DNA from: Phialocephala subalpina
Lineage: Eukaryota > Ascomycota > Leotiomycetes > Helotiales > Mollisiaceae
Assembly (NCBI GenBank): GCA_900073065.1
Contig: FJOG01000045.1
Location: 161,954-225,953 of the forward strand
Direction: 5' to 3'
DNA length: 64,000 bases
Positions within the stretch are counted from its first letter, which is position 1; each line of letters starts with the position of its first letter. A program made the position numbers and the translations under genes. Below the pieces are notes generated by a model that saw only the letters and a list, made by a program, of their open reading frames with translations, ran no database searches and was not told the origin of the DNA. Positions 1 through 64,000 of this stretch are shown piece by piece.

Positions 1-1188
1 ATGGTGGAGAAAGTCTTTGAATGTCCCAGGTGTCTCGGTGACCAGGGCCATTCGTTGGCGGTATAACTTCAGCGGGATCGAGGAATCGATCGTTCTCGCT
101 GTCGGTGCTGAGGTCTCAGTCTCAGCCGAATGCTTCTCGCCTGCCTCGATGCCCTTCTCTTCGCCACAAACTAGAATTTCAGATACTGCTACCTTTTCAC
201 CCATTGTGGTGGCCATGTACTTCGTCTCTTCGTAGAAGAAGAGGAAGAGGACCATGATGATTCCGAAGAAGATGGTGCACCACCAATATATCCATGGCCA
301 GCCTTGTGATTGAGCTGAGTAGCCTGCCGCGACTGGAGCAAGGTAAACTCCTACATTGACGAAAATCAAATAAATGGCATTCATTATGCCTCTTTGGTGA
401 AGGAAAAACAGATCGTTAACCTGTTGAAAAGTGAGTACACGATCGCGATGGGACTGGGGACTGAAGACTCTCACCGTCATCTGGACAATCGTGTCCGCAA
501 CAGCTCCAGCAAGACCCATGACGAGGTCTACTCCCATCATGCTACCATAAGTACGTAATCTCGCCTACCAAATCGTGGTAAAGAACATCACAAATGTCGT
601 GACGATGTATATCGGACGTCGGCCATACTTGATCGAGAACGGGATGAACATGAGGCAGCCCAAAGCAAGCCCAGCGCAATTGAGACCGAAAGTGTTGTTC
701 AGTTGCTCATAGGTCATGCCCAGTTCTTCGACATAGTCTTGGAAAACGATCACTGGGATATCTTGGCTGCAGGAGTGACGAGATTAGCACTTCCATCTTC
801 TGATGCGAGAGGGGTTACATACAATGCGAAAACCATAAGCACGTAGAATGCCACTAGGGAGAAGTTCACGATCTTGCGTGAGTAGGTCCAATTCTGAGCA
901 GCGGTCAGTAGATGAGGGATACGAAAGTACTGCTTAAAATTACCAAAGGGTCATTTGGATCTTCAGATGGCTGTGGATACAATACCAGTGTGCCATCATG
1001 TCCATGTTTGAGCTTTGATCGAGCTATATTGCACTGTCAGCAACTTTGGGAAATGGGGCGGGCAAAACTAGGTAAAAGAACCCACAGTTCTCCAGAACAA
1101 CAGTTCCAGGAGCTTCCACGAGGATCGCGGCAGCAGCAGCAGTTCCTGCTTCAACGTCTGCGGAAGTTTCCTCCGTTGAACTCGGCAT
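1..1188 (-). pseudogene. MFS transporter gene, 3' end outside window, interrupted by an in-frame stop
   Basis: Proposed exons on the minus strand: 1188-1086, 1023-944, 893-823, 766-475 and 420-1 (runs off the window). All junctions keep frame. The N-terminus is hydrophilic, then comes the fungal MFS hallmark PSEDPNDPLNW, the first membrane helices, a loop with GRRPIYI (MFS motif A region) and further on NDLFFLHQRG and the GWPWIYWWCTIFFG helix, a pattern typical of fungal drug/polyamine H+ antiporters of the DHA1 type. A TAG at 565-567 interrupts exon 4 where relatives usually have a Gln (W-Q-A-R context); the frame stays open on both sides and no plausible intron removes the stop. I therefore call it a probable pseudogene, or an allele with one nonsense change. 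The substrate cannot be told. It is divergent from the deaminase gene at 1730. Confidence 0.72.
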
Positions 1189-1729
1189 CTTCGAGGACTG
1201 ACCCGAGCTTCACTCGAGTAATACTTATGGGCTTGACGAAATTTCTGCTGAAACTGTTTTGAGTAAGCAAATGGAGATCAGGGAAGAGCCAATATTTAAC
1301 ATTCTCTTCGTAGCTATGTCTTACGAGGTCTCCGCCGTCTATCCATCTCATGGAGTGCCATTCGAGGCAACAATTCGTGCCGCTCCATTGGGGTCCAATC
1401 AGAACAAAAGCGAAGAGCCTTCCAGGCACATTTCCTAGTGGGTATTGGTGGTGGATTGAGATAAGCCTTTCGGGATGCATCCTTCCTGTCAAGCTTCTGC
1501 TAAGAGTGGGAGCGGTCTCATCCATCGCATCGCCAAGATAAGGAGCCCCGCGCAGTAAGAGACCGCGAGCGTAGCCGAGCATCCCACCTTCGGCTTCGAC
1601 AGGGGAGCTCCAACCTCAATTGATCGTTGAAGCTGGAAAACACCTGGAGTTATTGTTCATGCAGGTACGAGACCTCAGACCTGACCTCACAATTATTTCA
1701 GAGATAAAGACATAACATAACATAACAAG
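1189..1729. other. Divergent intergenic region between MFS and deaminase genes
   Basis: 541 bp shared 5' region of two divergently oriented genes. No gene, RNA or repeat was recognised. Open frames exist here but show no protein-like composition. It could hold a bidirectional promoter; no clear TATA element was found. Confidence 0.5.
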
Positions 1730-3246
1730 ATGGGTTGTTTCCCTCGATTCTTCAAATCCCGGGCTAAACCAGAGCTCGCACCTCCACCTTACAGCACACT
1801 GGACCACGATGCAAGGCAACAAGTTGTGGCCAAGAAAGCTTCCAATAGCAAGCAGGTCTTTTTCGGTCGCATAGTCCACAGCAAAAGTCTCAAACACCTC
1901 GAAATATTCAAGCAAGCTGCCCTCGGAATCGACGAAAATGGAGTAATATGCTTCCTCGACAGCTCCGTAGATTCTGCCGCTGCAGCTTGCAAGAAGTATC
2001 CCGACTTCAAAGAAGCGCACTGCACAACACTGAAGCCTCTCGAATTCCTCTTCCCGGGCATGATCGATACACACATGCACGCACCACAATGGCCCAACAT
2101 GGCAATTGGCATGGAAGGAAACTTGAAGGAGTGGGTGGAAGGCTACACCGATCCGATTGAACACTCATACAAGGACACCAACAAAGCCAGGAGAGTATAC
2201 GATGAGATGGTACAAAAGTTACTAGAGAATGGAACCACGATGGCTGCATACAATTCGTCGCCACACTGGGAGGCCACGAATGTTCTAGCGGATATGTGTC
2301 TGAAGTACGGACAGCGAGCAATTGTCGGGAAGCTGTGCATGGATTGCAACTCTACACATGGGAACATCGAGAAGACTGAACAGTCCCTTGAAGATGAGTG
2401 GAAATCGGTTGAGCACATCCGCAAGATTGATCCCGAAGAGACACTCGTCTCTCCTTGCATCCAGCCCCGAAATGGTGCTTTCGCGACCCCGCCTCTCATG
2501 GCCGGTCTTGGGAAGATGAGCAACGGAAAACCAGGATCGAAGAAGATTCACATCCAGGCTCATATGTGCGAGACTTTGTACGACATCAATCAGATGAAGA
2601 AATTGCACTCAGGCTCTAAAAACTACTCGGAGATGTATGATAGCTATGGGTTCTTGCATGAGAAGACGATCTTGGCGCACTGCATCCATCTGTCAGACAG
2701 GGACATTGAGCTTCTTGCTGAGCGGAAAGCGGGGGTAGCCCACAATGGAAATAGCAACACTTGTCTCACAGTATGTCAAGCCATCTTGTTCCCAGTATTT
2801 TTACTACTAATGAAACCTTCCAGGACGGCGAGTGTCGAGTCCGCGAGCTCCTGAATGCGGGCGTCAAAGTAGGCCTAGGAACAGATTGCTCAGCCGGATA
2901 CGGCGTCTCAATCCTCGAATCGATGCGAGCAGCCAGCAACGTTTCTCGACATCTCGTCATCCACAAAGACGATCCATCTCTGAAACTCAACTTCGAAGAG
3001 ATCGTGTATCTAGGGACGATGGGTGGAGCTCAAGTCTGTGCGATGGATGACAAGATCGGAAACTTTGAGACGGGCAAACCGTTTGATGCTTTGGTCATCG
3101 ATGTTGGCCAAAAGGATAATATCAATATTGCTGGATGGGAAGGAGATGATCTTGCGCTGGTGAAGAAATGGGTTTTCATGGGTGACGACAGATCTATCAG
3201 AAAGGTCTTCGTCAATGGAAGACTGGTTGCTGGCAAAGACATGTAG
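1730..3246 (+). CDS. Guanine deaminase-like amidohydrolase
   Basis: Two exons, 1730-2770 and 2824-3246, joined across a 53 bp intron (donor GTATGT, branch CTACTAAT, acceptor CAG), giving 487 aa, close to the usual 450-490 of eukaryotic guanine deaminases. Family features seen: the metal-binding HxH in PGMIDTHMHAPQ (residues ~103-114), NGTTMAAY, VGKLCMD, the AHMCE segment with a metal His and catalytic Glu, the AHCIHL segment, and the metal-binding Asp in GLGTDCSAGYGVSILE. The C-terminus IGNFETGKPFDALVID is typical. Guanine deaminase turns guanine into xanthine plus ammonia in purine salvage or catabolism in the cytosol. Two usually invariant segments differ: PRF reads PRN, and AHCPNSN reads AHNGNSN. 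These line the substrate site in known enzymes, so substrate may differ. The N-terminal ~50 residues are an extra basic leader. Confidence 0.85.
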
Positions 3247-5199
3247 TATCCCCCAAAGAAAACAGCCACAATCTCTCATCGACTCGATGACGAGGATCAG
3301 AGGTACATACTTGTATTTTTGTTCAAATATCAATCTTATTCCCCCCAAAAAACCCAGGGCGATTCCAAACTCGGAGTTCAAGCAGTTTATCGTGAACAAC
3401 AAGTAGCCGGTTACTGGCATTGACAGGCGCTTCAACCACTGAAGAAGACTGCGATCGTGAGAATCAAGAGCACCATCAAAAGATCTCATCACGACCTGGA
3501 GCAATTCCCCGGCTTCCAGAATGCGTTTGAGTAACCTTTTACTCGCCTCAAGTGGTTTCTATGAAGATATAGAGTCGCGAAATAAGAAAAGAATTAAAAT
3601 GCTGTGTTGTAGGATGTATGACTTTTGTGATCGAGGTCCCAGCAGGTCCCCACTGAGATTTCGGCGCTCAAGCCATCTCAAGTGTCAGCCTCGGTAGTGT
3701 GCCAATCACTGGAGATTCTGCAGATCAAGCGCTAGCAAGCCCAAACCTGAACGTCAACATCGTGGACGCTCGACGTCGCCTCGATCATCCTCACTCCTTT
3801 ACAATTCACTCTATAATACTTCTCTCTCACACAATAATACGGAAAGGTCCAGAGAGACACTGTAGCAGAGTTTATTGTTAATATTCGATTTGTCTAGACC
3901 AGCTCAATTGTAGCTGCTTCAAATTTGTTCATTACAGATCATGATAGACTCGGGACAACTACGATCGTGGACTTCATGTTTTTCAAGAACGTCTTTAATA
4001 GATGAGTTGCAATTTACTTCGGTTTCTCGAGACCAGCGTTTCAATGTCCCCTCCTTGCCTGGGATATTCAGGCCAATCTCTCAGAATAAAAGAATTTCAT
4101 TAAAATTGGTTTGTGGTTCTCAAAGTACGGAGCCGGTGCCCGTGGAATGTCAAATCAGACTAACCGATGGATATATAGCACATGGTAGCTATCAGGACGA
4201 AGGGACAGAATATGGTTATTGCTAAACCATGCTAGCTTCGAAATCCCAGAGTGCGGAGGACCATCTAGCTTTATGCACTATGACTTACTGTAGATGCTAG
4301 GGTTCAGATCTCTTGAAAGCTCAAGTGAGTCTCGGTAGAATCTAGATCTCCCGTAGTGGAACATCCCCCAAATCCCGGAAATCGAAAGGATACTGTAGCT
4401 CCAGTCTCCAGATCACCTGAAATCTTCGGATCGCATTTCTCAAGCTGTCTCCGATTGGATATTGAAGACAAGGGCTTCAACGAAATTTTGTGCACGAGTT
4501 GTGTCTGCCCCTCCGCCTGCACGGATAGCAGCTATCCGCGAGCCGACTACGGAATGTCAACAGAGATATTTTTCTTCGATCTTGCCCTATCCAGTATATT
4601 GCACGAATAGGATACCGAGGTTGGGACGATTACGGCTGGGCTGTTCTTCCCAAGCGGGTTTTAACAGAAAACACCTGCATCTTTTTTTTAAAAAAAAAAA
4701 GCCCCACTACGGCGATCGCAAAAGGATTGAACCAAGGTCCCATAGCAAAATACTCTTTAGACCTTATTATGGAGTTCATTTTGGTCCCAAAAGAGTTTGA
4801 GTTTATAAAGTGGATTCTGGAGAAGGTGGGGTGATTTGCAACCCCAGTGGGATGACCCGGTCTCCAAGCTCATGGACAACGTGACGACAGCGACTTAATA
4901 TTATTACGGACGAAATAGTTTGCCCAAAGCCTACGATAACGGAAATCATGAGATTGGATTTGTGCAGGAATCAGACGATGTTTTCTCATTGGAGAAAGAG
5001 CTGTTTCTGGCTGCCCCGAGTCGTCCCTTCGATGTTGCCTCTATCGGGATTTCGCAAATATTCTGTTCCGGCTGCGTATTCGTATCTTCTTTGATATTGA
5101 CATATTTCTGTGCAGCTTCTGTCGCCTCAAATGTTATATACTAACATGTATCTCCTTCGTTACTTTCTATCCGGTTTTAAACTCTGAGAAAAACCGGCC
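3247..5199. other. Intergenic, no gene recognised
   Basis: About 1.95 kb between the deaminase and the ABC transporter. Open frames are short and of random composition. A T8A11-type homopolymer junction sits near 4680-4700. No tRNA, LTR or transposon core was recognised. The last few hundred bases should contain the ABC transporter promoter. Confidence 0.5.
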
Positions 5200-8100
5200 A
5201 TGTCTTCGCTATCAGGTAACATAGTTCCTGCAATGAGCCAAAACCGAAGCACCCCAGGACCTATCAATGGTCGCCCCAGTACCGAAATGAGTTCACTGTC
5301 TATGACAGTTGTTGACAACGATACCGAGCGGAGCAGTTCTGCTCGGCCCCAATCTAGAAGACAGCAAAGCATAGTGAGCTTGCCCCAGGAAACCCAAGAC
5401 CAGATACACGAACTTGCACGACGCCTGACTTCAGCGTCGATGATCTCGAACCATGGACAAAAAACACAGAATCCTTTCTTCGGGACTTCTGATCCAGCAC
5501 TAGACCCTAATTCTAACTCCTTCGAATTCGAAGCTTGGCTCGATAAGTTGGTGGACAAGCAGAAAGCTGAACGAACCCCAACTCCTAACGCTGGTATCTC
5601 GTTTCGAAATTTAAGTGTTCACGGCTTTGGATCTCCAACAGATTATCAAAAAGACTTCGCCAACGTCTTCCTCGAGGGACTAGGCATGATTCAGAAGATG
5701 ATGGGTAAAGGTCAGACCAGGATCCAGATATTAGATAGATTTGATGGCTTGGTCAAAGAGGGAGAGATGCTAGTAGTTCTTGGCCGTCCTGGGAGGTAAG
5801 TTCCAGTCTCTCCGTTGAGGGTATGCCGCACTAACACTCCGGTTTCAGTGGCTGCTCAACTCTGCTCAAGACAATTGCTGGTGAAACCGCAGGATTCCAT
5901 GTCGACCCAGCCTCTATTCTCAATTATCAAGGCGAGAATCTCTTCCAACTCTTGAAGCAATGCAATTCTAATCTTATCTATTCTAGGAGTGCCTAAAGAG
6001 CAGATGTACAAATCCTTCCGAGGCGAGATCATTTACAATGCCGAAACCGAGATCCACTTCCCCAACCTAACTGTTAGCGAAACTCTCTCATTTGCTGCTA
6101 AGGCACGGGTTCCCCGCAATCGACCACATGGAGTAAGTCGGAAAGTGTACGCCGAGCATTGGCGGGATGTGGCACTTGCACTGTTTGGATTGAGACATAC
6201 TGTGAATACGAAGGTTGGAAACGACTTTATTCGAGGAGTAAGCGGAGGTGAACGCAAACGGGTCTCTATCGCAGAGGCATTCCTTGCCCATTGCACTTTA
6301 CAATGCTGGGATAACAGCACCAGAGGCCTCGATAGCGCAACTGCTCTCGAATTTGTGAAGACGTTGCGAACTGCATCAACTATTGCAGGAACAACTGTCG
6401 TTGTTGCCATCTATCAGGCCTCCCAGGCAGCATATGATGCAAGTCTTTCTCAATTGGGTGAATATGACGAGAGCTAACGGTATCACACAGGTCTTCGACA
6501 AAGTGACTCTTCTCTACGAGGGACGACAGATTTTCTTTGGGCGAACCGATCAGGCAAAAATCTACTTTGAGCGACTTGGGTTCTTCTGTCCCGATCGTCA
6601 GACTACGGCCGATTTCCTGACCTCGATCACCTCTCCTTCCGAACGTATCGTCAGAGCTGGATGCGAGCACATGGTACCCAGGAGCCCCGATGAGTTCGCA
6701 GAAGCTTGGAAGAAAAGCGATGAAAGAATGGAGCTACTGAGTGAAATTCATGCTTTTGAGCAAGAGTTTCAGCTCGGTGGTCCCCAGCTGAATTTGTTCA
6801 AGGAAGCTCGGAAGGATCGGCAAGCAAAGCATACGTGAGTGCACCCTCCACAAGCACGAGATGCTCTATTTTCGAAACAACTCTAAATATCATAACAGGA
6901 GGCCAGGATCTCCCTACACAATCTCGATCGCCATGCAGATCGGACTTTGCATCACTCGTGGCTTTCAAAGACTTCGCGGAGATATGTCCCTCTTCTGGAC
7001 TAGTGTTCTCGGAAACTGGATGATGGCTTTGATAATTAGCAGCGTATTCTACAACTTGCCGAGTAATACTTCGAGCTTCTACAGCAGAGGGGCTTTGCTA
7101 TTTTTTGCAACTCTGCTGAACGCCATGAGTTCCGCCATTGAGGTCTGTCTTCCCGGTGCGCGTTTGAAGATCATGTTACTGATACCAAGAATTGTCCAGA
7201 TTTTGACACTCTACGCTCAAAGACCCATCGTTGAAAAACACACTAAATACGCTTTCTATCATCCATCTGCAGAAGCATTCGCCTCAATGGTGTGCGACCT
7301 CCCCGCCAAGATTCTCACTGCTACAGCTTTCAACTTGACGTTATACTTCATGGCAAATTTGCGAAGAGAACCTGGAGCATTTTTCATCTTCTTCCTATTC
7401 TGTTTCAGCACAACTTTGACAATGTCGATGATCTTCCGCACTATTGCCTCAATGTCCAGGACTCTCTCGCAGGCTATGGTACCAGCATCGTTGTTTATAC
7501 TTGCCTTGACAATTTATGCAGGCTTCGCCATTCCTACTCGAGACATGCACGTCTATTTCCGTTGGATCAACTACATTAACCCTGTGGCGTATGCATTTGA
7601 AAGCCTCATGGTTAATGAATTCCACGGTCGACAGTTCCTCTGTTCCACCTTTGTGCCGCAAGGCCCAGCCTATGGAAATGCCACTGGCTTGGAGCGAATC
7701 TGCTCAACAGTCGGAGCAGTCGCTGGATCTGCTGTGGTTGATGGAGGTGAGAACATTCTCAGACAGCTCTCGTGACAATTTGCAAGACGCACAGCTCAAC
7801 TCAAGCAGCCGCGATTACAAAACCCCGTCTCAGTCCAAATTTATTCAAAATAATCAATGACCAGTGCTAACCAAGAGAACTTTCAGATGCCTATGTAGCA
7901 CAATCGTTTCGATACTATTATTCACATCTGTGGAGGTAAACATCATTACAATCAATTTCAAAGTTAGGTCAGCTCATTCGCGATAGGAACTTTGGCATCA
8001 TCATCGCCTTCATGTTTTTCTTCCTTGGTACCTACCTTATAGGTACCGAATACATATCGGCAGCTCGATCGAAAGGCGAGATTCTCGTCTTCAAACGTGG

Positions 8101-10556
8101 TCACGTTCCAAAAATAGCGAGTTCTCGGGATGAGGAAGCAGCACCAATTCCGGAAGTCCAAAGAGTTGTAGCAGAAATCTCTGGCTCTGAATCTGAAAAG
8201 AATGTTTCCGCGAAGAACGAACAAAACGGGGTGCCAGAGACCATTCAGAAACAAACTGCCGTCTTCCATTGGAAGGATGTTTGCTACGATATCAAGATCA
8301 AAGGAAATCCAAGGCGACTCTTGGATCATGTTGATGGCTGGATCCGACCAGGAACTTTGACTGCACTTGTGGTAGGTTGAAATACTTCTCGATATCTTGT
8401 GCGAGCACTAATAATTGTACAAGGGAGCTTCAGGAGCCGGCAAGACAACCCTTTTGGATGTACTCGCGAGTCGAGTTACTATGGGCATTGTGACCGGTCA
8501 GATGTTAGTGGACGGTCACCAACGAGACTATTCCTTCCAACGCAGAACTGGATATGTTATGCAGCAAGATCTCCACCTTGAGACCTCAACTGTGAGGGAG
8601 GCGTTATTGTTTAGTGCGTTACTTCGACAGCCTGCTCATGTCAGCAAAGAAGACAAGGTTAAGTATGTAGATGAGGTGATCAAATTATTGGAAATTGAAG
8701 AGTATGTTCAAGTCCTGGAGACCACCTTTTTTCTGCCCTCAATGCTAACAATAGATTTATCAGGTATTCGGACGCTGTTGTAGGAGTCCCGGGTGAAGGT
8801 AGGGTTTCTCCATTGTTTGAGACGACTAATTGAAAATTGTTCATCGCTAATTTCCTACAGGCCTGAACGTCGAACAGCGGAAACGCCTTACAATAGGTGT
8901 AGAGCTCGCAGCAAAACCACAATTACTCCTTTTTCTAGACGAGCCTACATCAGGCCTTGACAGTCAAACGGCATTTTCAATCTGTAGCCTGCTCCGCAAA
9001 CTGGCTGACAATGGTCAAGCTATCCTGTGTACCATCCATCAACCCTCAGCCATCCTCTTCCAGAGCTTTGACAGAATCCTTTTGCTAGCAGCTGGAGGGA
9101 AGACAATCTACTTCGGAGATATTGGACCAAATTCGCAGACTGTCACCAAGTACTTCCAAAGCAAAAGTGGAGTCGGCTGCCCACCAGAAGCTAATCCGGC
9201 TGAATGGATTCTGGAGCAGATTGGTGCAGCTCCCGGTCACCACAGCTTATACGACTGGGCACAATTATGGATCGATAGTGAAGAACGATCTCAACTCAGA
9301 AGTCAACTAGATGAGATGAAAGAAACTCTTTCGAAGAAACCCGTCCAGCCAGATACTCATCAAACGACATTTGCTACTTCATTTTGGTACCAAACTTACT
9401 GGGTCACACGGCGTTGCTTCGAACAGTACTGGCGTACTCCAACTTATCTTTATTCGAAATGCGCCTTGTGTATCTTTCCAGTACGTACTTTCCCAGGGGC
9501 AAACAGATACGAGGTTCGCTAATACTTTCTCACCCCACCAGTCCTTATTCATCGGATTCTCCTTCTTTAAAGCCGAAAACTCCATCCAAGGTCTCCAAAA
9601 CCAAATGTTTGCTGTCTTCATGATCTTTACAGTTTTCGGGAACCTGGTTCAACAAATCATGCCTCAATTCGTCACTCAACGAGCTCTCTTCGAAGCTCGA
9701 GAGAGACAATCAAAATCACACTCCTGGCAAGCATTCCTCGTTGCGAATATAGTCGTTGAGCTGCCTTGGAATGCACTTATGGCGGTCTTGATGTACATGT
9801 GCTGGTACTATCCCATTGGTTTATACCGAAATGCAGAGCCGACTGATGCAGTACACGAACGGGGTGCTTTAATGTTCCTCTTCGCGTTATCGTTCTTGTT
9901 GTTTACTTCAACTTTTACAAATATGGTTATTGCGGCAATTGAGGTGGCCGAGACTGGTGGTATGGTGGCAAATTTGATGTTCTCACTGACGCTGATATTC
10001 TGCGGGTACGTCTTTACGAAGTTATCATCAGTCCTCTCAAGATCTTTGCACGTTCGTGATCTTGAATCGTTCATGCTGATTGTTCTATAGTGTACTTGCT
10101 TCACCAAACACGATGCCACATTTTTGGATCTTCATGTACCGAGTTTCCCCGTTCACCTACCTCGTCAGCGGAATGTTGTCTACAGGTCTCGCCGATCAAA
10201 AGGTTATATGTTCGTCTATTGAGGTCCTTAGTTTCGATCCACCCATCAACCAGACTTGTGGCTCGTACATGGCCGATTACATGTCCTTGGCCGGTGGCGT
10301 GGTGTATAATCCCGAGGCGACTGCAGGCTGCCAATTCTGCTCAGTGACGAACACAAACGTTTATTTGTCAGCGCTTGGAGCGAGCTATAGTGAGGCTTGG
10401 CGCAACTTTGGTTTGATGTGGGTGTATATCATTTTCAACATCTTTGGAGCAGTAGCACTCTACTGGTTGGTGCGAGTACCGAAGAAATGGAGTATTTCAG
10501 GAGGGTTAAGATGGGTTCAGAAGCGACTTGCTCAGACGGGAACCTCAAGGAAGTGA
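5200..10556 (+). CDS. PDR-type (ABC-G full-size) multidrug transporter
   Basis: Thirteen exons keep one frame: 5200-5795, 5849-5931, 5987-6438, 6491-6834, 6899-7142, 7200-7746, 7887-7935, 7987-8371, 8424-8701, 8764-8798, 8861-9480, 9542-10005, 10091-10556; product 1520 aa, normal for PDR transporters. Layout is (NBD-TMD)x2. NBD1 has the fungal degenerate Walker [13 protein letters not shown], signature [13 protein letters not shown] and [16 protein letters not shown]2 has canonical Walker [13 protein letters not shown], the PDR-type signature [12 protein letters not shown] and Walker [17 protein letters not shown]. Each is followed by a six-helix membrane domain, including [20 protein letters not shown] and a Cys-rich last extracellular loop before the final helix. 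It would export hydrophobic compounds across the plasma membrane using ATP. Introns 2 and 3 use GC donors. The long intron 6 (7747-7886) is unremarkable. It could serve metabolite or fungicide efflux; nothing in the sequence decides. Confidence 0.93.
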
Positions 10557-11510
10557 CCAACAGCCGGGACATGGAACTCAATGTTCCCCAACTTCATCTG
10601 CGTTTAAGTACATAGGAGAATTACAATTCAACGTCTCAAAGTGTTCACTCGTCGGTTAATTCAACCACATCACAGGCTTCAAGCCAGCTGCTGCTCTCTA
10701 ACCTTCCCACCCTCCAATGCAGACTCAACATCCTCATTCAACATAGGCTTGACATCCGTCAAGAAGCACGCCGCAACACCATTATTAGCCAACAAACAAG
10801 CAGCAGCTATCCAGACATATTTCCACGCTCCCACTCTCTGCGACGACCACTGGGGCATATGGGTTGGTAGCTAACTTTGAACCGACGTATGAGTGTTCTA
10901 TCTGGCGGTAAAGATCCTAATGGCGATGATTCCACTAAGGGTGCGGTATGAAATTGAGACTGTCGTGGCGGTCCCGGTCAAGATCGAAGGGATGGATAGA
11001 CCGAGTGCGACAAGCATAGTGTTAGGTTTGAATAAGATGAATTTGACGAATGGATTTGAGTTGGGGCATACTTGGAATGGTGGTCGTGACAGCTGTGCGA
11101 TATGCATATGCCGAAGAGAGTTGAGAAAGTGTAGGCCTATTTTAATCTCTGGGAGGTTCAAGTCAAATCAGGCCCGCATGGATTATATCCAGTGGGGTCT
11201 CATCCCACTACAGTGCCCCACACGGTTTATATACTTACTGCACAGCGGATGCAGGTTCCCGAGGGACTTTCCCACGAAAGCCGGGAGTTGGATCCCCTGC
11301 CCACTGTGGCTAATATCGTTACATTGTCCGTCTGACATCCCGCATCCGAAAGTCCATTGCCTTTTTGGCGATTTCCGCTGGCAACCAAATGTGATATTTC
11401 TTCCTATGGCTGCGTTAGCCTTAATCACTTTTCCAAATTGCTTTCAATGAACGCTCCTAATTGCATGGAAAGCTTATGTCGGGGTAGGAATTGGAGTGGA
11501 GGGACAAGAA
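10557..11510. other. Intergenic region holding an MFS relic
   Basis: Nearly 1 kb between the ABC transporter and the DUF8021 gene. Apart from the minus-strand MFS 3' relic (listed separately) nothing is recognisable. Confidence 0.5.
10679..11060 (-). pseudogene. Relic 3' end of an MFS transporter (DHA2/TRI12-like)
   Basis: On the minus strand two adjoining frames give the end of a 14-helix-type fungal MFS protein: a segment ending TVSISYRTLSGIIAIRIFTA (compare the usual TISVRTLGGSIGLAIF helix) and, one frame over, GAWKYVWIAAACLLANNGVA followed by an acidic tail with VREQQLA and a TGA at 10679-10681. The order and spacing match the last ~120 residues of TRI12/siderophore-type transporters, but the frame shifts between the two parts and no upstream helices are found. 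I call it a decayed fragment. It is a different MFS type from the one at 1-1188. Confidence 0.55.
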
Positions 11511-11520
11511 TCTATATAAA
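11511..11520 (+). promoter_or_regulatory. TATA-like element of the DUF8021 gene
   Basis: TCTATATAAA lies about 100 bp before the ATG at 11617, a normal TATA-to-start distance for ascomycete genes that encode secreted proteins. Position and sequence are the only evidence. Confidence 0.45.
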
Positions 11521-11616
11521 TAGTACTTAGCCTGGTTTGTGTGATGAGTTGAGCAGACAGATTTCACTCCACTTCAACATAGGGACAGGACGTGAATTCG
11601 AAGTTTCAAAACAGCT

Positions 11617-12480
11617 ATGCATCGCATCGTACTAGCCACCATTTTCTTGTCGCTCTCCAGAAGTACACACGCGGATTGCACACGAGAGTTCCTTCGGAAT
11701 GCCACAACAGCTTACGTTTTCACCCAACGCTATGGTGCAGTTCACTCCCCGGATCCATCCTTCACGATACACTTGTCAAGCAATCTGATCTATACCGAAA
11801 ACTTCGCTCCAACTCTAATCAACAGTTCCATTTTATCTACCGCCCTACCCATCACCCACAACTTCAGCATGCACGACACGACCGCATGTTCCACATTCAC
11901 AGAATTAATTGTTCTTCCCACGAACAAGACAACACCATATCTAATTCACACACGCATGCTCCTCAATAGCAACACCCGCCAAGTCACGACAATCGAATCG
12001 GTCGTGACCACAACCGGAGACTGGGCGTTCAACGTCACCGGGTACCTGCACTACTCTTCTCTCGAGAACTGGGATCCAATTCCAGTCACAAACCGTGATA
12101 GTAGAGCAGTCATTCAAGCAGCAGGTGATGCTTACTTCTATCGATTCGACAATGTCTCGGTAATCGTCCCATGGGGTGCACCGTGCACAAGGATCGAAGG
12201 CGGCACACTGGTACAGGGGACTCTGAGTGGAGACAACTGCACGATGGCATGGCCAAGTACCATCGTTGTCACTGATCGAAGATATGTGGTTGATGAGGAG
12301 TATGGAGGAGTTGATATCTTCGAGGGATTTCCGGGATTGGATCGGTCTCAGGGACAGAACCCGATGCCTGATAGTCACTTGTTCCGAGTTGAGGGTGGGA
12401 AGATTAAGTATGCTCACACTGTGAGTCATTGCGTCCAGAAAGGATGTGGAATGGACGGAACAACCCCCTTTGGCCGATGA
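11617..12480 (+). CDS. Secreted DUF8021 family protein
   Basis: Single-exon gene, 287 aa. Residues 1-19 form a signal peptide ending before ADC, so the product should enter the secretory pathway; several N-x-S/T sequons fit an extracellular glycoprotein. The C-terminal half (about residues 150-275) carries the pattern I associate with DUF8021: NRDSRAVIQAAGDAYFYRF, VPWGAPCTRIEGG, a spaced Cys before MAWPSTIVVTDRRYVVDEE and PDSHLFRVEGGKIKYAHTVS. This resembles an SnoaL/NTF2-like fold with a disulphide. The N-terminal half (residues 20-145) also looks like a weaker copy of such a fold. The molecular function is unknown. The ATG is preceded at about 100 bp by a TATA element. Family name rests on memory of the motif; the secreted nature is seen directly. 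Confidence 0.75.
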   Translation: MHRIVLATIFLSLSRSTHADCTREFLRNATTAYVFTQRYGAVHSPDPSFTIHLSSNLIYTENFAPTLINSSILSTALPITHNFSMHDTTACSTFTELIVLPTNKTTPYLIHTRMLLNSNTRQVTTIESVVTTTGDWAFNVTGYLHYSSLENWDPIPVTNRDSRAVIQAAGDAYFYRFDNVSVIVPWGAPCTRIEGGTLVQGTLSGDNCTMAWPSTIVVTDRRYVVDEEYGGVDIFEGFPGLDRSQGQNPMPDSHLFRVEGGKIKYAHTVSHCVQKGCGMDGTTPFGR

Positions 12481-12753
12481 ATTAGGGATGTCATTTTTAG
12501 CCATATCGAGAGGAAGGATGAAGATGTAAAAGCTTAATCTGTGGTACATTTACGAAGGATCAGAGGCTTTTTTATGAGCTCCCAACAGTGACGTCCTTAG
12601 CCCGACGTAATTTGGAAAGCGCCTTAGCCCCACTACAAAGCTCATCACAGTGTTTTGGTACCCAAAAGTTGCATGCCCACCAATCACCGAACCACCCACC
12701 TCTGCATTTGCAACGACAGGCATCGTCCTCCACCATGTTTATGTTGTGCATAC

Positions 12754-13318
12754 CTACCATTGACGTTTGGAAAAGTACTTGCGGAAGTATACAGCGCCTT
12801 GCTTGCGAAGCAAGACTATCTGTTCAATTTCCTTCTCTCTCGTATCCATATGCATAGTCCTTGCAAGATAGTAGACACTCTGGAACTTGCTGTATCTTCT
12901 TCCCGCATTAATACAGGCCTCCTACAGTATTTCGCACAACACTACCGATCCCCATTAAAGAGTAGTGAAAATTCCTTGAGCGGCGGCTTGCTTCCAAAAC
13001 CAGCTGATTCTGTAGTGAGACAATCTGAGTGATTGTCTGTAGCTTCTTGGCTAGAGAGTCGAATCCCAAGTTTACCTTCTTCTCCCTAGTTTTAAGGTCT
13101 TGAAGAAAGGATGAAATCGAATCCTGGTCTTGTACGAATATCTTCGAGTCGTTTTGGCGCCGAGTTAATTTGTCGAAGGGGCTTTCAAATATCTTCTTGG
13201 CTTCCAGTTCTGCTTGGACTACTTTCTTCTCGTAAGTCCGTTCATCAGAGATCAGCCTTCGTATCTTGAAAGCCGTGACTTCGGTACGACCTTTTGCTTC
13301 CTGGATCTTCTGGCCCAT
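12754..13318 (-). CDS. Hypothetical coiled-coil protein
   Basis: Tentative two-exon model: 13318-13001 and 12921-12754 (161 aa), joined by a 79 bp intron with donor GTTTTG and acceptor CTGTAG that keeps frame. Exon 1 is highly charged with heptad-like Leu/Ile spacing (SDERTYEKKVVQAELEAKKI, then SISSFLQDLKTREKKVNLGF) and exon 2 continues as charged helical sequence with REKEIEQIVLLRKQGAVYF. Composition looks coding, unlike shadows around it. The frame is open beyond the first ATG at 13318, so the true start may lie upstream through another intron. No domain was recognised. It sits between the DUF8021 gene and a frameshifted hypothetical gene, all near the NRPS-like enzyme, but no functional link can be shown. 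Confidence 0.4.
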
Positions 13319-13917
13319 TCGGTACACCGGGTTGACGAGCAATGTCGTATAAAGTCAGTACTCCGTCGATCTCGAAGATTATATGTACTAGAGTCGAGAA
13401 ACGATAGATTAACGTTGTATGTTTGCGAAATATGGAACCGGAGGCAAGTCGCTGGCGCGAACGCCCCTTTCCAGCATCGCTTGACGTTAGCGAGTTTCGC
13501 CTAAACTTGCTCTCGTTGCTCTGAGGTATCTACTAGCAGCACGTGATGCGCCGAACGAACATTTAGTTGCCGTCGCGATGACCTCAAATAGCCGTAGTCT
13601 TTTAGCTTTTCGTGTTACAGGTTCCGAAGAGATGTGACAGCAAATGGTCAATTAATGATATTTATCCTTGCAGTGTTTTTGAAGTGGTAGAATCTAGTAA
13701 CAGGGCGGGCACTCTCTCAAAACTAGAAGAAGTCTTTCAATTTAACCTCCTAGAGCGCTATTCCAAGTTTAGCTGAAGAACATTTTCGCAACGTTCTCAA
13801 TTCCAGACACTCCGGTATCGCGCTTAGCTTTATCCGAGTGAGTGCACCCAATCTTTCCGTTCTACTAGACTTGGTTGTAATAGACAGATTTTGGAAACTC
13901 AGTCACCATATCTTCCT

Positions 13918-14364
13918 TCAAATACGCCGGGAATCCCTGCCATAATAATTTCTATCGACATACTGCCACTTTCGGAGGGACGAGTCTCCTTCGCAAACTG
14001 CACGTGCTTCCTCCCAGTCGCCGTTCTTTTGGTAGCCGATCTTAAACGTGTCAGTTTCCCTTCAAAATCACGCTAGAAACAGTTCTCACCGTGAACTTTT
14101 TATTGACTCTAATGATCACCAGGTCAAACATGATCTCGTTTGAGCCACGGAAGGAGAGGGTTTTCATTTGAGAATTGAGAAAAGCCTCGAGTTCCTTAAC
14201 GTCGTGGTACTGTAATACAGCACTGTCACGACAGCGTCGATTATAGGGAGTTTTTTATAGTTTTCCTCTTCGCTGAACCATCCTGCTCTTACGATGCGAG
14301 CGTATGATGGTTCAAGGTGCGCTGGCAGGTCATCAAAGTCTTGGATGAGGCGCAGAGGAGGCAT
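13918..14364 (-). pseudogene. Hypothetical gene with a one-base frameshift
   Basis: Exons 14364-14090 and 14040-13918, with a GTGAGA...AAG intron of 49 bp between them. From ATG 14364 the frame reads MPPLRLIQDFDDLPAHLEPS and on to FSEEENYKK at an A6 run near 14250; the continuation with protein-like composition (TPYNRRCRDSAVLQYHDVKE, then LSFRGSNEIMFDLVIIRV) is one frame away. One extra A in the run would make exon 1 a multiple of three and join exon 2 (GYQKNGDWEEARAVCEGDSS) correctly. So either the gene has lost one A, or the sequence has a homopolymer error. I do not recognise the family. The unbroken product would be about 132 aa and soluble. Confidence 0.5.
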
Positions 14365-14631
14365 GATTGCAGTAGCTTCGAGATCAGAGCACGACAGCGA
14401 GATTGCAGAAAACTGTATGGCGTTGCGCAAGGAGTTGAGAAATATATAACAAACAGTGAGGGGAAATAGATAATTTGTACTATCCCCCTTGCTTCATTGT
14501 TAGCTTAGGTGAGTTTGAGCCAACCGGAGATGTTCCTTTGGTAGATCAAGTTCTTTCATTGGACGAAATACCCCCAGCCCAGAGTTCGTTCTCAAAGCCT
14601 TCAAGCAACAAATAATGCTAGATACAACACC

Positions 14632-17600
14632 CTAGAACTCCCATTGTTCTAACCATATCCTCATCCATTCCATATGGACACTTGTCAACTCCCTCATCTT
14701 CTCACTCTTTGCTTGAGTCTCCTTTGTATCCATTTTCACTCCTGAACCACCACTTTTCATTACTTGATAAAAATCGAACAACTTCACAGCTGGGTTTATC
14801 TCCACGTCAACTTCTTTCTTCTTCGCACTGTGCTCCAGCCTCGTCAACCACTGATCAAAGCTTACAATGTCCACTTGCTGCCCAGATTTCCCAAAATACA
14901 CCTTGATAGCTGGGACCAAGTCCTGCCACTTGCCTTCATTTGTGTTGAACAAATGATAGTATTCTGTCCACGCCCCTGCTTCCCTTTTCCCACTTTCGCC
15001 GGCACAGTTAACCAAAACCAACTCTCCCACAATCTCAGCCAATAAATCGACAGGAACCCATTGCACACTCTCGTGTCCCGGTAACTCATTCGGCAAAGCA
15101 CCCAGGTATTTCGAGCTAGCGATCAAGCTCGGCAACCATTCCTTTTGGTTCCAAATACCTTTCGTCCCTCTCTCAACAGGACCAGCAATCTGTCCGACTC
15201 TGAGGATTGCACTGCTGACTTCGGATCTCGTTCTAGCAGCACCAAGGAGATTCTCTGAAATCCATTTGCTCTCACTGTAGCCTTGATGTAGTGGTATGCG
15301 AGGATCTTTGAGCGCGGTTTCAGGAACAAGGGTATGATCAGGGTTGATCTCGTTCCAGTTTACAAGCGTCCCAATACTGGAGGTGAAGAATATCGGCGGC
15401 GATAGATGAGACTGAAAAGATAAAGAAATCAAGCTCAGCACTCCTTCGATATGTGGTGTGAATGAGGAGAGGTCGAGGTTGAAGTCAACGGTCCATTGAT
15501 TGTCTGGATTTCGGTCAGTCAGATTAAGCGAGCGAGAAAGGGGGGGGGGCAAAACGCACGGATAAGGACCGATACTTCATTCTTCAATTTGGTAAAGACA
15601 TTTTCATCCACGCCCAAGTTCGGCTTGCTCAAGTCAGCCTGGAGGAACTCGAGCCTCTGATCCCACTTCGAGATTAGACCTTTCTCTGCATTCTCCTTCG
15701 CTTGTCGTTCCTCGGCATCGTCGGTTCTATTCAAGCAGTAGATCTTCGAGATTTTCGTCGAAGTGATAAGTGTATGTAGCAGATACGATCCAAGAGAGCC
15801 GGTACTTCCTGTAAGCAATACCACCAACTCATGGTTGCTCGTAGGCGAAATGTTATTCTTGGTTGTTCCTGTGGGCTTTGGTAGCTTGACCACAAAGTCG
15901 TCAAGAATATCTTGCATTCGCTGTTCTCGGGTTATGCCGTCGACAACATTGGTGTTACTTTGGGCCAGACGCAGCCTCTTCAATGAAAGCGCAAGCGCGA
16001 CAAGGGAAGAGTTACTGTAAATGAGTCGGGTGTTGATCTCATCATGTGGTAACCCCACAAGCGTGAGCTTCAATAGTCTGACCAGGGTCATGACGTGCAA
16101 AGAATCCATGCCCATTGCGAAGAAATCCTGCTCCGGCTTCAAGTTCTGAATCTTTACCACACTCTCAACCAAAGCTCCAACACTTGTCTCCAGACTTTTC
16201 AAGTCCTGATTAATGTCGATTTTCGGCAAGGCCACGATATCCTCACCCTCATCAACTCGCTTATAGATTTCATCGATCTCTTTTGCGTAGAACTTGACGG
16301 TTGCACCCCTCTGCATGGTACCTTTCCCTGCCCTCGCAAAAGGCTTTTCCGGGTCACTCAAAATAATTCTGTCCAAACTCAACTGCGCATGAGCGGGTGC
16401 AGCCTCATTCGCCTTCATCGCATATTGCCAGACATCTTCCTCAAGGTACCTAGCTTTCTTCTCAGGATCCGTAAGGGATCCAGCAATCTCTTCCTTGAGT
16501 TCAATGATAGCAGCTGGTACGAATCGTGATTGTCCGACCACCAATGCTCCCTTCACGGCGGGGTGCTGACGAAGAGTAACTTCCATGCTCGTTGGGTTCA
16601 GCTTCTCCCCATTGCTGAGGACAATCACATCGTCTGCTCGTCCAGCATAGAGCCAAAGATTGGGTTTCGTAGGATGCGGAGTGTAGAGATCATTCATGGA
16701 GTACTCTTCGAGGTCAGGAAAGGTCCACCAAGCGGAATGGAATTGGTCGGATGATTCATGTCGAACGAAAATCTGTTCGTAAGCACCATCACCAGCAGGA
16801 CGGAATTCGATGCCTTTGTGTTCTGGAGTGAAGTGGAAATATTCCCAGTCCTCGGGTGCTTTGTCCCAGAATGGGAGTGGGCCCATCTCAGTGGAGCCTG
16901 TTGTATTCATAAGCAAGCTCTTTTGGCAGAGGATGTTTCCCACTTCGGTGCCTAAGGGTGCTGTTTGAATGCTAAGCATAATCGCTAGGATGTTTTTAGA
17001 CTGAGATACTTACCTCCACCATATCCAACCACGGCAAGTTTCTCGAGCCTCTTCAAAGACGCATGCGATTGTACCATATCTTCAAGAATCGAAGGAGCTA
17101 TGTAGATCATGTCTGCTCCTGAAGTATCCAAGACTTCGTCAACGAGTACAGCGCTGAGAGGTCGATTGGATGGCCCCCAGACCATGATGAGATCGTACCA
17201 CAGGGGTGCCATGAAACCGACAATGATTCCGGCGGACTATAATCGGATTAGTTGATGAAGATAATCTCCTTGTTGAGGATGTTACTTACATGGAATGGAG
17301 GTAGAGCAACAAATGCCTTTCTATTCCTGAGCTTCCACCATAGTGGCTCATACCCATCGATGTGCGGCAGGAGGTTATATGCATCCATTGCGCTGGTCCA
17401 CCCATGCTTCAGTACTATTGGTTTCGGTAGGCCAGTTGAGCCAGAGGTATGGAGCACCACAAATGGATCATGCTTTGCCTCATCGTAGCTTTTGGTGAAC
17501 GAATAGTAAGGTGCATGACCTTCGGCCAACAGACTGGCAACAGAAGGGATTGGTATTGGCGAGAGGCCGATGTGAGAAATGAACTCTGGCGATATGTGGT

Positions 17601-18050
17601 AGCCTTCAGAACTCAGGATCACATTACAATCTGTAGACTTGAAGAGATTCAATTGTCCTTCAAGGCTGTTGCGTGGTGAAGGTAGAAGCAACTTTGACGA
17701 ACGTCAGTATCATCAACCTACTACGTAGAGCATCGCATTGAATGACTGACCTTATAACCAACTTTGCAAACAGCACATATCAAAACAAAATATCTGATGT
17801 CGAGAGGTCCAAGATATGCCAAGGTCTCGAAGCTCGTGCTTTTGCCAAATCTATCCTCGAGAAATGCAGCAGCACGATTGATCGCTCTTGAAAATGCGTC
17901 ATAAGTGACATCAATGTAGCCTTCAGTAAGATCGAATGACTTCGGAATAGAAGCAAAGACTTTGTTTGGGTTATCTCGAGCAATGTTGTCGATAAGGGGA
18001 GGTATAAGACGACGGCCATACGGCACTTCTGGTTTGAGGCTGCCCATCAT
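14632..18050 (-). CDS. NRPS-like adenylate-forming reductase (A-T-R)
   Basis: Five exons, 18050-17751, 17691-17290, 17236-17014, 16960-15560 and 15503-14632, all junctions in frame, give 1065 aa, the usual size of fungal three-domain carboxylate reductases. Adenylation domain: residues ~1-550, with the P-loop LHTSGSTGLPKPIVLKHG, a MNTTGSTEMG segment and the GRADDVIVLSNGEKLNP motif. Thiolation site: DFFAMGMDSLHVM near residue 590, the Ser taking phosphopantetheine. Reductase: LLTGSTGSLGSYLL NAD(P)H-binding motif near residue 690 and the catalytic YSESK near 850. Such enzymes activate an acid as its adenylate, load it on the carrier and release it as aldehyde or alcohol. No condensation domain is present. 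Substrate is unknown. The start used is the first of two adjacent ATGs; an upstream in-frame ATG at 18128 is possible. Confidence 0.92.
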
Positions 18051-19448
18051 GCAGATGAAATATAACAAAGTCAGTTGAAAGAAACGTCGAGTCGAGGAAA
18101 GATTGATGTAGTGAAAAGCAGGGTGCATACGCTAGGTCTAGCGTGAGCTCCGGAGGCAAGGTTATAAGCGTAAGCCCAAGCTCTGGATTCGTCAACCAGT
18201 GCGAAGGTGTCGATCAGCACTAAATGGTACTAAGGAACCCTAGCACATCCACGACTGACCACCCCTCCAAAGTAGATCCATCAACCCAAAAGAAGCGCCT
18301 CAAAGCTTATTTCCCACAAGTCTCTCGGGTTCGTCAAGCGAGACTTTGCGAACCAGCCAATTCAAATCCAACATCAGTAATTAAGTCAATAACACACTCG
18401 TATATTCTATATCCTAATCAGAAGAGGAAAATAGAATGACAAAGCTACCCCGCAGTGAGATTTCGTCAGAATGAGGACTCGAGTGCGACGATGCACGATG
18501 ATGAGAGGCGAAGAAAAACGAAAGAGGAAAACGAGGAGATGTGATCTAGCACGTGGCATTTAAATGCTGACTCAGACGGACCTGATAGGATACAAATACT
18601 CCCGACCCTCCTTTATACAATATAGCTGACCAAAGTAGTCGACTATGTATGAATCACGGAACCAGTGTTCCAGCAACATTCGGACTTACGAGGTTACTAT
18701 ATGCCAGAAGGAATGTCAAATTAAACAATCAGGCGAAGAACCCCGTTAGGAGTAAAGATATGAAAAGCAAGACGAGAAAGATGTAGAAAGTCGAGACGAC
18801 AATCAATCGAATTGAACACTTCCATTAAAATTGGCATGTCCAAAGAAGCCGGATAGGCTTGCAATGAAATGATCTCTTCCACAATCCGGAAAGAGAAAGT
18901 ATTCCGGCATCAAGCTCTTCACAACTTTCTTCGTTTGAAAATCTCCGCACGTAGCCCGCTAGCTCCAACTAACATTTTGGCAGCGGTTGCAGCTCGAAAC
19001 GTGCCCTCAATAATAAATATGGACAATGTTGTAAGACTTCGTTTCTTATCTCTCGGTATTCGCGAAAGCTTACAACTACAGTACCGTGGTGATAGTGGTA
19101 CCTGATCGAGCCATCTACCTGAGCTTCCACCTTGGTGGGCCTCACTCCCTGTTGACTGTCATGGTTGACTGCTCGAAAAGACGTTCTGAATGACGTGAGT
19201 GGCATGTATGTACTTGCTCGGAAAAATTCCAACGGACGAAAATTCGGCGATAGTGTCAGACTTTGGACATGCTATATTCCCAAATAGAGTAAAGCAATTT
19301 GAGCTTGCCTTTCTGGAGCCATTAGCTTATCTGGGACTTGAAGTCAAACTCCTTACAGATTTACCTCATTTGCCAATAGTAGCACGAAATACATACACCC
19401 CTAGACTCTCTTAAAGACGCTCCTGACAATCAGAGTATTTTACAAAAG
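18051..19448. other. Intergenic, no gene recognised
   Basis: 1.4 kb upstream of the NRPS-like gene and downstream of the GTPase gene. Contains the NRPS-like promoter; no conserved element, repeat or RNA gene was recognised. Confidence 0.5.
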
Positions 19449-22400
19449 TTAATAGTAGCCATGCTCTTTAGCCTCTCTCATCACCTGTGCAGCAATATCC
19501 ATAATATTTTCCATTTCCCTCAAAACTCCAGCAGCAACCCTGCCCAACCTCTCCAAGAAATTGCCATTTTTCGCTAATACCTTCGCCTCTGTACCCCGCA
19601 ACATCTCGATGTTGTGTTCAATTAGCGTGAGGATGTTTTTGATCTCACTGTCAAGGATGTCTGCTGTATCGGCAGCAAGCTCGAAGAGATCATTTTGTAG
19701 GCGGGATCGAATGGCGCTGAACAAAATAGGATTGCGATCCGACCCTATCGCCTGTCGTAAGCAGGCTAGGCGCCTTGCAGTCACGCCATCTCCTGTTAAA
19801 TGATCAGATCAGGGGTGAAAGGAGTTGAGCTTTCTTCGTTGAACTCTTACCACGGCTCTTCGCGGAATCCTCCATACAGGCGCGATACGATGGACGCATC
19901 TCTTCAAATATATATGAACTCTGGTGATTCCGGCTTGCATCACGCCTGATTGAGCTAGAACAGGACGGTAATTCTTTTAGCACTGTGGTGGATATTATAC
20001 ACAGCGAGAGACCAAAAACAACTTACTTAATTTGGATTCTGGCAACTTCCTTTACCTTTACGAAAAGATACTTTACGGAATCATTCATCGTTGTCAGCGA
20101 GTCCGCGAACAACGGCGCTCCTTGAAAATCTAGGGAATTTTAGCATTTTTGGTGGCCACCTCGCGGGAAAGGGTTTCCGAATAGATTTCAGAGCAGTATG
20201 TATACCTTTGACTTGCGAGATTAGTCCATCTAATAGACCTAAAATCTGGTTCTCGAGGTCCGCTACATTTGCTATTGACATGTCGGCATAGAGATTCCAC
20301 CATGAAGACATGTCATCAACCATGGAGTCAATAAGGTCTTGGTTCCATTCCCTGAAGAGGACTTTGGGACTGCCCCAAGACCCATATCTTCGACAGAAGC
20401 ATCCAACCTGGGCTTCAGGCATGTCAGTGGCAGAAAAGCTTGCCAAGTACTTTAGTTGCTTACTCGGATGATACTAGAAGGGTCAGTATGTCGCACCTTT
20501 GATGGATCCTTATTACTCACCTCTATCCACGTATAAGATACTTCTAGCGCATTTTCTGTCCAGTTACCTAGATTGTTCCCTAGACAGTACAAAATTCAGT
20601 GACATCTATAAAAGGTGAATATAAGCCAGCACGAACCCATAGGTTGGATCATGATGTCCGATGAAGTGCCTTTTTGGGTCTCTCCTGCGGCGTGTATTGC
20701 TTCTGAAGCATTCTAACAATGTTAGCATTGGAGAAGTTAACCTACTCGAGATTTCAGATTGCAGAGAAACTTCGTTTGACTAGCACAGCCCCAGAGATAT
20801 TCAGGCAGTGAAGGCAAGTTCAGATTCGAGAGGAACGTAGCCAAAGAGCGGCCTTGGTAATTTCCAACTGTGTAGGACAGAAGGTTTCCACGCGAACTCG
20901 TACATTGTCTCTCGTAAAAACGGAAGAGGTTCCACGTACGTACCATTTTGAGATCATCTTGAAGTGTTTTCAGGAGTCTCTGGACTGTTGCATCATTTGA
21001 CATGGTTTCTTGAGACCCTCCGACGAGCCATAGTTGAACCTGCTGGACTAAGCTCTTGAGGTTTACTGTCAAAAAGTTATGTCCAATACGGAACTGGGCC
21101 TGAGCTGGGATCTTGTGGCAGTGCTTCCTCAATGCTGGAATACCACTCCCTCTCATTGATAAATTGTGGACGTTGGCTCGCAGGCGATTTTTCTTGTATA
21201 TCTTATTAGAGACACAAAACACGGAAAGAGGACGGGTTCCAAGCATTTTTGCGTGTGTGCTTCGGACGAATTTCTCGATGTAGTCGTTGCGAGCTGTCAT
21301 ATAGAGGTAGTCCAATCTATCATTGAAGATTAGCAAAACCACTTCCAGGACATAAAGAAGTACTCACTCCTCTTGTGCTTCATCTCTTCGACGAAGTGCG
21401 CCTTCCATCTCGTTATCAATTTCAGCCTCCTCAACGATTCTCTCTAGCAGCGTTACTTTTGCGGCGTTTTCGCACCGATTATCAGCAAAGAATTTCTTTC
21501 TGACCTCGTCGACATCCAGATCCTGCAAAGCTGTTAAAACACTTTCCTCCATTGGAGCAGACATCAGTATAGGAACCTCAGATTTTGTGCAAACCAATGC
21601 AATACCCTGTGATGGCCTTCCACTTTTCAGATTCCTTCCCAGGCTTTTTTCCAATATCATCTCCACGTTCTTGTTTGTGCCAACCCGCGCTATATCAGCA
21701 ACAACGAAAATTTCATCGCATTCATACATATAGTCTTCAGCTGCCTTGATGCGAGCGTTATTGGAATCATGGAAGCCTACACATATCAGTTCGAAAACAT
21801 ATATCAGCCCAAAGTTCCATACCTGGAAGATCTGTAAGAATAGCTCCACTCTTTAGAACTTGGGAACGGAGAAAAATTCTGTAACACGTTAGTCTCAAGC
21901 ACTCTCCTTAAAGAGGTATCTCTACCTCATAACTTTGATAAAGGGCCAAAGATTTCCAGTCAAGAACTGCTGCGTCTTTCTGTTGCATTCTTCCACCGTG
22001 TCCGCACTTCCAAGCCACCCACTCTGGAGTGAGTCCACAGGCCATTGTAGTCCGTTCGTCCACAATCTCAATTGCTGTTGGATCCTTTCTTCAGCCCCAG
22101 CACTAGGGTCTTTCAAATATTCCTCGGTCAGCTCCCTCCTAGACCCAAATGCAGCTTTCAAGGTATCCCATGCGAGTTTTGACTGGTCCTCTAAACGCTT
22201 CTGCTCATCCGCTGTAAAACCTTTATCATCAAGGTCGGAGAGGTGAAAGTTCCGATAGCTCCAAATGAGTTCACGGAGTTGCTCTTCGATCTCGACATCT
22301 GTCATGTGATCTATCTCGATTGTGTATTTGGCTGATTGTCCTCGTTTTCGAAGTCGATACTCGGTGACTACACTCGTGCAAGCAGCGCCAAGGCCAGCCT

Positions 22401-23374
22401 GTACCGTTAGTCTGCGATTCTATTTCTATGGGGGCAGGAATAGGCTTACGGTACGCGCAAGGTCAGTTTCGTCGAGGAGTGAGTTGATCAGGCTGCTCTT
22501 TCCTACAAGTGAAGTTAGTCAATAATACGGACAGCTTCTCTCGTCACATACCAACACCAGAGTCTCCCACGATACCAATTTTACACACAGAGGGTGCATC
22601 AAATTGCGAAAGCTCGTTTGCCGTTTGGATCATACTGAAGACTTGTGATTCCCGATCTCGAGCCAGTTCGCAAATGCCAAGAACGCTGCCTATTTGTTGA
22701 GCAATAGACTTTCCTGCCTGTAACGCCCTTTGGAAATCTTTGTTGAAGTATGGCTCATCTTCTGGTGGTGTCTCATCGTTGGTATCATATCTGGCGGGTC
22801 TTGGAAGCCGATCGCAGACTGGGGGCTGGACAGGAGCGCTCGATGCTCGGCGTTTGGTGGCCTGTGGCGTCACAACATTTACAGAAGTTTGGTCGACTGA
22901 TGGTAGCTCAGCCCTTGAGCTGCTTACATATCTGCTGTGTTCTGAACCTGGACCAGGTCCGGATCCGGATCTGCTGATTAGATTTTGTGTAGTGACCTGC
23001 ACAACACGAGCCGTAGGTTCTGGTGTAGTATTGTGGATGCTGCGAAACGTGAAAGGGGACAATTCTTTCTTTTGGCCAAACCGGAAGAGTTGAGAACCAT
23101 TATTAGCAGGGCTGAGGTTCACCTCCTTGAAAGTATCAACAAAGTTCTCATAGGTGCTGAATGAAGCAAGTATTCTTGGGTTCGAGGTATCTGGAAGTTC
23201 AAACAAGCCAGGTGTTGGCGGTTCGATTGAGGGAATAGGAACATCCGGCTTGAGATCAGGTAAAGATGCCGGGATCTTTGGGGAGAAGGTTGTCGAAGAT
23301 TGAGGTGTAAATACTGGGTCGTCTGTGCTTTCAACCGAAGGCAATCGAACATGGGAATGATCTTCGTAATCCAT
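19449..23374 (-). CDS. Large dynamin-like P-loop GTPase (SLIP-GC-like)
   Basis: Multi-exon gene. Well-supported exons: 23374-22552, 22502-22450, 22398-21926, 21878-21823, 21776-21368, 21316 to about 20941 (end uncertain), 20712-20637, 20579-20521, 20473-20206 (may hold a 51 bp intron), 20129-20027, 19954-19851, 19792-19449. Product about 1000 aa. The first ~250 residues are Pro/Ser-rich and disordered. Then G1 is GIVGDSGVGKSSLINSLL, a switch Thr lies in AACTSVVTEY, G3 is ILTDLPGFHDS and G4 reads CTKSE. The rest is helical, with a conserved SWGSPKVLFREWNQDLIDSM segment, as in fungal relatives of vertebrate nuclear GTPase SLIP-GC. GTP binding is clear; cellular role is unknown. Between 20940 and 20713 the exon structure is unresolved: either a 228 bp intron or read-through followed by a 33 bp intron. 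An ATG at 23443 is an alternative start. Confidence 0.8.
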
Positions 23375-24775
23375 GGTTCCCGGGATTCGGAATTGTAATG
23401 CTCGAGTCGATAACACGGTATGCTCAGAGTTAAGGAGTATCACAGGAGAGGTGGATGAAAATGACTATTGCAGGTAAGGACAAAGAAATCAGGAGGGCAG
23501 GCAACAACGTAGATAAGAAACGTCGGGCAAGCTTCCGATGGTGAGCCCTCGGAGGTGGGGGAGGAAAGCCACCAACCCCCTGAAACGAGGCAAACGAGGC
23601 AACCGAGTTGCACTTCAGCCGGCGACTATTCAGGAAGGTAGCTTTATTAGCAAAACAGGAGCTGCATAGGGGATGAACGACATCCGCTTATCTCACATGT
23701 CAACCTTGTCGATCGCTTTATGGACCAAAGAGATTCAACCAGTGTGCAACTCTTGTTTCACATGACGGCTGAGCCATACGGTCGGGAGCAACCACCCACT
23801 AAATCTTGGATCAATTTGCGACAACCGCGTATGCCAAAACACTTCTGGGACAGTGAAGTCCGATGTTTGTGATTCAGGAAATCCGTCCTTGATCAGTCTT
23901 GCTTATCTAGGATATAGATTGGGAGTCAGTGCTGATGGAATTTGGCACGTGTCAGATCTCCAGTAAGTCCCAGCAAAGTAAGGTACCTAATGTTCCGTGC
24001 AGAAAAGCGTCTCATCTTTATATTTCCATGCGAATAGTTTGGCGGCATTCGGGAGTTAATTGGTCGAGGTAAGTATGACTAGCAATATATTTTCGAATCA
24101 TTTCAGTTCGGATGAATAACTCTAAAACCAGGCAAACTGCCTCGTGATTGCATTACATATTCAAGCTTTTAAACGAGGTTAGCCGTATAGTAGTTATATC
24201 TACTAAGTTTCTCCACCTCCCATCCATCTCCCCTTTCTTAACCTCCAAAAGCTGTACAACTTTTTTTAAACACCCTTTTTTTCGCATATCCCGACTCCAA
24301 AACACTGAACACGCCTATCCTCTTAACCCCCCCGCTGTTGTTGCAAATAATACACAACTCTATGCCTTAGCCAAAATGTATAAGGGGGACAAAAAACAAC
24401 CCTTAAAGTACGAAGCGGAAATACGCAGATAGGCTGAGGTACTCTGGGGATATGTTCTGGCTGGCAGAGGTTGTGGACGTACAGTGGTAACAGATTTGGG
24501 ACTTCTGGCCTAGGGAGCTGCGCTCGTTAATAGTTGACCATTTCTAGTCATATAATTAATTTGACTGCGCCTCTTAAATACGGTAAGCAAACCTGAGCCG
24601 AGCCTGAGCTAAGGAGGTGCTGGTCACGTGAGTATAAGGGTTGGGAACCGTGGACAATCCGGTGGAGAAACATATGTTTCGGCTGCGATTGCTTTGGACT
24701 CATCTGCGATACGACGGAATTTCTCGGAAATATTTGTGCTTGTTTCAGCATTTCATATAGCAACTTTGCTATTAG
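23375..24775. other. Intergenic, gene-poor transition to AT-rich DNA
   Basis: Upstream region of the GTPase gene, then sequence of falling G+C. No gene, tRNA or repeat was recognised. Confidence 0.5.
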
Positions 24776-25800
24776 ATTGGTCAATAATATTATTAGTCTA
24801 ATATTTTATACTTATAATTAATTATTACAAGTTCTTTATAAGTGGAAATATAGAGTCTTAATTTAAATTTAAGGATTAATAATATTAAATTATCTCTAGA
24901 TATATTTTCTAATAACGAGGTATTAATTATATAATCCCTTTATTATAAATTTATAAGATTTGAATTTCTTTTAAATATATTAATTCTTATTGGCGAAATT
25001 ATTGGAATCGATTATTATTTTATTTTATTATTAAACAAAAAATTAATATTTTTTAATTTGGAATTAAATTATATAAATTATATTTTATTAATTCCTTTTA
25101 ATTTAATATATAAATATTAATATAATAAATATAATTTTTGATATATATAATAAAAGTTTATTCAAATTTTTTATTTAAATTATAATATATTTATTAAAAT
25201 ATTTGAAAATAAATAATTATTATTTATATTAATAATAAAAATTAAAAAAAATTCTTTTTCTAATAAATTTAAAATATTTATTATTTTATTTATTATAATA
25301 TTAATTTTATCGAAATTATAAAAATTATAATTTAAAATATTATATTTATAAAAAATAATTAATAAATTTTTTCTTTGAATAAAATTCTTATATTTTATTA
25401 TTATTAAAAATTATTTATAATATATTAGAAAATTATTTTTATAATAATTTAATTCGAAATTCTTAAGAATTTATTTAAATTTTTAAAAAATATTATTAAA
25501 ATATAATAAAATTAAAATAATAAAACTTTAATTTCTATTTAATTTAATTAATTAAAAAATTGAAAATTAAATTATTATAAATTATATAATAATTATAATT
25601 TAAAATTTAATATATATAATTCTCGAAACTTTAAAAAAAATTTAAGAAATTATATTCACTTTCTATTATAATAAGATCTTAAAATCACATGAAATTTTAA
25701 AGTAATTTTTAATTAAGAAATAAAAATATTATAATTTAATTAATTATATTATAAATATTAACCTTAGAATAAAATATTTAATTTACTTGAGACTTAGAAA
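24776..25800. repeat. Nearly pure A/T block (RIP-type AT-rich island)
   Basis: About 1 kb composed almost only of A and T, with G and C nearly absent and no open frame. Borders are sharp: normal composition returns near 25800. The block resembles AT-rich islands left when repeats are mutated by RIP in ascomycetes. No LTR, inverted repeat or coding fossil can be read in it, so its origin is not known. The origin by RIP is inference from composition. Confidence 0.75.
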
Positions 25801-26266
25801 GACTTCGAGTTAAGAAGGACTTAGAGTTTGTTTCGGACTAGGAAGGGTGCCTACGCCCCCTACAATATACATAGAGAACCGTAGTAGAGATCACGGGACA
25901 AATCACGTGGTTGGAATATAGTGCCAAGACTAGGAATGCGTTCCGTAGAAAGCAGAGTTCTATATAATTAGATAGGTTTTCTTTAGATAAAAGCTCTATG
26001 CTTAACTCAAATAAAGTAACTCAAATAAAGTATCTCATACTTACTTTAGTAACTCAACAACTTGGAACCCCCTTCTTGATTAGTGATAGTACTCTTGTTT
26101 TACACCCAAACATCAGCTTGCTCTTACAAGACAACACCAGACTTTTAAGGTACGTTACATGAGTACAACTCAGGGATTGCTCAGTGTACTCAGGTAGCTC
26201 AGGTGAGCTGGGTGAGGAGAGGGTGAGCCGAGAGTGATTAGCGCCTGAGTAGAAGCGGCGAGTTTA
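25801..26266. other. Possible LTR remnant, unassigned
   Basis: Moderately AT-rich stretch with a short tandem AACTCAAATAAAGT unit near 26000-26025. The look is that of a decayed LTR, but no partner copy, terminal TG/CA pair or target duplication was found in the window. Confidence 0.25.
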
Positions 26267-26887
26267 CTAACTGACCTTGGGATGAAGAGAAAAAAAGTTG
26301 TGTTCAACTACCAAAGTTGGATGGACCAGGATCTCGTCCCCTTCGCTTTGCTGTTTCTGTCTTATCTTTTCCCGTAGAGGATCTAGCTCGTTCTCCACTT
26401 CCCGAATCAGGAAGTCCAATCTCTCCAACCTCAAGTTACTTCCTTGACAAGCCTCCCAAAGTGTGTTGCTCCTCTTCTCTGGCTTGAGCACCTCCTTCCT
26501 CCGCTTTCCGCCCCAAAACTCACACCGGGCGGCCCTGAAAGAAGGTTCTTTCCAGAAGATATACAGGCGAGTTTGAGAAGCTCTGTATGCGATATTCGTT
26601 TCTTTATGGGCTAACAGGTCCTCATCGACTTTTTTCTTCCGAACCTTTCGTTCCTTCTTGAGCCTATTTAGACATTCTGGCAAGGTCTCCCATGATCCAT
26701 GTTAATATTCATATTCAGGGGGAGGGTCGTTACGATCGAGATTTCGTTCTTTATATTTGTTGAACATTTTGCACAGTGGTTCTTGCTTGATGATTGAGAA
26801 GATATTAGACTTTTTGTTGCATGTTGTGTAAACTTCTACGATGTGGTAGATGTCACCATGACGTGTTGTATATTGACTAGGTTCCAA
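26267..26887 (-). pseudogene. Coiled-coil family member 1, broken by an in-frame stop
   Basis: The minus-strand frame runs from 26887 to 26267 with one TAA at 26702-26704 between PPPEYEY and HGSWETLPECLNRLKKERK. The frame is the same on both sides, so a single CAA-to-TAA change would explain it. The downstream part is a Lys/Glu/Arg-rich coiled coil ending LRLERLDFLIREVENELDPL. It aligns by eye with members 2 and 3 (27.0-27.6 and 34.3 kb): a shared pattern ET-x4-L-x-RL-x2-ER-K, then a K/WE-A-x3-Y stretch, then a RLERLD-type end. The membrane segment found in the other members was not found here. No ATG is present near the 5' end of the frame, so the start is unknown. Function unknown. Confidence 0.5.
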
Positions 26888-26982
26888 GTGGTATTAGGTA
26901 AAAACGAAAACACCTCCCAGCTGAGTCTCAAACTTTGATACCTCAACGGATTTGACTTTACATAAGCAGCCGAATGAGACTC

Positions 26983-27630
26983 TCATTCTAAATCTAGAAT
27001 GTCTTTCTCATACACCTCTTCCCATCTTCCTCCACTTTCCCTTTCCATTTTCCTGTCGAATTCTGTTTGCAGCTCCGAAATCTCGGCCCAAAATCTCTCG
27101 CCCCTCAATCTCCTCTGGTAGATCTCGTTGGTTCTCTCTTCTTCTCCATCGCCTCGTCTCTCGCCTTCCTCCATTTGTCCGTCCATTGGCCACCAAACGC
27201 CTCGTACCTCGCCTTCGCGGCATCATAACCGATACATGCCTCCTTCCACGCGAACCAGTCGTTATTGATCTGCTTTTCGAGATCTTTCCTCTCCTGTCTC
27301 AGCCTCTCCAAACTCTCCTGTGGCGTCTCTTCTGAATTTCGGCCCCGAATGGCCCAAGCCTCCATGGCCCTCATTTTTTCTTCCCAAAGTCGAGCCTTAT
27401 CGTCTTTGTGAGCTTGCTCGGTTTTTGCAGTACCACAGTTCCAACCCATCAAGTAATTAGGTACCAAAGCAAAATAGTCCGCAGAAGAGGGTGGTGAGCC
27501 ATGGGAGACACCAGGGAGAGACCTGAAGCTTCCAAGCATATTCTGATTGGGCAATTAGCATTCTAGCCAGGCCGAGACCTGTAAAGAGGCAGAGGGAGAA
27601 AGTCAAAAGAGCCGCATCGTCGTCAGTCAT
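26983..27630 (-). pseudogene. TM plus coiled-coil family member 2, frameshifted
   Basis: From ATG 27630 the minus strand encodes two hydrophobic segments (FSLCLFTGLGLARML and WLTTLFCGLFCFG) and meets a stop near 27457; in another frame the sequence continues from NYLMGWNCG into a charged coiled coil (ESLERLRQERKDLEKQINND, then KEACIGYDAAKARYEAFGG) to about 27150, where the frame shifts again into IYQRRLRGERFWAEISELQT and ends at 26983. The same order, two membrane helices then coiled coil, is seen in member 3 at 34.3-35.2 kb, which supports reading the pieces as one former gene with at least two frameshifts; an unrecognised intron could replace the first. The copia element starts 263 bp upstream of its ATG. 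Confidence 0.5.
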
Positions 27631-27893
27631 CGTGAATGGTTTGCGTTGTGATATGATACGGTTCAAGTCGAGAGTTGTGGAGATGTTGAAGTCGAGGGCA
27701 GTTTGATAGATGTTAGAAGACTTTATAAGTTGTGTGCTGATCGAGATTATTATCTCCAGTCGTGGCGTTTTACGAATGGCCTACTCGTAGGATCATTCCA
27801 AGTAGAGATTGAGTCCCAAACTTCGATTTTTGATAAATTAGGTGTTAATGTAACTGTCTCGCTCATCTCGAATGGAGAACTGGTGAACCTCAG

Positions 27894-28094
27894 TGTGGGT
27901 ATAACAAAGTAGTCACGTGTAGCACTAGGCTGCACTAGTACTAGCGCGAGACGAGCCAGAGTTAGAGGATATAACCCTCCAACTTTATGCTTTACTTTTA
28001 TTATAATATAATTAATTTACAAGCATACTAAGACTAAGACTCTTACGTGCTTCTGGCCTATTACATGTAATAGGTATCCCTGGTGATACCAACA
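27894..28094 (+). repeat. 5' LTR of copia element 1
   Basis: 201 bp, begins TGTGGGTAT and ends ATACCAACA, short imperfect terminal inverted repeats. Differs from the 3' LTR at nine sites, all transitions. Preceded by the target duplication CTCAG. Confidence 0.93.
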
Positions 28095-28151
28095 CTAATT
28101 AGTAGTTATTCACTTAACTACGGAGCAGCTAGGATTATCTAGAAGAGGCTA

Positions 28152-28177
28152 TTACAAAGGATCGCTATCCTTTGTAA
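28152..28177 (+). other. Perfect hairpin in the leader of copia element 1
   Basis: Arms of 11 bases, TTACAAAGGAT and ATCCTTTGTAA, with a CGCT loop, 57 bp downstream of the 5' LTR. The position, between LTR and gag, is where retroelement leaders carry primer-binding, dimerisation or packaging structures. The function is inferred from position only. Confidence 0.6.
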
Positions 28178-31100
28178 AACGCGCTAGAAAAGGTTTACGT
28201 TGCGCCCCTGGATATTATCGGATTACAAGAAGTTTTACTTCCTGCGGAAATGAGACTCTGGCGTTGCGCAAACTTCAAGGACTCGAATAAATAACTAGCT
28301 GGGTTATTATACCTATTGTTTGACTTAAGTCTGCGTTTATCACGCAAAATAACTACGTCTACGGAAGACTTAATTAACCAACTAGCTAGGTTACTATACC
28401 TATTGCTTGATTAAAGCACCGTTAAAGACTTTGCGCTTTTTATTACCTAATACGACTCGAACCGCAACCGTAATACTTTAATATATTAACCTTTTAATAA
28501 ACCTTATCTTTCTTTTAACTAAACCTAAAACGAACTTATTTACACGCCAAGATGATATTAGAACTAGACTTAGAATCAAAGTACGATTATAACAAGGCAA
28601 GATGGGGAAAGTATTTCGACCTTATAAAGCAAACCATCGACAAGAAATAAGCTAATGGATTTATCTTGTTTATAATAGAGACCTATAAGAGAAAGGATTA
28701 CATAAATAATATACTTTGGGAATATTTCCGAGAGGATTTCAAAGTATAAACGACGAATATATTCTTATTAGCAGAGACTAAGCTTATTAAAGACCTACGA
28801 GATTTCCTACGCCATAACGGAGTGTTTATTGCTACGGATGGACATCCAGTTTCTAAGGAACTAGAAAAGCTTATCTATAATAACGAATATTATAAGTAAA
28901 CAAAAAAGAAATCGAGGTTTAATTAAAGAAAGAAAAAAACAAGTTTAACTCATGATATTATCCAAAATACGCTTTAAAGTACGCCTAAACTACGCCAATT
29001 TAAGCTACTCAAGTTACGCTATTCCAATAAATTACGCCATTACCTCAGAGTAGGCTATTACCCCAGAATGCGCTATTTCCTCAAGACGCGCTATTACCGC
29101 AAGACACGCTATTACCTCCTCACGTACTTCCTTAAAACGATTAGAAGTCTTTTAACCTTAATATGTCTCTTTACCCCGTATACTCCCAACCTACGAATTA
29201 GCACCCTGTTTACCCTTAATCTACGAACTAGTATCTTGCGAACTAATACTCTACTAACTAGCACCCTACGAACCCTTAATTTCCGAATTAATAGCACCCT
29301 TATTAATCATATGCGAATAATAACTCTAATAATAGCTTTTACCCTCGGTTACCCGATAATTATTAGCAGTTAAGCTAATAGCAAAATTAACAAAGTATAT
29401 CTATTAAAGTGATTATAGACTTAATGAAAATCTATATTAACGATAACAAGAAATACGGTAGTAAACTATATGATATTCTCGACGTCAAGTTATAAGTTTT
29501 TCGCGATTATTATCTTAAGGTTAAACTTCCGGAAGAATAATATAGTAACGCGTTTTCGGTTATACTTATTAATCGCGCAAGTTCATTTTACTACGATAAG
29601 ATTACGGGCTATAATTATGATTTTAAGACGATAATAGAAATGATAAAGATATACTTTGAGACGGAGGAAAACCGATAATTATATATATCCTTATGGAGAG
29701 AGATTACGCTTCCACGAATCGTTACGACACACCCATCGAAAACTAAGTTAGAGTATTTATAATTACTCTTTGATTAACTCCAAAAGGTTTAACGCGGTTT
29801 ATCAAAAGAATATTAGGTAGAATATAGCCTATGAGACTAAGTTATTAGCGCTTATAGGGGGGTTAAAAAGTATAATCTCGCATTATACAAGCCCACTAGC
29901 ATATTCGAGGGTATATATGCTAAGTTACGATTAGTAGTCGATATGGCAATGCGTTCACGTAAAGTACTATAATACACTATAGACTCGACGCGTTAGCGCC
30001 AAGAAGATAAGAACAAACATAATAATTACGATGAGTACGGCCAAAACTAGATTAATTGCATATATAAAGGACGTGGACGAGGATAAGATAAAGGAGGATA
30101 TCGAGACAAAGGAGGCTCTCGAGGTGGATATCGCGGAAACCATAGATATTAAAGAGGGTTATAACAAAAGAAGTGCTATATTTGCGGCAAAGTAAATTAC
30201 TAGTCGATTAGATATACGATAGAAGAGTAATAGCAAGCTTATACGAAGTTCCGATAATACGCTTAGTATATAATAGACCGTGAGATCATAATAACATTCT
30301 ATTAGAGTTTCCTCGCTTAGTGCGAAGGTGTAAAAGGTCTCTCGGAAGATAATAAATTGTTAGAAATAAACTAATTGCTATTAAGTATAAAAATCGAGGG
30401 AAAAGGCGAAAACTTCCTTACGGAACTTAGAGAAATCGATAGTATAAACACGGTGGCTATTCTGAACGATTAATTAACGCGCCACGTTATTACGGGAGAG
30501 GATATATTCAATAGTTTATTACTATAACAAATTAGGGAGCACTTAGCGTTTACCTTCGAAGACTAATATTTATCCGGAGTTTTCCAGGGCATTATGCCAG
30601 ATAGCGGAGCTGCCGGAGTATTAACTGCGGGCTAATCACAGTTTCTGGCGCTATAAAAGCTAAATACTCGTGTTAAGCTAAATACGTTTATAGTTAAAGC
30701 TTATAAGATTCGCTTTGGAAAGGAGATTACTTTATCACAAGGAATTATCCGAGTTATTACCCCACTAGGAGTTATCGTATTTCACGTTATCCTAGCAAAT
30801 ATACCCTTTTTGTTTTATATTTAAGATATAGACACTATGGGTATTAAACTCGATAACCTTAAAAACGTTTTAATTTAAAGATATAAAATTATCCCGGTTA
30901 TACGCAAGTAAGGCTACCCATGGATATTACTATATTAGCAAGAGTAAAGTTTAACTTGGAGTCACCTTACTAAGACCGAATTACGCTAACTACATTAGCG
31001 TTTTGGCTACCTATTAGTTAGACGCTTACTAAGAGTTTTTTAGCGAGCTAGCTATAACGTAAATACTAAGCATATTTAGTATCTCACAAAGTACTATTAT

Positions 31101-32289
31101 TACTACCAAATGCATAAATAATCACCTAGCAAATTCAAGTTTATTTTATAAAACGATTACGAATTTAATTACTTGGTTATTATTAACGTTTTACACTTAA
31201 ATAATCGATCGGTTTTATAGGTAATTAACTCGTTTATAGCTTTTCAAGTTGCTAGATTTTTGAAGGATATATTTGTAAAGAACGCGTGGGATACTCTTTG
31301 CGTATACTAGATTAACACGTATTAAGGACTACCTAATTATATTATACATAATGCTAAAAAGAATTTCTCGTTTATAAAGTTTTGATAATACGCGAAATTA
31401 ATGGCAATTTAAATTAAGGAAATACCCGTTAAAGCTTATAATAGCGTAGGAAAGATAGAAAGATATTACGCGCTATTACGACGAGTTTACGAGATTATTC
31501 GAGACGAGCTAGTTTCCGAGTAGGTTAATAAGGAAATCGTTTTACAAATGGCAATTAAGGCTATTAATAACTCCGCTAGACCTAATGGTATCGTACTTAT
31601 ACTACTAGTCTTTGGAGTATATCCTCGGATAACTAGTAAAAACGCGCTATTACCATTAGTTATTAAAAGAGCTAAGGCAATTCGAGTGGCTATAAAGGAG
31701 GTGCGCTATCTTTATGCTAAACGATAAGTTACTAACGCGCTCGCTCTACGAAACGGTCCAAAAACTAAGCCTACGCTAAACTTATTAATCCTATCGAATA
31801 TACGCGTCTAGCGTGAGAAAAGTAGGTAAAAGGGACCATATAAGCTACTAGCAACTAGCGGCAAGATATGCATAATTAATATACCTTACGGACCAATAAA
31901 CTTCTGATTTACGATTATTAAGCCGTATTACTAAGAGTATAAGCAAGACGATAACAAGGAGATCTTTAAATTTTCCCCGCCGGAACTAGTAAAGGAGGAA
32001 AAGCCATTAGTTAAGCGCCGCGGCAAAAGACGACTAAAAAAGTCGCGCAATAAGAAAGGTATACTTAACAAGGAAATACGTCGGAATAATCGCCAAAACT
32101 TTGCAAAAAATAGCGATAGCGAGGACTTCGACGACGTGTTTATTGCTACTACCGGAGGAGATAGTATTTCTATAACCTTTATGATAAATAAAGAGAAAGC
32201 TAATATAAAGCTCTCGTTAAAATTACGGAACAAAGGTAAAATTACTACTCCCAGAGCACCGTTCAAGGCTTTGCAAAAGCAGGAAATAG

Positions 32290-33790
32290 ATGGATTAACT
32301 ACTAGAGGAGTTTTTAATCTTATCGAATTTAACCCCGCTAAGTACGCTAACATTCGGATTTTTAATTTAAGATTAATTAACGAGATTAAGGGTAAAATTA
32401 CTAATAGCCCTTACGAGAAATCCAGACTAGTTATTCAAGGATATAACAACAAAAGAAAAGAGGTAATCCTCACGTAATTTCCAATAATCTAAAGAGCTAA
32501 TTAACAAGTTATTATAGCGCTAGCATTAACTTTAGCTTAACTTCCTAACAAAAAAATTAGAATATAACTTCGCGATATCACTTAAGCTTATACGCAATTT
32601 ACGACAAATATCTAACGATTTATATTGGCGCGACTTCCAAAAGAGGTTTGTAACTTATACTTATTAAGCACGATTATAGTAATCTTAAAGCCGTTATATA
32701 GCCTTACTAAGGCCGGAACACATTAGTAAGCTACGTATCATAAGTACTATTAAGAGAAGCTATTAATGGTCATGTCTACGTATAACCCTTACTTCCTAAT
32801 TACGACCACGAAAAACGCGTTTAGAGTTATTAGGATACAAATAAACGATACGCTTATCTTAGTAAATAAGGAATTCTCGAATTTTAAGTAGGACGAACTT
32901 ACTAAAGCCAAGTTCTTAGCTAAGCCAAAGGAGGCCCTAGCACCGGAAACCCCATTGATCTTTAATAGTTATATTTTAACTAAGTACGAAAATATAGTCA
33001 AGTTACGGCAAAAGGAGTAAGGCAAGAAGATTAAGCTAGTAGATATTAAGTCTATGAACTTTTAAGACGAGTATCGAGAATAACGTGCTCGAGGAGCTTA
33101 TATTGCCATAATCTGCTAACTAGAGGCTATGTTTGATTTGTTTATTATTGCGTAACACCAAAATCCAACTAAGGAAGATATCGCCGCGCTAAACAAGAAA
33201 TTAGACTAGCAGATTAAGAATCTCGACTAAAGACTTAAGTATATCGCATTAAACTTATTTATAGCAAAACTCTTCGTTTTTATCGATAGATTATTCGCAA
33301 ATAACAAAGATTTTAGCTCTTAGATTAAATATGAAATTATTCTCGCGAATAAAAGCTAGCTAAATAATAAGGAGTTCGAGATTAAAGGAAACTTTATCTA
33401 TTATAGTTCGACTAAAAGTAAAAGAGTTACCAGAAGCGTATTAGCTTTAGAGATATACGGTATAGTAAGAGGAGTTAATATAGTAATTATAATTGGGATT
33501 ACTATTAATATGATTATAAAGCAACTTAGCCTCCCGGAGATCACGATAATCGTTTGCATGGACTCTTACTCGCTGTACGAGTGCTTAGTCAAGCTGAGAA
33601 TAACAAAGGAAAAGCGCCTTATAATCGATATTATGGCTCTCTGCTAATCGTATGAGCGTAGGGAGTTACAGGAGATTCGATAGATTAATGATCAAGATAA
33701 CCTAGCCGACGCGATAACGAAATTTACTCCCAATAAGGCTCTCGAGAAGTTCTTAGATACTAACTACCTTAAGGTACGAATGGAAGGATG
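32290..33790 (+). pseudogene. Fossil reverse transcriptase and RNase H of copia element 1
   Basis: Reading mainly one plus-strand frame gives copia RT and RNase H landmarks separated by stops: EFNPAKYANIRIFNLRLINE and YEKSRLVIQGYN at the RT start, then VFIDRLFANNKDFSS-stop-IKYEIILANK, SSTKSKRVTRSVLALEIYG and DSYSLYECLVKLRITKEKRL in RNase H, ending LDTNYLKVRMEGWVKRGE. In copia relatives the stops fall at Gln or Trp positions. Longest uninterrupted piece is about 110 codons. Confidence 0.85.
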
Positions 33791-34073
33791 GGTAAAAAGA
33801 GGAGAATAACGCGGTAGGAAGTGGTAGAAAATAGAAGTAGAAAAGTGGTTTTTGCGTTATGTTTTTGATGTTTTTGAGCGATATAATTGCCTGATTGGTT
33901 AGGCTAAAAATGGGGGAAATCCCCCTATTTTAGCCTGATATTTGAGGCATAATACCGGAATATCAGCGAGTTTTACGTATTAATGGCATACGGTAAGAGA
34001 GGAGGATAAACGCGATAGTCTAATGAGATTAGTTACGCTAGTAGGTTTCTTTTTATAAAGAAAGAACTGCCAG

Positions 34074-34274
34074 TGTGGGTATAACAAAGTAGTCACATGT
34101 AGCACTAGGCTGCACTAGTACTAGCGCGAGACGAGCCAGAATTAGAGGATATAACCCTCTAACTCTATGCTCTACTTTTATTATAATACAATCAATTTAC
34201 AAGCATACTAAGACTGAGACTTTTACGTGCTTCTGGCCTATTACATGTAATAGGTATCCCTGGTGATACCAACA
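34074..34274 (+). repeat. 3' LTR of copia element 1
   Basis: 201 bp copy of the LTR at 27894, followed by the target duplication CTCAG (34275-34279). A purine-rich AAAGAAAGAA lies just before it at about 34058-34067, a candidate polypurine tract. Confidence 0.92.
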
Positions 34275-34307
34275 CTCAGAAAACCTCCTTCTCACCTAGT
34301 TCAGTCG

Positions 34308-35219
34308 TCACCGCGCCTCCTTCAACATCTCCTCCCGCACTTCCTCAATCTCAATATCCAACCTCTCCACTCTCAACTGCCTCCTTTGATAAACTCTGTG
34401 CAGTAGCCTATACTTCTTCTCCACCGCATTAGTAGTACTTTTGCACTCCTTAGCCATAGATTTATTATCATAGTGAGTTATCCAGAGGGCGTGAGCATCG
34501 CTGTGGTCGAGCATTGCTTCCCTCCATTCTAGCTGGTCTTTGGTTATTTGCTTCTGGGTCGCTTTGCGTTCGCTGTTTAGCCTTTCCAACTTTTGCTGTA
34601 AGGTTTCTGGCTCCTGGCGCTCTGGGATCTCTTCCGGTGGTTGGGGATTTGGTCAAGTCGAGACGAACATTCTGTCTTGCTCCTAGACCTAGTCTCCGTG
34701 TCCGTCCCCTTTTCCGAACTCAGGCCTCGACCTTTACTCAAAATTTCAGCCTTCTCAGCCTCTTTCCTCCTATTCGCCTCCCAGACTATTTTCTCGTAAG
34801 GCGTCCCACGTCTCGGTTCCCAAATCTGCCTCTTGATCTCGCCTTCAGTGAATCTACACGTATACGCTCCACCCAGCTGCCATCAGACAGGTCATTAAGT
34901 CAGCTAGCTGATATCAGTACTGATGACTGATCATTCAAGAGCCAGTCAGTTGATCACTTTCGTAACTGACAGCCAGTCAGTAGGCCATTCTACTCAAATG
35001 ATTAAGGGCCGACTGGCTTATTGACCACCCTGGCTGCCATGCGTACCAGAATGTCCCATAACAATTAAGCCTATAGAGAAGTAGCTCGAGTGCAGAGAAG
35101 TGCCAGGGAGTATCAAAGGCAAGCGCTTGGATAGCTAGTACGACAAGTAGGAAGAAGCCTGCTCCGCAGGCGGTGCCGAGACCTTGGGCGCGGGTGATGG
35201 CAAATCGTTCAATTGCCAT
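34308..35219 (-). pseudogene. TM plus coiled-coil family member 3, fragmented
   Basis: From ATG 35219 the minus strand encodes a membrane region (GTACGAGFFLLVVLAIQAL and FSALELLLYRLNCYGTFWYA) that aligns closely with member 4. After a likely intron around 34870-35030 a charged stretch begins at FTEGEIKRQIWEPRRG, and in a neighbouring frame IPERQEPETLQQKLERLNSE leads into the coiled coil that ends RRQLRVERLDIEIEEV and a stop at 34308. The frame change near 34640 may be an intron or an indel; I cannot decide, so I list the gene as probably broken. It ends 34 bp from the copia 3' LTR. The spacer near 34900-34985 has several CAGTCAGT-like repeats. Confidence 0.5.
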
Positions 35220-35401
35220 TGTGCTTTGCGACAACATTCGGAGATCGAAAAAGTTTGTGCAAATGATAGCAAACCATTGTCGTCTGCTCGATGCTTTAAT
35301 TTGTGGTCGTGAAATATCGAAAGGTCGTGTATTAGTCGAGATAGGAATCGTGACGTGTCTTCTGCTCCACGTTGGAACGCTCCGAATTTAGTTCCCAAAC
35401 T

Positions 35402-35677
35402 TTAACGCCTGGTGCGGAAACCGCACATGTAATCCCTCCCCTCATCACCCTTCTGTTCTTTGTCTACACCCGCATCTCTCCCATCATTCCGTCCAATCCA
35501 ATAAGCCCCCAAACAAGCAATTCCACAGAGAAGTAATTCTATGAGTGAAAAGACCCAGAAAACTTCCATGTTCACACACTGGATGAACAGCATGAAACCC
35601 AGAAGGGCGAATCCTGCGATGCCAATAAGAAGAGACTCGAGGCGATCGAGGTCATACCAGTTCGCGGTCTGAGGCAT
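35402..35677 (-). CDS. Small two-helix membrane protein, family member 4
   Basis: Single-exon frame from ATG 35677 to the stop at 35402, 91 aa. Two hydrophobic helices (LLIGIAGFALLGFMLFIQC and VFWVFSLIELLLCGIACLGA) followed by a short charged tail ending CGFRTRR. Helix 1, the FS-x2-ELLL motif and the C-x-G-x2-W end of helix 2 match member 3 residue for residue at several positions, so the two are paralogues. It lacks the coiled-coil half, either by truncation or because the ancestral gene was short. The frame is also open upstream to 35863, but the ATG at 35677 best fits the paralogue start. No function is known; a small membrane protein is all the sequence shows. Confidence 0.5.
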   Translation of the reverse strand: MPQTANWYDLDRLESLLIGIAGFALLGFMLFIQCVNMEVFWVFSLIELLLCGIACLGAYWIGRNDGRDAGVDKEQKGDEGRDYMCGFRTRR

Positions 35678-36230
35678 CGTGAATTGCCGTTGATGTATCG
35701 TGTGAGGGTGGGAAGTGTTTGAACGTCGAGGTCGTGGCTTATAAAGGAAGGACTTCATCGTGACGTGTGTGTGTTGACGGGTGTGAACTAGGCGGGACTG
35801 CTCCGAAGTTGGGACCCAAACATCAGCATTCGCAGTCGCAGGGCGCAGTTGTTTCTCGCTCATACCTCATCGGGAACCTGGAACCGGAATAACACGAATG
35901 AAAATCATATGCAACTGATGAAACGAACCTCGTTGAACAAGAGCACGGATGCATCACAAGAAAGAGGGACGAAGATATGGAGACCGAGTATTAGGATTGG
36001 CGACATGAAGAAAGTCCCCAGAACGAATTAAGAATACAAAGGACACCGAGAGCCCGAAACACATCCAACCTCCCAGCAGCCGCGACCACCATAATACTAC
36101 CTTGGGCCGACGAAGGAAAACCAGGGACAATCTAGATATACACCCCTGAAAGAAAGGCGTTCATCAAAAGCAACCCACCTTATCTGCATCAATAGCCGAG
36201 TGGCCACGACGGTTTGTTGTATTGTGAGAG
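35678..36230. other. Intergenic, nothing recognised
   Basis: 553 bp between family member 4 and the 3' end of the AIG1-like gene. No repeat or RNA gene seen. Confidence 0.45.
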
Positions 36231-37350
36231 CTATTGTGGAAGTTGTTGATAGCCACTCTTCTTGTTCTCGCCCTTTTTGGTGAGTTGTTGACGGATGGCG
36301 GTAAGTCCGTAGATGAACCAGAAGACTGAGATGGTTAGAGACAGAGAAGAACAGACAGATGTGAGGTGCTTACAGAGGTTGTTCAGAACGGCAAAGCCAA
36401 ACCATGAAGAAATGACATACTCCCAGCCAACTTGCTTGTGGTCGAAGAAGTAGTAGGCAAACTTGTCCTGGACGATGTAACCGATGTAAGTCCAGCCAAT
36501 GTAGATGAAAGAGAGGACGGTGAGGCCAGCAGTATGGGCGCCGATGGTCTGGAAGCATGTTAGTGGGTGATGGATTGGTGAGTCGGAGTGAGTTGCCTCT
36601 GGGATTCTGATGCTACTGAAGAATAGGACCTCAATGAAACCAACCAAAGCGCTGATACCAAACTTGTTGAGGACGAAGAACGTGGTGAACCATCCGTTGT
36701 TGAATATTTGATCGGCTGGAGGAAGAGATTTTAGCATGTGTCTGCGAAAGCGCCCGTGCGACTTACCAGGAATTGTGGTCTTGTTCTTGGGAACCAAGAT
36801 TGCCCAGTGAATTAGAAGAGAGGTGTATGGAAAGCTGTTGGTAGCAGAGTAGTAGATGCCGAACCAGGTCTTGTTCTTGGTGGAGGTATGTTGGCGTGGT
36901 GGCGACAAGAACTTCTGGACGCGTGTTGCAGCAGATTGAGTCTGACTGCCGTGGTGAGGATAGTGGAGATGCATATAGGTCCAGGTCTGCAGATGATGTT
37001 AACATGAAAAAAGAGTGGATTTGAAGAGAGGAGAGCTTACGAAGGCGATGACATGGTACAGAACCTGGATGAAGTACTGAAGGTTGGAGAACTCGAAGAC
37101 GGTCAACCATCCATGGTGGTTGTGCTTGATCTCATAATCGATGATCATGATGAAGCTGGCGACTAAGTAGGCTGCAACCAGACCTCGCAGACCGACGAGA
37201 GCCTTCTGGCCAACGCCGAGCCATGGCGAATGGCAGACGCGAAGGAAGATGGGCTGCGACCGATGAGTATTGATGGAGAGGATTGGAGTGGGTACCTACA
37301 TGATCACCCTTCTTGTTGTCCTTGGGAAGGAGAGCCGTGGAGGAAGACAT
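36231..37350 (-). CDS. FAR-17a/AIG1-like integral membrane protein
   Basis: Exons 37350-37300, 37253-37041, 36986-36767, 36715-36374 and 36325-36231 keep one frame and give 306 aa. A 48 bp in-frame segment, 36596-36549, has a GC donor (GAG|GCAACT), a CACTAAC branch and a TTCCAG acceptor; removing it gives 290 aa and joins IRIPE to TIGAHTAGL as expected for the family. About six hydrophobic helices are present. Family traits: NSFPYTSLLIHWAILVP, the GAHTAGLTVLSFIYIGWTYI helix with its conserved His, and FWFIYGLTAIRQQLTKKGE at the end. AIG1/ADTRP proteins hydrolyse fatty-acid esters of hydroxy fatty acids in animals, using a Thr and a His; the fungal role is not established. Its 5' region faces the palindrome array. 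Confidence 0.75.
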
Positions 37351-38734
37351 TGTGTTGACAGAAACGAGTGAAGAGCTTTCTAGGTGATGTATGGAAACAG
37401 GAAACCAAGACTTGAAGATCTTCCGAGCGCTGTGAAGAGAAGTGCATGAAAGCGTCGAAGATTGATGGTTATTGATGAAGAGAAGAGGAACGAGAGAAGG
37501 AAAGGAAGATGTAAACAAGACTTGGAAATGATGAGGAAGGAGGGGGTGAGTGCTTGGGGCAAGAGCAAATGTCCCGTGGCGACCGGGACATTTTGGAAGG
37601 TGCGAACAGAGGCCAAGCAGAATCGCGACCTACCAGTAACCACAGATGGATGCCATCAGAATTCCAGATCATTTCCAAATGTCCTGGCGATTGTGGGACA
37701 TTGGAAAGAAGGAGACTGCAGGATCTCATACCTGTGCCCGCGCTGGCTAGGAGATGTGGGAAGGTGCGAGTGTAGGTGATCGAGTACAAGTTTGAAGCAC
37801 GACCTACTTAACTCTTTAAACGCTCTGAAATATCCCTACTGTTCTGGGGCATTGCATAGACGCGAAAATCCAGATATCGAGAACATTGCCCAGGATCAGG
37901 CCCATAACTTCAAATTCCTGAAATCTGAAATCTTGATGTCCCGTAATGGCTGGGACATTTTCATCTTGGAAACGCGCTCCGCTCCACCCCGAGGTAGAGC
38001 TCAGGCCTAACCTTTGAGCCTTTCGACTGGTAATTACAATGTCCTGACTGGATTGGAGCATTGTCGGGAGGAGTTTCACGAAATTCGAGACTGGTCGGAG
38101 TACGCGTGGAGACCAAGTTCGCAATGTCCAGCGGAGACAAGAACATTGGGGATACCGATGCAGAAGAATGACGGTTCTCAAGCGGATATGAGATGACAGA
38201 CTCTACTTCGAGCGCGATCATTGTCCCTACAGTCACCGGACATTGGAGTGACAGGGCTTAGAAATCTGTCGTATTGCCAACCTTCAGAACACGCAGCTTT
38301 GATGTAACAGATCTCATAGATGACCCTGAAGATGACTCCTGATGAAATTTCTGAAAAATATCGAAGGAACGCGTAAATATATAGGTTGAAATATCGAGAC
38401 CGAAATGAGAGTTGATGAAAAGGGAAGACGTTTTCGTGATGTTGTTGAAGTTCTTATGCATCCTTGCACAAAGCCTCGGCTGCTTGCACAACTTCGCATA
38501 AAATTATCCAAACCTCAAAGCTGTCCACAACTCCAAATCTCCAACCAGCCCACCAGCTCGCGACAATTCCCAGCAGGCTGCCATTCCTCCAGTGTCCTCC
38601 CCTACCACGCCCTCCACCATCTTCCTCCTTCTGCGATCATTCGACCTGCGAGCAAAAACCATTGACGCGACAATTCCTCTACCCAGCCTCCCATAAACAC
38701 CACCACAAATCAACCTGACACCAAGAACCTCACC
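37351..38734. other. Divergent intergenic region with a palindrome array
   Basis: 1.38 kb between the divergent AIG1-like and SEC11 genes. It holds the array of imperfect palindromes listed next and otherwise no gene. Confidence 0.6.
37567..38245. repeat. Array of seven palindromes AATGTCCC-loop-GGGACATT
   Basis: Seven copies at about 37567-37593, 37672-37707, 37829-37853, 37935-37959, 38036-38064, 38121-38149 and 38219-38245. The first is perfect (10-base arms AAATGTCCCG/CGGGACATTT, 7-base loop); the second has 12-base arms with one bulge; the others keep the ATGTCC and GGACAT cores with one to three mismatches. Centres are spaced roughly 85-150 bp. Sequence between palindromes is poorly alike, with weak similarity such as GACCTAC after copies 1 and 2. 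The array could be a set of protein-binding sites, a diverged tandem repeat, or dispersed short elements. Confidence 0.75.
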
Positions 38735-39471
38735 ATGCTCTCCGCCCTCCAAAACCCCCGGCAAGCAGCCGCCCAACTGCTGAACTTCGGTCTCATCCTC
38801 TCGACCGCATTCATGATGTGGAAAGGCCTCTCCGTTATCGCCGACTCTCCCTCTCCAATAGTCGTCGTTCTGTCCGGATCTATGTATGACAAATTCTTCC
38901 CTTTATTTCAAGAGATTTTCAGAGCAGAACTCTGCGCGACTACTGCGAACTCGGCTCCTTAGCTCCTTGACTCCCAGATCATTCTCTAAATCTCATACTA
39001 ACTTATCTAAGGGAGCCTGCATTCCAGAGAGGAGATCTGTTGTTCCTTTGGAACCGAAACTTCTTTGAGGAGACGAAGGTTGGGGAGATTGTGGTGTATA
39101 ATGTGAAGGGGAAGGATATTCCGATTGTTCATCGGTTGGTGCGGAAATTTGGTACTGGGTACGCTCCCTTTTACTAAAATTCGCAAGTCCGGTGTTCTTG
39201 GTTGTGTGGGAAATTGTCTGCGGATACATGGCTAATATGGGATTGCAGAGACGAAGCAAAGATTCTTACGAAAGGAGACAATAATCTGGCAGACGACACC
39301 GAGCTCTACGCACGCGGACAAGACTACCTCGAGCGGAAGGACATCATTGGCAGTGTGGTGGGATACATTCCATTCGTGGGCTACGTGACGATTATGCTGA
39401 GCGAGCACCCATGGTTGAAGACGGTAATGCTGGGAATAATGGGCTTGGTGGTCGTATTGCAGAGAGAATAA
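38735..39471 (+). CDS. SEC11: Signal peptidase complex catalytic subunit SEC11
   Basis: Exons 38735-38883, 39012-39158 and 39249-39471, all in frame, give 172 aa, the expected size. The N-terminal helix (residues ~15-35) anchors the protein in the ER membrane. The catalytic Ser lies in [15 protein letters not shown], split by intron 1; the catalytic His is in [14 protein letters not shown]; the box with conserved Asp is [12 protein letters not shown]. The C-terminus [20 protein letters not shown] matches SEC11. It removes signal peptides from secretory proteins in the ER lumen, as part of the signal peptidase complex. Introns are 128 and 90 bp. No anomaly. Confidence 0.95.
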
Positions 39472-40042
39472 TGGCATGGTTTTACGGCAGGCGTTTGGAG
39501 GAATACCCAAATGTATGATATCAAAAGTCAATGCACCTGGGAATAGGACAATAGCATGACATATCAAATGCATATTGCTTCGGCCGTCGAATTGGGCTGT
39601 GCGCAAATATCCAAGCCACCCACGTATTTTGAGAATGCTGCCACACACACATCTTTCAAACTGGGCTTGGGAAACATCTCCACAACCCCTCCAAATATTC
39701 CTAAGCATCAAATTGTTCTTCGAGACGTGGGACATTAGTCAGCTTTGGTCTGTTGACAAATTTCCTCTTCAGAAACTCCACAGCCTTGTTCCACCACTAG
39801 CGCCTGCGGAGCGACAGGGATTAGGTTCCAAGCTCCATCTCCAAACTTTCTGGACTCTGACGTGAAGCAAGATTCCAAACACACAACAAAGGGTACAAAA
39901 TTTCAGAAGTATTTAATCGACTGTTCCTGCGACTAGATTCCTCTTCTATAACGAACATCTGTTATTGTCCTTCGACCTCAAGTACATCTGCAGCCAGCCT
40001 AAACTTCCTCCAACTACCCCACTATCCTAGCTGTTAGGCACT
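39472..40042. other. Intergenic, half palindrome only
   Basis: 571 bp between SEC11 and the E2 gene. One half-site GGGACATTAG of the palindrome family lies near 39729-39738. Nothing else seen. Confidence 0.45.
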
Positions 40043-40637
40043 ATGACACAGAAGAGGATCACCAAGGTATGCTTTACGCCCCCCAAATACTATCTCTTGA
40101 ATATGGCAGACAGTCCCCTAAGAAAATCAGGACACTGACAGCTTCCCAGGAGCTCCAAGAGGTGTTGGCAACTCCCCCACCAGGCATCAAAGTCAACCTA
40201 GTCGACGAAAGCAATGTCCACAACTGGAACATCATAATGGACGGCCCAGCCGACTCTCCCTACGCTGTACATTCCCCTTTCTCTCCCCCGTCAACCCTCT
40301 AACTAACAAATCATCTCCCCAGGGCGGCAAATTCCAACTCCTCCTCGTCCTCCCACCCGAATATCCATTCAAGCCCCCCAAGATCAACTTCAAAACCCGC
40401 ATCTACCACCCAAACGTCACCTTCGACGAACACGGAAGTATGTGTATCGGAATCCTGAAATCAGAAGCATGGAAGCCAAGCTCTCGAATCCCTAACGTCT
40501 TGACTGCTATCCAACAACTTCTTCTCGAGCCCGTACCTGATGATGCGCTGGAGCAAGCTACAGCCCAAAAGTTCAAGGAGGATAGAAAAGCGTATGATAA
40601 GGAGGCGAGAGAGATGACAAAGAAATACGCAAAGTGA
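40043..40637 (+). CDS. Ubiquitin-conjugating enzyme E2
   Basis: Exons 40043-40066, 40150-40266 and 40323-40637 give 151 aa, a minimal UBC domain. Landmarks: LPPEYPFKPPKINFKTRIYH followed by PNV (the HPN motif), then HGSMCIGIL with the active-site Cys that carries ubiquitin as a thioester, and a C-terminal helix DDALEQATAQKFKEDRKAYD. The fold matches the UBC4/UBE2L3 group by eye; I do not assign an orthologue. The first exon encodes only eight residues, MTQKRITK, which is usual for fungal E2 genes. Its stop codon overlaps a palindrome (40635-40664) of the same type as the 37.6-38.2 kb array. Confidence 0.92.
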
Positions 40638-40664
40638 ATGTCCCCGAGAAGCCGGGGACTTTCA
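40635..40664. repeat. Palindrome over the E2 stop codon
   Basis: Arms TGAATGTCCCCG and CGGGGACTTTCA with one mismatch and a 6-base loop; the first three bases are the E2 stop codon. Same core as the array at 37567-38245. It would form a stable hairpin at the start of the 3' UTR. Confidence 0.65.
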
Positions 40665-41655
40665 GAATGGGCTGGAAAGAGGCTGGGAGAGTAGCAGAGC
40701 TGAGGTCTCATGAAAATGATGCATACGAGCGTTTTGATTGTACCACGGCGTTCGGGACATTCAGAGCAGTCATGAACTTTAGAGGTCTGCATCGCGGGCG
40801 TGGAATTACTTTTGCAACCCAAATGGTCCTTTTCCGAGCCCGTGCTATTTTTCTCTGTTTTTGTCCATTTGAATGTCCCCGCCACTGTCAGTAACTGTCA
40901 ACAGCGACGAACCTCACCAGCTTGGCATTTCAACATCAAACTCCCCGCAGGCTTACTGGCAGTGGATCTCTAACTCAATTCGAGACAATTTCGAATAACT
41001 CCAATAGCCTTGCAACGTCCTTCTCCACTTTCGCGTTAAACAGCGAAGATCCCATCTTCCCAAAAAACGATACAGGGGGCCAGCAGCGCGTATCAGCCAG
41101 TGAGATTTGAGAACGCTCATGCAGTTATCCGTCACTATGCCCAAAGTATGCCTGCTAAACCTCGAAAACCAACACCGTCTCTCCAATAGTTTTCTCTCCC
41201 AGCAATTAAAGATTATATTAAATTATTCAAATCTGACCTCAGTGCAACGTGCCTTTTCAATAGACTTTGTTCAAATTGTTTGCACAAGAACTTTATGCGC
41301 GCTCTGTGACAGTTCTGATTCATCGGAAAAGGAACCTGACCTGGGTCATCTGGGTAATATCAGCTTCTGCTTGGACCACCGCAATCACGAAACATCCGGG
41401 ATCAGATCCCCAAAACAAAATACACAAAACACAAACTTCTATCCCTGGACTCAATTGACCTCGTTTTCGACCTTCGACATCTGCCAGAGCTGGTACGGAC
41501 ACTCTTCTCGACAATTGCATCCTCAAAGGACGGAATAGCAGACCGACATTCAGCGCGTATGGATCTCTGATACTTGGAACAAGGGTTGCGACATCGACCG
41601 GGTTTCTGGACCTCAAGTGGAGGCCCAACGCCCTGGCAGAGGAATTGGAGATAAA
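40665..41655. other. Intergenic, two half palindromes
   Basis: About 1 kb between the E2 and TBC genes. GGGACATTC near 40754 and GAATGTCCCCG near 40870 form a widely spaced inverted pair of the same core. The distal part is the TBC gene 5' region. No other feature seen. Confidence 0.5.
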
Positions 41656-44232
41656 ATGAACATGGCAAATGGATACAATGGCGCTGGGACGTCGGACTCC
41701 TTCAATGTCGAAGACGCTCACGTCAGAAGGCAGCGAAGCATGAAGTTTAGCCTTTACCCAGCTGGACCAGCTCGTCCTCGAACAGCTTCCAAAAGCTCAA
41801 CACCCTCTGGCCCCACCACGCCTGTATCTCCAACTGCACCGCAGACTCCTCATCAATTCCTGCCTTCGAGAGAGGAATCTCTGCAGTATCAGCGACCGTA
41901 TACCTCGCATCATCCGCAGTCCCAGGAATCGAGAGCTTACACCTCGCCTGCGGCTCAGCACAACCTCCACAAGAGACCGTCGGAGGCATCACGTCTACGG
42001 GCACTGAATAATGGCTACAGATCCCAATCCTCAGATGGAAGAAATACCCCAGAACGGCGGAATCACACCCCAGAGCCAGCACACATAGACAACTTCTCCC
42101 GACCTCGAGCCCCCAGTCTCCGCCGCCGAAACGATTCCCCCAAGCCTCTGATTCACAACGCTGCCACCTTCCCCCTACAAATCGAAGAAGAACGAACACC
42201 TACAGATCTTGCCTCTTCGCGAGATAGAGGGTTCTCAGCCTCGTCTTCCCAATCTGCAGTGAACGTGGCGTCCCATCCTCTACGGCCTTCTCCTTCGATC
42301 CCCGACTACGGTGCTCCGGACTCAATATACTCTCGCCAACGAAATCTCAATAATCCAGCTTACAGACAGCAACAAAGGCGAGATATCAGCGGAGCAGACA
42401 GCGTATACTCCGCCCAACGCCGCGAACCAATCATCCGCCCCGGTTTCGACAGCGAAGAAGTACGAGCTAGCTTTCGCTCAGCCTTGACCACAAACTCCAG
42501 TTTCCTAGGCACAAGTGGGACAGAACGAAGTAGTGTTTTAACAAAGAGCAGTTCGGCGACTTCTATCTATGGGAGGGATGAGGGCATGAGTGTGGATGAT
42601 GCGATTGGGATGTATGAGGGTGGCTTCCAGACGGATTCTGGTGTTGAGGATAATTACTCTGTGAGGACGAGACCGATAACGCAGGATTCGGAGAGGAAGA
42701 GGATATCGGGGTTGGAGGAGGCGATGAATGATATGCTAATGGTGCCGCCGTCTAATGTAATCATGAGGGATTCGACGCAGATATTCAGTATGAATAATGG
42801 GAGAAGTACGCCGAGCCCGGAGCCTACTCCAAGGGACATTGCAAGGGACTTCCCGCGGGAGGAGAAGTTGGAGGTTCAGGAGAAATACTTCGATCAACAA
42901 CCACTGAGTCCTACCCGACCCACGACAGGGCGGCCTACGACAGGACGACCTAATACTGGGAGGCCTGTCACAAGAGCATCGACTGAACCATTTGACGAAT
43001 CCAGGGATCGGTATGGATTTAAGAAGAAAAGTCAACATATTTCACTGGAGCAGTACGAAGCCTGGAACGGGCCATACAAAGAACATCTTGCTCGACGGCG
43101 AAAGAAATGGGTAGCTCTAATGAAAGATTCGAGTCTCCCATCGGACAAACCAGAACGATTTCCACCACAGTCTACCAGGGTGAAGAGGTTCATACGGAAA
43201 GGTATACCGCCAGACTGGAGAGGTGCTGCTTGGTGGTATTACGCTGGGGGTCCCAAAATGCTTGCCCTACATCCTGGGGAGTATAATATTCTGGTACAAA
43301 AAGCTGAAGCTGGAGGAGTGAGTGAAACGGACGACGAGATCATCGAGCGGGATCTGAATCGTACATTTCCGGACAATATCAAGTTCAAACCAGACACTCC
43401 ACCAGGCGATGCTCGAGATAGTGTACGTTCCGTCAAGGAGCCGGAGACCCCAATAGTTCAGTCACTGAGGAGGGTCCTTCAAGCATTCTCGATACAGAAT
43501 CCGAAAATTGGGTATTGTCAGTCACTCAACTTCCTGGCTGGGCTTCTGCTCTTGTTCATGAACGAGGAGAAGTCGTTCTGGATGCTCAATATCATCACGC
43601 GAGTCTACCTCCCAGGAACCCACGAGCTGAATCTCGAAGGCGCAAATGTTGATCTCGGTGTCCTAATGTCTAGCATCAAGGACAATATGCCAGCCATCTG
43701 GGCTAAAATTGGTGGCGAGCTTGATGGATCTTCAGTGCCACACTCCCATCTCCGACTTCCTCCCATCACGCTTTGCACAACAGCCTGGTTCATGTCCTGC
43801 TTCATCGGCACCCTGCCAATCGAGAGTACTCTCCGGGTCTGGGACTGTTTCTTCTACGAAGGCTCAAAGACGCTCTTCCGAATCGCAATGACAATCTTCA
43901 AGCTAGGTGAACAGGAGATCAAGGCAGTCAGCGACCCGATGGAGATCTTCCAGGTTGTGCAGACAATTCCAAGACGATTGATCGACTGCAACACGGTCAT
44001 GGAAACTTGTTACAAGCGACGAAATGGATTCGGACATCTCAGCCAGGACACGATCGAGAAAGGTCGTGCGGAGCGCAGAAAAGGTTATGCCGAGGAACGA
44101 GAGCGCGAACAGCGTGAGCAGTCGGGACAAGTAGCTGGGACGACTGGACTTGGAAGACAAGGTACGAGGAAAGGTGGTGGTCTTACCTTCGGACGAAAGA
44201 AACGCGCCATGGGACTGGCTGTAGAGGTCTAA
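41656..44232 (+). CDS. TBC-domain Rab GTPase-activating protein
   Basis: Single exon of 858 aa from the ATG at 41656; the frame is open 39 bp further up but without an ATG. Residues 1-~480 are low-complexity, rich in Ser, Pro, Arg and Gln, with a tandem TGRP repeat (TTGRPTTGRPNTGRP near residues 425-440). The TBC domain spans roughly 515-775: the arginine finger region RKGIPPDWRGAAWWYYAGG, the glutamine finger IGYCQSLNFLAG, then LCTTAWFMSCFIGTLPIEST and LRVWDCFFYEG. It would stimulate GTP hydrolysis by a Rab protein in vesicle transport, as do Gyp3/Msb3-type proteins, to which the domain looks closest. The C-terminus is basic and charged. No membrane segment. Confidence 0.92.
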   Translation: MNMANGYNGAGTSDSFNVEDAHVRRQRSMKFSLYPAGPARPRTASKSSTPSGPTTPVSPTAPQTPHQFLPSREESLQYQRPYTSHHPQSQESRAYTSPAAQHNLHKRPSEASRLRALNNGYRSQSSDGRNTPERRNHTPEPAHIDNFSRPRAPSLRRRNDSPKPLIHNAATFPLQIEEERTPTDLASSRDRGFSASSSQSAVNVASHPLRPSPSIPDYGAPDSIYSRQRNLNNPAYRQQQRRDISGADSVYSAQRREPIIRPGFDSEEVRASFRSALTTNSSFLGTSGTERSSVLTKSSSATSIYGRDEGMSVDDAIGMYEGGFQTDSGVEDNYSVRTRPITQDSERKRISGLEEAMNDMLMVPPSNVIMRDSTQIFSMNNGRSTPSPEPTPRDIARDFPREEKLEVQEKYFDQQPLSPTRPTTGRPTTGRPNTGRPVTRASTEPFDESRDRYGFKKKSQHISLEQYEAWNGPYKEHLARRRKKWVALMKDSSLPSDKPERFPPQSTRVKRFIRKGIPPDWRGAAWWYYAGGPKMLALHPGEYNILVQKAEAGGVSETDDEIIERDLNRTFPDNIKFKPDTPPGDARDSVRSVKEPETPIVQSLRRVLQAFSIQNPKIGYCQSLNFLAGLLLLFMNEEKSFWMLNIITRVYLPGTHELNLEGANVDLGVLMSSIKDNMPAIWAKIGGELDGSSVPHSHLRLPPITLCTTAWFMSCFIGTLPIESTLRVWDCFFYEGSKTLFRIAMTIFKLGEQEIKAVSDPMEIFQVVQTIPRRLIDCNTVMETCYKRRNGFGHLSQDTIEKGRAERRKGYAEEREREQREQSGQVAGTTGLGRQGTRKGGGLTFGRKKRAMGLAVEV

Positions 44233-44644
44233 TGCCGTGGTGAAGATGGGACAACGAATGATTAATTTAGACCTTATGCATGGGCTTCTTCTGACACATA
44301 GATTTGGGGTAAAGATGGGATGGGATGTGTTCATGATGTTACGACTTTTCGGTGCATATTGATTGGAGTTGGGTGGAGCAAAATAGCATAAATAGTCAGG
44401 TTTGCGGATTTGAGTGAGCAGACGTGCGAATATCATAGCTTTAATGCAATCATATTTGCATCTTCAACGCCCCTTGTCAGACTGAGAAGTTGATTGCAAT
44501 GTTCGTTGTTGCGAGTGACATCGAGGAGCGACTTTGGTGTTGCTGCGCCAACCTCAACCGAGAATCGCGACCCCAAAGAAAACATTGACTTTCTCCAACT
44601 TCAAGAACATCGTCACACGAACATCGCCACCTCAACAACAAAAA
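44233..44644. other. Intergenic between TBC and kinesin genes
   Basis: 412 bp, both genes on the plus strand. The frame of the kinesin gene is open upstream of its ATG but holds no other in-frame ATG. Nothing else seen. Confidence 0.5.
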
Positions 44645-47184
44645 ATGGAACAACCACAGAAATCGCAAAGCGCACTCTTCCAAGTCTATCTACGACTGCG
44701 ACCTCCTCCACCAGGCCAAGCTGCTTCAGAGCGATTCCTGACAGTCGAAGAAGCAAGAAACGATGCGCCGCCGACACATATTACGCTCAATCCTCCGAAT
44801 GATAATCGACGACGCGCGGTAGAGAAATTTGCGTTTACGGAAGTGTTTGAGGAAGATTCGAATCAGTTGGATTTGTTTCATGGGACGGGTGTGTTGCCGC
44901 TGGTTGAGGGAGTTCTTGGACCGAATGGGGGTGAGGGGAGGGATGGATTACTTGCGACGTTGGGTGTTACTGGGAGTGGAAAGGTATGGCAGACATGCTT
45001 TGACATCCACAAACCAAATACTAACGAGAGAAAAGAGCCATACAATTCTTGGATCTCGCACACAGCGCGGCCTAACCCAGCTCGCCCTCGATGTCCTCTT
45101 CCGCTCCATCTCGAACAACATCCTTGATCCATCCACCTCCACCTCTCTACACGCCACAGTCGCAGCTTCCGACCCCTCCGAAGCCCAAGTAATGTCCTCC
45201 CAAATGTTCCTCGACACCATGTACGGCGACCCTTCCGCAGCCTCTCGCGCCAGCTCCCGAGCCCCAACTCCCATGGTAGTACGATCCCCATCTTATAATG
45301 ATTACCTCCACTCCGAACAACCCCACCCCTCGTCCGCGGGCCTGTACCCCTCCTTGCTAGGCCTGGAGACGGGAAGTCCAAAGTCCATACGCGTAGTGCG
45401 ACAGACTCGAAGTCAGGCACAGAAGTTTTCTCATCAGGTTGGAGAGACTAGTACTTCCGTCCTCAATTCCTACATTCCTTCTTACATGCAATCTACATTA
45501 GCAAAAGCTGTGAAGTACGTTACTAAATCTCCATTAAAGGGCGAATCTTATGCTCCTCCTCCGACGCCGAGAAGGCATTTACAGAGGCCGAGTGCGTTGC
45601 CAATGAGTCCGGATATTAGCAGTGTGGTTGTGGATGCGGATCCGAATGCTGAGTATGCGATTTTGATATCGATGTATGAGGTCTACAATGATCGAATCTT
45701 CGACTTACTTACGCCTGCTATCCCGAATAAATCGACGAAGGACTTTCGACGACGACCGTTGCTGTTTAAGTCTACAGAACAGTCCCCCGATAGGAAAGTT
45801 GTTGCTGGGTTGAGGAAGATTATCTGTGGTACGATGAAGGAGGCGTTGATGGTTCTCGAGGCTGGACTGCATGAGCGTCGTGTTGCTGGTACGGGATCGA
45901 ACAGTGTCTCGAGTCGCAGTCACGGATTCTTCTGCGTGGAAGTCAAGAAGCGAAGAAGAAGCAGAATGCCAACTCAATGGGGAGGTTCTGCACTTACGAT
46001 TGTTGACCTAGCTGGTAGTGAGCGAGCTCGTGATGCAAAGACTCAAGGAGCAACTCTCGCTGAGGCTGGCAAGATCAACGAGAGTTTGATGTACCTCGGA
46101 CAGTGTCTTCAAATGCAATCTGATCTTGGGAACTCCACAAAGGTACCATCGCTCCTCCCTTTTTTTTCTCTTCACGACTCGCTAACAACAACAGCCAAAC
46201 CTCGTCCCCTTCCGCCAATGCAAACTCACCGAACTCCTCTTCTCAAACTCCTTCCCCTCAACGTCCACCATTCCATCAACACCCTCTCATCACCACTCTC
46301 ACCAAGCTCCTCGCAACCCCCAAAAAGCAGTCATGATAGTCACAGCCGATCCTTTAGGAGACTTCAACGCCACATCTCAAATCCTCCGCTACTCAGCACT
46401 AGCTCGCGAGATAACAGTCCCCCGCATCCCATCCGTGACCTCGACCATATTAGCACAATCTACAGCCTCACACTATTTCTCTCCTCGTGCTGGTCGGAGT
46501 TCTCCTACAGATACAGAACGCGAAACGATGGAAATCGCCGCCTTAGAAATAGCTCGCATGTCCGAAGAAATCGACGGTCTTCGCTCCGAACTTCTCGCAG
46601 AACAACAACGAAGACTCGAGGTCGAAGCACATCTCGAATCAATGACTGATAGAATCATAGAAGTCGAGGCGGAAGTAAGAGAAGAGTGTTTTCTGGAAAT
46701 GGAGAAGATGATGGAGAGTGAGATGAGGAGGTGGAAGGCGAGCTGGGCGGAACAGCAGGAGAGGACGGAGGAACATCTTGATAGGAAGTTGGAGATTTAT
46801 ACGAGGAGTATTGATGCTAGTGACGAGGGGGAGGATAAGGAGAACACGCCCGTCAGAGATCTAAGTATGGAGGACGAAAACACAAGATTGAGGAGAGAGG
46901 TTGAGATTCTGAGACGCGAACTTCAAAGCAGAAGCCCGTCAAAGAGTCAGAGAATGCCACTCCGAGAGTCTAGGATGGATTTCGGTAGATCTGTTGGAAG
47001 GGATAGATCTACCGGGCGTGGTATGGAGGATGATCTCGAGAGTCAAATGGCCAGCATGAGGGTTAGTGCCAGCAGTCAGGCGAGTTTGAAGGGTGGTGTG
47101 CCGATGAACGCAAGCCCGATCAAGAAAGTGAGAAAACTGACGGCCAAGAAATGGGATGTGGTCGGGGAGGATGAGTTGTTGTGA
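44645..47184 (+). CDS. Kinesin-like motor protein with a long motor insertion
   Basis: Exons 44645-44983, 45036-46142 and 46195-47184 give 811 aa. Motor landmarks: FQVYLRLRPPPPG at the N-terminus, the P-loop VTGSGKSHT split by intron 1, switch I NSVSSRSHGFF near residue 402, switch II DLAGSERA near 437, and PFRQCKLTELLF after intron 2. An insertion of roughly 120-150 residues rich in Ser and Pro separates the P-loop region from ISMYEVYNDRIFDLL, which recalls kinesin-6 motors (KIF20/KIF23), where insertions are known. A coiled coil follows at about residues 590-735, then a basic tail with NASPIKKVRKLTAKKWDVV. It should move along microtubules using ATP, perhaps in cytokinesis or spindle function; the subfamily is inferred. 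Confidence 0.88.
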
Positions 47185-48171
47185 TTCCCCGAGAGAGCGT
47201 CAGAGATTGGTGTTGGAGTTAGCATGCGGTGGCATTGAGGATGGGGTGCTTAGCTTGGTGTTGTGGAGTTGGGTCGAATTAGGATTGTAATGTTATTGTT
47301 CATGTCACTCCGCTTGATGTTCTGTGCTATCTTTGCAGACTTTGAGTTGATTGTTCCTAGTGTTCTTTATGCCTTACTGTATGAAAGCCGCTTTTCTTCA
47401 AGTGAAGTACTTTCATCAGAGAAGAGAAGTGTCTCCTAATCTTGGTCTTTTTTGAGGATGAATCGACGGATCGGGCAGACAAAGAATATCTGAGACTCTT
47501 GAAAAGCGTTGGAATGCAGTCAACGGCAACTTGATTCTATCCCAACCATCTCCAGGTCGACGTTTTCCTACATCTGAATTCGAAATTAAGGTTTGAAGAA
47601 GGTTGTCCCGAGGCGGATCGTGAGTTTAGAGCTAGGCCCAATGTAAAAGGCTTACCATCGAGTCCAGCTGAACATCAGACTTCACTTCCTTTAGAAATTC
47701 TCTTTCTTGCCGAATACAACTCAACCTTACATCTTTACAACTTTACAACCATACTACCACAGAACAACACTTCATAGCCTTGATACCGACATTCTTCTTG
47801 GACGCTACTTCTACACGTGATAGAGAAGATGTTTTTCCGAAGTTCTACCCTCGGACTTGCCCCACACGGAGCCTCTCGGCGACACGCGTTCATGCAGTTC
47901 TCCCTGATTTGCCACAACATCACAGCATGATCTTGGCTCAACCACTGTTCACCCCAATGGGTAATGTCATGGCCCTTGCAGCGTTTCACAATACCCGATC
48001 GATGTTTATTCCAATTTAACTCCTGTCAATCAAGCAAAGAAACTTCTCATCCCATCTCGCACTCGACCCACCTCATTATATACTTCTAGATCTCTCGGGA
48101 CCGGCTTCTATCACAGCACATCTCTTACAAAGATATCTGTCAGGCTCAATTGGCCCTCACCCAATCTAAAC
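47185..48171. other. Intergenic, nothing recognised
   Basis: Almost 1 kb between the kinesin and transcription factor genes. No repeat, RNA gene or coding frame of convincing composition. Confidence 0.45.
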
Positions 48172-49878
48172 ATGCCGCGGAAGGGAAGCCAGAAAGTGAG
48201 AACCGGCTGCCGGACATGCAAGTCAGTGAAGATTTCCCCACCCCCAGTCCCCCAGATTTTCCTAACCGTGAAATTGCATCATTTTAGGAAGCGGAAAGTC
48301 AAATGCGATGAGACCAAACCAGTCTGTACACGATGTTCCTCTACAGGTCGGACGTGTAGCGGCTACGACCTGGACCTGGACCTGGACGGCCAAGAGCGCT
48401 CTCAAGTTGTGCACCACTCAATCGCCCTATATCGACCAAGACAGTTGGCAGCACACGATGAAAAAGAAGGCCGTTCATTTCACTTCTTCTCTCACGTCGC
48501 TGGCCCCGTCCTATCAGGACCCATGGACACCTACTTCTGGACACATCTCGTCATGCAATTCAGCCACTTCACTCCTGCCGTACGCCATGCTGCCATTGCG
48601 GTCTCCTCACTCTACGAGGATTTCGTCAGGGGCACCCGCATCGTTCGTCCGAGGCACAATGTCCTCGCCCTGAAGCACTACAATGCTGCCATCCAGGAGG
48701 TTAGCAAGGTCAAGGCGCAAGATGAGCAACTCGTTCTCATTGTGTGCGTTCTCTTCGTATGCGTTGAGTTGCTGCAGGGCGACCCCAAGGCTGCCACCGA
48801 ACATTGCCGGTTCGGAGTCGCCATCCTCGAAAGAATAAAGGCTGATCCAGGGCGTTCTCCCAGTTTCTGGGTCGTTCAACATCTGCTGCCTATCTTTCGT
48901 CGCCTAAGTTTGTGTTTGCTCATGGTCCCAGCTGGTTTGCCAAATATACCGGTGCCAGGGCATCCGCCACCACCGCCACGCGAAACAAGTATGAAATTTC
49001 TGGAGACCGGCCCCGAAGAGCCTTGTGTACCCGACCGCTTCGACACAGTCATTGAGGCTTCAAATTCATTTGATCAGCTCATGGCCAAGTGCGTCTCCGT
49101 GGGGCATGAGGGAGATAACCAACAAGGAGACGAACAGCAGAATGAGAAGGAGCAGCTCGAAAGGTCACTGCGTCTTTGGAACACACGAGTTGCGGACCTT
49201 GAGGCATCGTCTATGACATCTCTCAATCCGACTGAGAAGCGGGCCTTGTGTCTGATGCGTATGAAATATGAGAGGGAGATTATCACTTTAGATATTCCAA
49301 TGGGGCCCAAATCTTTGGCCCAAGAGATCGAGTACGACGAATATCTGGACTCCTTCAAGTCAATAGTAGACTTGGCTCGACGTGCATCAGAGTGCATAAC
49401 CCCAACATCGCCTCCGCTGGAAAAATCGGAACGGCCAAGCTTCTCCTTCGAGATGGGCTTTCTGCCTCTACTCCTCTTCGTAGTCATGAAATGTCGGGAC
49501 TTCGAAACACGAGTAGAAGCTCTGTCATGGATGCCTTACCTCACTGCTGCGAAAGAAAGCTTGCTCGATCTGGGCACCTTGTATCGAGTTGGCAGGCGGG
49601 TCATTGAGCTTGAGCATGAGATCACCCTCGACGATGACCTTCGCATCTGTGATGGGAAAAGGCCGATCCTACCGAAGGACCATAGGATTGTCGCTGCCCC
49701 TGTTGACCATGAGATGGAGGCCCTCACTGCAGATGATGGCACTGTCTCATATCGGAGAACGGTGTTGCTCATTACGCAAGAGGTAAACGGCGAGAAATCG
49801 ATTCGCCGGGAACATATGTATGAACGGAAATTGCGTCAATTCGATCTAGAAATTCCTGGGATGCGCAGTGCGCGATGA
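48172..49878 (+). CDS. Zn2Cys6 fungal transcription factor
   Basis: Exons 48172-48221 and 48288-49878 give 546 aa. The 66 bp intron (donor GTCAGT, acceptor TTTTAG) keeps the frame even if retained, but splicing restores the binuclear zinc cluster GCRTCKKRKVKCDETKPVC followed by TRCSSTGRTC at residues ~12-42. Six Cys have the canonical C-x2-C-x6-C spacing. A short DLDLDLD acidic run follows, then a helical regulatory domain of the fungal-specific type (VMQFSHFTPAVRHAAIAVSS, then LALKHYNAAIQEV). It should bind DNA in the nucleus. The neighbouring secreted esterase might be a target, but that is only proximity. Confidence 0.92.
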   Translation: MPRKGSQKVRTGCRTCKSVKISPPPVPQIFLTVKLHHFRKRKVKCDETKPVCTRCSSTGRTCSGYDLDLDLDGQERSQVVHHSIALYRPRQLAAHDEKEGRSFHFFSHVAGPVLSGPMDTYFWTHLVMQFSHFTPAVRHAAIAVSSLYEDFVRGTRIVRPRHNVLALKHYNAAIQEVSKVKAQDEQLVLIVCVLFVCVELLQGDPKAATEHCRFGVAILERIKADPGRSPSFWVVQHLLPIFRRLSLCLLMVPAGLPNIPVPGHPPPPPRETSMKFLETGPEEPCVPDRFDTVIEASNSFDQLMAKCVSVGHEGDNQQGDEQQNEKEQLERSLRLWNTRVADLEASSMTSLNPTEKRALCLMRMKYEREIITLDIPMGPKSLAQEIEYDEYLDSFKSIVDLARRASECITPTSPPLEKSERPSFSFEMGFLPLLLFVVMKCRDFETRVEALSWMPYLTAAKESLLDLGTLYRVGRRVIELEHEITLDDDLRICDGKRPILPKDHRIVAAPVDHEMEALTADDGTVSYRRTVLLITQEVNGEKSIRREHMYERKLRQFDLEIPGMRSAR

Positions 49879-50290
49879 CATACATCTACGTATCTCGCAT
49901 GCATATGCAAGTGAAAACAGATGAAAGGACCTGCTAGCGCTCCACCTTCCCCACAATCTCGATCTCGGGACCGAAGTATCGCAGCGATTCGGTATTTTTG
50001 AGGCTCAAGAAACAAGCGTCCAACCAGGAACGGGCAATCATCTATGGCCGGCAGACACCGGGAAAATGTTCCTGGCAGTTTCTTGCGGGGATCCCTGGCC
50101 CGCCGATTGAAGTGTGGGGCAAAGTGCGAGGGAGAGGCAACGGAAAAAGCTTCCACGTACTGAGCCTCATGCCTTGAAGAATCATGTTTATATACTGTGT
50201 ACTGCTCCTCAACAACCAATGCGTCTCTCCTTTAACTCTCCTTCCCAATAGCTCGATTGTCGGTAATCCCATTCGCCCCTGATTCGTACG
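49879..50290. promoter_or_regulatory. Upstream region of the esterase gene with a TATA-like element
   Basis: 412 bp. TTTATATAC at about 50187-50195 lies some 96 bp before the ATG at 50291, a likely TATA box. No other site recognised. Confidence 0.45.
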
Positions 50291-52128
50291 ATGGCTTCTT
50301 TCCGCCGCATCCTGGTTACCGCTGCTGCTGCTGCAACTGCAGTCAACGCCGTCTCCCTCGGCGATATCTGCACAACATCATACGCTCAAACTGCTCTACC
50401 AGTGGACTTCTACCCAGGCATTACGATCGACAGCTCTTCAGTATCAACATCCCTAGTCACCAACGACACAGTGAGCTCAGTCTTCTTCCCAACTACGACC
50501 ATCGAGTACTGCAACGTCACATTCGCATACTCCCACAACGGCATCGCCGATGATATTGTCCATGTGACATATTGGTTACCTGCCCCGAACTCCTTTCAAA
50601 ACCGTTATGTCTCGACTGGTGGTGGGGGTCTTGCCATTAACTCGGGGTCCTCGTCTATCCCCACAGGAATCATTGTTGGAGCTGTCTCAGGACTTACTGA
50701 TGGTGGCTTCGGCTCCTTCGATACAGACTGGGACGCCGTCTTCCTCCTTGCAAACGACACCATCAACTGGCAATCGACTTACATGTTTGGCTACCAAGCT
50801 CACCACGAACTAGCCACCCTCGGAAAGGAGTTTGCTCGCAACCTCTACAATGTTTCCGATTCCACCAAAGTCTACTCTTACTACCAAGGATGCTCCGAGG
50901 GTGGACGTGAGGGCTGGAGTCAATTGCAACGTTTCGCTGACCAATTTGATGGCGCCGCGATCGGCGCTCCTGCTTGTGAGTAGAGGATGCCTTGGGATAT
51001 TCCGCCGAAACATTTTTTGAAGGGCGATTACTGACTTCCCTGTTCCTAGTCCGCTACGGTCAGCAACAAGTAAACCACCTCATCGGTAACATGGTCGAAC
51101 AGACCCTCAACTACTTCCCTCCAAGCTGCGAGCTAGAGAAAATCATGAACCTCACCATCGCAGCCTGCGATCCAATGGACGGTCTCACCGACGGCATCAT
51201 CTCCCGTTCCGACCTCTGCAAGCTGAACTTTGACCTCAACAGCACGATTGGCCAAGCCTACTCATGCGCAGCTTCAACAAGCGCCAGCACTGGATTTGGC
51301 GCTCTTGAAGGTCGCTCCCTCAACCGTCGACAATTTCCTGTTTCCTCGCCGACTCCTGCACAGAACGGAACTGTGTCAGCGGAGGGTGTTGCAGTCGCCA
51401 AAGCGTATCTCGACGGCTTCCACAATTCCAAGGGAGAGCGTGTATATCTCAGCTATCAACCTGGTGCCCAGATGGCAGACGCTGCTACCACATACGATTC
51501 CACGACCGGTACCTGGGGGCTTGACATCACTGGGTTGGGTGGAGAGTGGGTTGCTCGATTCCTGGAACTGCAAGACACAAGTACCCTTTCCAACCTCGAC
51601 AATGTGACCTATGATACGATCGAGGAATGGATGAAGCTCGGCATGAATAGATACTACGACTCCCTCCAAACCACCTTCCCAGATCTCACCGATTTCCAAT
51701 CCGCGGGAGGGAAGGTAATCCATATCCACGGCGAACAAGACAACTCCATTCCCACCGCCTCTTCAGTGCACTACTACGAGTCTGTCCGCGAGGTTATGTA
51801 CGGCAACCTAACTTTCAACGAATCCGTCGCTGCGCTTGATGATTTCTACCGTCTTTACCTCGTCCCAGGAGCAGCGCACTGCGACGTCAATGAGTATCAG
51901 CCTGGTGGACCGTGGCCACAGCAGACTCTGCAGGAGGTGATTAATTGGGTTGAGAACAGTGTTGCGCCTGATACGATCAATGGTACTGGGAATATTGATA
52001 CGATTTGTCGGTACCCGTTGAGACCGCTGTGGTCTGGCAATGGCACGTCGTTCGACTGCGTGTACGACCAAGCTTCGATCGATTCTTGGAATTATACGTT
52101 TGATGCGTATAAGACGCCTTTGTACTAG
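50291..52128 (+). CDS. Secreted tannase/feruloyl esterase family protein
   Basis: Exons 50291-50975 and 51050-52128 give 587 aa, the family's usual length. Residues 1-20 are a signal peptide (MASFRRILVTAAAAATAVNA). The nucleophile Ser is in YQGCSEGGREGW, the Asp in IHIHGEQDNSIP and the His in VPGAAHCDVNEYQPGGPWPQ; the Cys beside the Ser and the Cys beside the His match the CS-D-HC signature, in which a disulphide links the Ser and His loops. Family enzymes hydrolyse gallic or ferulic esters of plant polymers outside the cell. Several N-x-S/T sites fit secretion. Tannase cannot be told from feruloyl esterase by sequence reading alone. It suggests a plant-associated or saprotrophic life. Confidence 0.92.
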
Positions 52129-52720
52129 GAGTTTCTAGCTGTTGGCTGCGTGGCCGTAAATGAGTTGGCTTCGTTTCTCTTCGAATGTCGGATCTTTGGG
52201 CAGGTTTTTGAAAATGTATCTATGTACTTATATATGTAAATATGCTTCCTGATTGGTGTATCTTTGCGTCGTTTTCTTGACAATAATTGGCTCGTTTCCG
52301 ACCCCATTCAGGGCCCGGTAGCAATGTTGTGCCTCACACGACCGCCCCAGTGGGCAGCGATGAAGCCACCAAGCCTTTGGCACCAATGAGGTCTGGCTGA
52401 AGGGTTGTATCATATGCGTGTTTCTTACTTGCCATGCAGCATAGCCTTTATTTCTGTCTTCTATCAGCCAACGGATATTTTATGCAAGGTCGCATGTGAC
52501 GGTGGTCGTGACCGCGGAGCCTTACCTGAGGGCTTCTTTTCAGGTGAAGAGAGCTTCCTTCTTCATTTCGATTTTTCGATTTATGCCTTTCTGTTCTGGA
52601 CAAGTTGCACTGTTACTTTGCTCGACGTAGGAACCCCGCATCTGCCCAGTCTTGGGGCAGGGACCCCGACATTACAACTTTGCACGCCAGGGTAGTTAGT
52701 GGCTCTGGATTTGGGAGGTG
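52129..52720. other. Intergenic, small inverted repeat only
   Basis: 592 bp after the esterase gene. A short hairpin CTGCCC-AGTCTT-GGGGCAG near 52641-52659 lies between two similar GGAACCCCG/GGGACCCCG stretches. Nothing else seen. Confidence 0.4.
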
Positions 52721-53044
52721 CAGTCTCGCCAAGGCGTCGTTCCACGATTCGACAAGCATCAGTACTCGATTGTCATCACAAAATATTACAGCCTAGTCGA
52801 AGCCGTTTTTTTAAGATCAGGCAAGTGGCAGCTCTCAACTGCTATACACAACAGAGTCGTGGGCATCCCCCAACTGTCCACAATCGGTCTCCCCGGCAGT
52901 TCGGTCTGCACACTCAGGTAACAACCGGCTTTGAGTTTGGGAGCCACAGCCTCGTTGAAGCAGTTTGCCAGGATCAAGGAAGCGGCAGTTTTCGACTGCT
53001 ATATACACGAAAGAGTCGTGGGCGACCCGCAACTTCCCACGATC
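52721..53044 (+). repeat. Diverged tandem repeats upstream of the ankyrin gene
   Basis: Three related units begin at about 52721 (CAGTCTCG), 52789 (CAGCCTAG) and 52947 (CAGCCTCG). The second (52791-52885) and third (52949-53044) align over about 95 bp, sharing stretches such as AGAGTCGTGGGC; the first is shorter. The third unit ends exactly at the start codon of the next gene; in the second unit the matching place reads ATCGGT rather than ATCATGG. Confidence 0.65.
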
Positions 53045-55350
53045 ATGGATCCAGTAAGCATAGTTGGACTCGTCGGAACCTGCCTGGCGATTGGCGGCAA
53101 GATTGTCTCCATCTCGACCGGTCTGCAGCAAATCGTCGGAACATTCAAGGCCGCAGACAAAGACATCGCCCGTGTTTCGAATCAATTGAAACTGTTTAAT
53201 TCAGCGATCGAACTGCTTCGGGTCTGGCTTGATAGGAATAGATCCCTTGCGTCGGAGCTTCGGGAGACACTCAAGACCGCCTTTGAGCATTGCGAAGTGA
53301 TAGTATCCGACATCGAAGAGCAAGTGCAAGCGGTGCTACCAGAGCCAGGACAATCGACGTCAAGTTTCCGCCGGAAGATCAATCATCTCTGGAACGAGCA
53401 AGCTGTGCAGAAATATGAGGGAATGATCACCAATCAGTTGGTCGCATTCAATACCATCATCCAGGCGCTCCAGCTGTGAGTAGAGACAATGTCGCATGCA
53501 CGTATCGACACTAAAACTCTCCTAGGAACGGCACCACTGAGCTCGACAAGCTGAAGAGATTGCAGACAAAATCAACGAAGAAGCTTTTCGCAAAATCAGC
53601 CGAAGATGCGAAGTCCATTACCGAGTCCAAATCTACGGCATCTCAGATAGGTGATCATACTTCGGATAATGGGGAGAATCTGAGCGTGGAATTCTCCATA
53701 GACAAGGAGATTACCACATCCAAACCTTATGTCAGGCAATACAGAAGGCTGCTCAAAGCGCAAATCCGGAATCGTGGTCCTCAGTTCGACAGTATTTCAG
53801 AAGACGTTAAAGCCGAAGATTCAGAGAGCAATTTCGAGGTGTCAACTACACCTTCCCTTGCCACTTTTCCGCAACCAAGCCACGGCCCACCCACACAGCC
53901 AACGTCCCAAGGTAGGGAACATAGTTCAGAGGTGTTGCATACCTGGAACCTGTACCGCGAGGAGACGAGGGAAAAGGTTGCGAAGCTTTGTGCCGCGGCA
54001 CTGGAAGGTGATTTGAATAAGGCTCGAAGTCTCATCGAATCAGGCGCCATCATCGACGCCCACGACGAGGACGGAGACACGCCGTTACTTTGTGCGATCG
54101 AGTTCCACCATTTTGAGGTTGCTCACTTTCTTCTTGACAAAGGCGCTAGCGTACATCTAAGTTCCCATATCGAATCGCGAGAAGATTCTACGGATTCTAA
54201 GACACTTCACGAGGTTTTTAGTCCCATCCACCGTGCGGCAGAAGCTGGCTGTGTGGACATCATGGATCGTTTGATCGAGTCCGGGGCCTGTGTCAACGAA
54301 TCAACATGCGAGTTGGCAATTGAATACGATGAAGGCGATACAAGGGTTGCTAAAAATTTCACGCCTCTGCATCTCACTGCATACGATCCTGAATGCAACG
54401 CCGCAGCACTTTTAATCGATCATGGGGCAAACATTTCAGCACAAGACTCTGACGGGTCCACCGCTCTCATGATGGCCGTCTATGAAAGCAATGTTCGTGC
54501 GGTTCAAATAAATCTCGCAGCTGGTGCTCCCATTGATCTAAAGGACAATAATGGGCTCTCACCATTCGAACTTTCGTGTAGCTATCTAGCCGACAATTCG
54601 CAAGAGTCCATCGAAATGTTCATATCATTCATTAAGCATGGGGCAAATATCGAGAATTTCGGACACACCTGGCCTCCTATATTCCAACTCTGCCTCCAGT
54701 ATCCATTGTCTGAACAGCATCCAAAGGCTTTGTCCCTCTTGCTTGAAGCTGGAGCAGATATAGACGCGCGGCTGCAGGGAGTCGCACATGAGACGGGGCT
54801 TCAATTTATAACTCCCATAGTATGCTTAATGCCCGGAAGACGCTTTTGGTGGAGTGACGTGAAAGAAAGAGAACTCGCAATCCGATTAGAGATGCTGGAA
54901 ATGGTGCTGAATGCTGGAGCACGGATAGGCCGTTGGACTGGATTTGACGCCTTATCTCGACTCTTATATGCGTTCTTCAACTATTGTGAGGACATGAGAC
55001 AGGGATTCCCTGTTGTGTTGGGTTTTGCAACCTACCTGGTCAAAGGAGGAGCTAAGTTTTCGGATGGATGCCCACATCAAGTCAAGCATAAAGATTTCCA
55101 AGAAGGCTCACGGCGGACTAAACTTAAAAGGAGGATATTGTGCGCGCTGCACCTCGTTGCGGAGCACAGGGACAAGAGCTACAAACGTCCTGGAGATTTT
55201 ATGGCAGAGACCCAAGATGAGTTCGTTCTATGGGTCGCAGGCGGATGCCATAGGCGTGAATGGCCATGGCCTATGATACCGTTTGACACAGAGCATCATT
55301 TCAAATCTCACCGAAGCGGAGGTTTGGTGGGGCGGATCTTAAGGGGGTAA
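53045..55350 (+). CDS. Ankyrin-repeat protein with a STAND/NLR-type N-terminal domain
   Basis: Exons 53045-53475 and 53526-55350 give 751 aa. Residues 1-~130 (MDPVSIVGLVGTCLAIGGKI, then helical sequence) look like the fungal N-terminal domain found on NACHT and other NLR-type proteins. After a linker of low complexity (~150-285) come ankyrin repeats, about residues 290-600, with GDLNKARSLIESGAIIDAHD, GDTPLLCAIEFHHFEVAHFL and DGSTALMMAVYESNVRAVQI as clear units. No P-loop NTPase separates the two, so this is not a full NLR. The C-terminal ~130 residues are unassigned. Related fungal proteins act in non-self recognition, but function here is inference. Its promoter is a tandem duplication. Confidence 0.8.
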
Positions 55351-56530
55351 TAAACCTCGATTAACCCATGGATTCCAGGGAGAGCTTGATCAATATCTAA
55401 GAGGTGCAGGGCTCGCACCGGAACCAAGAGCCTGAGGGCTCGTGTGGTAAGGAGCAGTTCTGTCCTGCCATAAAATCGCGGAACTCTCAGACTCAAGTCC
55501 GAATGCAGGATCTGGTATTGAGAGAAAGCTTTAGGGAGGAACCGAGGAGTAAATATCGGACATTTGACGATCATCCTTCGTTTTGTCTCGCAACTTGAGA
55601 CTCCTGTAGGTCAGCATCCAGCACTGTGCCTGCGACACGTAGTTGAGAGAATAGGGACAGAACGCAGCGATTACAACTCGGGCGTTTGAGGTGCTCTCGC
55701 ATCGGACCCTTCGATTCGACCTCTATTGACAGTTCGAACCTCTTTTTCGAATCGCAGCCCTGATCCGCGTCCTGCATTCTTTGAGGTCCTTTTCGGCTCC
55801 GCGCGAAATTTTCAGGTGCTAGCAGCGCTGCCTAAGTGGACAGGTGGTGTTGCAATCAATTGTTAATTTTGCGACCATTCATAAGCATTTCAGCCCTTCG
55901 ATGGTGTGGCCGAGGGAGTGGGAACTCAATGAGATTTTTTGGCCTTGATCATCGCCAGATTCAACAAGCACATTCTTTCCAATGACAGAAGTTTGATCGT
56001 CAGGAGTAACCACTCTGATTGGGTTGAACTTTATGCTTAAGTTTTTATGAATGGGCACGGCAGCCAGGAGAAAGTACAAAGCAAACAGAGGTAGATGCCG
56101 AGAGAAACTCGAGAGTGGAGTTGTAGGACTTCTATGGGGATGAGTTGTCGGGACAGTGAATGATATTAGAATGGATACAAAAAACACCGGTGCGAAGAGC
56201 AAGAGGGATGAGAGAACCGAGAGCGGTGAATGCGAAGTGGATAAGCTTGCTGTTGGAGCAATAGAGCTTCTAGACTATCAGTTCCCTATTGCTACGGTAT
56301 AAGGCGAGACCAATACAAGATATCCTTCCTCAAGAGATATAGCAGGGGGGTAATACAGCTACCAACTCATGATCTTGTTACATCAGTAGCACAGCCTGGA
56401 GCGTACCCAATGTGACGATCGCAAATCTAATCATGTACGATGCAACGGCGAAAGCATCCTAGATGCTATGCTCGTACTTTGCCATTAGCACTCCAATAAG
56501 CAGACTTCCTATTCTAAAGAGAATAAACAC
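55351..56530. other. Intergenic region with a possible membrane-protein exon
   Basis: On the minus strand a frame open from about 56255 to 55879 encodes two hydrophobic segments (LLLFAPVFFVSILISFTVP and LPLFALYFLLAAVP) and a polar tail. It has no ATG, so it could be an exon or a fragment. The rest shows nothing. Confidence 0.3.
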
Positions 56531-56553
56531 AATAATCGTGATTTCCTCCAGTC

Positions 56554-57217
56554 CTAGCCTTCAACAAAGTGTAAACCCCAACTTGGGTTTACCCCGCTAT
56601 AGCATTTCAGCTTCTCTTTCAACTTTTTTGGAAAACGAGACACATAGAGTGCTTTATTTTTAGCGCATTCTAGATTTTGGAATAGATATATCATATGTCT
56701 ATCTCTAATTAGAGGAATGAGATCTAATGGAGTAAATAAATATCTGTATTCCGCGTGGTTAGGTGGTAGAATATTATCCGTTTTCCGAACATCGACGAGC
56801 TCGCTTTTATACATTTCGAAGTGCACGAACTTAATTTAAGATAGTGTTCGGAACGAGAAGCAAAAGAGCCATTTCCCGCGCATCGACTTATAGTTAGCAC
56901 TTAAAAGTTTGAAGAGTACTTTGTTTGATGTTACTTGGAGTGATACGAGGTCGAGCTGGAGAAGACGAGTGGCGTAGCGACCTTCGTTGAAACAGAGGAG
57001 GAGGAACAAGAGTTCGGAAGTTGGTGGCTCAGCGTTCACAGCTTGAGAAGTGGCCTCTTCCATAGCTTGAGCCCTTGGATCAGGTTGGTGCAACTCGAGG
57101 TCTCTTTCAGTTGCATTCTGTGGACTCAAATGCAACAGCTGCCTGAAGTATTGAATCCCCTGGCCAAGAACATTCACGAAATTTGTAACCGGGCTATTAC
57201 TATGTAGCCTTTCGTTG
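56554..57217 (-). pseudogene. 3' part of a conserved unknown gene split by copia element 2
   Basis: The minus-strand frame continues the 5' part at 63102-63364 across the retrotransposon. It passes FVNVLGQGIQYFRQLLHLSP, then LLFLLLCFNEGRYATRLLQL, meets a TAA at 56836-56838, and goes on through FVHFEMYKSELVDVRK, EYRYLFTPLDLIPLI and FPKKLKEKLKCYSGVNPSWG to a TAG at 56554-56556 where Trp is expected after FVEG. The style is that of a soluble protein family widespread in Pezizomycotina whose function I do not know. Both stops fit C-to-T or G-to-A changes. Insertion and stops make it a pseudogene. Confidence 0.7.
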
Positions 57218-57372
57218 TATCAGATGCTACGAGGTCTGGGCATTATTCTGTGGGTAAAAGATCGTATTGTTCAGTCTAGAGAGCTAGCTAGGGAGGAGCG
57301 TGAGGATATAAGAGTCTGCGAGATTACCCCTAAACTAGTGTTTAACCCACTACACGTGACTAGCAACTAACA
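57218..57372 (-). repeat. 3' LTR of copia element 2
   Basis: 155 bp, plus-strand ends TATCAGATG and CAACTAACA. Ten differences from the other LTR, all transitions. Target duplication CGTTG precedes it. Confidence 0.9.
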
Positions 57373-58579
57373 CACCCCCCCAGGTCGAGAGGTAACGAGT
57401 CCTGCTACGGTAGACAAGAGAGAAATAAAGCTATTCACAGAGGTAAACGCGTAATTACTATGATAACACCCAATAGCTAGTAACCTACTTTTATTTAGGT
57501 GTTTTCCCAAAACATTAATATTAGTATCATCAAAACATACAAAATGAGCATAAAATCAATATCCACCGTAATAAAGAAGACAATCGGGTCGAAGTAAATA
57601 TATAACTAATAACTCTAATTAAACTAATAAAAGAAAGTAATAATTTAAATCGATTAACTTAAGTAGTACTAGTTTAGGCTTTGCCTTTGGGGGTAATTAA
57701 GTATTCGATATTAACGAGTTTAAGTTATTTGATAAAAGATTTATGCTTTTGACGTAATAATGGCTTAGTAAGGCCGTTTATTAGCATGTTTATTATTCTA
57801 GTTTAGATAATATTAATATTTTTAGCCTTAACTTATTCGCGTAGCTAGTACTAATGGATATTAACGTGCCGCAATTTCGTGATTAACTTCGGTGATTCTT
57901 TTACTATAAGACGAATAATCTGGAGGTTATCGCAAAGAATAATATTATCGTTAGGTAAATCGAGATTAATTATATCGAATAGCTACTATTATTATATAAG
58001 CTATAACGCGCACGCTAAGATAGCTTTTAGCTTTGCCTCCGTAGTTAACGTGGAAACTAAGTCTTATTTACTGCTTTTCCAGTTTATTATGCCTTTGAGA
58101 ACTTGGAAGAAAAAGCCCTATATATTACGGCGCGTTGCCACGTCGTCCGCAAAAAACGCGTTATTAATAACGCGGAAAATAAGCTCTCTATCGATAAACT
58201 CGGTGTTTATTCCTCTAAATTATAGCGCCAGGTAACATGTGCTATAGAGATATTACAAGAGCCGTTTTGTAGCCTCGCGGTAATTAGGGCTTAGGTTTTA
58301 GTTAAACGTAACTAGTTCTTTGGTAATTTATATTATATTAGGGCGAGAAATCGTTATTAAGTAAATCGTTAAACTAGTTCGCTATTAATAAGCTACGATC
58401 TGGTAAGTAGTTACCTTTTTATCATATGGTTATAACTTAACGGTAAGGTTAACTAGAACTTTGGGAAATAGGCCTCTCGTATTTACTTTAAACTTCCGAT
58501 ATATATTCTTTATATAAAAGTCTTAATAAAGTTATATTTTCCGTTATATCTTATTTTTAATTACGCGTATACTTAGAAA

Positions 58580-58768
58580 CTATTTTAGTTTACTTATTTC
58601 GCGTATCTTGTATTTCCCTAGCAAGAGAAATCTTATTTCCTTATATCGAACATATTCTTTTTGACGGTAAAGTATATAAATATCATTAACGTAAAAGAAT
58701 ATTATCATTTTGCCGTCCGTAAATAAGCATAAATACTCTGGCATTAGTTTAAGATAAAATAATTTCAT
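58580..58768 (-). pseudogene. Fossil reverse transcriptase core of copia element 2
   Basis: 62 codons of copia RT: LMPEYLCLFTDGKMIIFFYV followed by NDIYILYRQKEYVRYKEIRF and LLLGKYKIREISKLK. The catalytic YVDD reads YVND, a G-to-A change at the first catalytic Asp. Stops on both sides. Confidence 0.88.
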
Positions 58769-61700
58769 AAACGCGCTAAAGTCGTTAAACCATAATAATA
58801 GTAATATATTAAAGCCATAAAGTGCTATCTAGTAATATAATACGTATTTAGGCCTTTTCTTTCCATTTAGTAACTCGATGTAAGTCTCTTTATTTATTCG
58901 AGAGTTCGTGAACGCGTTTATAGCATCGAATTACTTTATTTCCAGGTTAAAATATACCGTAATTGCAATTAGCATTCGAAAGACCCGTAAGGCTAAAGTA
59001 ATAGCATAAATTTCGTCTTGATTATTCTGTTAAAAATTTCTGCGCGTTATAAGATATACCTTATATTTCAAGAGATAACTATTATCATTGAACTTATAAT
59101 CTAATATTTATATTAGTAGAATTGGTCTAATATCTGCTTTGTTTATAATCTTAATTAGTATTTCTTTGAATATTTTTTTTCTAGAGTATATTTTATTCCT
59201 TTTCTATTATTGCTTTAAACTTTACTTAGTGCGGGTAATATAGTATTTCCTGATAATTTCGAGGTTTTAGTAGTAGCTTATTTTAGTGTAATTTAATATA
59301 AAGGGCACGTGGTATTTTTATCATAATAACATGAAATATAAAGTTCTTATAGAGGTTATTAACTAATATAGTATATTTTTCCTGTTTCTTTTTGCGTTTA
59401 TTATAATTATAGGTAATTATAGGTTTAGCGCGTTTTTTAGTCTTAATGTTTTCGGTGGAAATCTCTAGATTCCGAATATTAGCTCGAATATTTGTTTATC
59501 GCGTTTTACTAGGCTAAGAGTAATTAGGGCCTATTAAAGCAAGGGAATCTAGAGATCTAGTTAATTAATAATAAGGAGCTTAACCCGATCAAGGTATAAT
59601 TTAGCTATTAGCGTGTTAATTGCTTAATGGCGTTAATATAAATGCTAATATAAATATATTTCTTACGTTTAATATATTATTTCTTATATTTACTAAGATA
59701 ATTAACGGGCTTTCCGCATGCTCTACTTAATAGTCTCTAATAAGGTTATTAGTAGTTAGAAGATTATTTGAGGAGTCTAAAACTTGGTTATTTTGCTCTG
59801 GTAATAGCTTTGGCTCTAGTAATAACTCTAGTAATAACTTTGGCGTAAATAGCTAAAACGGTTAGATAATAATTATATCTTTAGGCTTTTTGATATTAGC
59901 CTTATAAGTAATTCTAGCACCCTTAGCATGAGCGTTTAGCTGATATTCGTACTTATATAATTTGTAACTTGCGTTTAGAAGATTATCTATTTTAATAATT
60001 TCGATGATCTCTTGGATTTATATGACTTTTAGTTCGGTGAGCTTCTTATTAAGCGTAAAGTCGTAAAAAGTATCCTTATTAAAAGTTATATCTCTAGTCG
60101 AAATAGCGTATCTTAGTAATAATATTTATATACGAAAGATATTTATAGATTTATATCTAACTAAGTAATTTATATACGCTTTTAGACCAAGTTTATTAAG
60201 CTTCGAACGGTTTTTAATAAGAGGGTAAGCCCTATAACCAAAGACTCTAAGATATATAACTTGCGGCAAATAGCTTTTTATTCCCATTTACTTCTAAAGA
60301 AACGCTAGGAGTAATATTTATCCTAGATACTTATTTGGTAATTTGTTTAATAGGTAGCTTACCGCATAATAAGACTTTAGAAATATATTCGGAGGGAGGT
60401 TAGCGCTAATATGCATAATACGTATTTTGCTTATAATCACCCCCCTAGTATATTCCATAGGGCCATTTTGGTTATATATATTCGGAGAAGTAAACTTGAT
60501 AATAATATCTTTTTTGTTAATAAGCTTATATTAGCCTTTATTAAATGAAGTTTATTTATCGATTTTAATGATTATTACTTAGAAACCCCATTTCTATTTG
60601 ATTTATCTTATAAAGTATTTAATGCAAGCGATAATAGTTACTTGTTTAAAATCTAAAAGCGGGAAAACGTAATTTATTTGGCAAACGTTATAATAGAGAT
60701 AAAAGATCTTGGACTTATTTTTATTGCCTTTTTTTATATAAATCTAATTACTAGTAATATGGTAATAAGGGTAATATCCTCGTTTTATTAGTTTACGAGA
60801 AACGATTTCGTAAGCTTTAGCGAGTTTATAAACTTTATAGATATAGCTAAGTTTATGGGTTATAATCTTATAACTAGTTGCTTGTTGCGGTAAGTAAGAG
60901 AGTGCCTTTATATATAAGTGCCCTATTCGGCCATATTATTTCCTAGCCGTAGCTTTTGCCGCGCGGAGAGGTTAACGCGAATTCTGCGTAATATAAACGT
61001 GATTATTTACCTAATTAATAATATGGTTTAGTCTTAGAAATGGCGGGTTATATTCTAATACCTATTAGTTTTCCCGAAATAATATTTAGTATATTATACT
61101 ATTAGCGCACTTAAGTAACTCGTTTTTTATGTTTTATATAATGCCTTTAGCCTTAAGTAAACGGAGATTAATAACGGTAAATGGGAAATTAGGATAAAAA
61201 GTAACGTTTATAATAGTAATTTTTTTCCTTTTGGGTAACCCGGATATTAAATTAGAATAATAATATTTCCCTAGCTATAAATTATAATCGCGCTATTACC
61301 TATTTTGAGCGTTTCTCTTATTGCGATAAGGATAAGGTTTTCGAATTTGTTTTTATTGTTTCTTACGTGGCACATAATACTAGAATCCAAAATAATATTA
61401 TTTATAAGCGCGTTAAGTACTTTAGACGATAAGATGGCGTTTATATTATAGGCCGAGTTATTATTATTAGTAAGCTAGTTATTATTAATTAGTTTATTAG
61501 CGTTAAATTCATTATCGTTGATATTTATAGCGTAATAGCCTAATAGTACCGGGAATATTATATCTCCAGATTTCGAGATTAATATCAAGGGCTTACGCCT
61601 TGAGTTTTCTGCAAGAGGTTAAAGTAATATAGTCTTCGCGTTTTGCTATTTATTAGCTTTCCTACGTAATTAATCGATTTTCTTTTGGACTTTCTAGTTG

Positions 61701-62946
61701 TTTTCTATCTTTTTATTTACTTGTTTTTGAATATTCAGGTTTGGTTTTTAATTTAGTTTCCGCTTATTTTCCATGATATATAAGTAGTCTTTAAATTAGT
61801 AGATTATGGTATATATACAAGGTGTATTCTCGTAGTCTCTCCCTATTCGTTTATTAAGAGTAAACTATTATTATTATTACTTTCTATTATTAGTAATCGG
61901 GTAAGCATATTATACCCCTCAAATTCTCGGTTAATTTAAGGTATTTTTACGCTATTATTAGTAAAAACGCAAAAGTTCTTTAAACGTTCATGGTATTATT
62001 TCTATTAGTAACTTTTTCTTTATTATATCCGCAAAAATAAGTATAATTAGGTAAATTACTTAGAGGAAATCATAATATAATCTTAAATTATTAATTATAT
62101 CGGGGATTTTTAGCGCGATATCCTCGTCGTATATAAAATGTTATTCTCTTAGTTATAACTCGAGATTTATTAACGATTTTGCTATAGTCTTAAGTTTTTT
62201 TTATCTCTCCAAAATCTTATCTTTTTGCGCTCGATTTGACGGGGTAACCTCTAGCTTCAAGTTATATATTATATACTAGGGCGTTTCGCAGTTAAACGTA
62301 TAAAGCAAGTATTTATAGTTAATAAAAGCCTAGATAATTACTCCTAAGCCTTTATAGGCCTCGCTCTGCCAATAGTAAATCTTAAGCTCATAAGATTAAG
62401 TTTCCCTGAGTAATCTTAACTCCTTTTTTTTATTTGCGTCTAAATCCGAGAATTTAGCCTTCCTAGTCAAAGAGATTATTCTTATGCCCCTTAGCGTTAC
62501 TTGACCGTCTCCCATGGGTATAACTAACGGCGTAATTATAATATTTGCCTTAATATCTGCTAATATTAGTATTAGTAGTTAAACTAGCTTTAAAAGCTTA
62601 TCTTAAGGTGTATCCGGGTTAATATACCTCTATAAATCTTCTTTGTTTGCTCTCGTCTTAGTAACTTCTTTCCATTTAACGTAAGTTACCCCTCCGGTTA
62701 AAATCACCAGAATAAGCTTTACCTTTGCCATTTTGCTTTATGATCGCAATAATAAGCTCGCAGATTTTCCAATAAGGTGTGGGTATATAACGGATAACTC
62801 CTCGTAGTCGCAAACGCTACTAATCAGGTAATTGTTAACTGTTTTAGTAAAGGTAATCAAAAGAGATAGATTTCGGTGTTTTACCGGGTAGGCCAAATAT
62901 GCGGTTATTTTGGTGATTAAGCCTTAGGGAATTCCGGACTTATAAC

Positions 62947-63101
62947 TATCAGATGCTATGAGGTCTAGGCATCATTCTATGGGTAAAAGATCGTATTATT
63001 CAGTTTAGAGAGCTAGCTAGGGAGGAGCGTGAGGATATAAGAGTCTGCGAGATTACCCCTGAACTAGTGTTTGACCCACTACACGTGACCAGCAACTGAC
63101 A
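62947..63101 (-). repeat. 5' LTR of copia element 2
   Basis: 155 bp, partner of 57218-57372. Followed by CGTTG at 63102-63106, the target duplication. Confidence 0.9.
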
Positions 63102-63364
63102 CGTTGGCTTCGTCGTCTTCTACCATCACGATGTGATCCTGGGAAAACGAGGTATCCAGCTGAGGGTCACAATTCTCGAATCGAGCAAGTCGTCCAATGC
63201 CCTCCATGCTGAGTCTATATCGCTCTGCTGCACCTGGTTTAAGCTCAATAAAATCATCATAAATTTCGTGCCCGCATTTCTGCATATTCATCAGCTTCGA
63301 TCAATAGCTTTGAAAGTGTACTTACGCATCTCCACTTGATTCGTGTCTTGTCATTTGGTGGCAT
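63102..63364 (-). pseudogene. 5' part of the gene split by copia element 2
   Basis: Exon 1, 63364-63326, encodes MPPNDKTRIKWRC; after a 46 bp intron (GTAAGT...ATGCAG) exon 2 starts at 63279 with KCGHEIYDDFIELKPGAAER and runs to the insertion point. The junction gives WRCKCGHE, a Cys-x-Cys pattern followed by DDFIE, which looks like a small zinc-binding or Cys-rich N-terminus typical of this unknown fungal family. If the element and one target copy are ignored, the frame passes straight into the 56554-57217 part (EAN then ERLHSNSPV). Confidence 0.7.
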
Positions 63365-63890
63365 TAACCTTCACAAGAGCTCCGAGGTACCAAAGACGTA
63401 TCTGTACTTGTATGTATCCTACTTCTTGAAAGCATGGTTTTGGAGTCATCTCTTTCTTCAGATTTCATGCCACCTATATATTCAGAAGAGTCGGGTGGGG
63501 TTGAACTCGCTGCAGTTTAACACCCCTTTTTCAACGTGATCGAGTTTCTTGGCGTCACTCTTGATCAAAACAGCTTTCTCGTACTGTGTTCTTTCCGCAA
63601 TTTTACTCGTGATGCTCGATACCCAAAATACCGCTGTCCTCTTTCAAGTGGAAGACTCTCTGGCCCTGGCCATGGTTATTAAGGATGGCGTGGGTTGGGT
63701 TGCAATTCGCTCGCTTCGCACCCCACTTAGCCCTTGGACTCCACGATAAGGCTACATTAACCTGCCTCGCAGACCGCCTTATTCTTATTATAGCTTGCTT
63801 AGCTTTATTTTATGCATTGCCTTGGTGTCTAATCGAGTTCTTTTGATAATCTATTTTCATAATAATAATTAAATATTATATATTAATTTT
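63365..63890. other. Intergenic, no gene recognised
   Basis: Upstream region of the split gene. A plus-strand frame at 63549-63749 lacks convincing composition. Composition becomes AT-rich after 63770. Confidence 0.4.
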
Positions 63891-64000
63891 AAAATAAATA
63901 AAATAAATAAAATAAATAAAATAAATAAAATAAATAAAATAAATAAAATAAATAAAATAAATAAAAATAAATAAAAATAAATAAAAATAAATAAAATAAA
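63891..64000. repeat. A/T-only 9-10 bp tandem repeat, continues past the window
   Basis: About a dozen units of AAAATAAAT, lengthening to AAAAATAAAT towards the end. Only A and T. Runs off the window edge. Confidence 0.9.

What the first reader, a model, noticed from the sequence alone, without database searches (positions are those of the whole stretch)
37567..38245. Regular array of seven ATGTCCC/GGGACAT palindromes in a divergent promoter region
Palindrome cores recur every ~85-150 bp while the DNA between them is hardly alike, as if the palindrome were kept by selection or by a spreading mechanism. It lies between an AIG1-like gene and SEC11, both transcribed away from it. Candidates: binding sites for a dimeric factor, a chromatin boundary, hairpin-forming mini-elements, or an unrecognised structured transcript. 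I know of no named element with this core.
Basis: seen in the sequence. Interest (0 to 1): 0.75.

Follow-up and report, generated by a model that had tools for sequence, protein, structure and literature searches.

The report
Thousands of fungal palindromes, some introner-borne
The seven palindromes in this fungal intergenic region are real and belong to thousands of copies scattered through introns, gene ends and some exons of the genome; some copies ride inside repeated introns, so they look more like remains of tiny mobile elements than promoter switches, though this is not yet proven.

Summary
Window 37566-38246 carries seven copies of ATGTCCC-N9-GGGACAT (two exact), 85-151 bp apart, with no detectable similarity between them; three more lie at 39710-40763. 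The genome is that of Phialocephala subalpina (protein matches). Genome-wide there are 97 exact sites with a 9-bp spacer (reversed-pattern control 0) and 4,128 with at most 3 mismatches in 16 arm positions (control 70). By a crude gene model, sites are densest in introns and convergent intergenic DNA and sparse in exons.

About 40 copies form an introner-like family of about 140 nt: most alignments end at the splice borders, palindrome in the middle, unlike flanks. A second repeat, 9 places, carries the palindrome near one end. Three of six palindromes in a WDR6 gene sit in lineage-specific insertions. An RNA hairpin is not supported. Sites closer than about 75 bp are almost absent.

Best reading: a cluster of old copies of short mobile elements that share this core. 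A protein-binding dyad kept by selection remains a serious rival, because flanks in the window array are unlike while arms are well kept. No sister-species DNA could be searched.

The parts
37566..37594 (.). palindrome 1, exact arms, spacer 9
   Evidence: 26.1 bits
37676..37704 (.). palindrome 2, one arm mismatch
   Evidence: 23.6 bits
37733..37761 (.). possible degenerate extra copy; GGAAGGTGCGA follows it as it follows palindrome 1; not significant
37827..37855 (.). palindrome 3, two arm mismatches
   Evidence: 16.1 bits
37933..37961 (.). palindrome 4, exact arms
   Evidence: 26.8 bits
38036..38064 (.). palindrome 5, three arm mismatches
   Evidence: 15.6 bits
38121..38149 (.). palindrome 6, three arm mismatches, weakest
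   Evidence: 9.5 bits
38218..38246 (.). palindrome 7, two arm mismatches
   Evidence: 19.9 bits
39710..39738 (.). further palindrome between SEC11 and the ubiquitin-conjugating-enzyme gene (a gap my gene finder read as an intron)
   Evidence: 14.6 bits
40635..40663 (.). further palindrome at the predicted end of the ubiquitin-conjugating-enzyme gene
   Evidence: 13.0 bits
40735..40763 (.). further palindrome, 100 bp downstream of the previous one
   Evidence: 22.0 bits
38735..39375 (+). SEC11 signal peptidase catalytic subunit, 5' part by crude gene model (neighbour of the array)

Best explanation
The palindrome is the shared core of a large, mostly old population of short non-autonomous mobile elements of the Phialocephala/Acephala lineage. 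Shown: the core is repeated thousands of times; one sequence family that carries it is a GT...AG-bounded introner-like element of about 140 nt; another repeat of about 190 bp carries it near one end; some copies sit in lineage-specific coding insertions. Inferred: the arms ATGTCCC/GGGACAT are the part that a mobilising factor recognises (so arms are kept among element lineages while spacer and flanks drift), and a copy decays once inserted. The window array is then a local cluster of such decayed copies and need not have any function at this promoter. The mobilising factor is unknown.
For: Copy number far above control. Family A: BLAST of one palindrome-bearing intron finds 40 places with the query itself (41 matches; 40 of 58 candidates scored); of the 39 others, 36 begin at query 9-19 (intron start 17) and 35 end at 141-161 (intron end 157). 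In 23 aligned copies the intron columns are 0.87 conserved, flanks 0.40 and 0.39; flanks joined without the intron are open in 16 of 22, with it in 4 of 22, antisense in 7 of 22. Family B: 9 places with the query (10 matches); 5 of the 8 others reach query 341-351. WDR6: 6 exonic palindromes in one reading frame, 3 of 6 mostly inside insertion columns that hold 115 of 1284 residues; the 20-aa insertion is absent from Acephala. Spacings: 2 of 134 at 29-75 bp against 20 at 75-121 and 22 at 121-167, as if each core sits in a unit of 75 bp or more. In copies paired by flank similarity, family A arms (80.9%) are no better kept than flanks (81.4%; 814 pairs). Spacers of 8 or 10 make up about 24% of loose sites (net 1,311 of 5,369) and at most 19 of 116 exact ones (the two patterns differ in arm length). 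A one-rate decay model fits 97 exact and 2,393 net sites at 2 mismatches or fewer with 30% divergence and about 16,000 ancestral copies.
Against: Flanks of most sites, the window array included, match neither each other nor family A (the array has no other genome match in a search with a loose first look), although arms in the array are well kept (11 mismatches in 98 positions, counted by eye). Tolerance is position-specific and alike in both arms (one C 96% kept, its neighbours about 80%), which looks like recognition by a protein. Some exonic sites are not insertions against the relatives seen: L021 472 aligns without a gap in two relatives, and L017 1857 and 1996 lie in ungapped, well-conserved sequence. 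No empty site was found among the held loci; target-site duplications were not searched for systematically. Family B arms (85.0%) are better kept than its flanks (74.9%; 56 pairs). In 50 kb taken at arbitrary places only 1 site of 11 bits or more was found, fewer than a population of 16,000 would suggest.
Confidence: 0.48

Rival explanations
1. The palindrome is a dyad bound by a dimeric nuclear protein (regulator, boundary or chromosome-organising factor) and is kept by selection at many sites; introners and other repeats merely carry or captured it.
For: Arms kept while flanks are unlike in the window array; spacer of exactly 9 in 97 of 116 exact sites; symmetric position-specific tolerance extending to the outer bases; no hairpin covariation, as expected for a DNA site; near-absence of spacings under 75 bp could be a footprint; similar loci L009/L031 keep 14 of 14 arm bases but 4 of 9 spacer bases (both were chosen for exact arms); family B arms better kept than flanks.
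Against: Not favoured in promoters. In copies found by their flanks the arms are no better kept than flanks in family A; in 12 other flank-matched pairs arms are 51% and flanks 72% identical, register uncertain. Spacer length differs by one base in about a quarter of loose sites. Coding insertions are unexplained.
Confidence: 0.35
2. The arrays are old tandem repeats in which only the palindrome stays recognisable.
For: Flank pairs within one locus reach a score of 50 or more in 5.5% of 199 pairs against 0.37% of 2,678 sampled between-locus pairs (the between set includes one pair of overlapping loci); L008 and L015 show extended same-orientation similarity between sites.
Against: The window array shows no such similarity, and duplication alone explains neither thousands of dispersed sites nor better-kept arms.
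Confidence: 0.1
3. RNA hairpin under selection in introns and transcript ends.
For: Single copies fold well: 37566-37594 -15.1 kcal/mol, z -3.9; the L040 intron -49.6, z -4.6; sites enriched in predicted introns.
Against: Double arm changes are not clearly compensatory (21 vs 16.4 expected; only the outermost pair exceeds, p 0.006); G-U-forming changes are not in significant excess on the transcript strand (introns 11 vs 20, within 500 bp of gene ends 15 vs 9, exons 16 vs 21); the family A consensus structure leaves out the palindrome; no Rfam match in the window at gathering thresholds.
Confidence: 0.05
4. Chance or compositional artefact.
For: None found.
Against: Controls of 0, 74 and 70 against 97, 2,467 and 4,128.
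Confidence: 0.01

Closest known systems
Introner-like elements of ascomycete fungi (van der Burgt 2012: recalled, and cited in papers seen; Collemare 2015, PMC4457414: part 1 of 4 of the text and passages; Gozashti 2022, PMC9860276: one section and passages)
   Same: Family A: similar introns in unlike contexts, ends mostly at GT and AG, decaying towards unrecognisable introns.
   Different: The same palindromic core also occurs outside introns, in arrays, in another repeat and in exons; family A copies are 78% identical on average, so probably not young.
Rickettsia palindromic elements and bacterial REP sequences (recalled; only a search listing seen)
   Same: Short palindromes in many copies, in clusters, some inside protein-coding genes.
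   Different: A fungal nuclear genome; conserved core only 25-29 bp with variable flanks; no partner transposase known; no clear stem covariation.
MITEs (recalled)
   Same: Short, non-autonomous, symmetric sequence, many copies.
   Different: Symmetry central or near one end, not at both termini; target-site duplications not searched for systematically.
Dimeric transcription-factor site clusters (recalled)
   Same: Dyad with preferred spacing and position-specific tolerance.
   Different: Prefers predicted introns and convergent regions; almost no spacings under 75 bp; carried within repeats.

Membership tests
introner-like element (family A only) | Similar introns at many unrelated places | tested here: met
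   40 places with the query; intron columns 0.87, flanks 0.40 and 0.39 conserved
introner-like element (family A only) | Borders coincide with GT and AG | tested here: met
   21 of 22 aligned copies begin GT, 16 of 22 also end TAG or CAG at the aligned column; L072, L073, L078, L081, L084 and L087 differ there
introner-like element (family A only) | Spliced from mRNA | not testable with these tools
   no RNA data; spliced flanks open in 16 of 22, unspliced in 4 of 22, antisense 7 of 22
introner-like element (family A only) | Recent gain shown by absence in relatives | not tested
   no relative's DNA available
introner-like element (window array) | Lies within GT...AG introns | tested here: not met
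   of 7 window sites tested one (37676) passes the loosest threshold, which 8.6% of decoys pass; none passes a stricter one; no family A flanks there
REP/RPE-like palindromic element | Many dispersed and clustered palindromes | tested here: met
REP/RPE-like palindromic element | In-frame insertions in coding genes | tested here: inconclusive
   3 of 6 WDR6 sites in insertions; exonic sites examined in L017 and L021 lie mostly in ungapped sequence
REP/RPE-like palindromic element | Stem kept by compensatory change | tested here: not met
   (outermost pair excepted)
MITE | Terminal inverted repeats and target-site duplications | tested here: inconclusive
   family A ends can pair weakly; duplications not searched for systematically
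transcription-factor site cluster | Arms kept beyond flanks in homologous copies | tested here: inconclusive
   family A no, family B yes; L009/L031 yes but selected
transcription-factor site cluster | Binding by a protein | not testable with these tools
   needs experiment

The most novel reading that the evidence does not exclude
A eukaryotic nuclear genome holds an RPE/REP-like system: a 25-29 bp palindromic core, recognised by an unknown factor, that spreads with little or no fixed flanking sequence into intergenic DNA, introns and reading frames, and that has seeded introner families and peptide insertions in conserved proteins.
Probability: 0.27. Interest if true: 0.87.

Novelty: new variant of a known kind. 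Interest (0 to 1): 0.62.

Why it matters
Ascomycete introners are described as lacking terminal repeats and target duplications, with an RNA route suggested (PMC9860276, section read). A core shared by an introner family, a second repeat, intergenic arrays and coding insertions would offer a handle on what mobilises them. The P. subalpina genome paper reports few repeats (TEs 5.7%, MITEs 0.1%; PMC5148876, passages) and its main text does not contain the string 'palindrom'; thousands of short decayed copies could have escaped such annotation. If instead the dyad is a selected binding site, it would be an abundant regulatory or architectural motif for which I found no name.

Tried and rejected
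RNA hairpin: disfavoured on covariation, wobble and consensus-fold tests. Chance: rejected. One single decayed family: rejected, because anchored flanks of 60 exact sites show almost no conservation beyond 3 bp, and the family A profile with palindromes masked hits 11 of 59 sequences at E 0.1 or better (9 of them at a site). Looking for an empty site in L010 led to an unrelated 256-bp tandem duplication. A third family from L009 gave only one other place. A similarity scan of window units was first wrong because masked letters matched each other and was redone. My first translations of partial genes used the wrong frame, corrected. Papers: none in the held library with both 'introner' and 'Phialocephala' or 'introners' and 'Helotiales'; a search for the string GGGACAT with palindrome and fungi gave 7 papers with unrelated titles (listing only); 'repetitive extragenic palindromic' with 'fungi' and 'nuclear genome' gave one unrelated title (listing only). 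Weak points: gene models come from a home-made coding model and are crude, e.g. one candidate intron (L017, 1472-1584) is coding in relatives, and SEC11 was fused to its neighbour; the site profile was built from exact sites, so arm conservation among its hits is biased upward; most loci were chosen around exact sites. One search used 96 of 97 spacers because one was mistyped and dropped. Genome listings show only the first places, so positions of most loose sites are unseen.

Full report
What is there. Window 37566-38246 holds seven copies of a dyad, ATGTCCC-N9-GGGACAT, at spacings of 110, 151, 106, 103, 85 and 97 bp. Two are exact; none of 100 shuffles has one. Three further copies lie at 39710, 40635 and 40735. 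The array lies upstream of SEC11, whose predicted start is 38735, and of a leftward gene whose AIG1-like label I could not confirm. DNA between the copies is no more alike than shuffled DNA, and a 900-bp query of the array found no other place in the genome, in a search with a loose first look.

The genome. Two proteins from loci of this genome match Phialocephala subalpina proteins at 100%. In its 68.1 Mb there are 116 exact arm pairs with spacers of 2-20 (reversed control 10), of which 97 have a spacer of exactly 9 (45 + 52; control 0). With up to 2 mismatches in 14 positions there are 2,467 (control 74); with up to 3 in 16, 4,128 (control 70), against 897 (90) for spacer 10 and 596 (92) for spacer 8. 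The extended consensus is WNRATGTCCCARRANTYYTGGGACATYNW, with almost no conservation further out (60 distinct exact sites).

Where the copies lie. By a crude gene model over about 295 kb, 169 sites at 14 bits or more fall at these rates per 10 kb: introns 21.7 (40 sites), convergent intergenic 12.8 (23), divergent 6.9 (10), tandem 3.1 (12), exons 3.0 (37); sequence ends with one known neighbour 5.8 and 5.2 (30 and 10), unassigned 5.8 (7). Up to six of the ten divergent sites are this window's array (my count; one search does not print it). Most sequences were chosen around exact sites; in 50 kb taken at arbitrary places there was 1 site at 11 bits or more.

Introner-like family A. One search lists 27 candidate introns of 54-141 nt that hold a palindrome and have good splice signals (one of them, in L017, is coding in relatives). 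BLAST of one such intron found 40 places with the query itself (40 of 58 candidates scored); of the 39 others, 36 begin at query 9-19 and 35 end at 141-161, the intron being 17-157. In 23 aligned copies the intron columns are 0.87 conserved and the flanks 0.40 and 0.39; mean pairwise identity is 0.78 over 22 copies. Flanks joined without the intron are open in 16 of 22, with it in 4 of 22, antisense in 7 of 22. This meets the main definition of introner-like elements; splicing itself was not tested. With palindromes masked, a family A profile hits 11 of 59 sequences at E 0.1 or better, 9 of them at a site and none in the window array; the best reversed-control E-value is 2.4.

Family B. L011 and eight other places share a repeat of about 190 bp with the palindrome (spacer near AATTGTTCT) near one end, AACTGATAAG units and a mostly common right end; some copies extend further to the left, and two (L091, L095) have lost a spacer base. 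The only likeness to family A that I noticed is the palindrome.

Exons. The WDR6 homologue (L060 with L029) has six palindromes in one reading frame. Against 12 more distant homologues, three of the six are mostly inside insertions; insertion columns hold 115 of 1284 residues in all. A 20-residue insertion is missing in Acephala macrosclerotiorum, which shares the regions of the other two. Against this, an exact site in L021 aligns without gaps in two relatives, and two sites in an RGS-domain gene lie in well-conserved ungapped sequence.

How it may work. Hairpin RNA is unlikely: no compensatory excess in the spacer (96 sites) and none clear in the arms (210 sites, 21 vs 16.4, outermost pair only), no significant excess of G-U-forming changes, no palindrome stem in the family A consensus fold. 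Spacings of 29-75 bp are nearly absent (2 against 20 and 22 in the next two bins of the same width), which suggests units of at least that size. When copies are paired by flanks, family A arms (80.9%) are no better kept than flanks (81.4%); family B arms are (85.0 vs 74.9%); 12 other pairs give 51% and 72%, register uncertain. Spacer-length variants of one base make up about 24% of loose sites and at most 16% of exact ones (19 of 116), a weak sign of ageing since the patterns differ. A one-rate decay model gives about 30% mean divergence and about 16,000 ancestral copies, but it assumes one rate and independent sites. Together this favours decaying insertions whose arms were the part needed for spreading; that last step is inference. 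The opposite signs are the unlike flanks of the window array, the symmetric position-specific tolerance and the exonic sites without insertions; they keep a selected protein-binding dyad open at about one in three.

Known relatives. Family A is like ascomycete introner-like elements (PMC4457414, PMC9860276; parts seen). The wider pattern recalls Rickettsia palindromic elements and bacterial REP sequences (recalled; listing), but stem covariation was tested and not clearly found, so I do not file it there. The P. subalpina genome paper (PMC5148876; passages) lists TEs at 5.7% and MITEs at 0.1% and does not use the string 'palindrom'.

Verdict. A real feature, unusual in number and distribution; the promoter setting of this array is probably incidental. 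Mobile-element origin 0.48, selected dyad 0.35.

Noticed in passing
L011:1496-1650 and L089-L095: Family B: a repeat of about 190 bp in 9 places with AACTGATAAG tandem units (many in L092) and a mostly conserved end CTAGCTACTTCGGGTTAG; nature unknown.
   Followed up: partly
L010:461-966: A 256-bp, 99.6% identical tandem duplication in and after a predicted coding end that looks like a P450 gene (recalled from the sequence).
   Followed up: no
window 25096-25502: Very A+T-rich repeats, perhaps RIP-mutated transposon remains (inference).
   Followed up: no
window 63890-64000: (TAAAATAAA)n tandem repeat of 12 copies at the window end.
   Followed up: no
window 5188-9522: Pieces of an ABC transporter gene or genes of the PDR type (ABC_trans_N, ABC2_membrane, PDR_CDR).
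   Followed up: partly
window 15519-17009: Carboxylate-reductase-like gene piece (AMP-binding C-terminal, PP-binding and NAD_binding_4 domains).
   Followed up: partly
L009:1394-1531 and L031:1400-1531: Two loci alike at 70% over an exon end and intron, both with an exact palindrome at the same place, arms 14 of 14 alike but spacer 4 of 9; L009 seems to lack the GT donor (by eye).
   Followed up: partly
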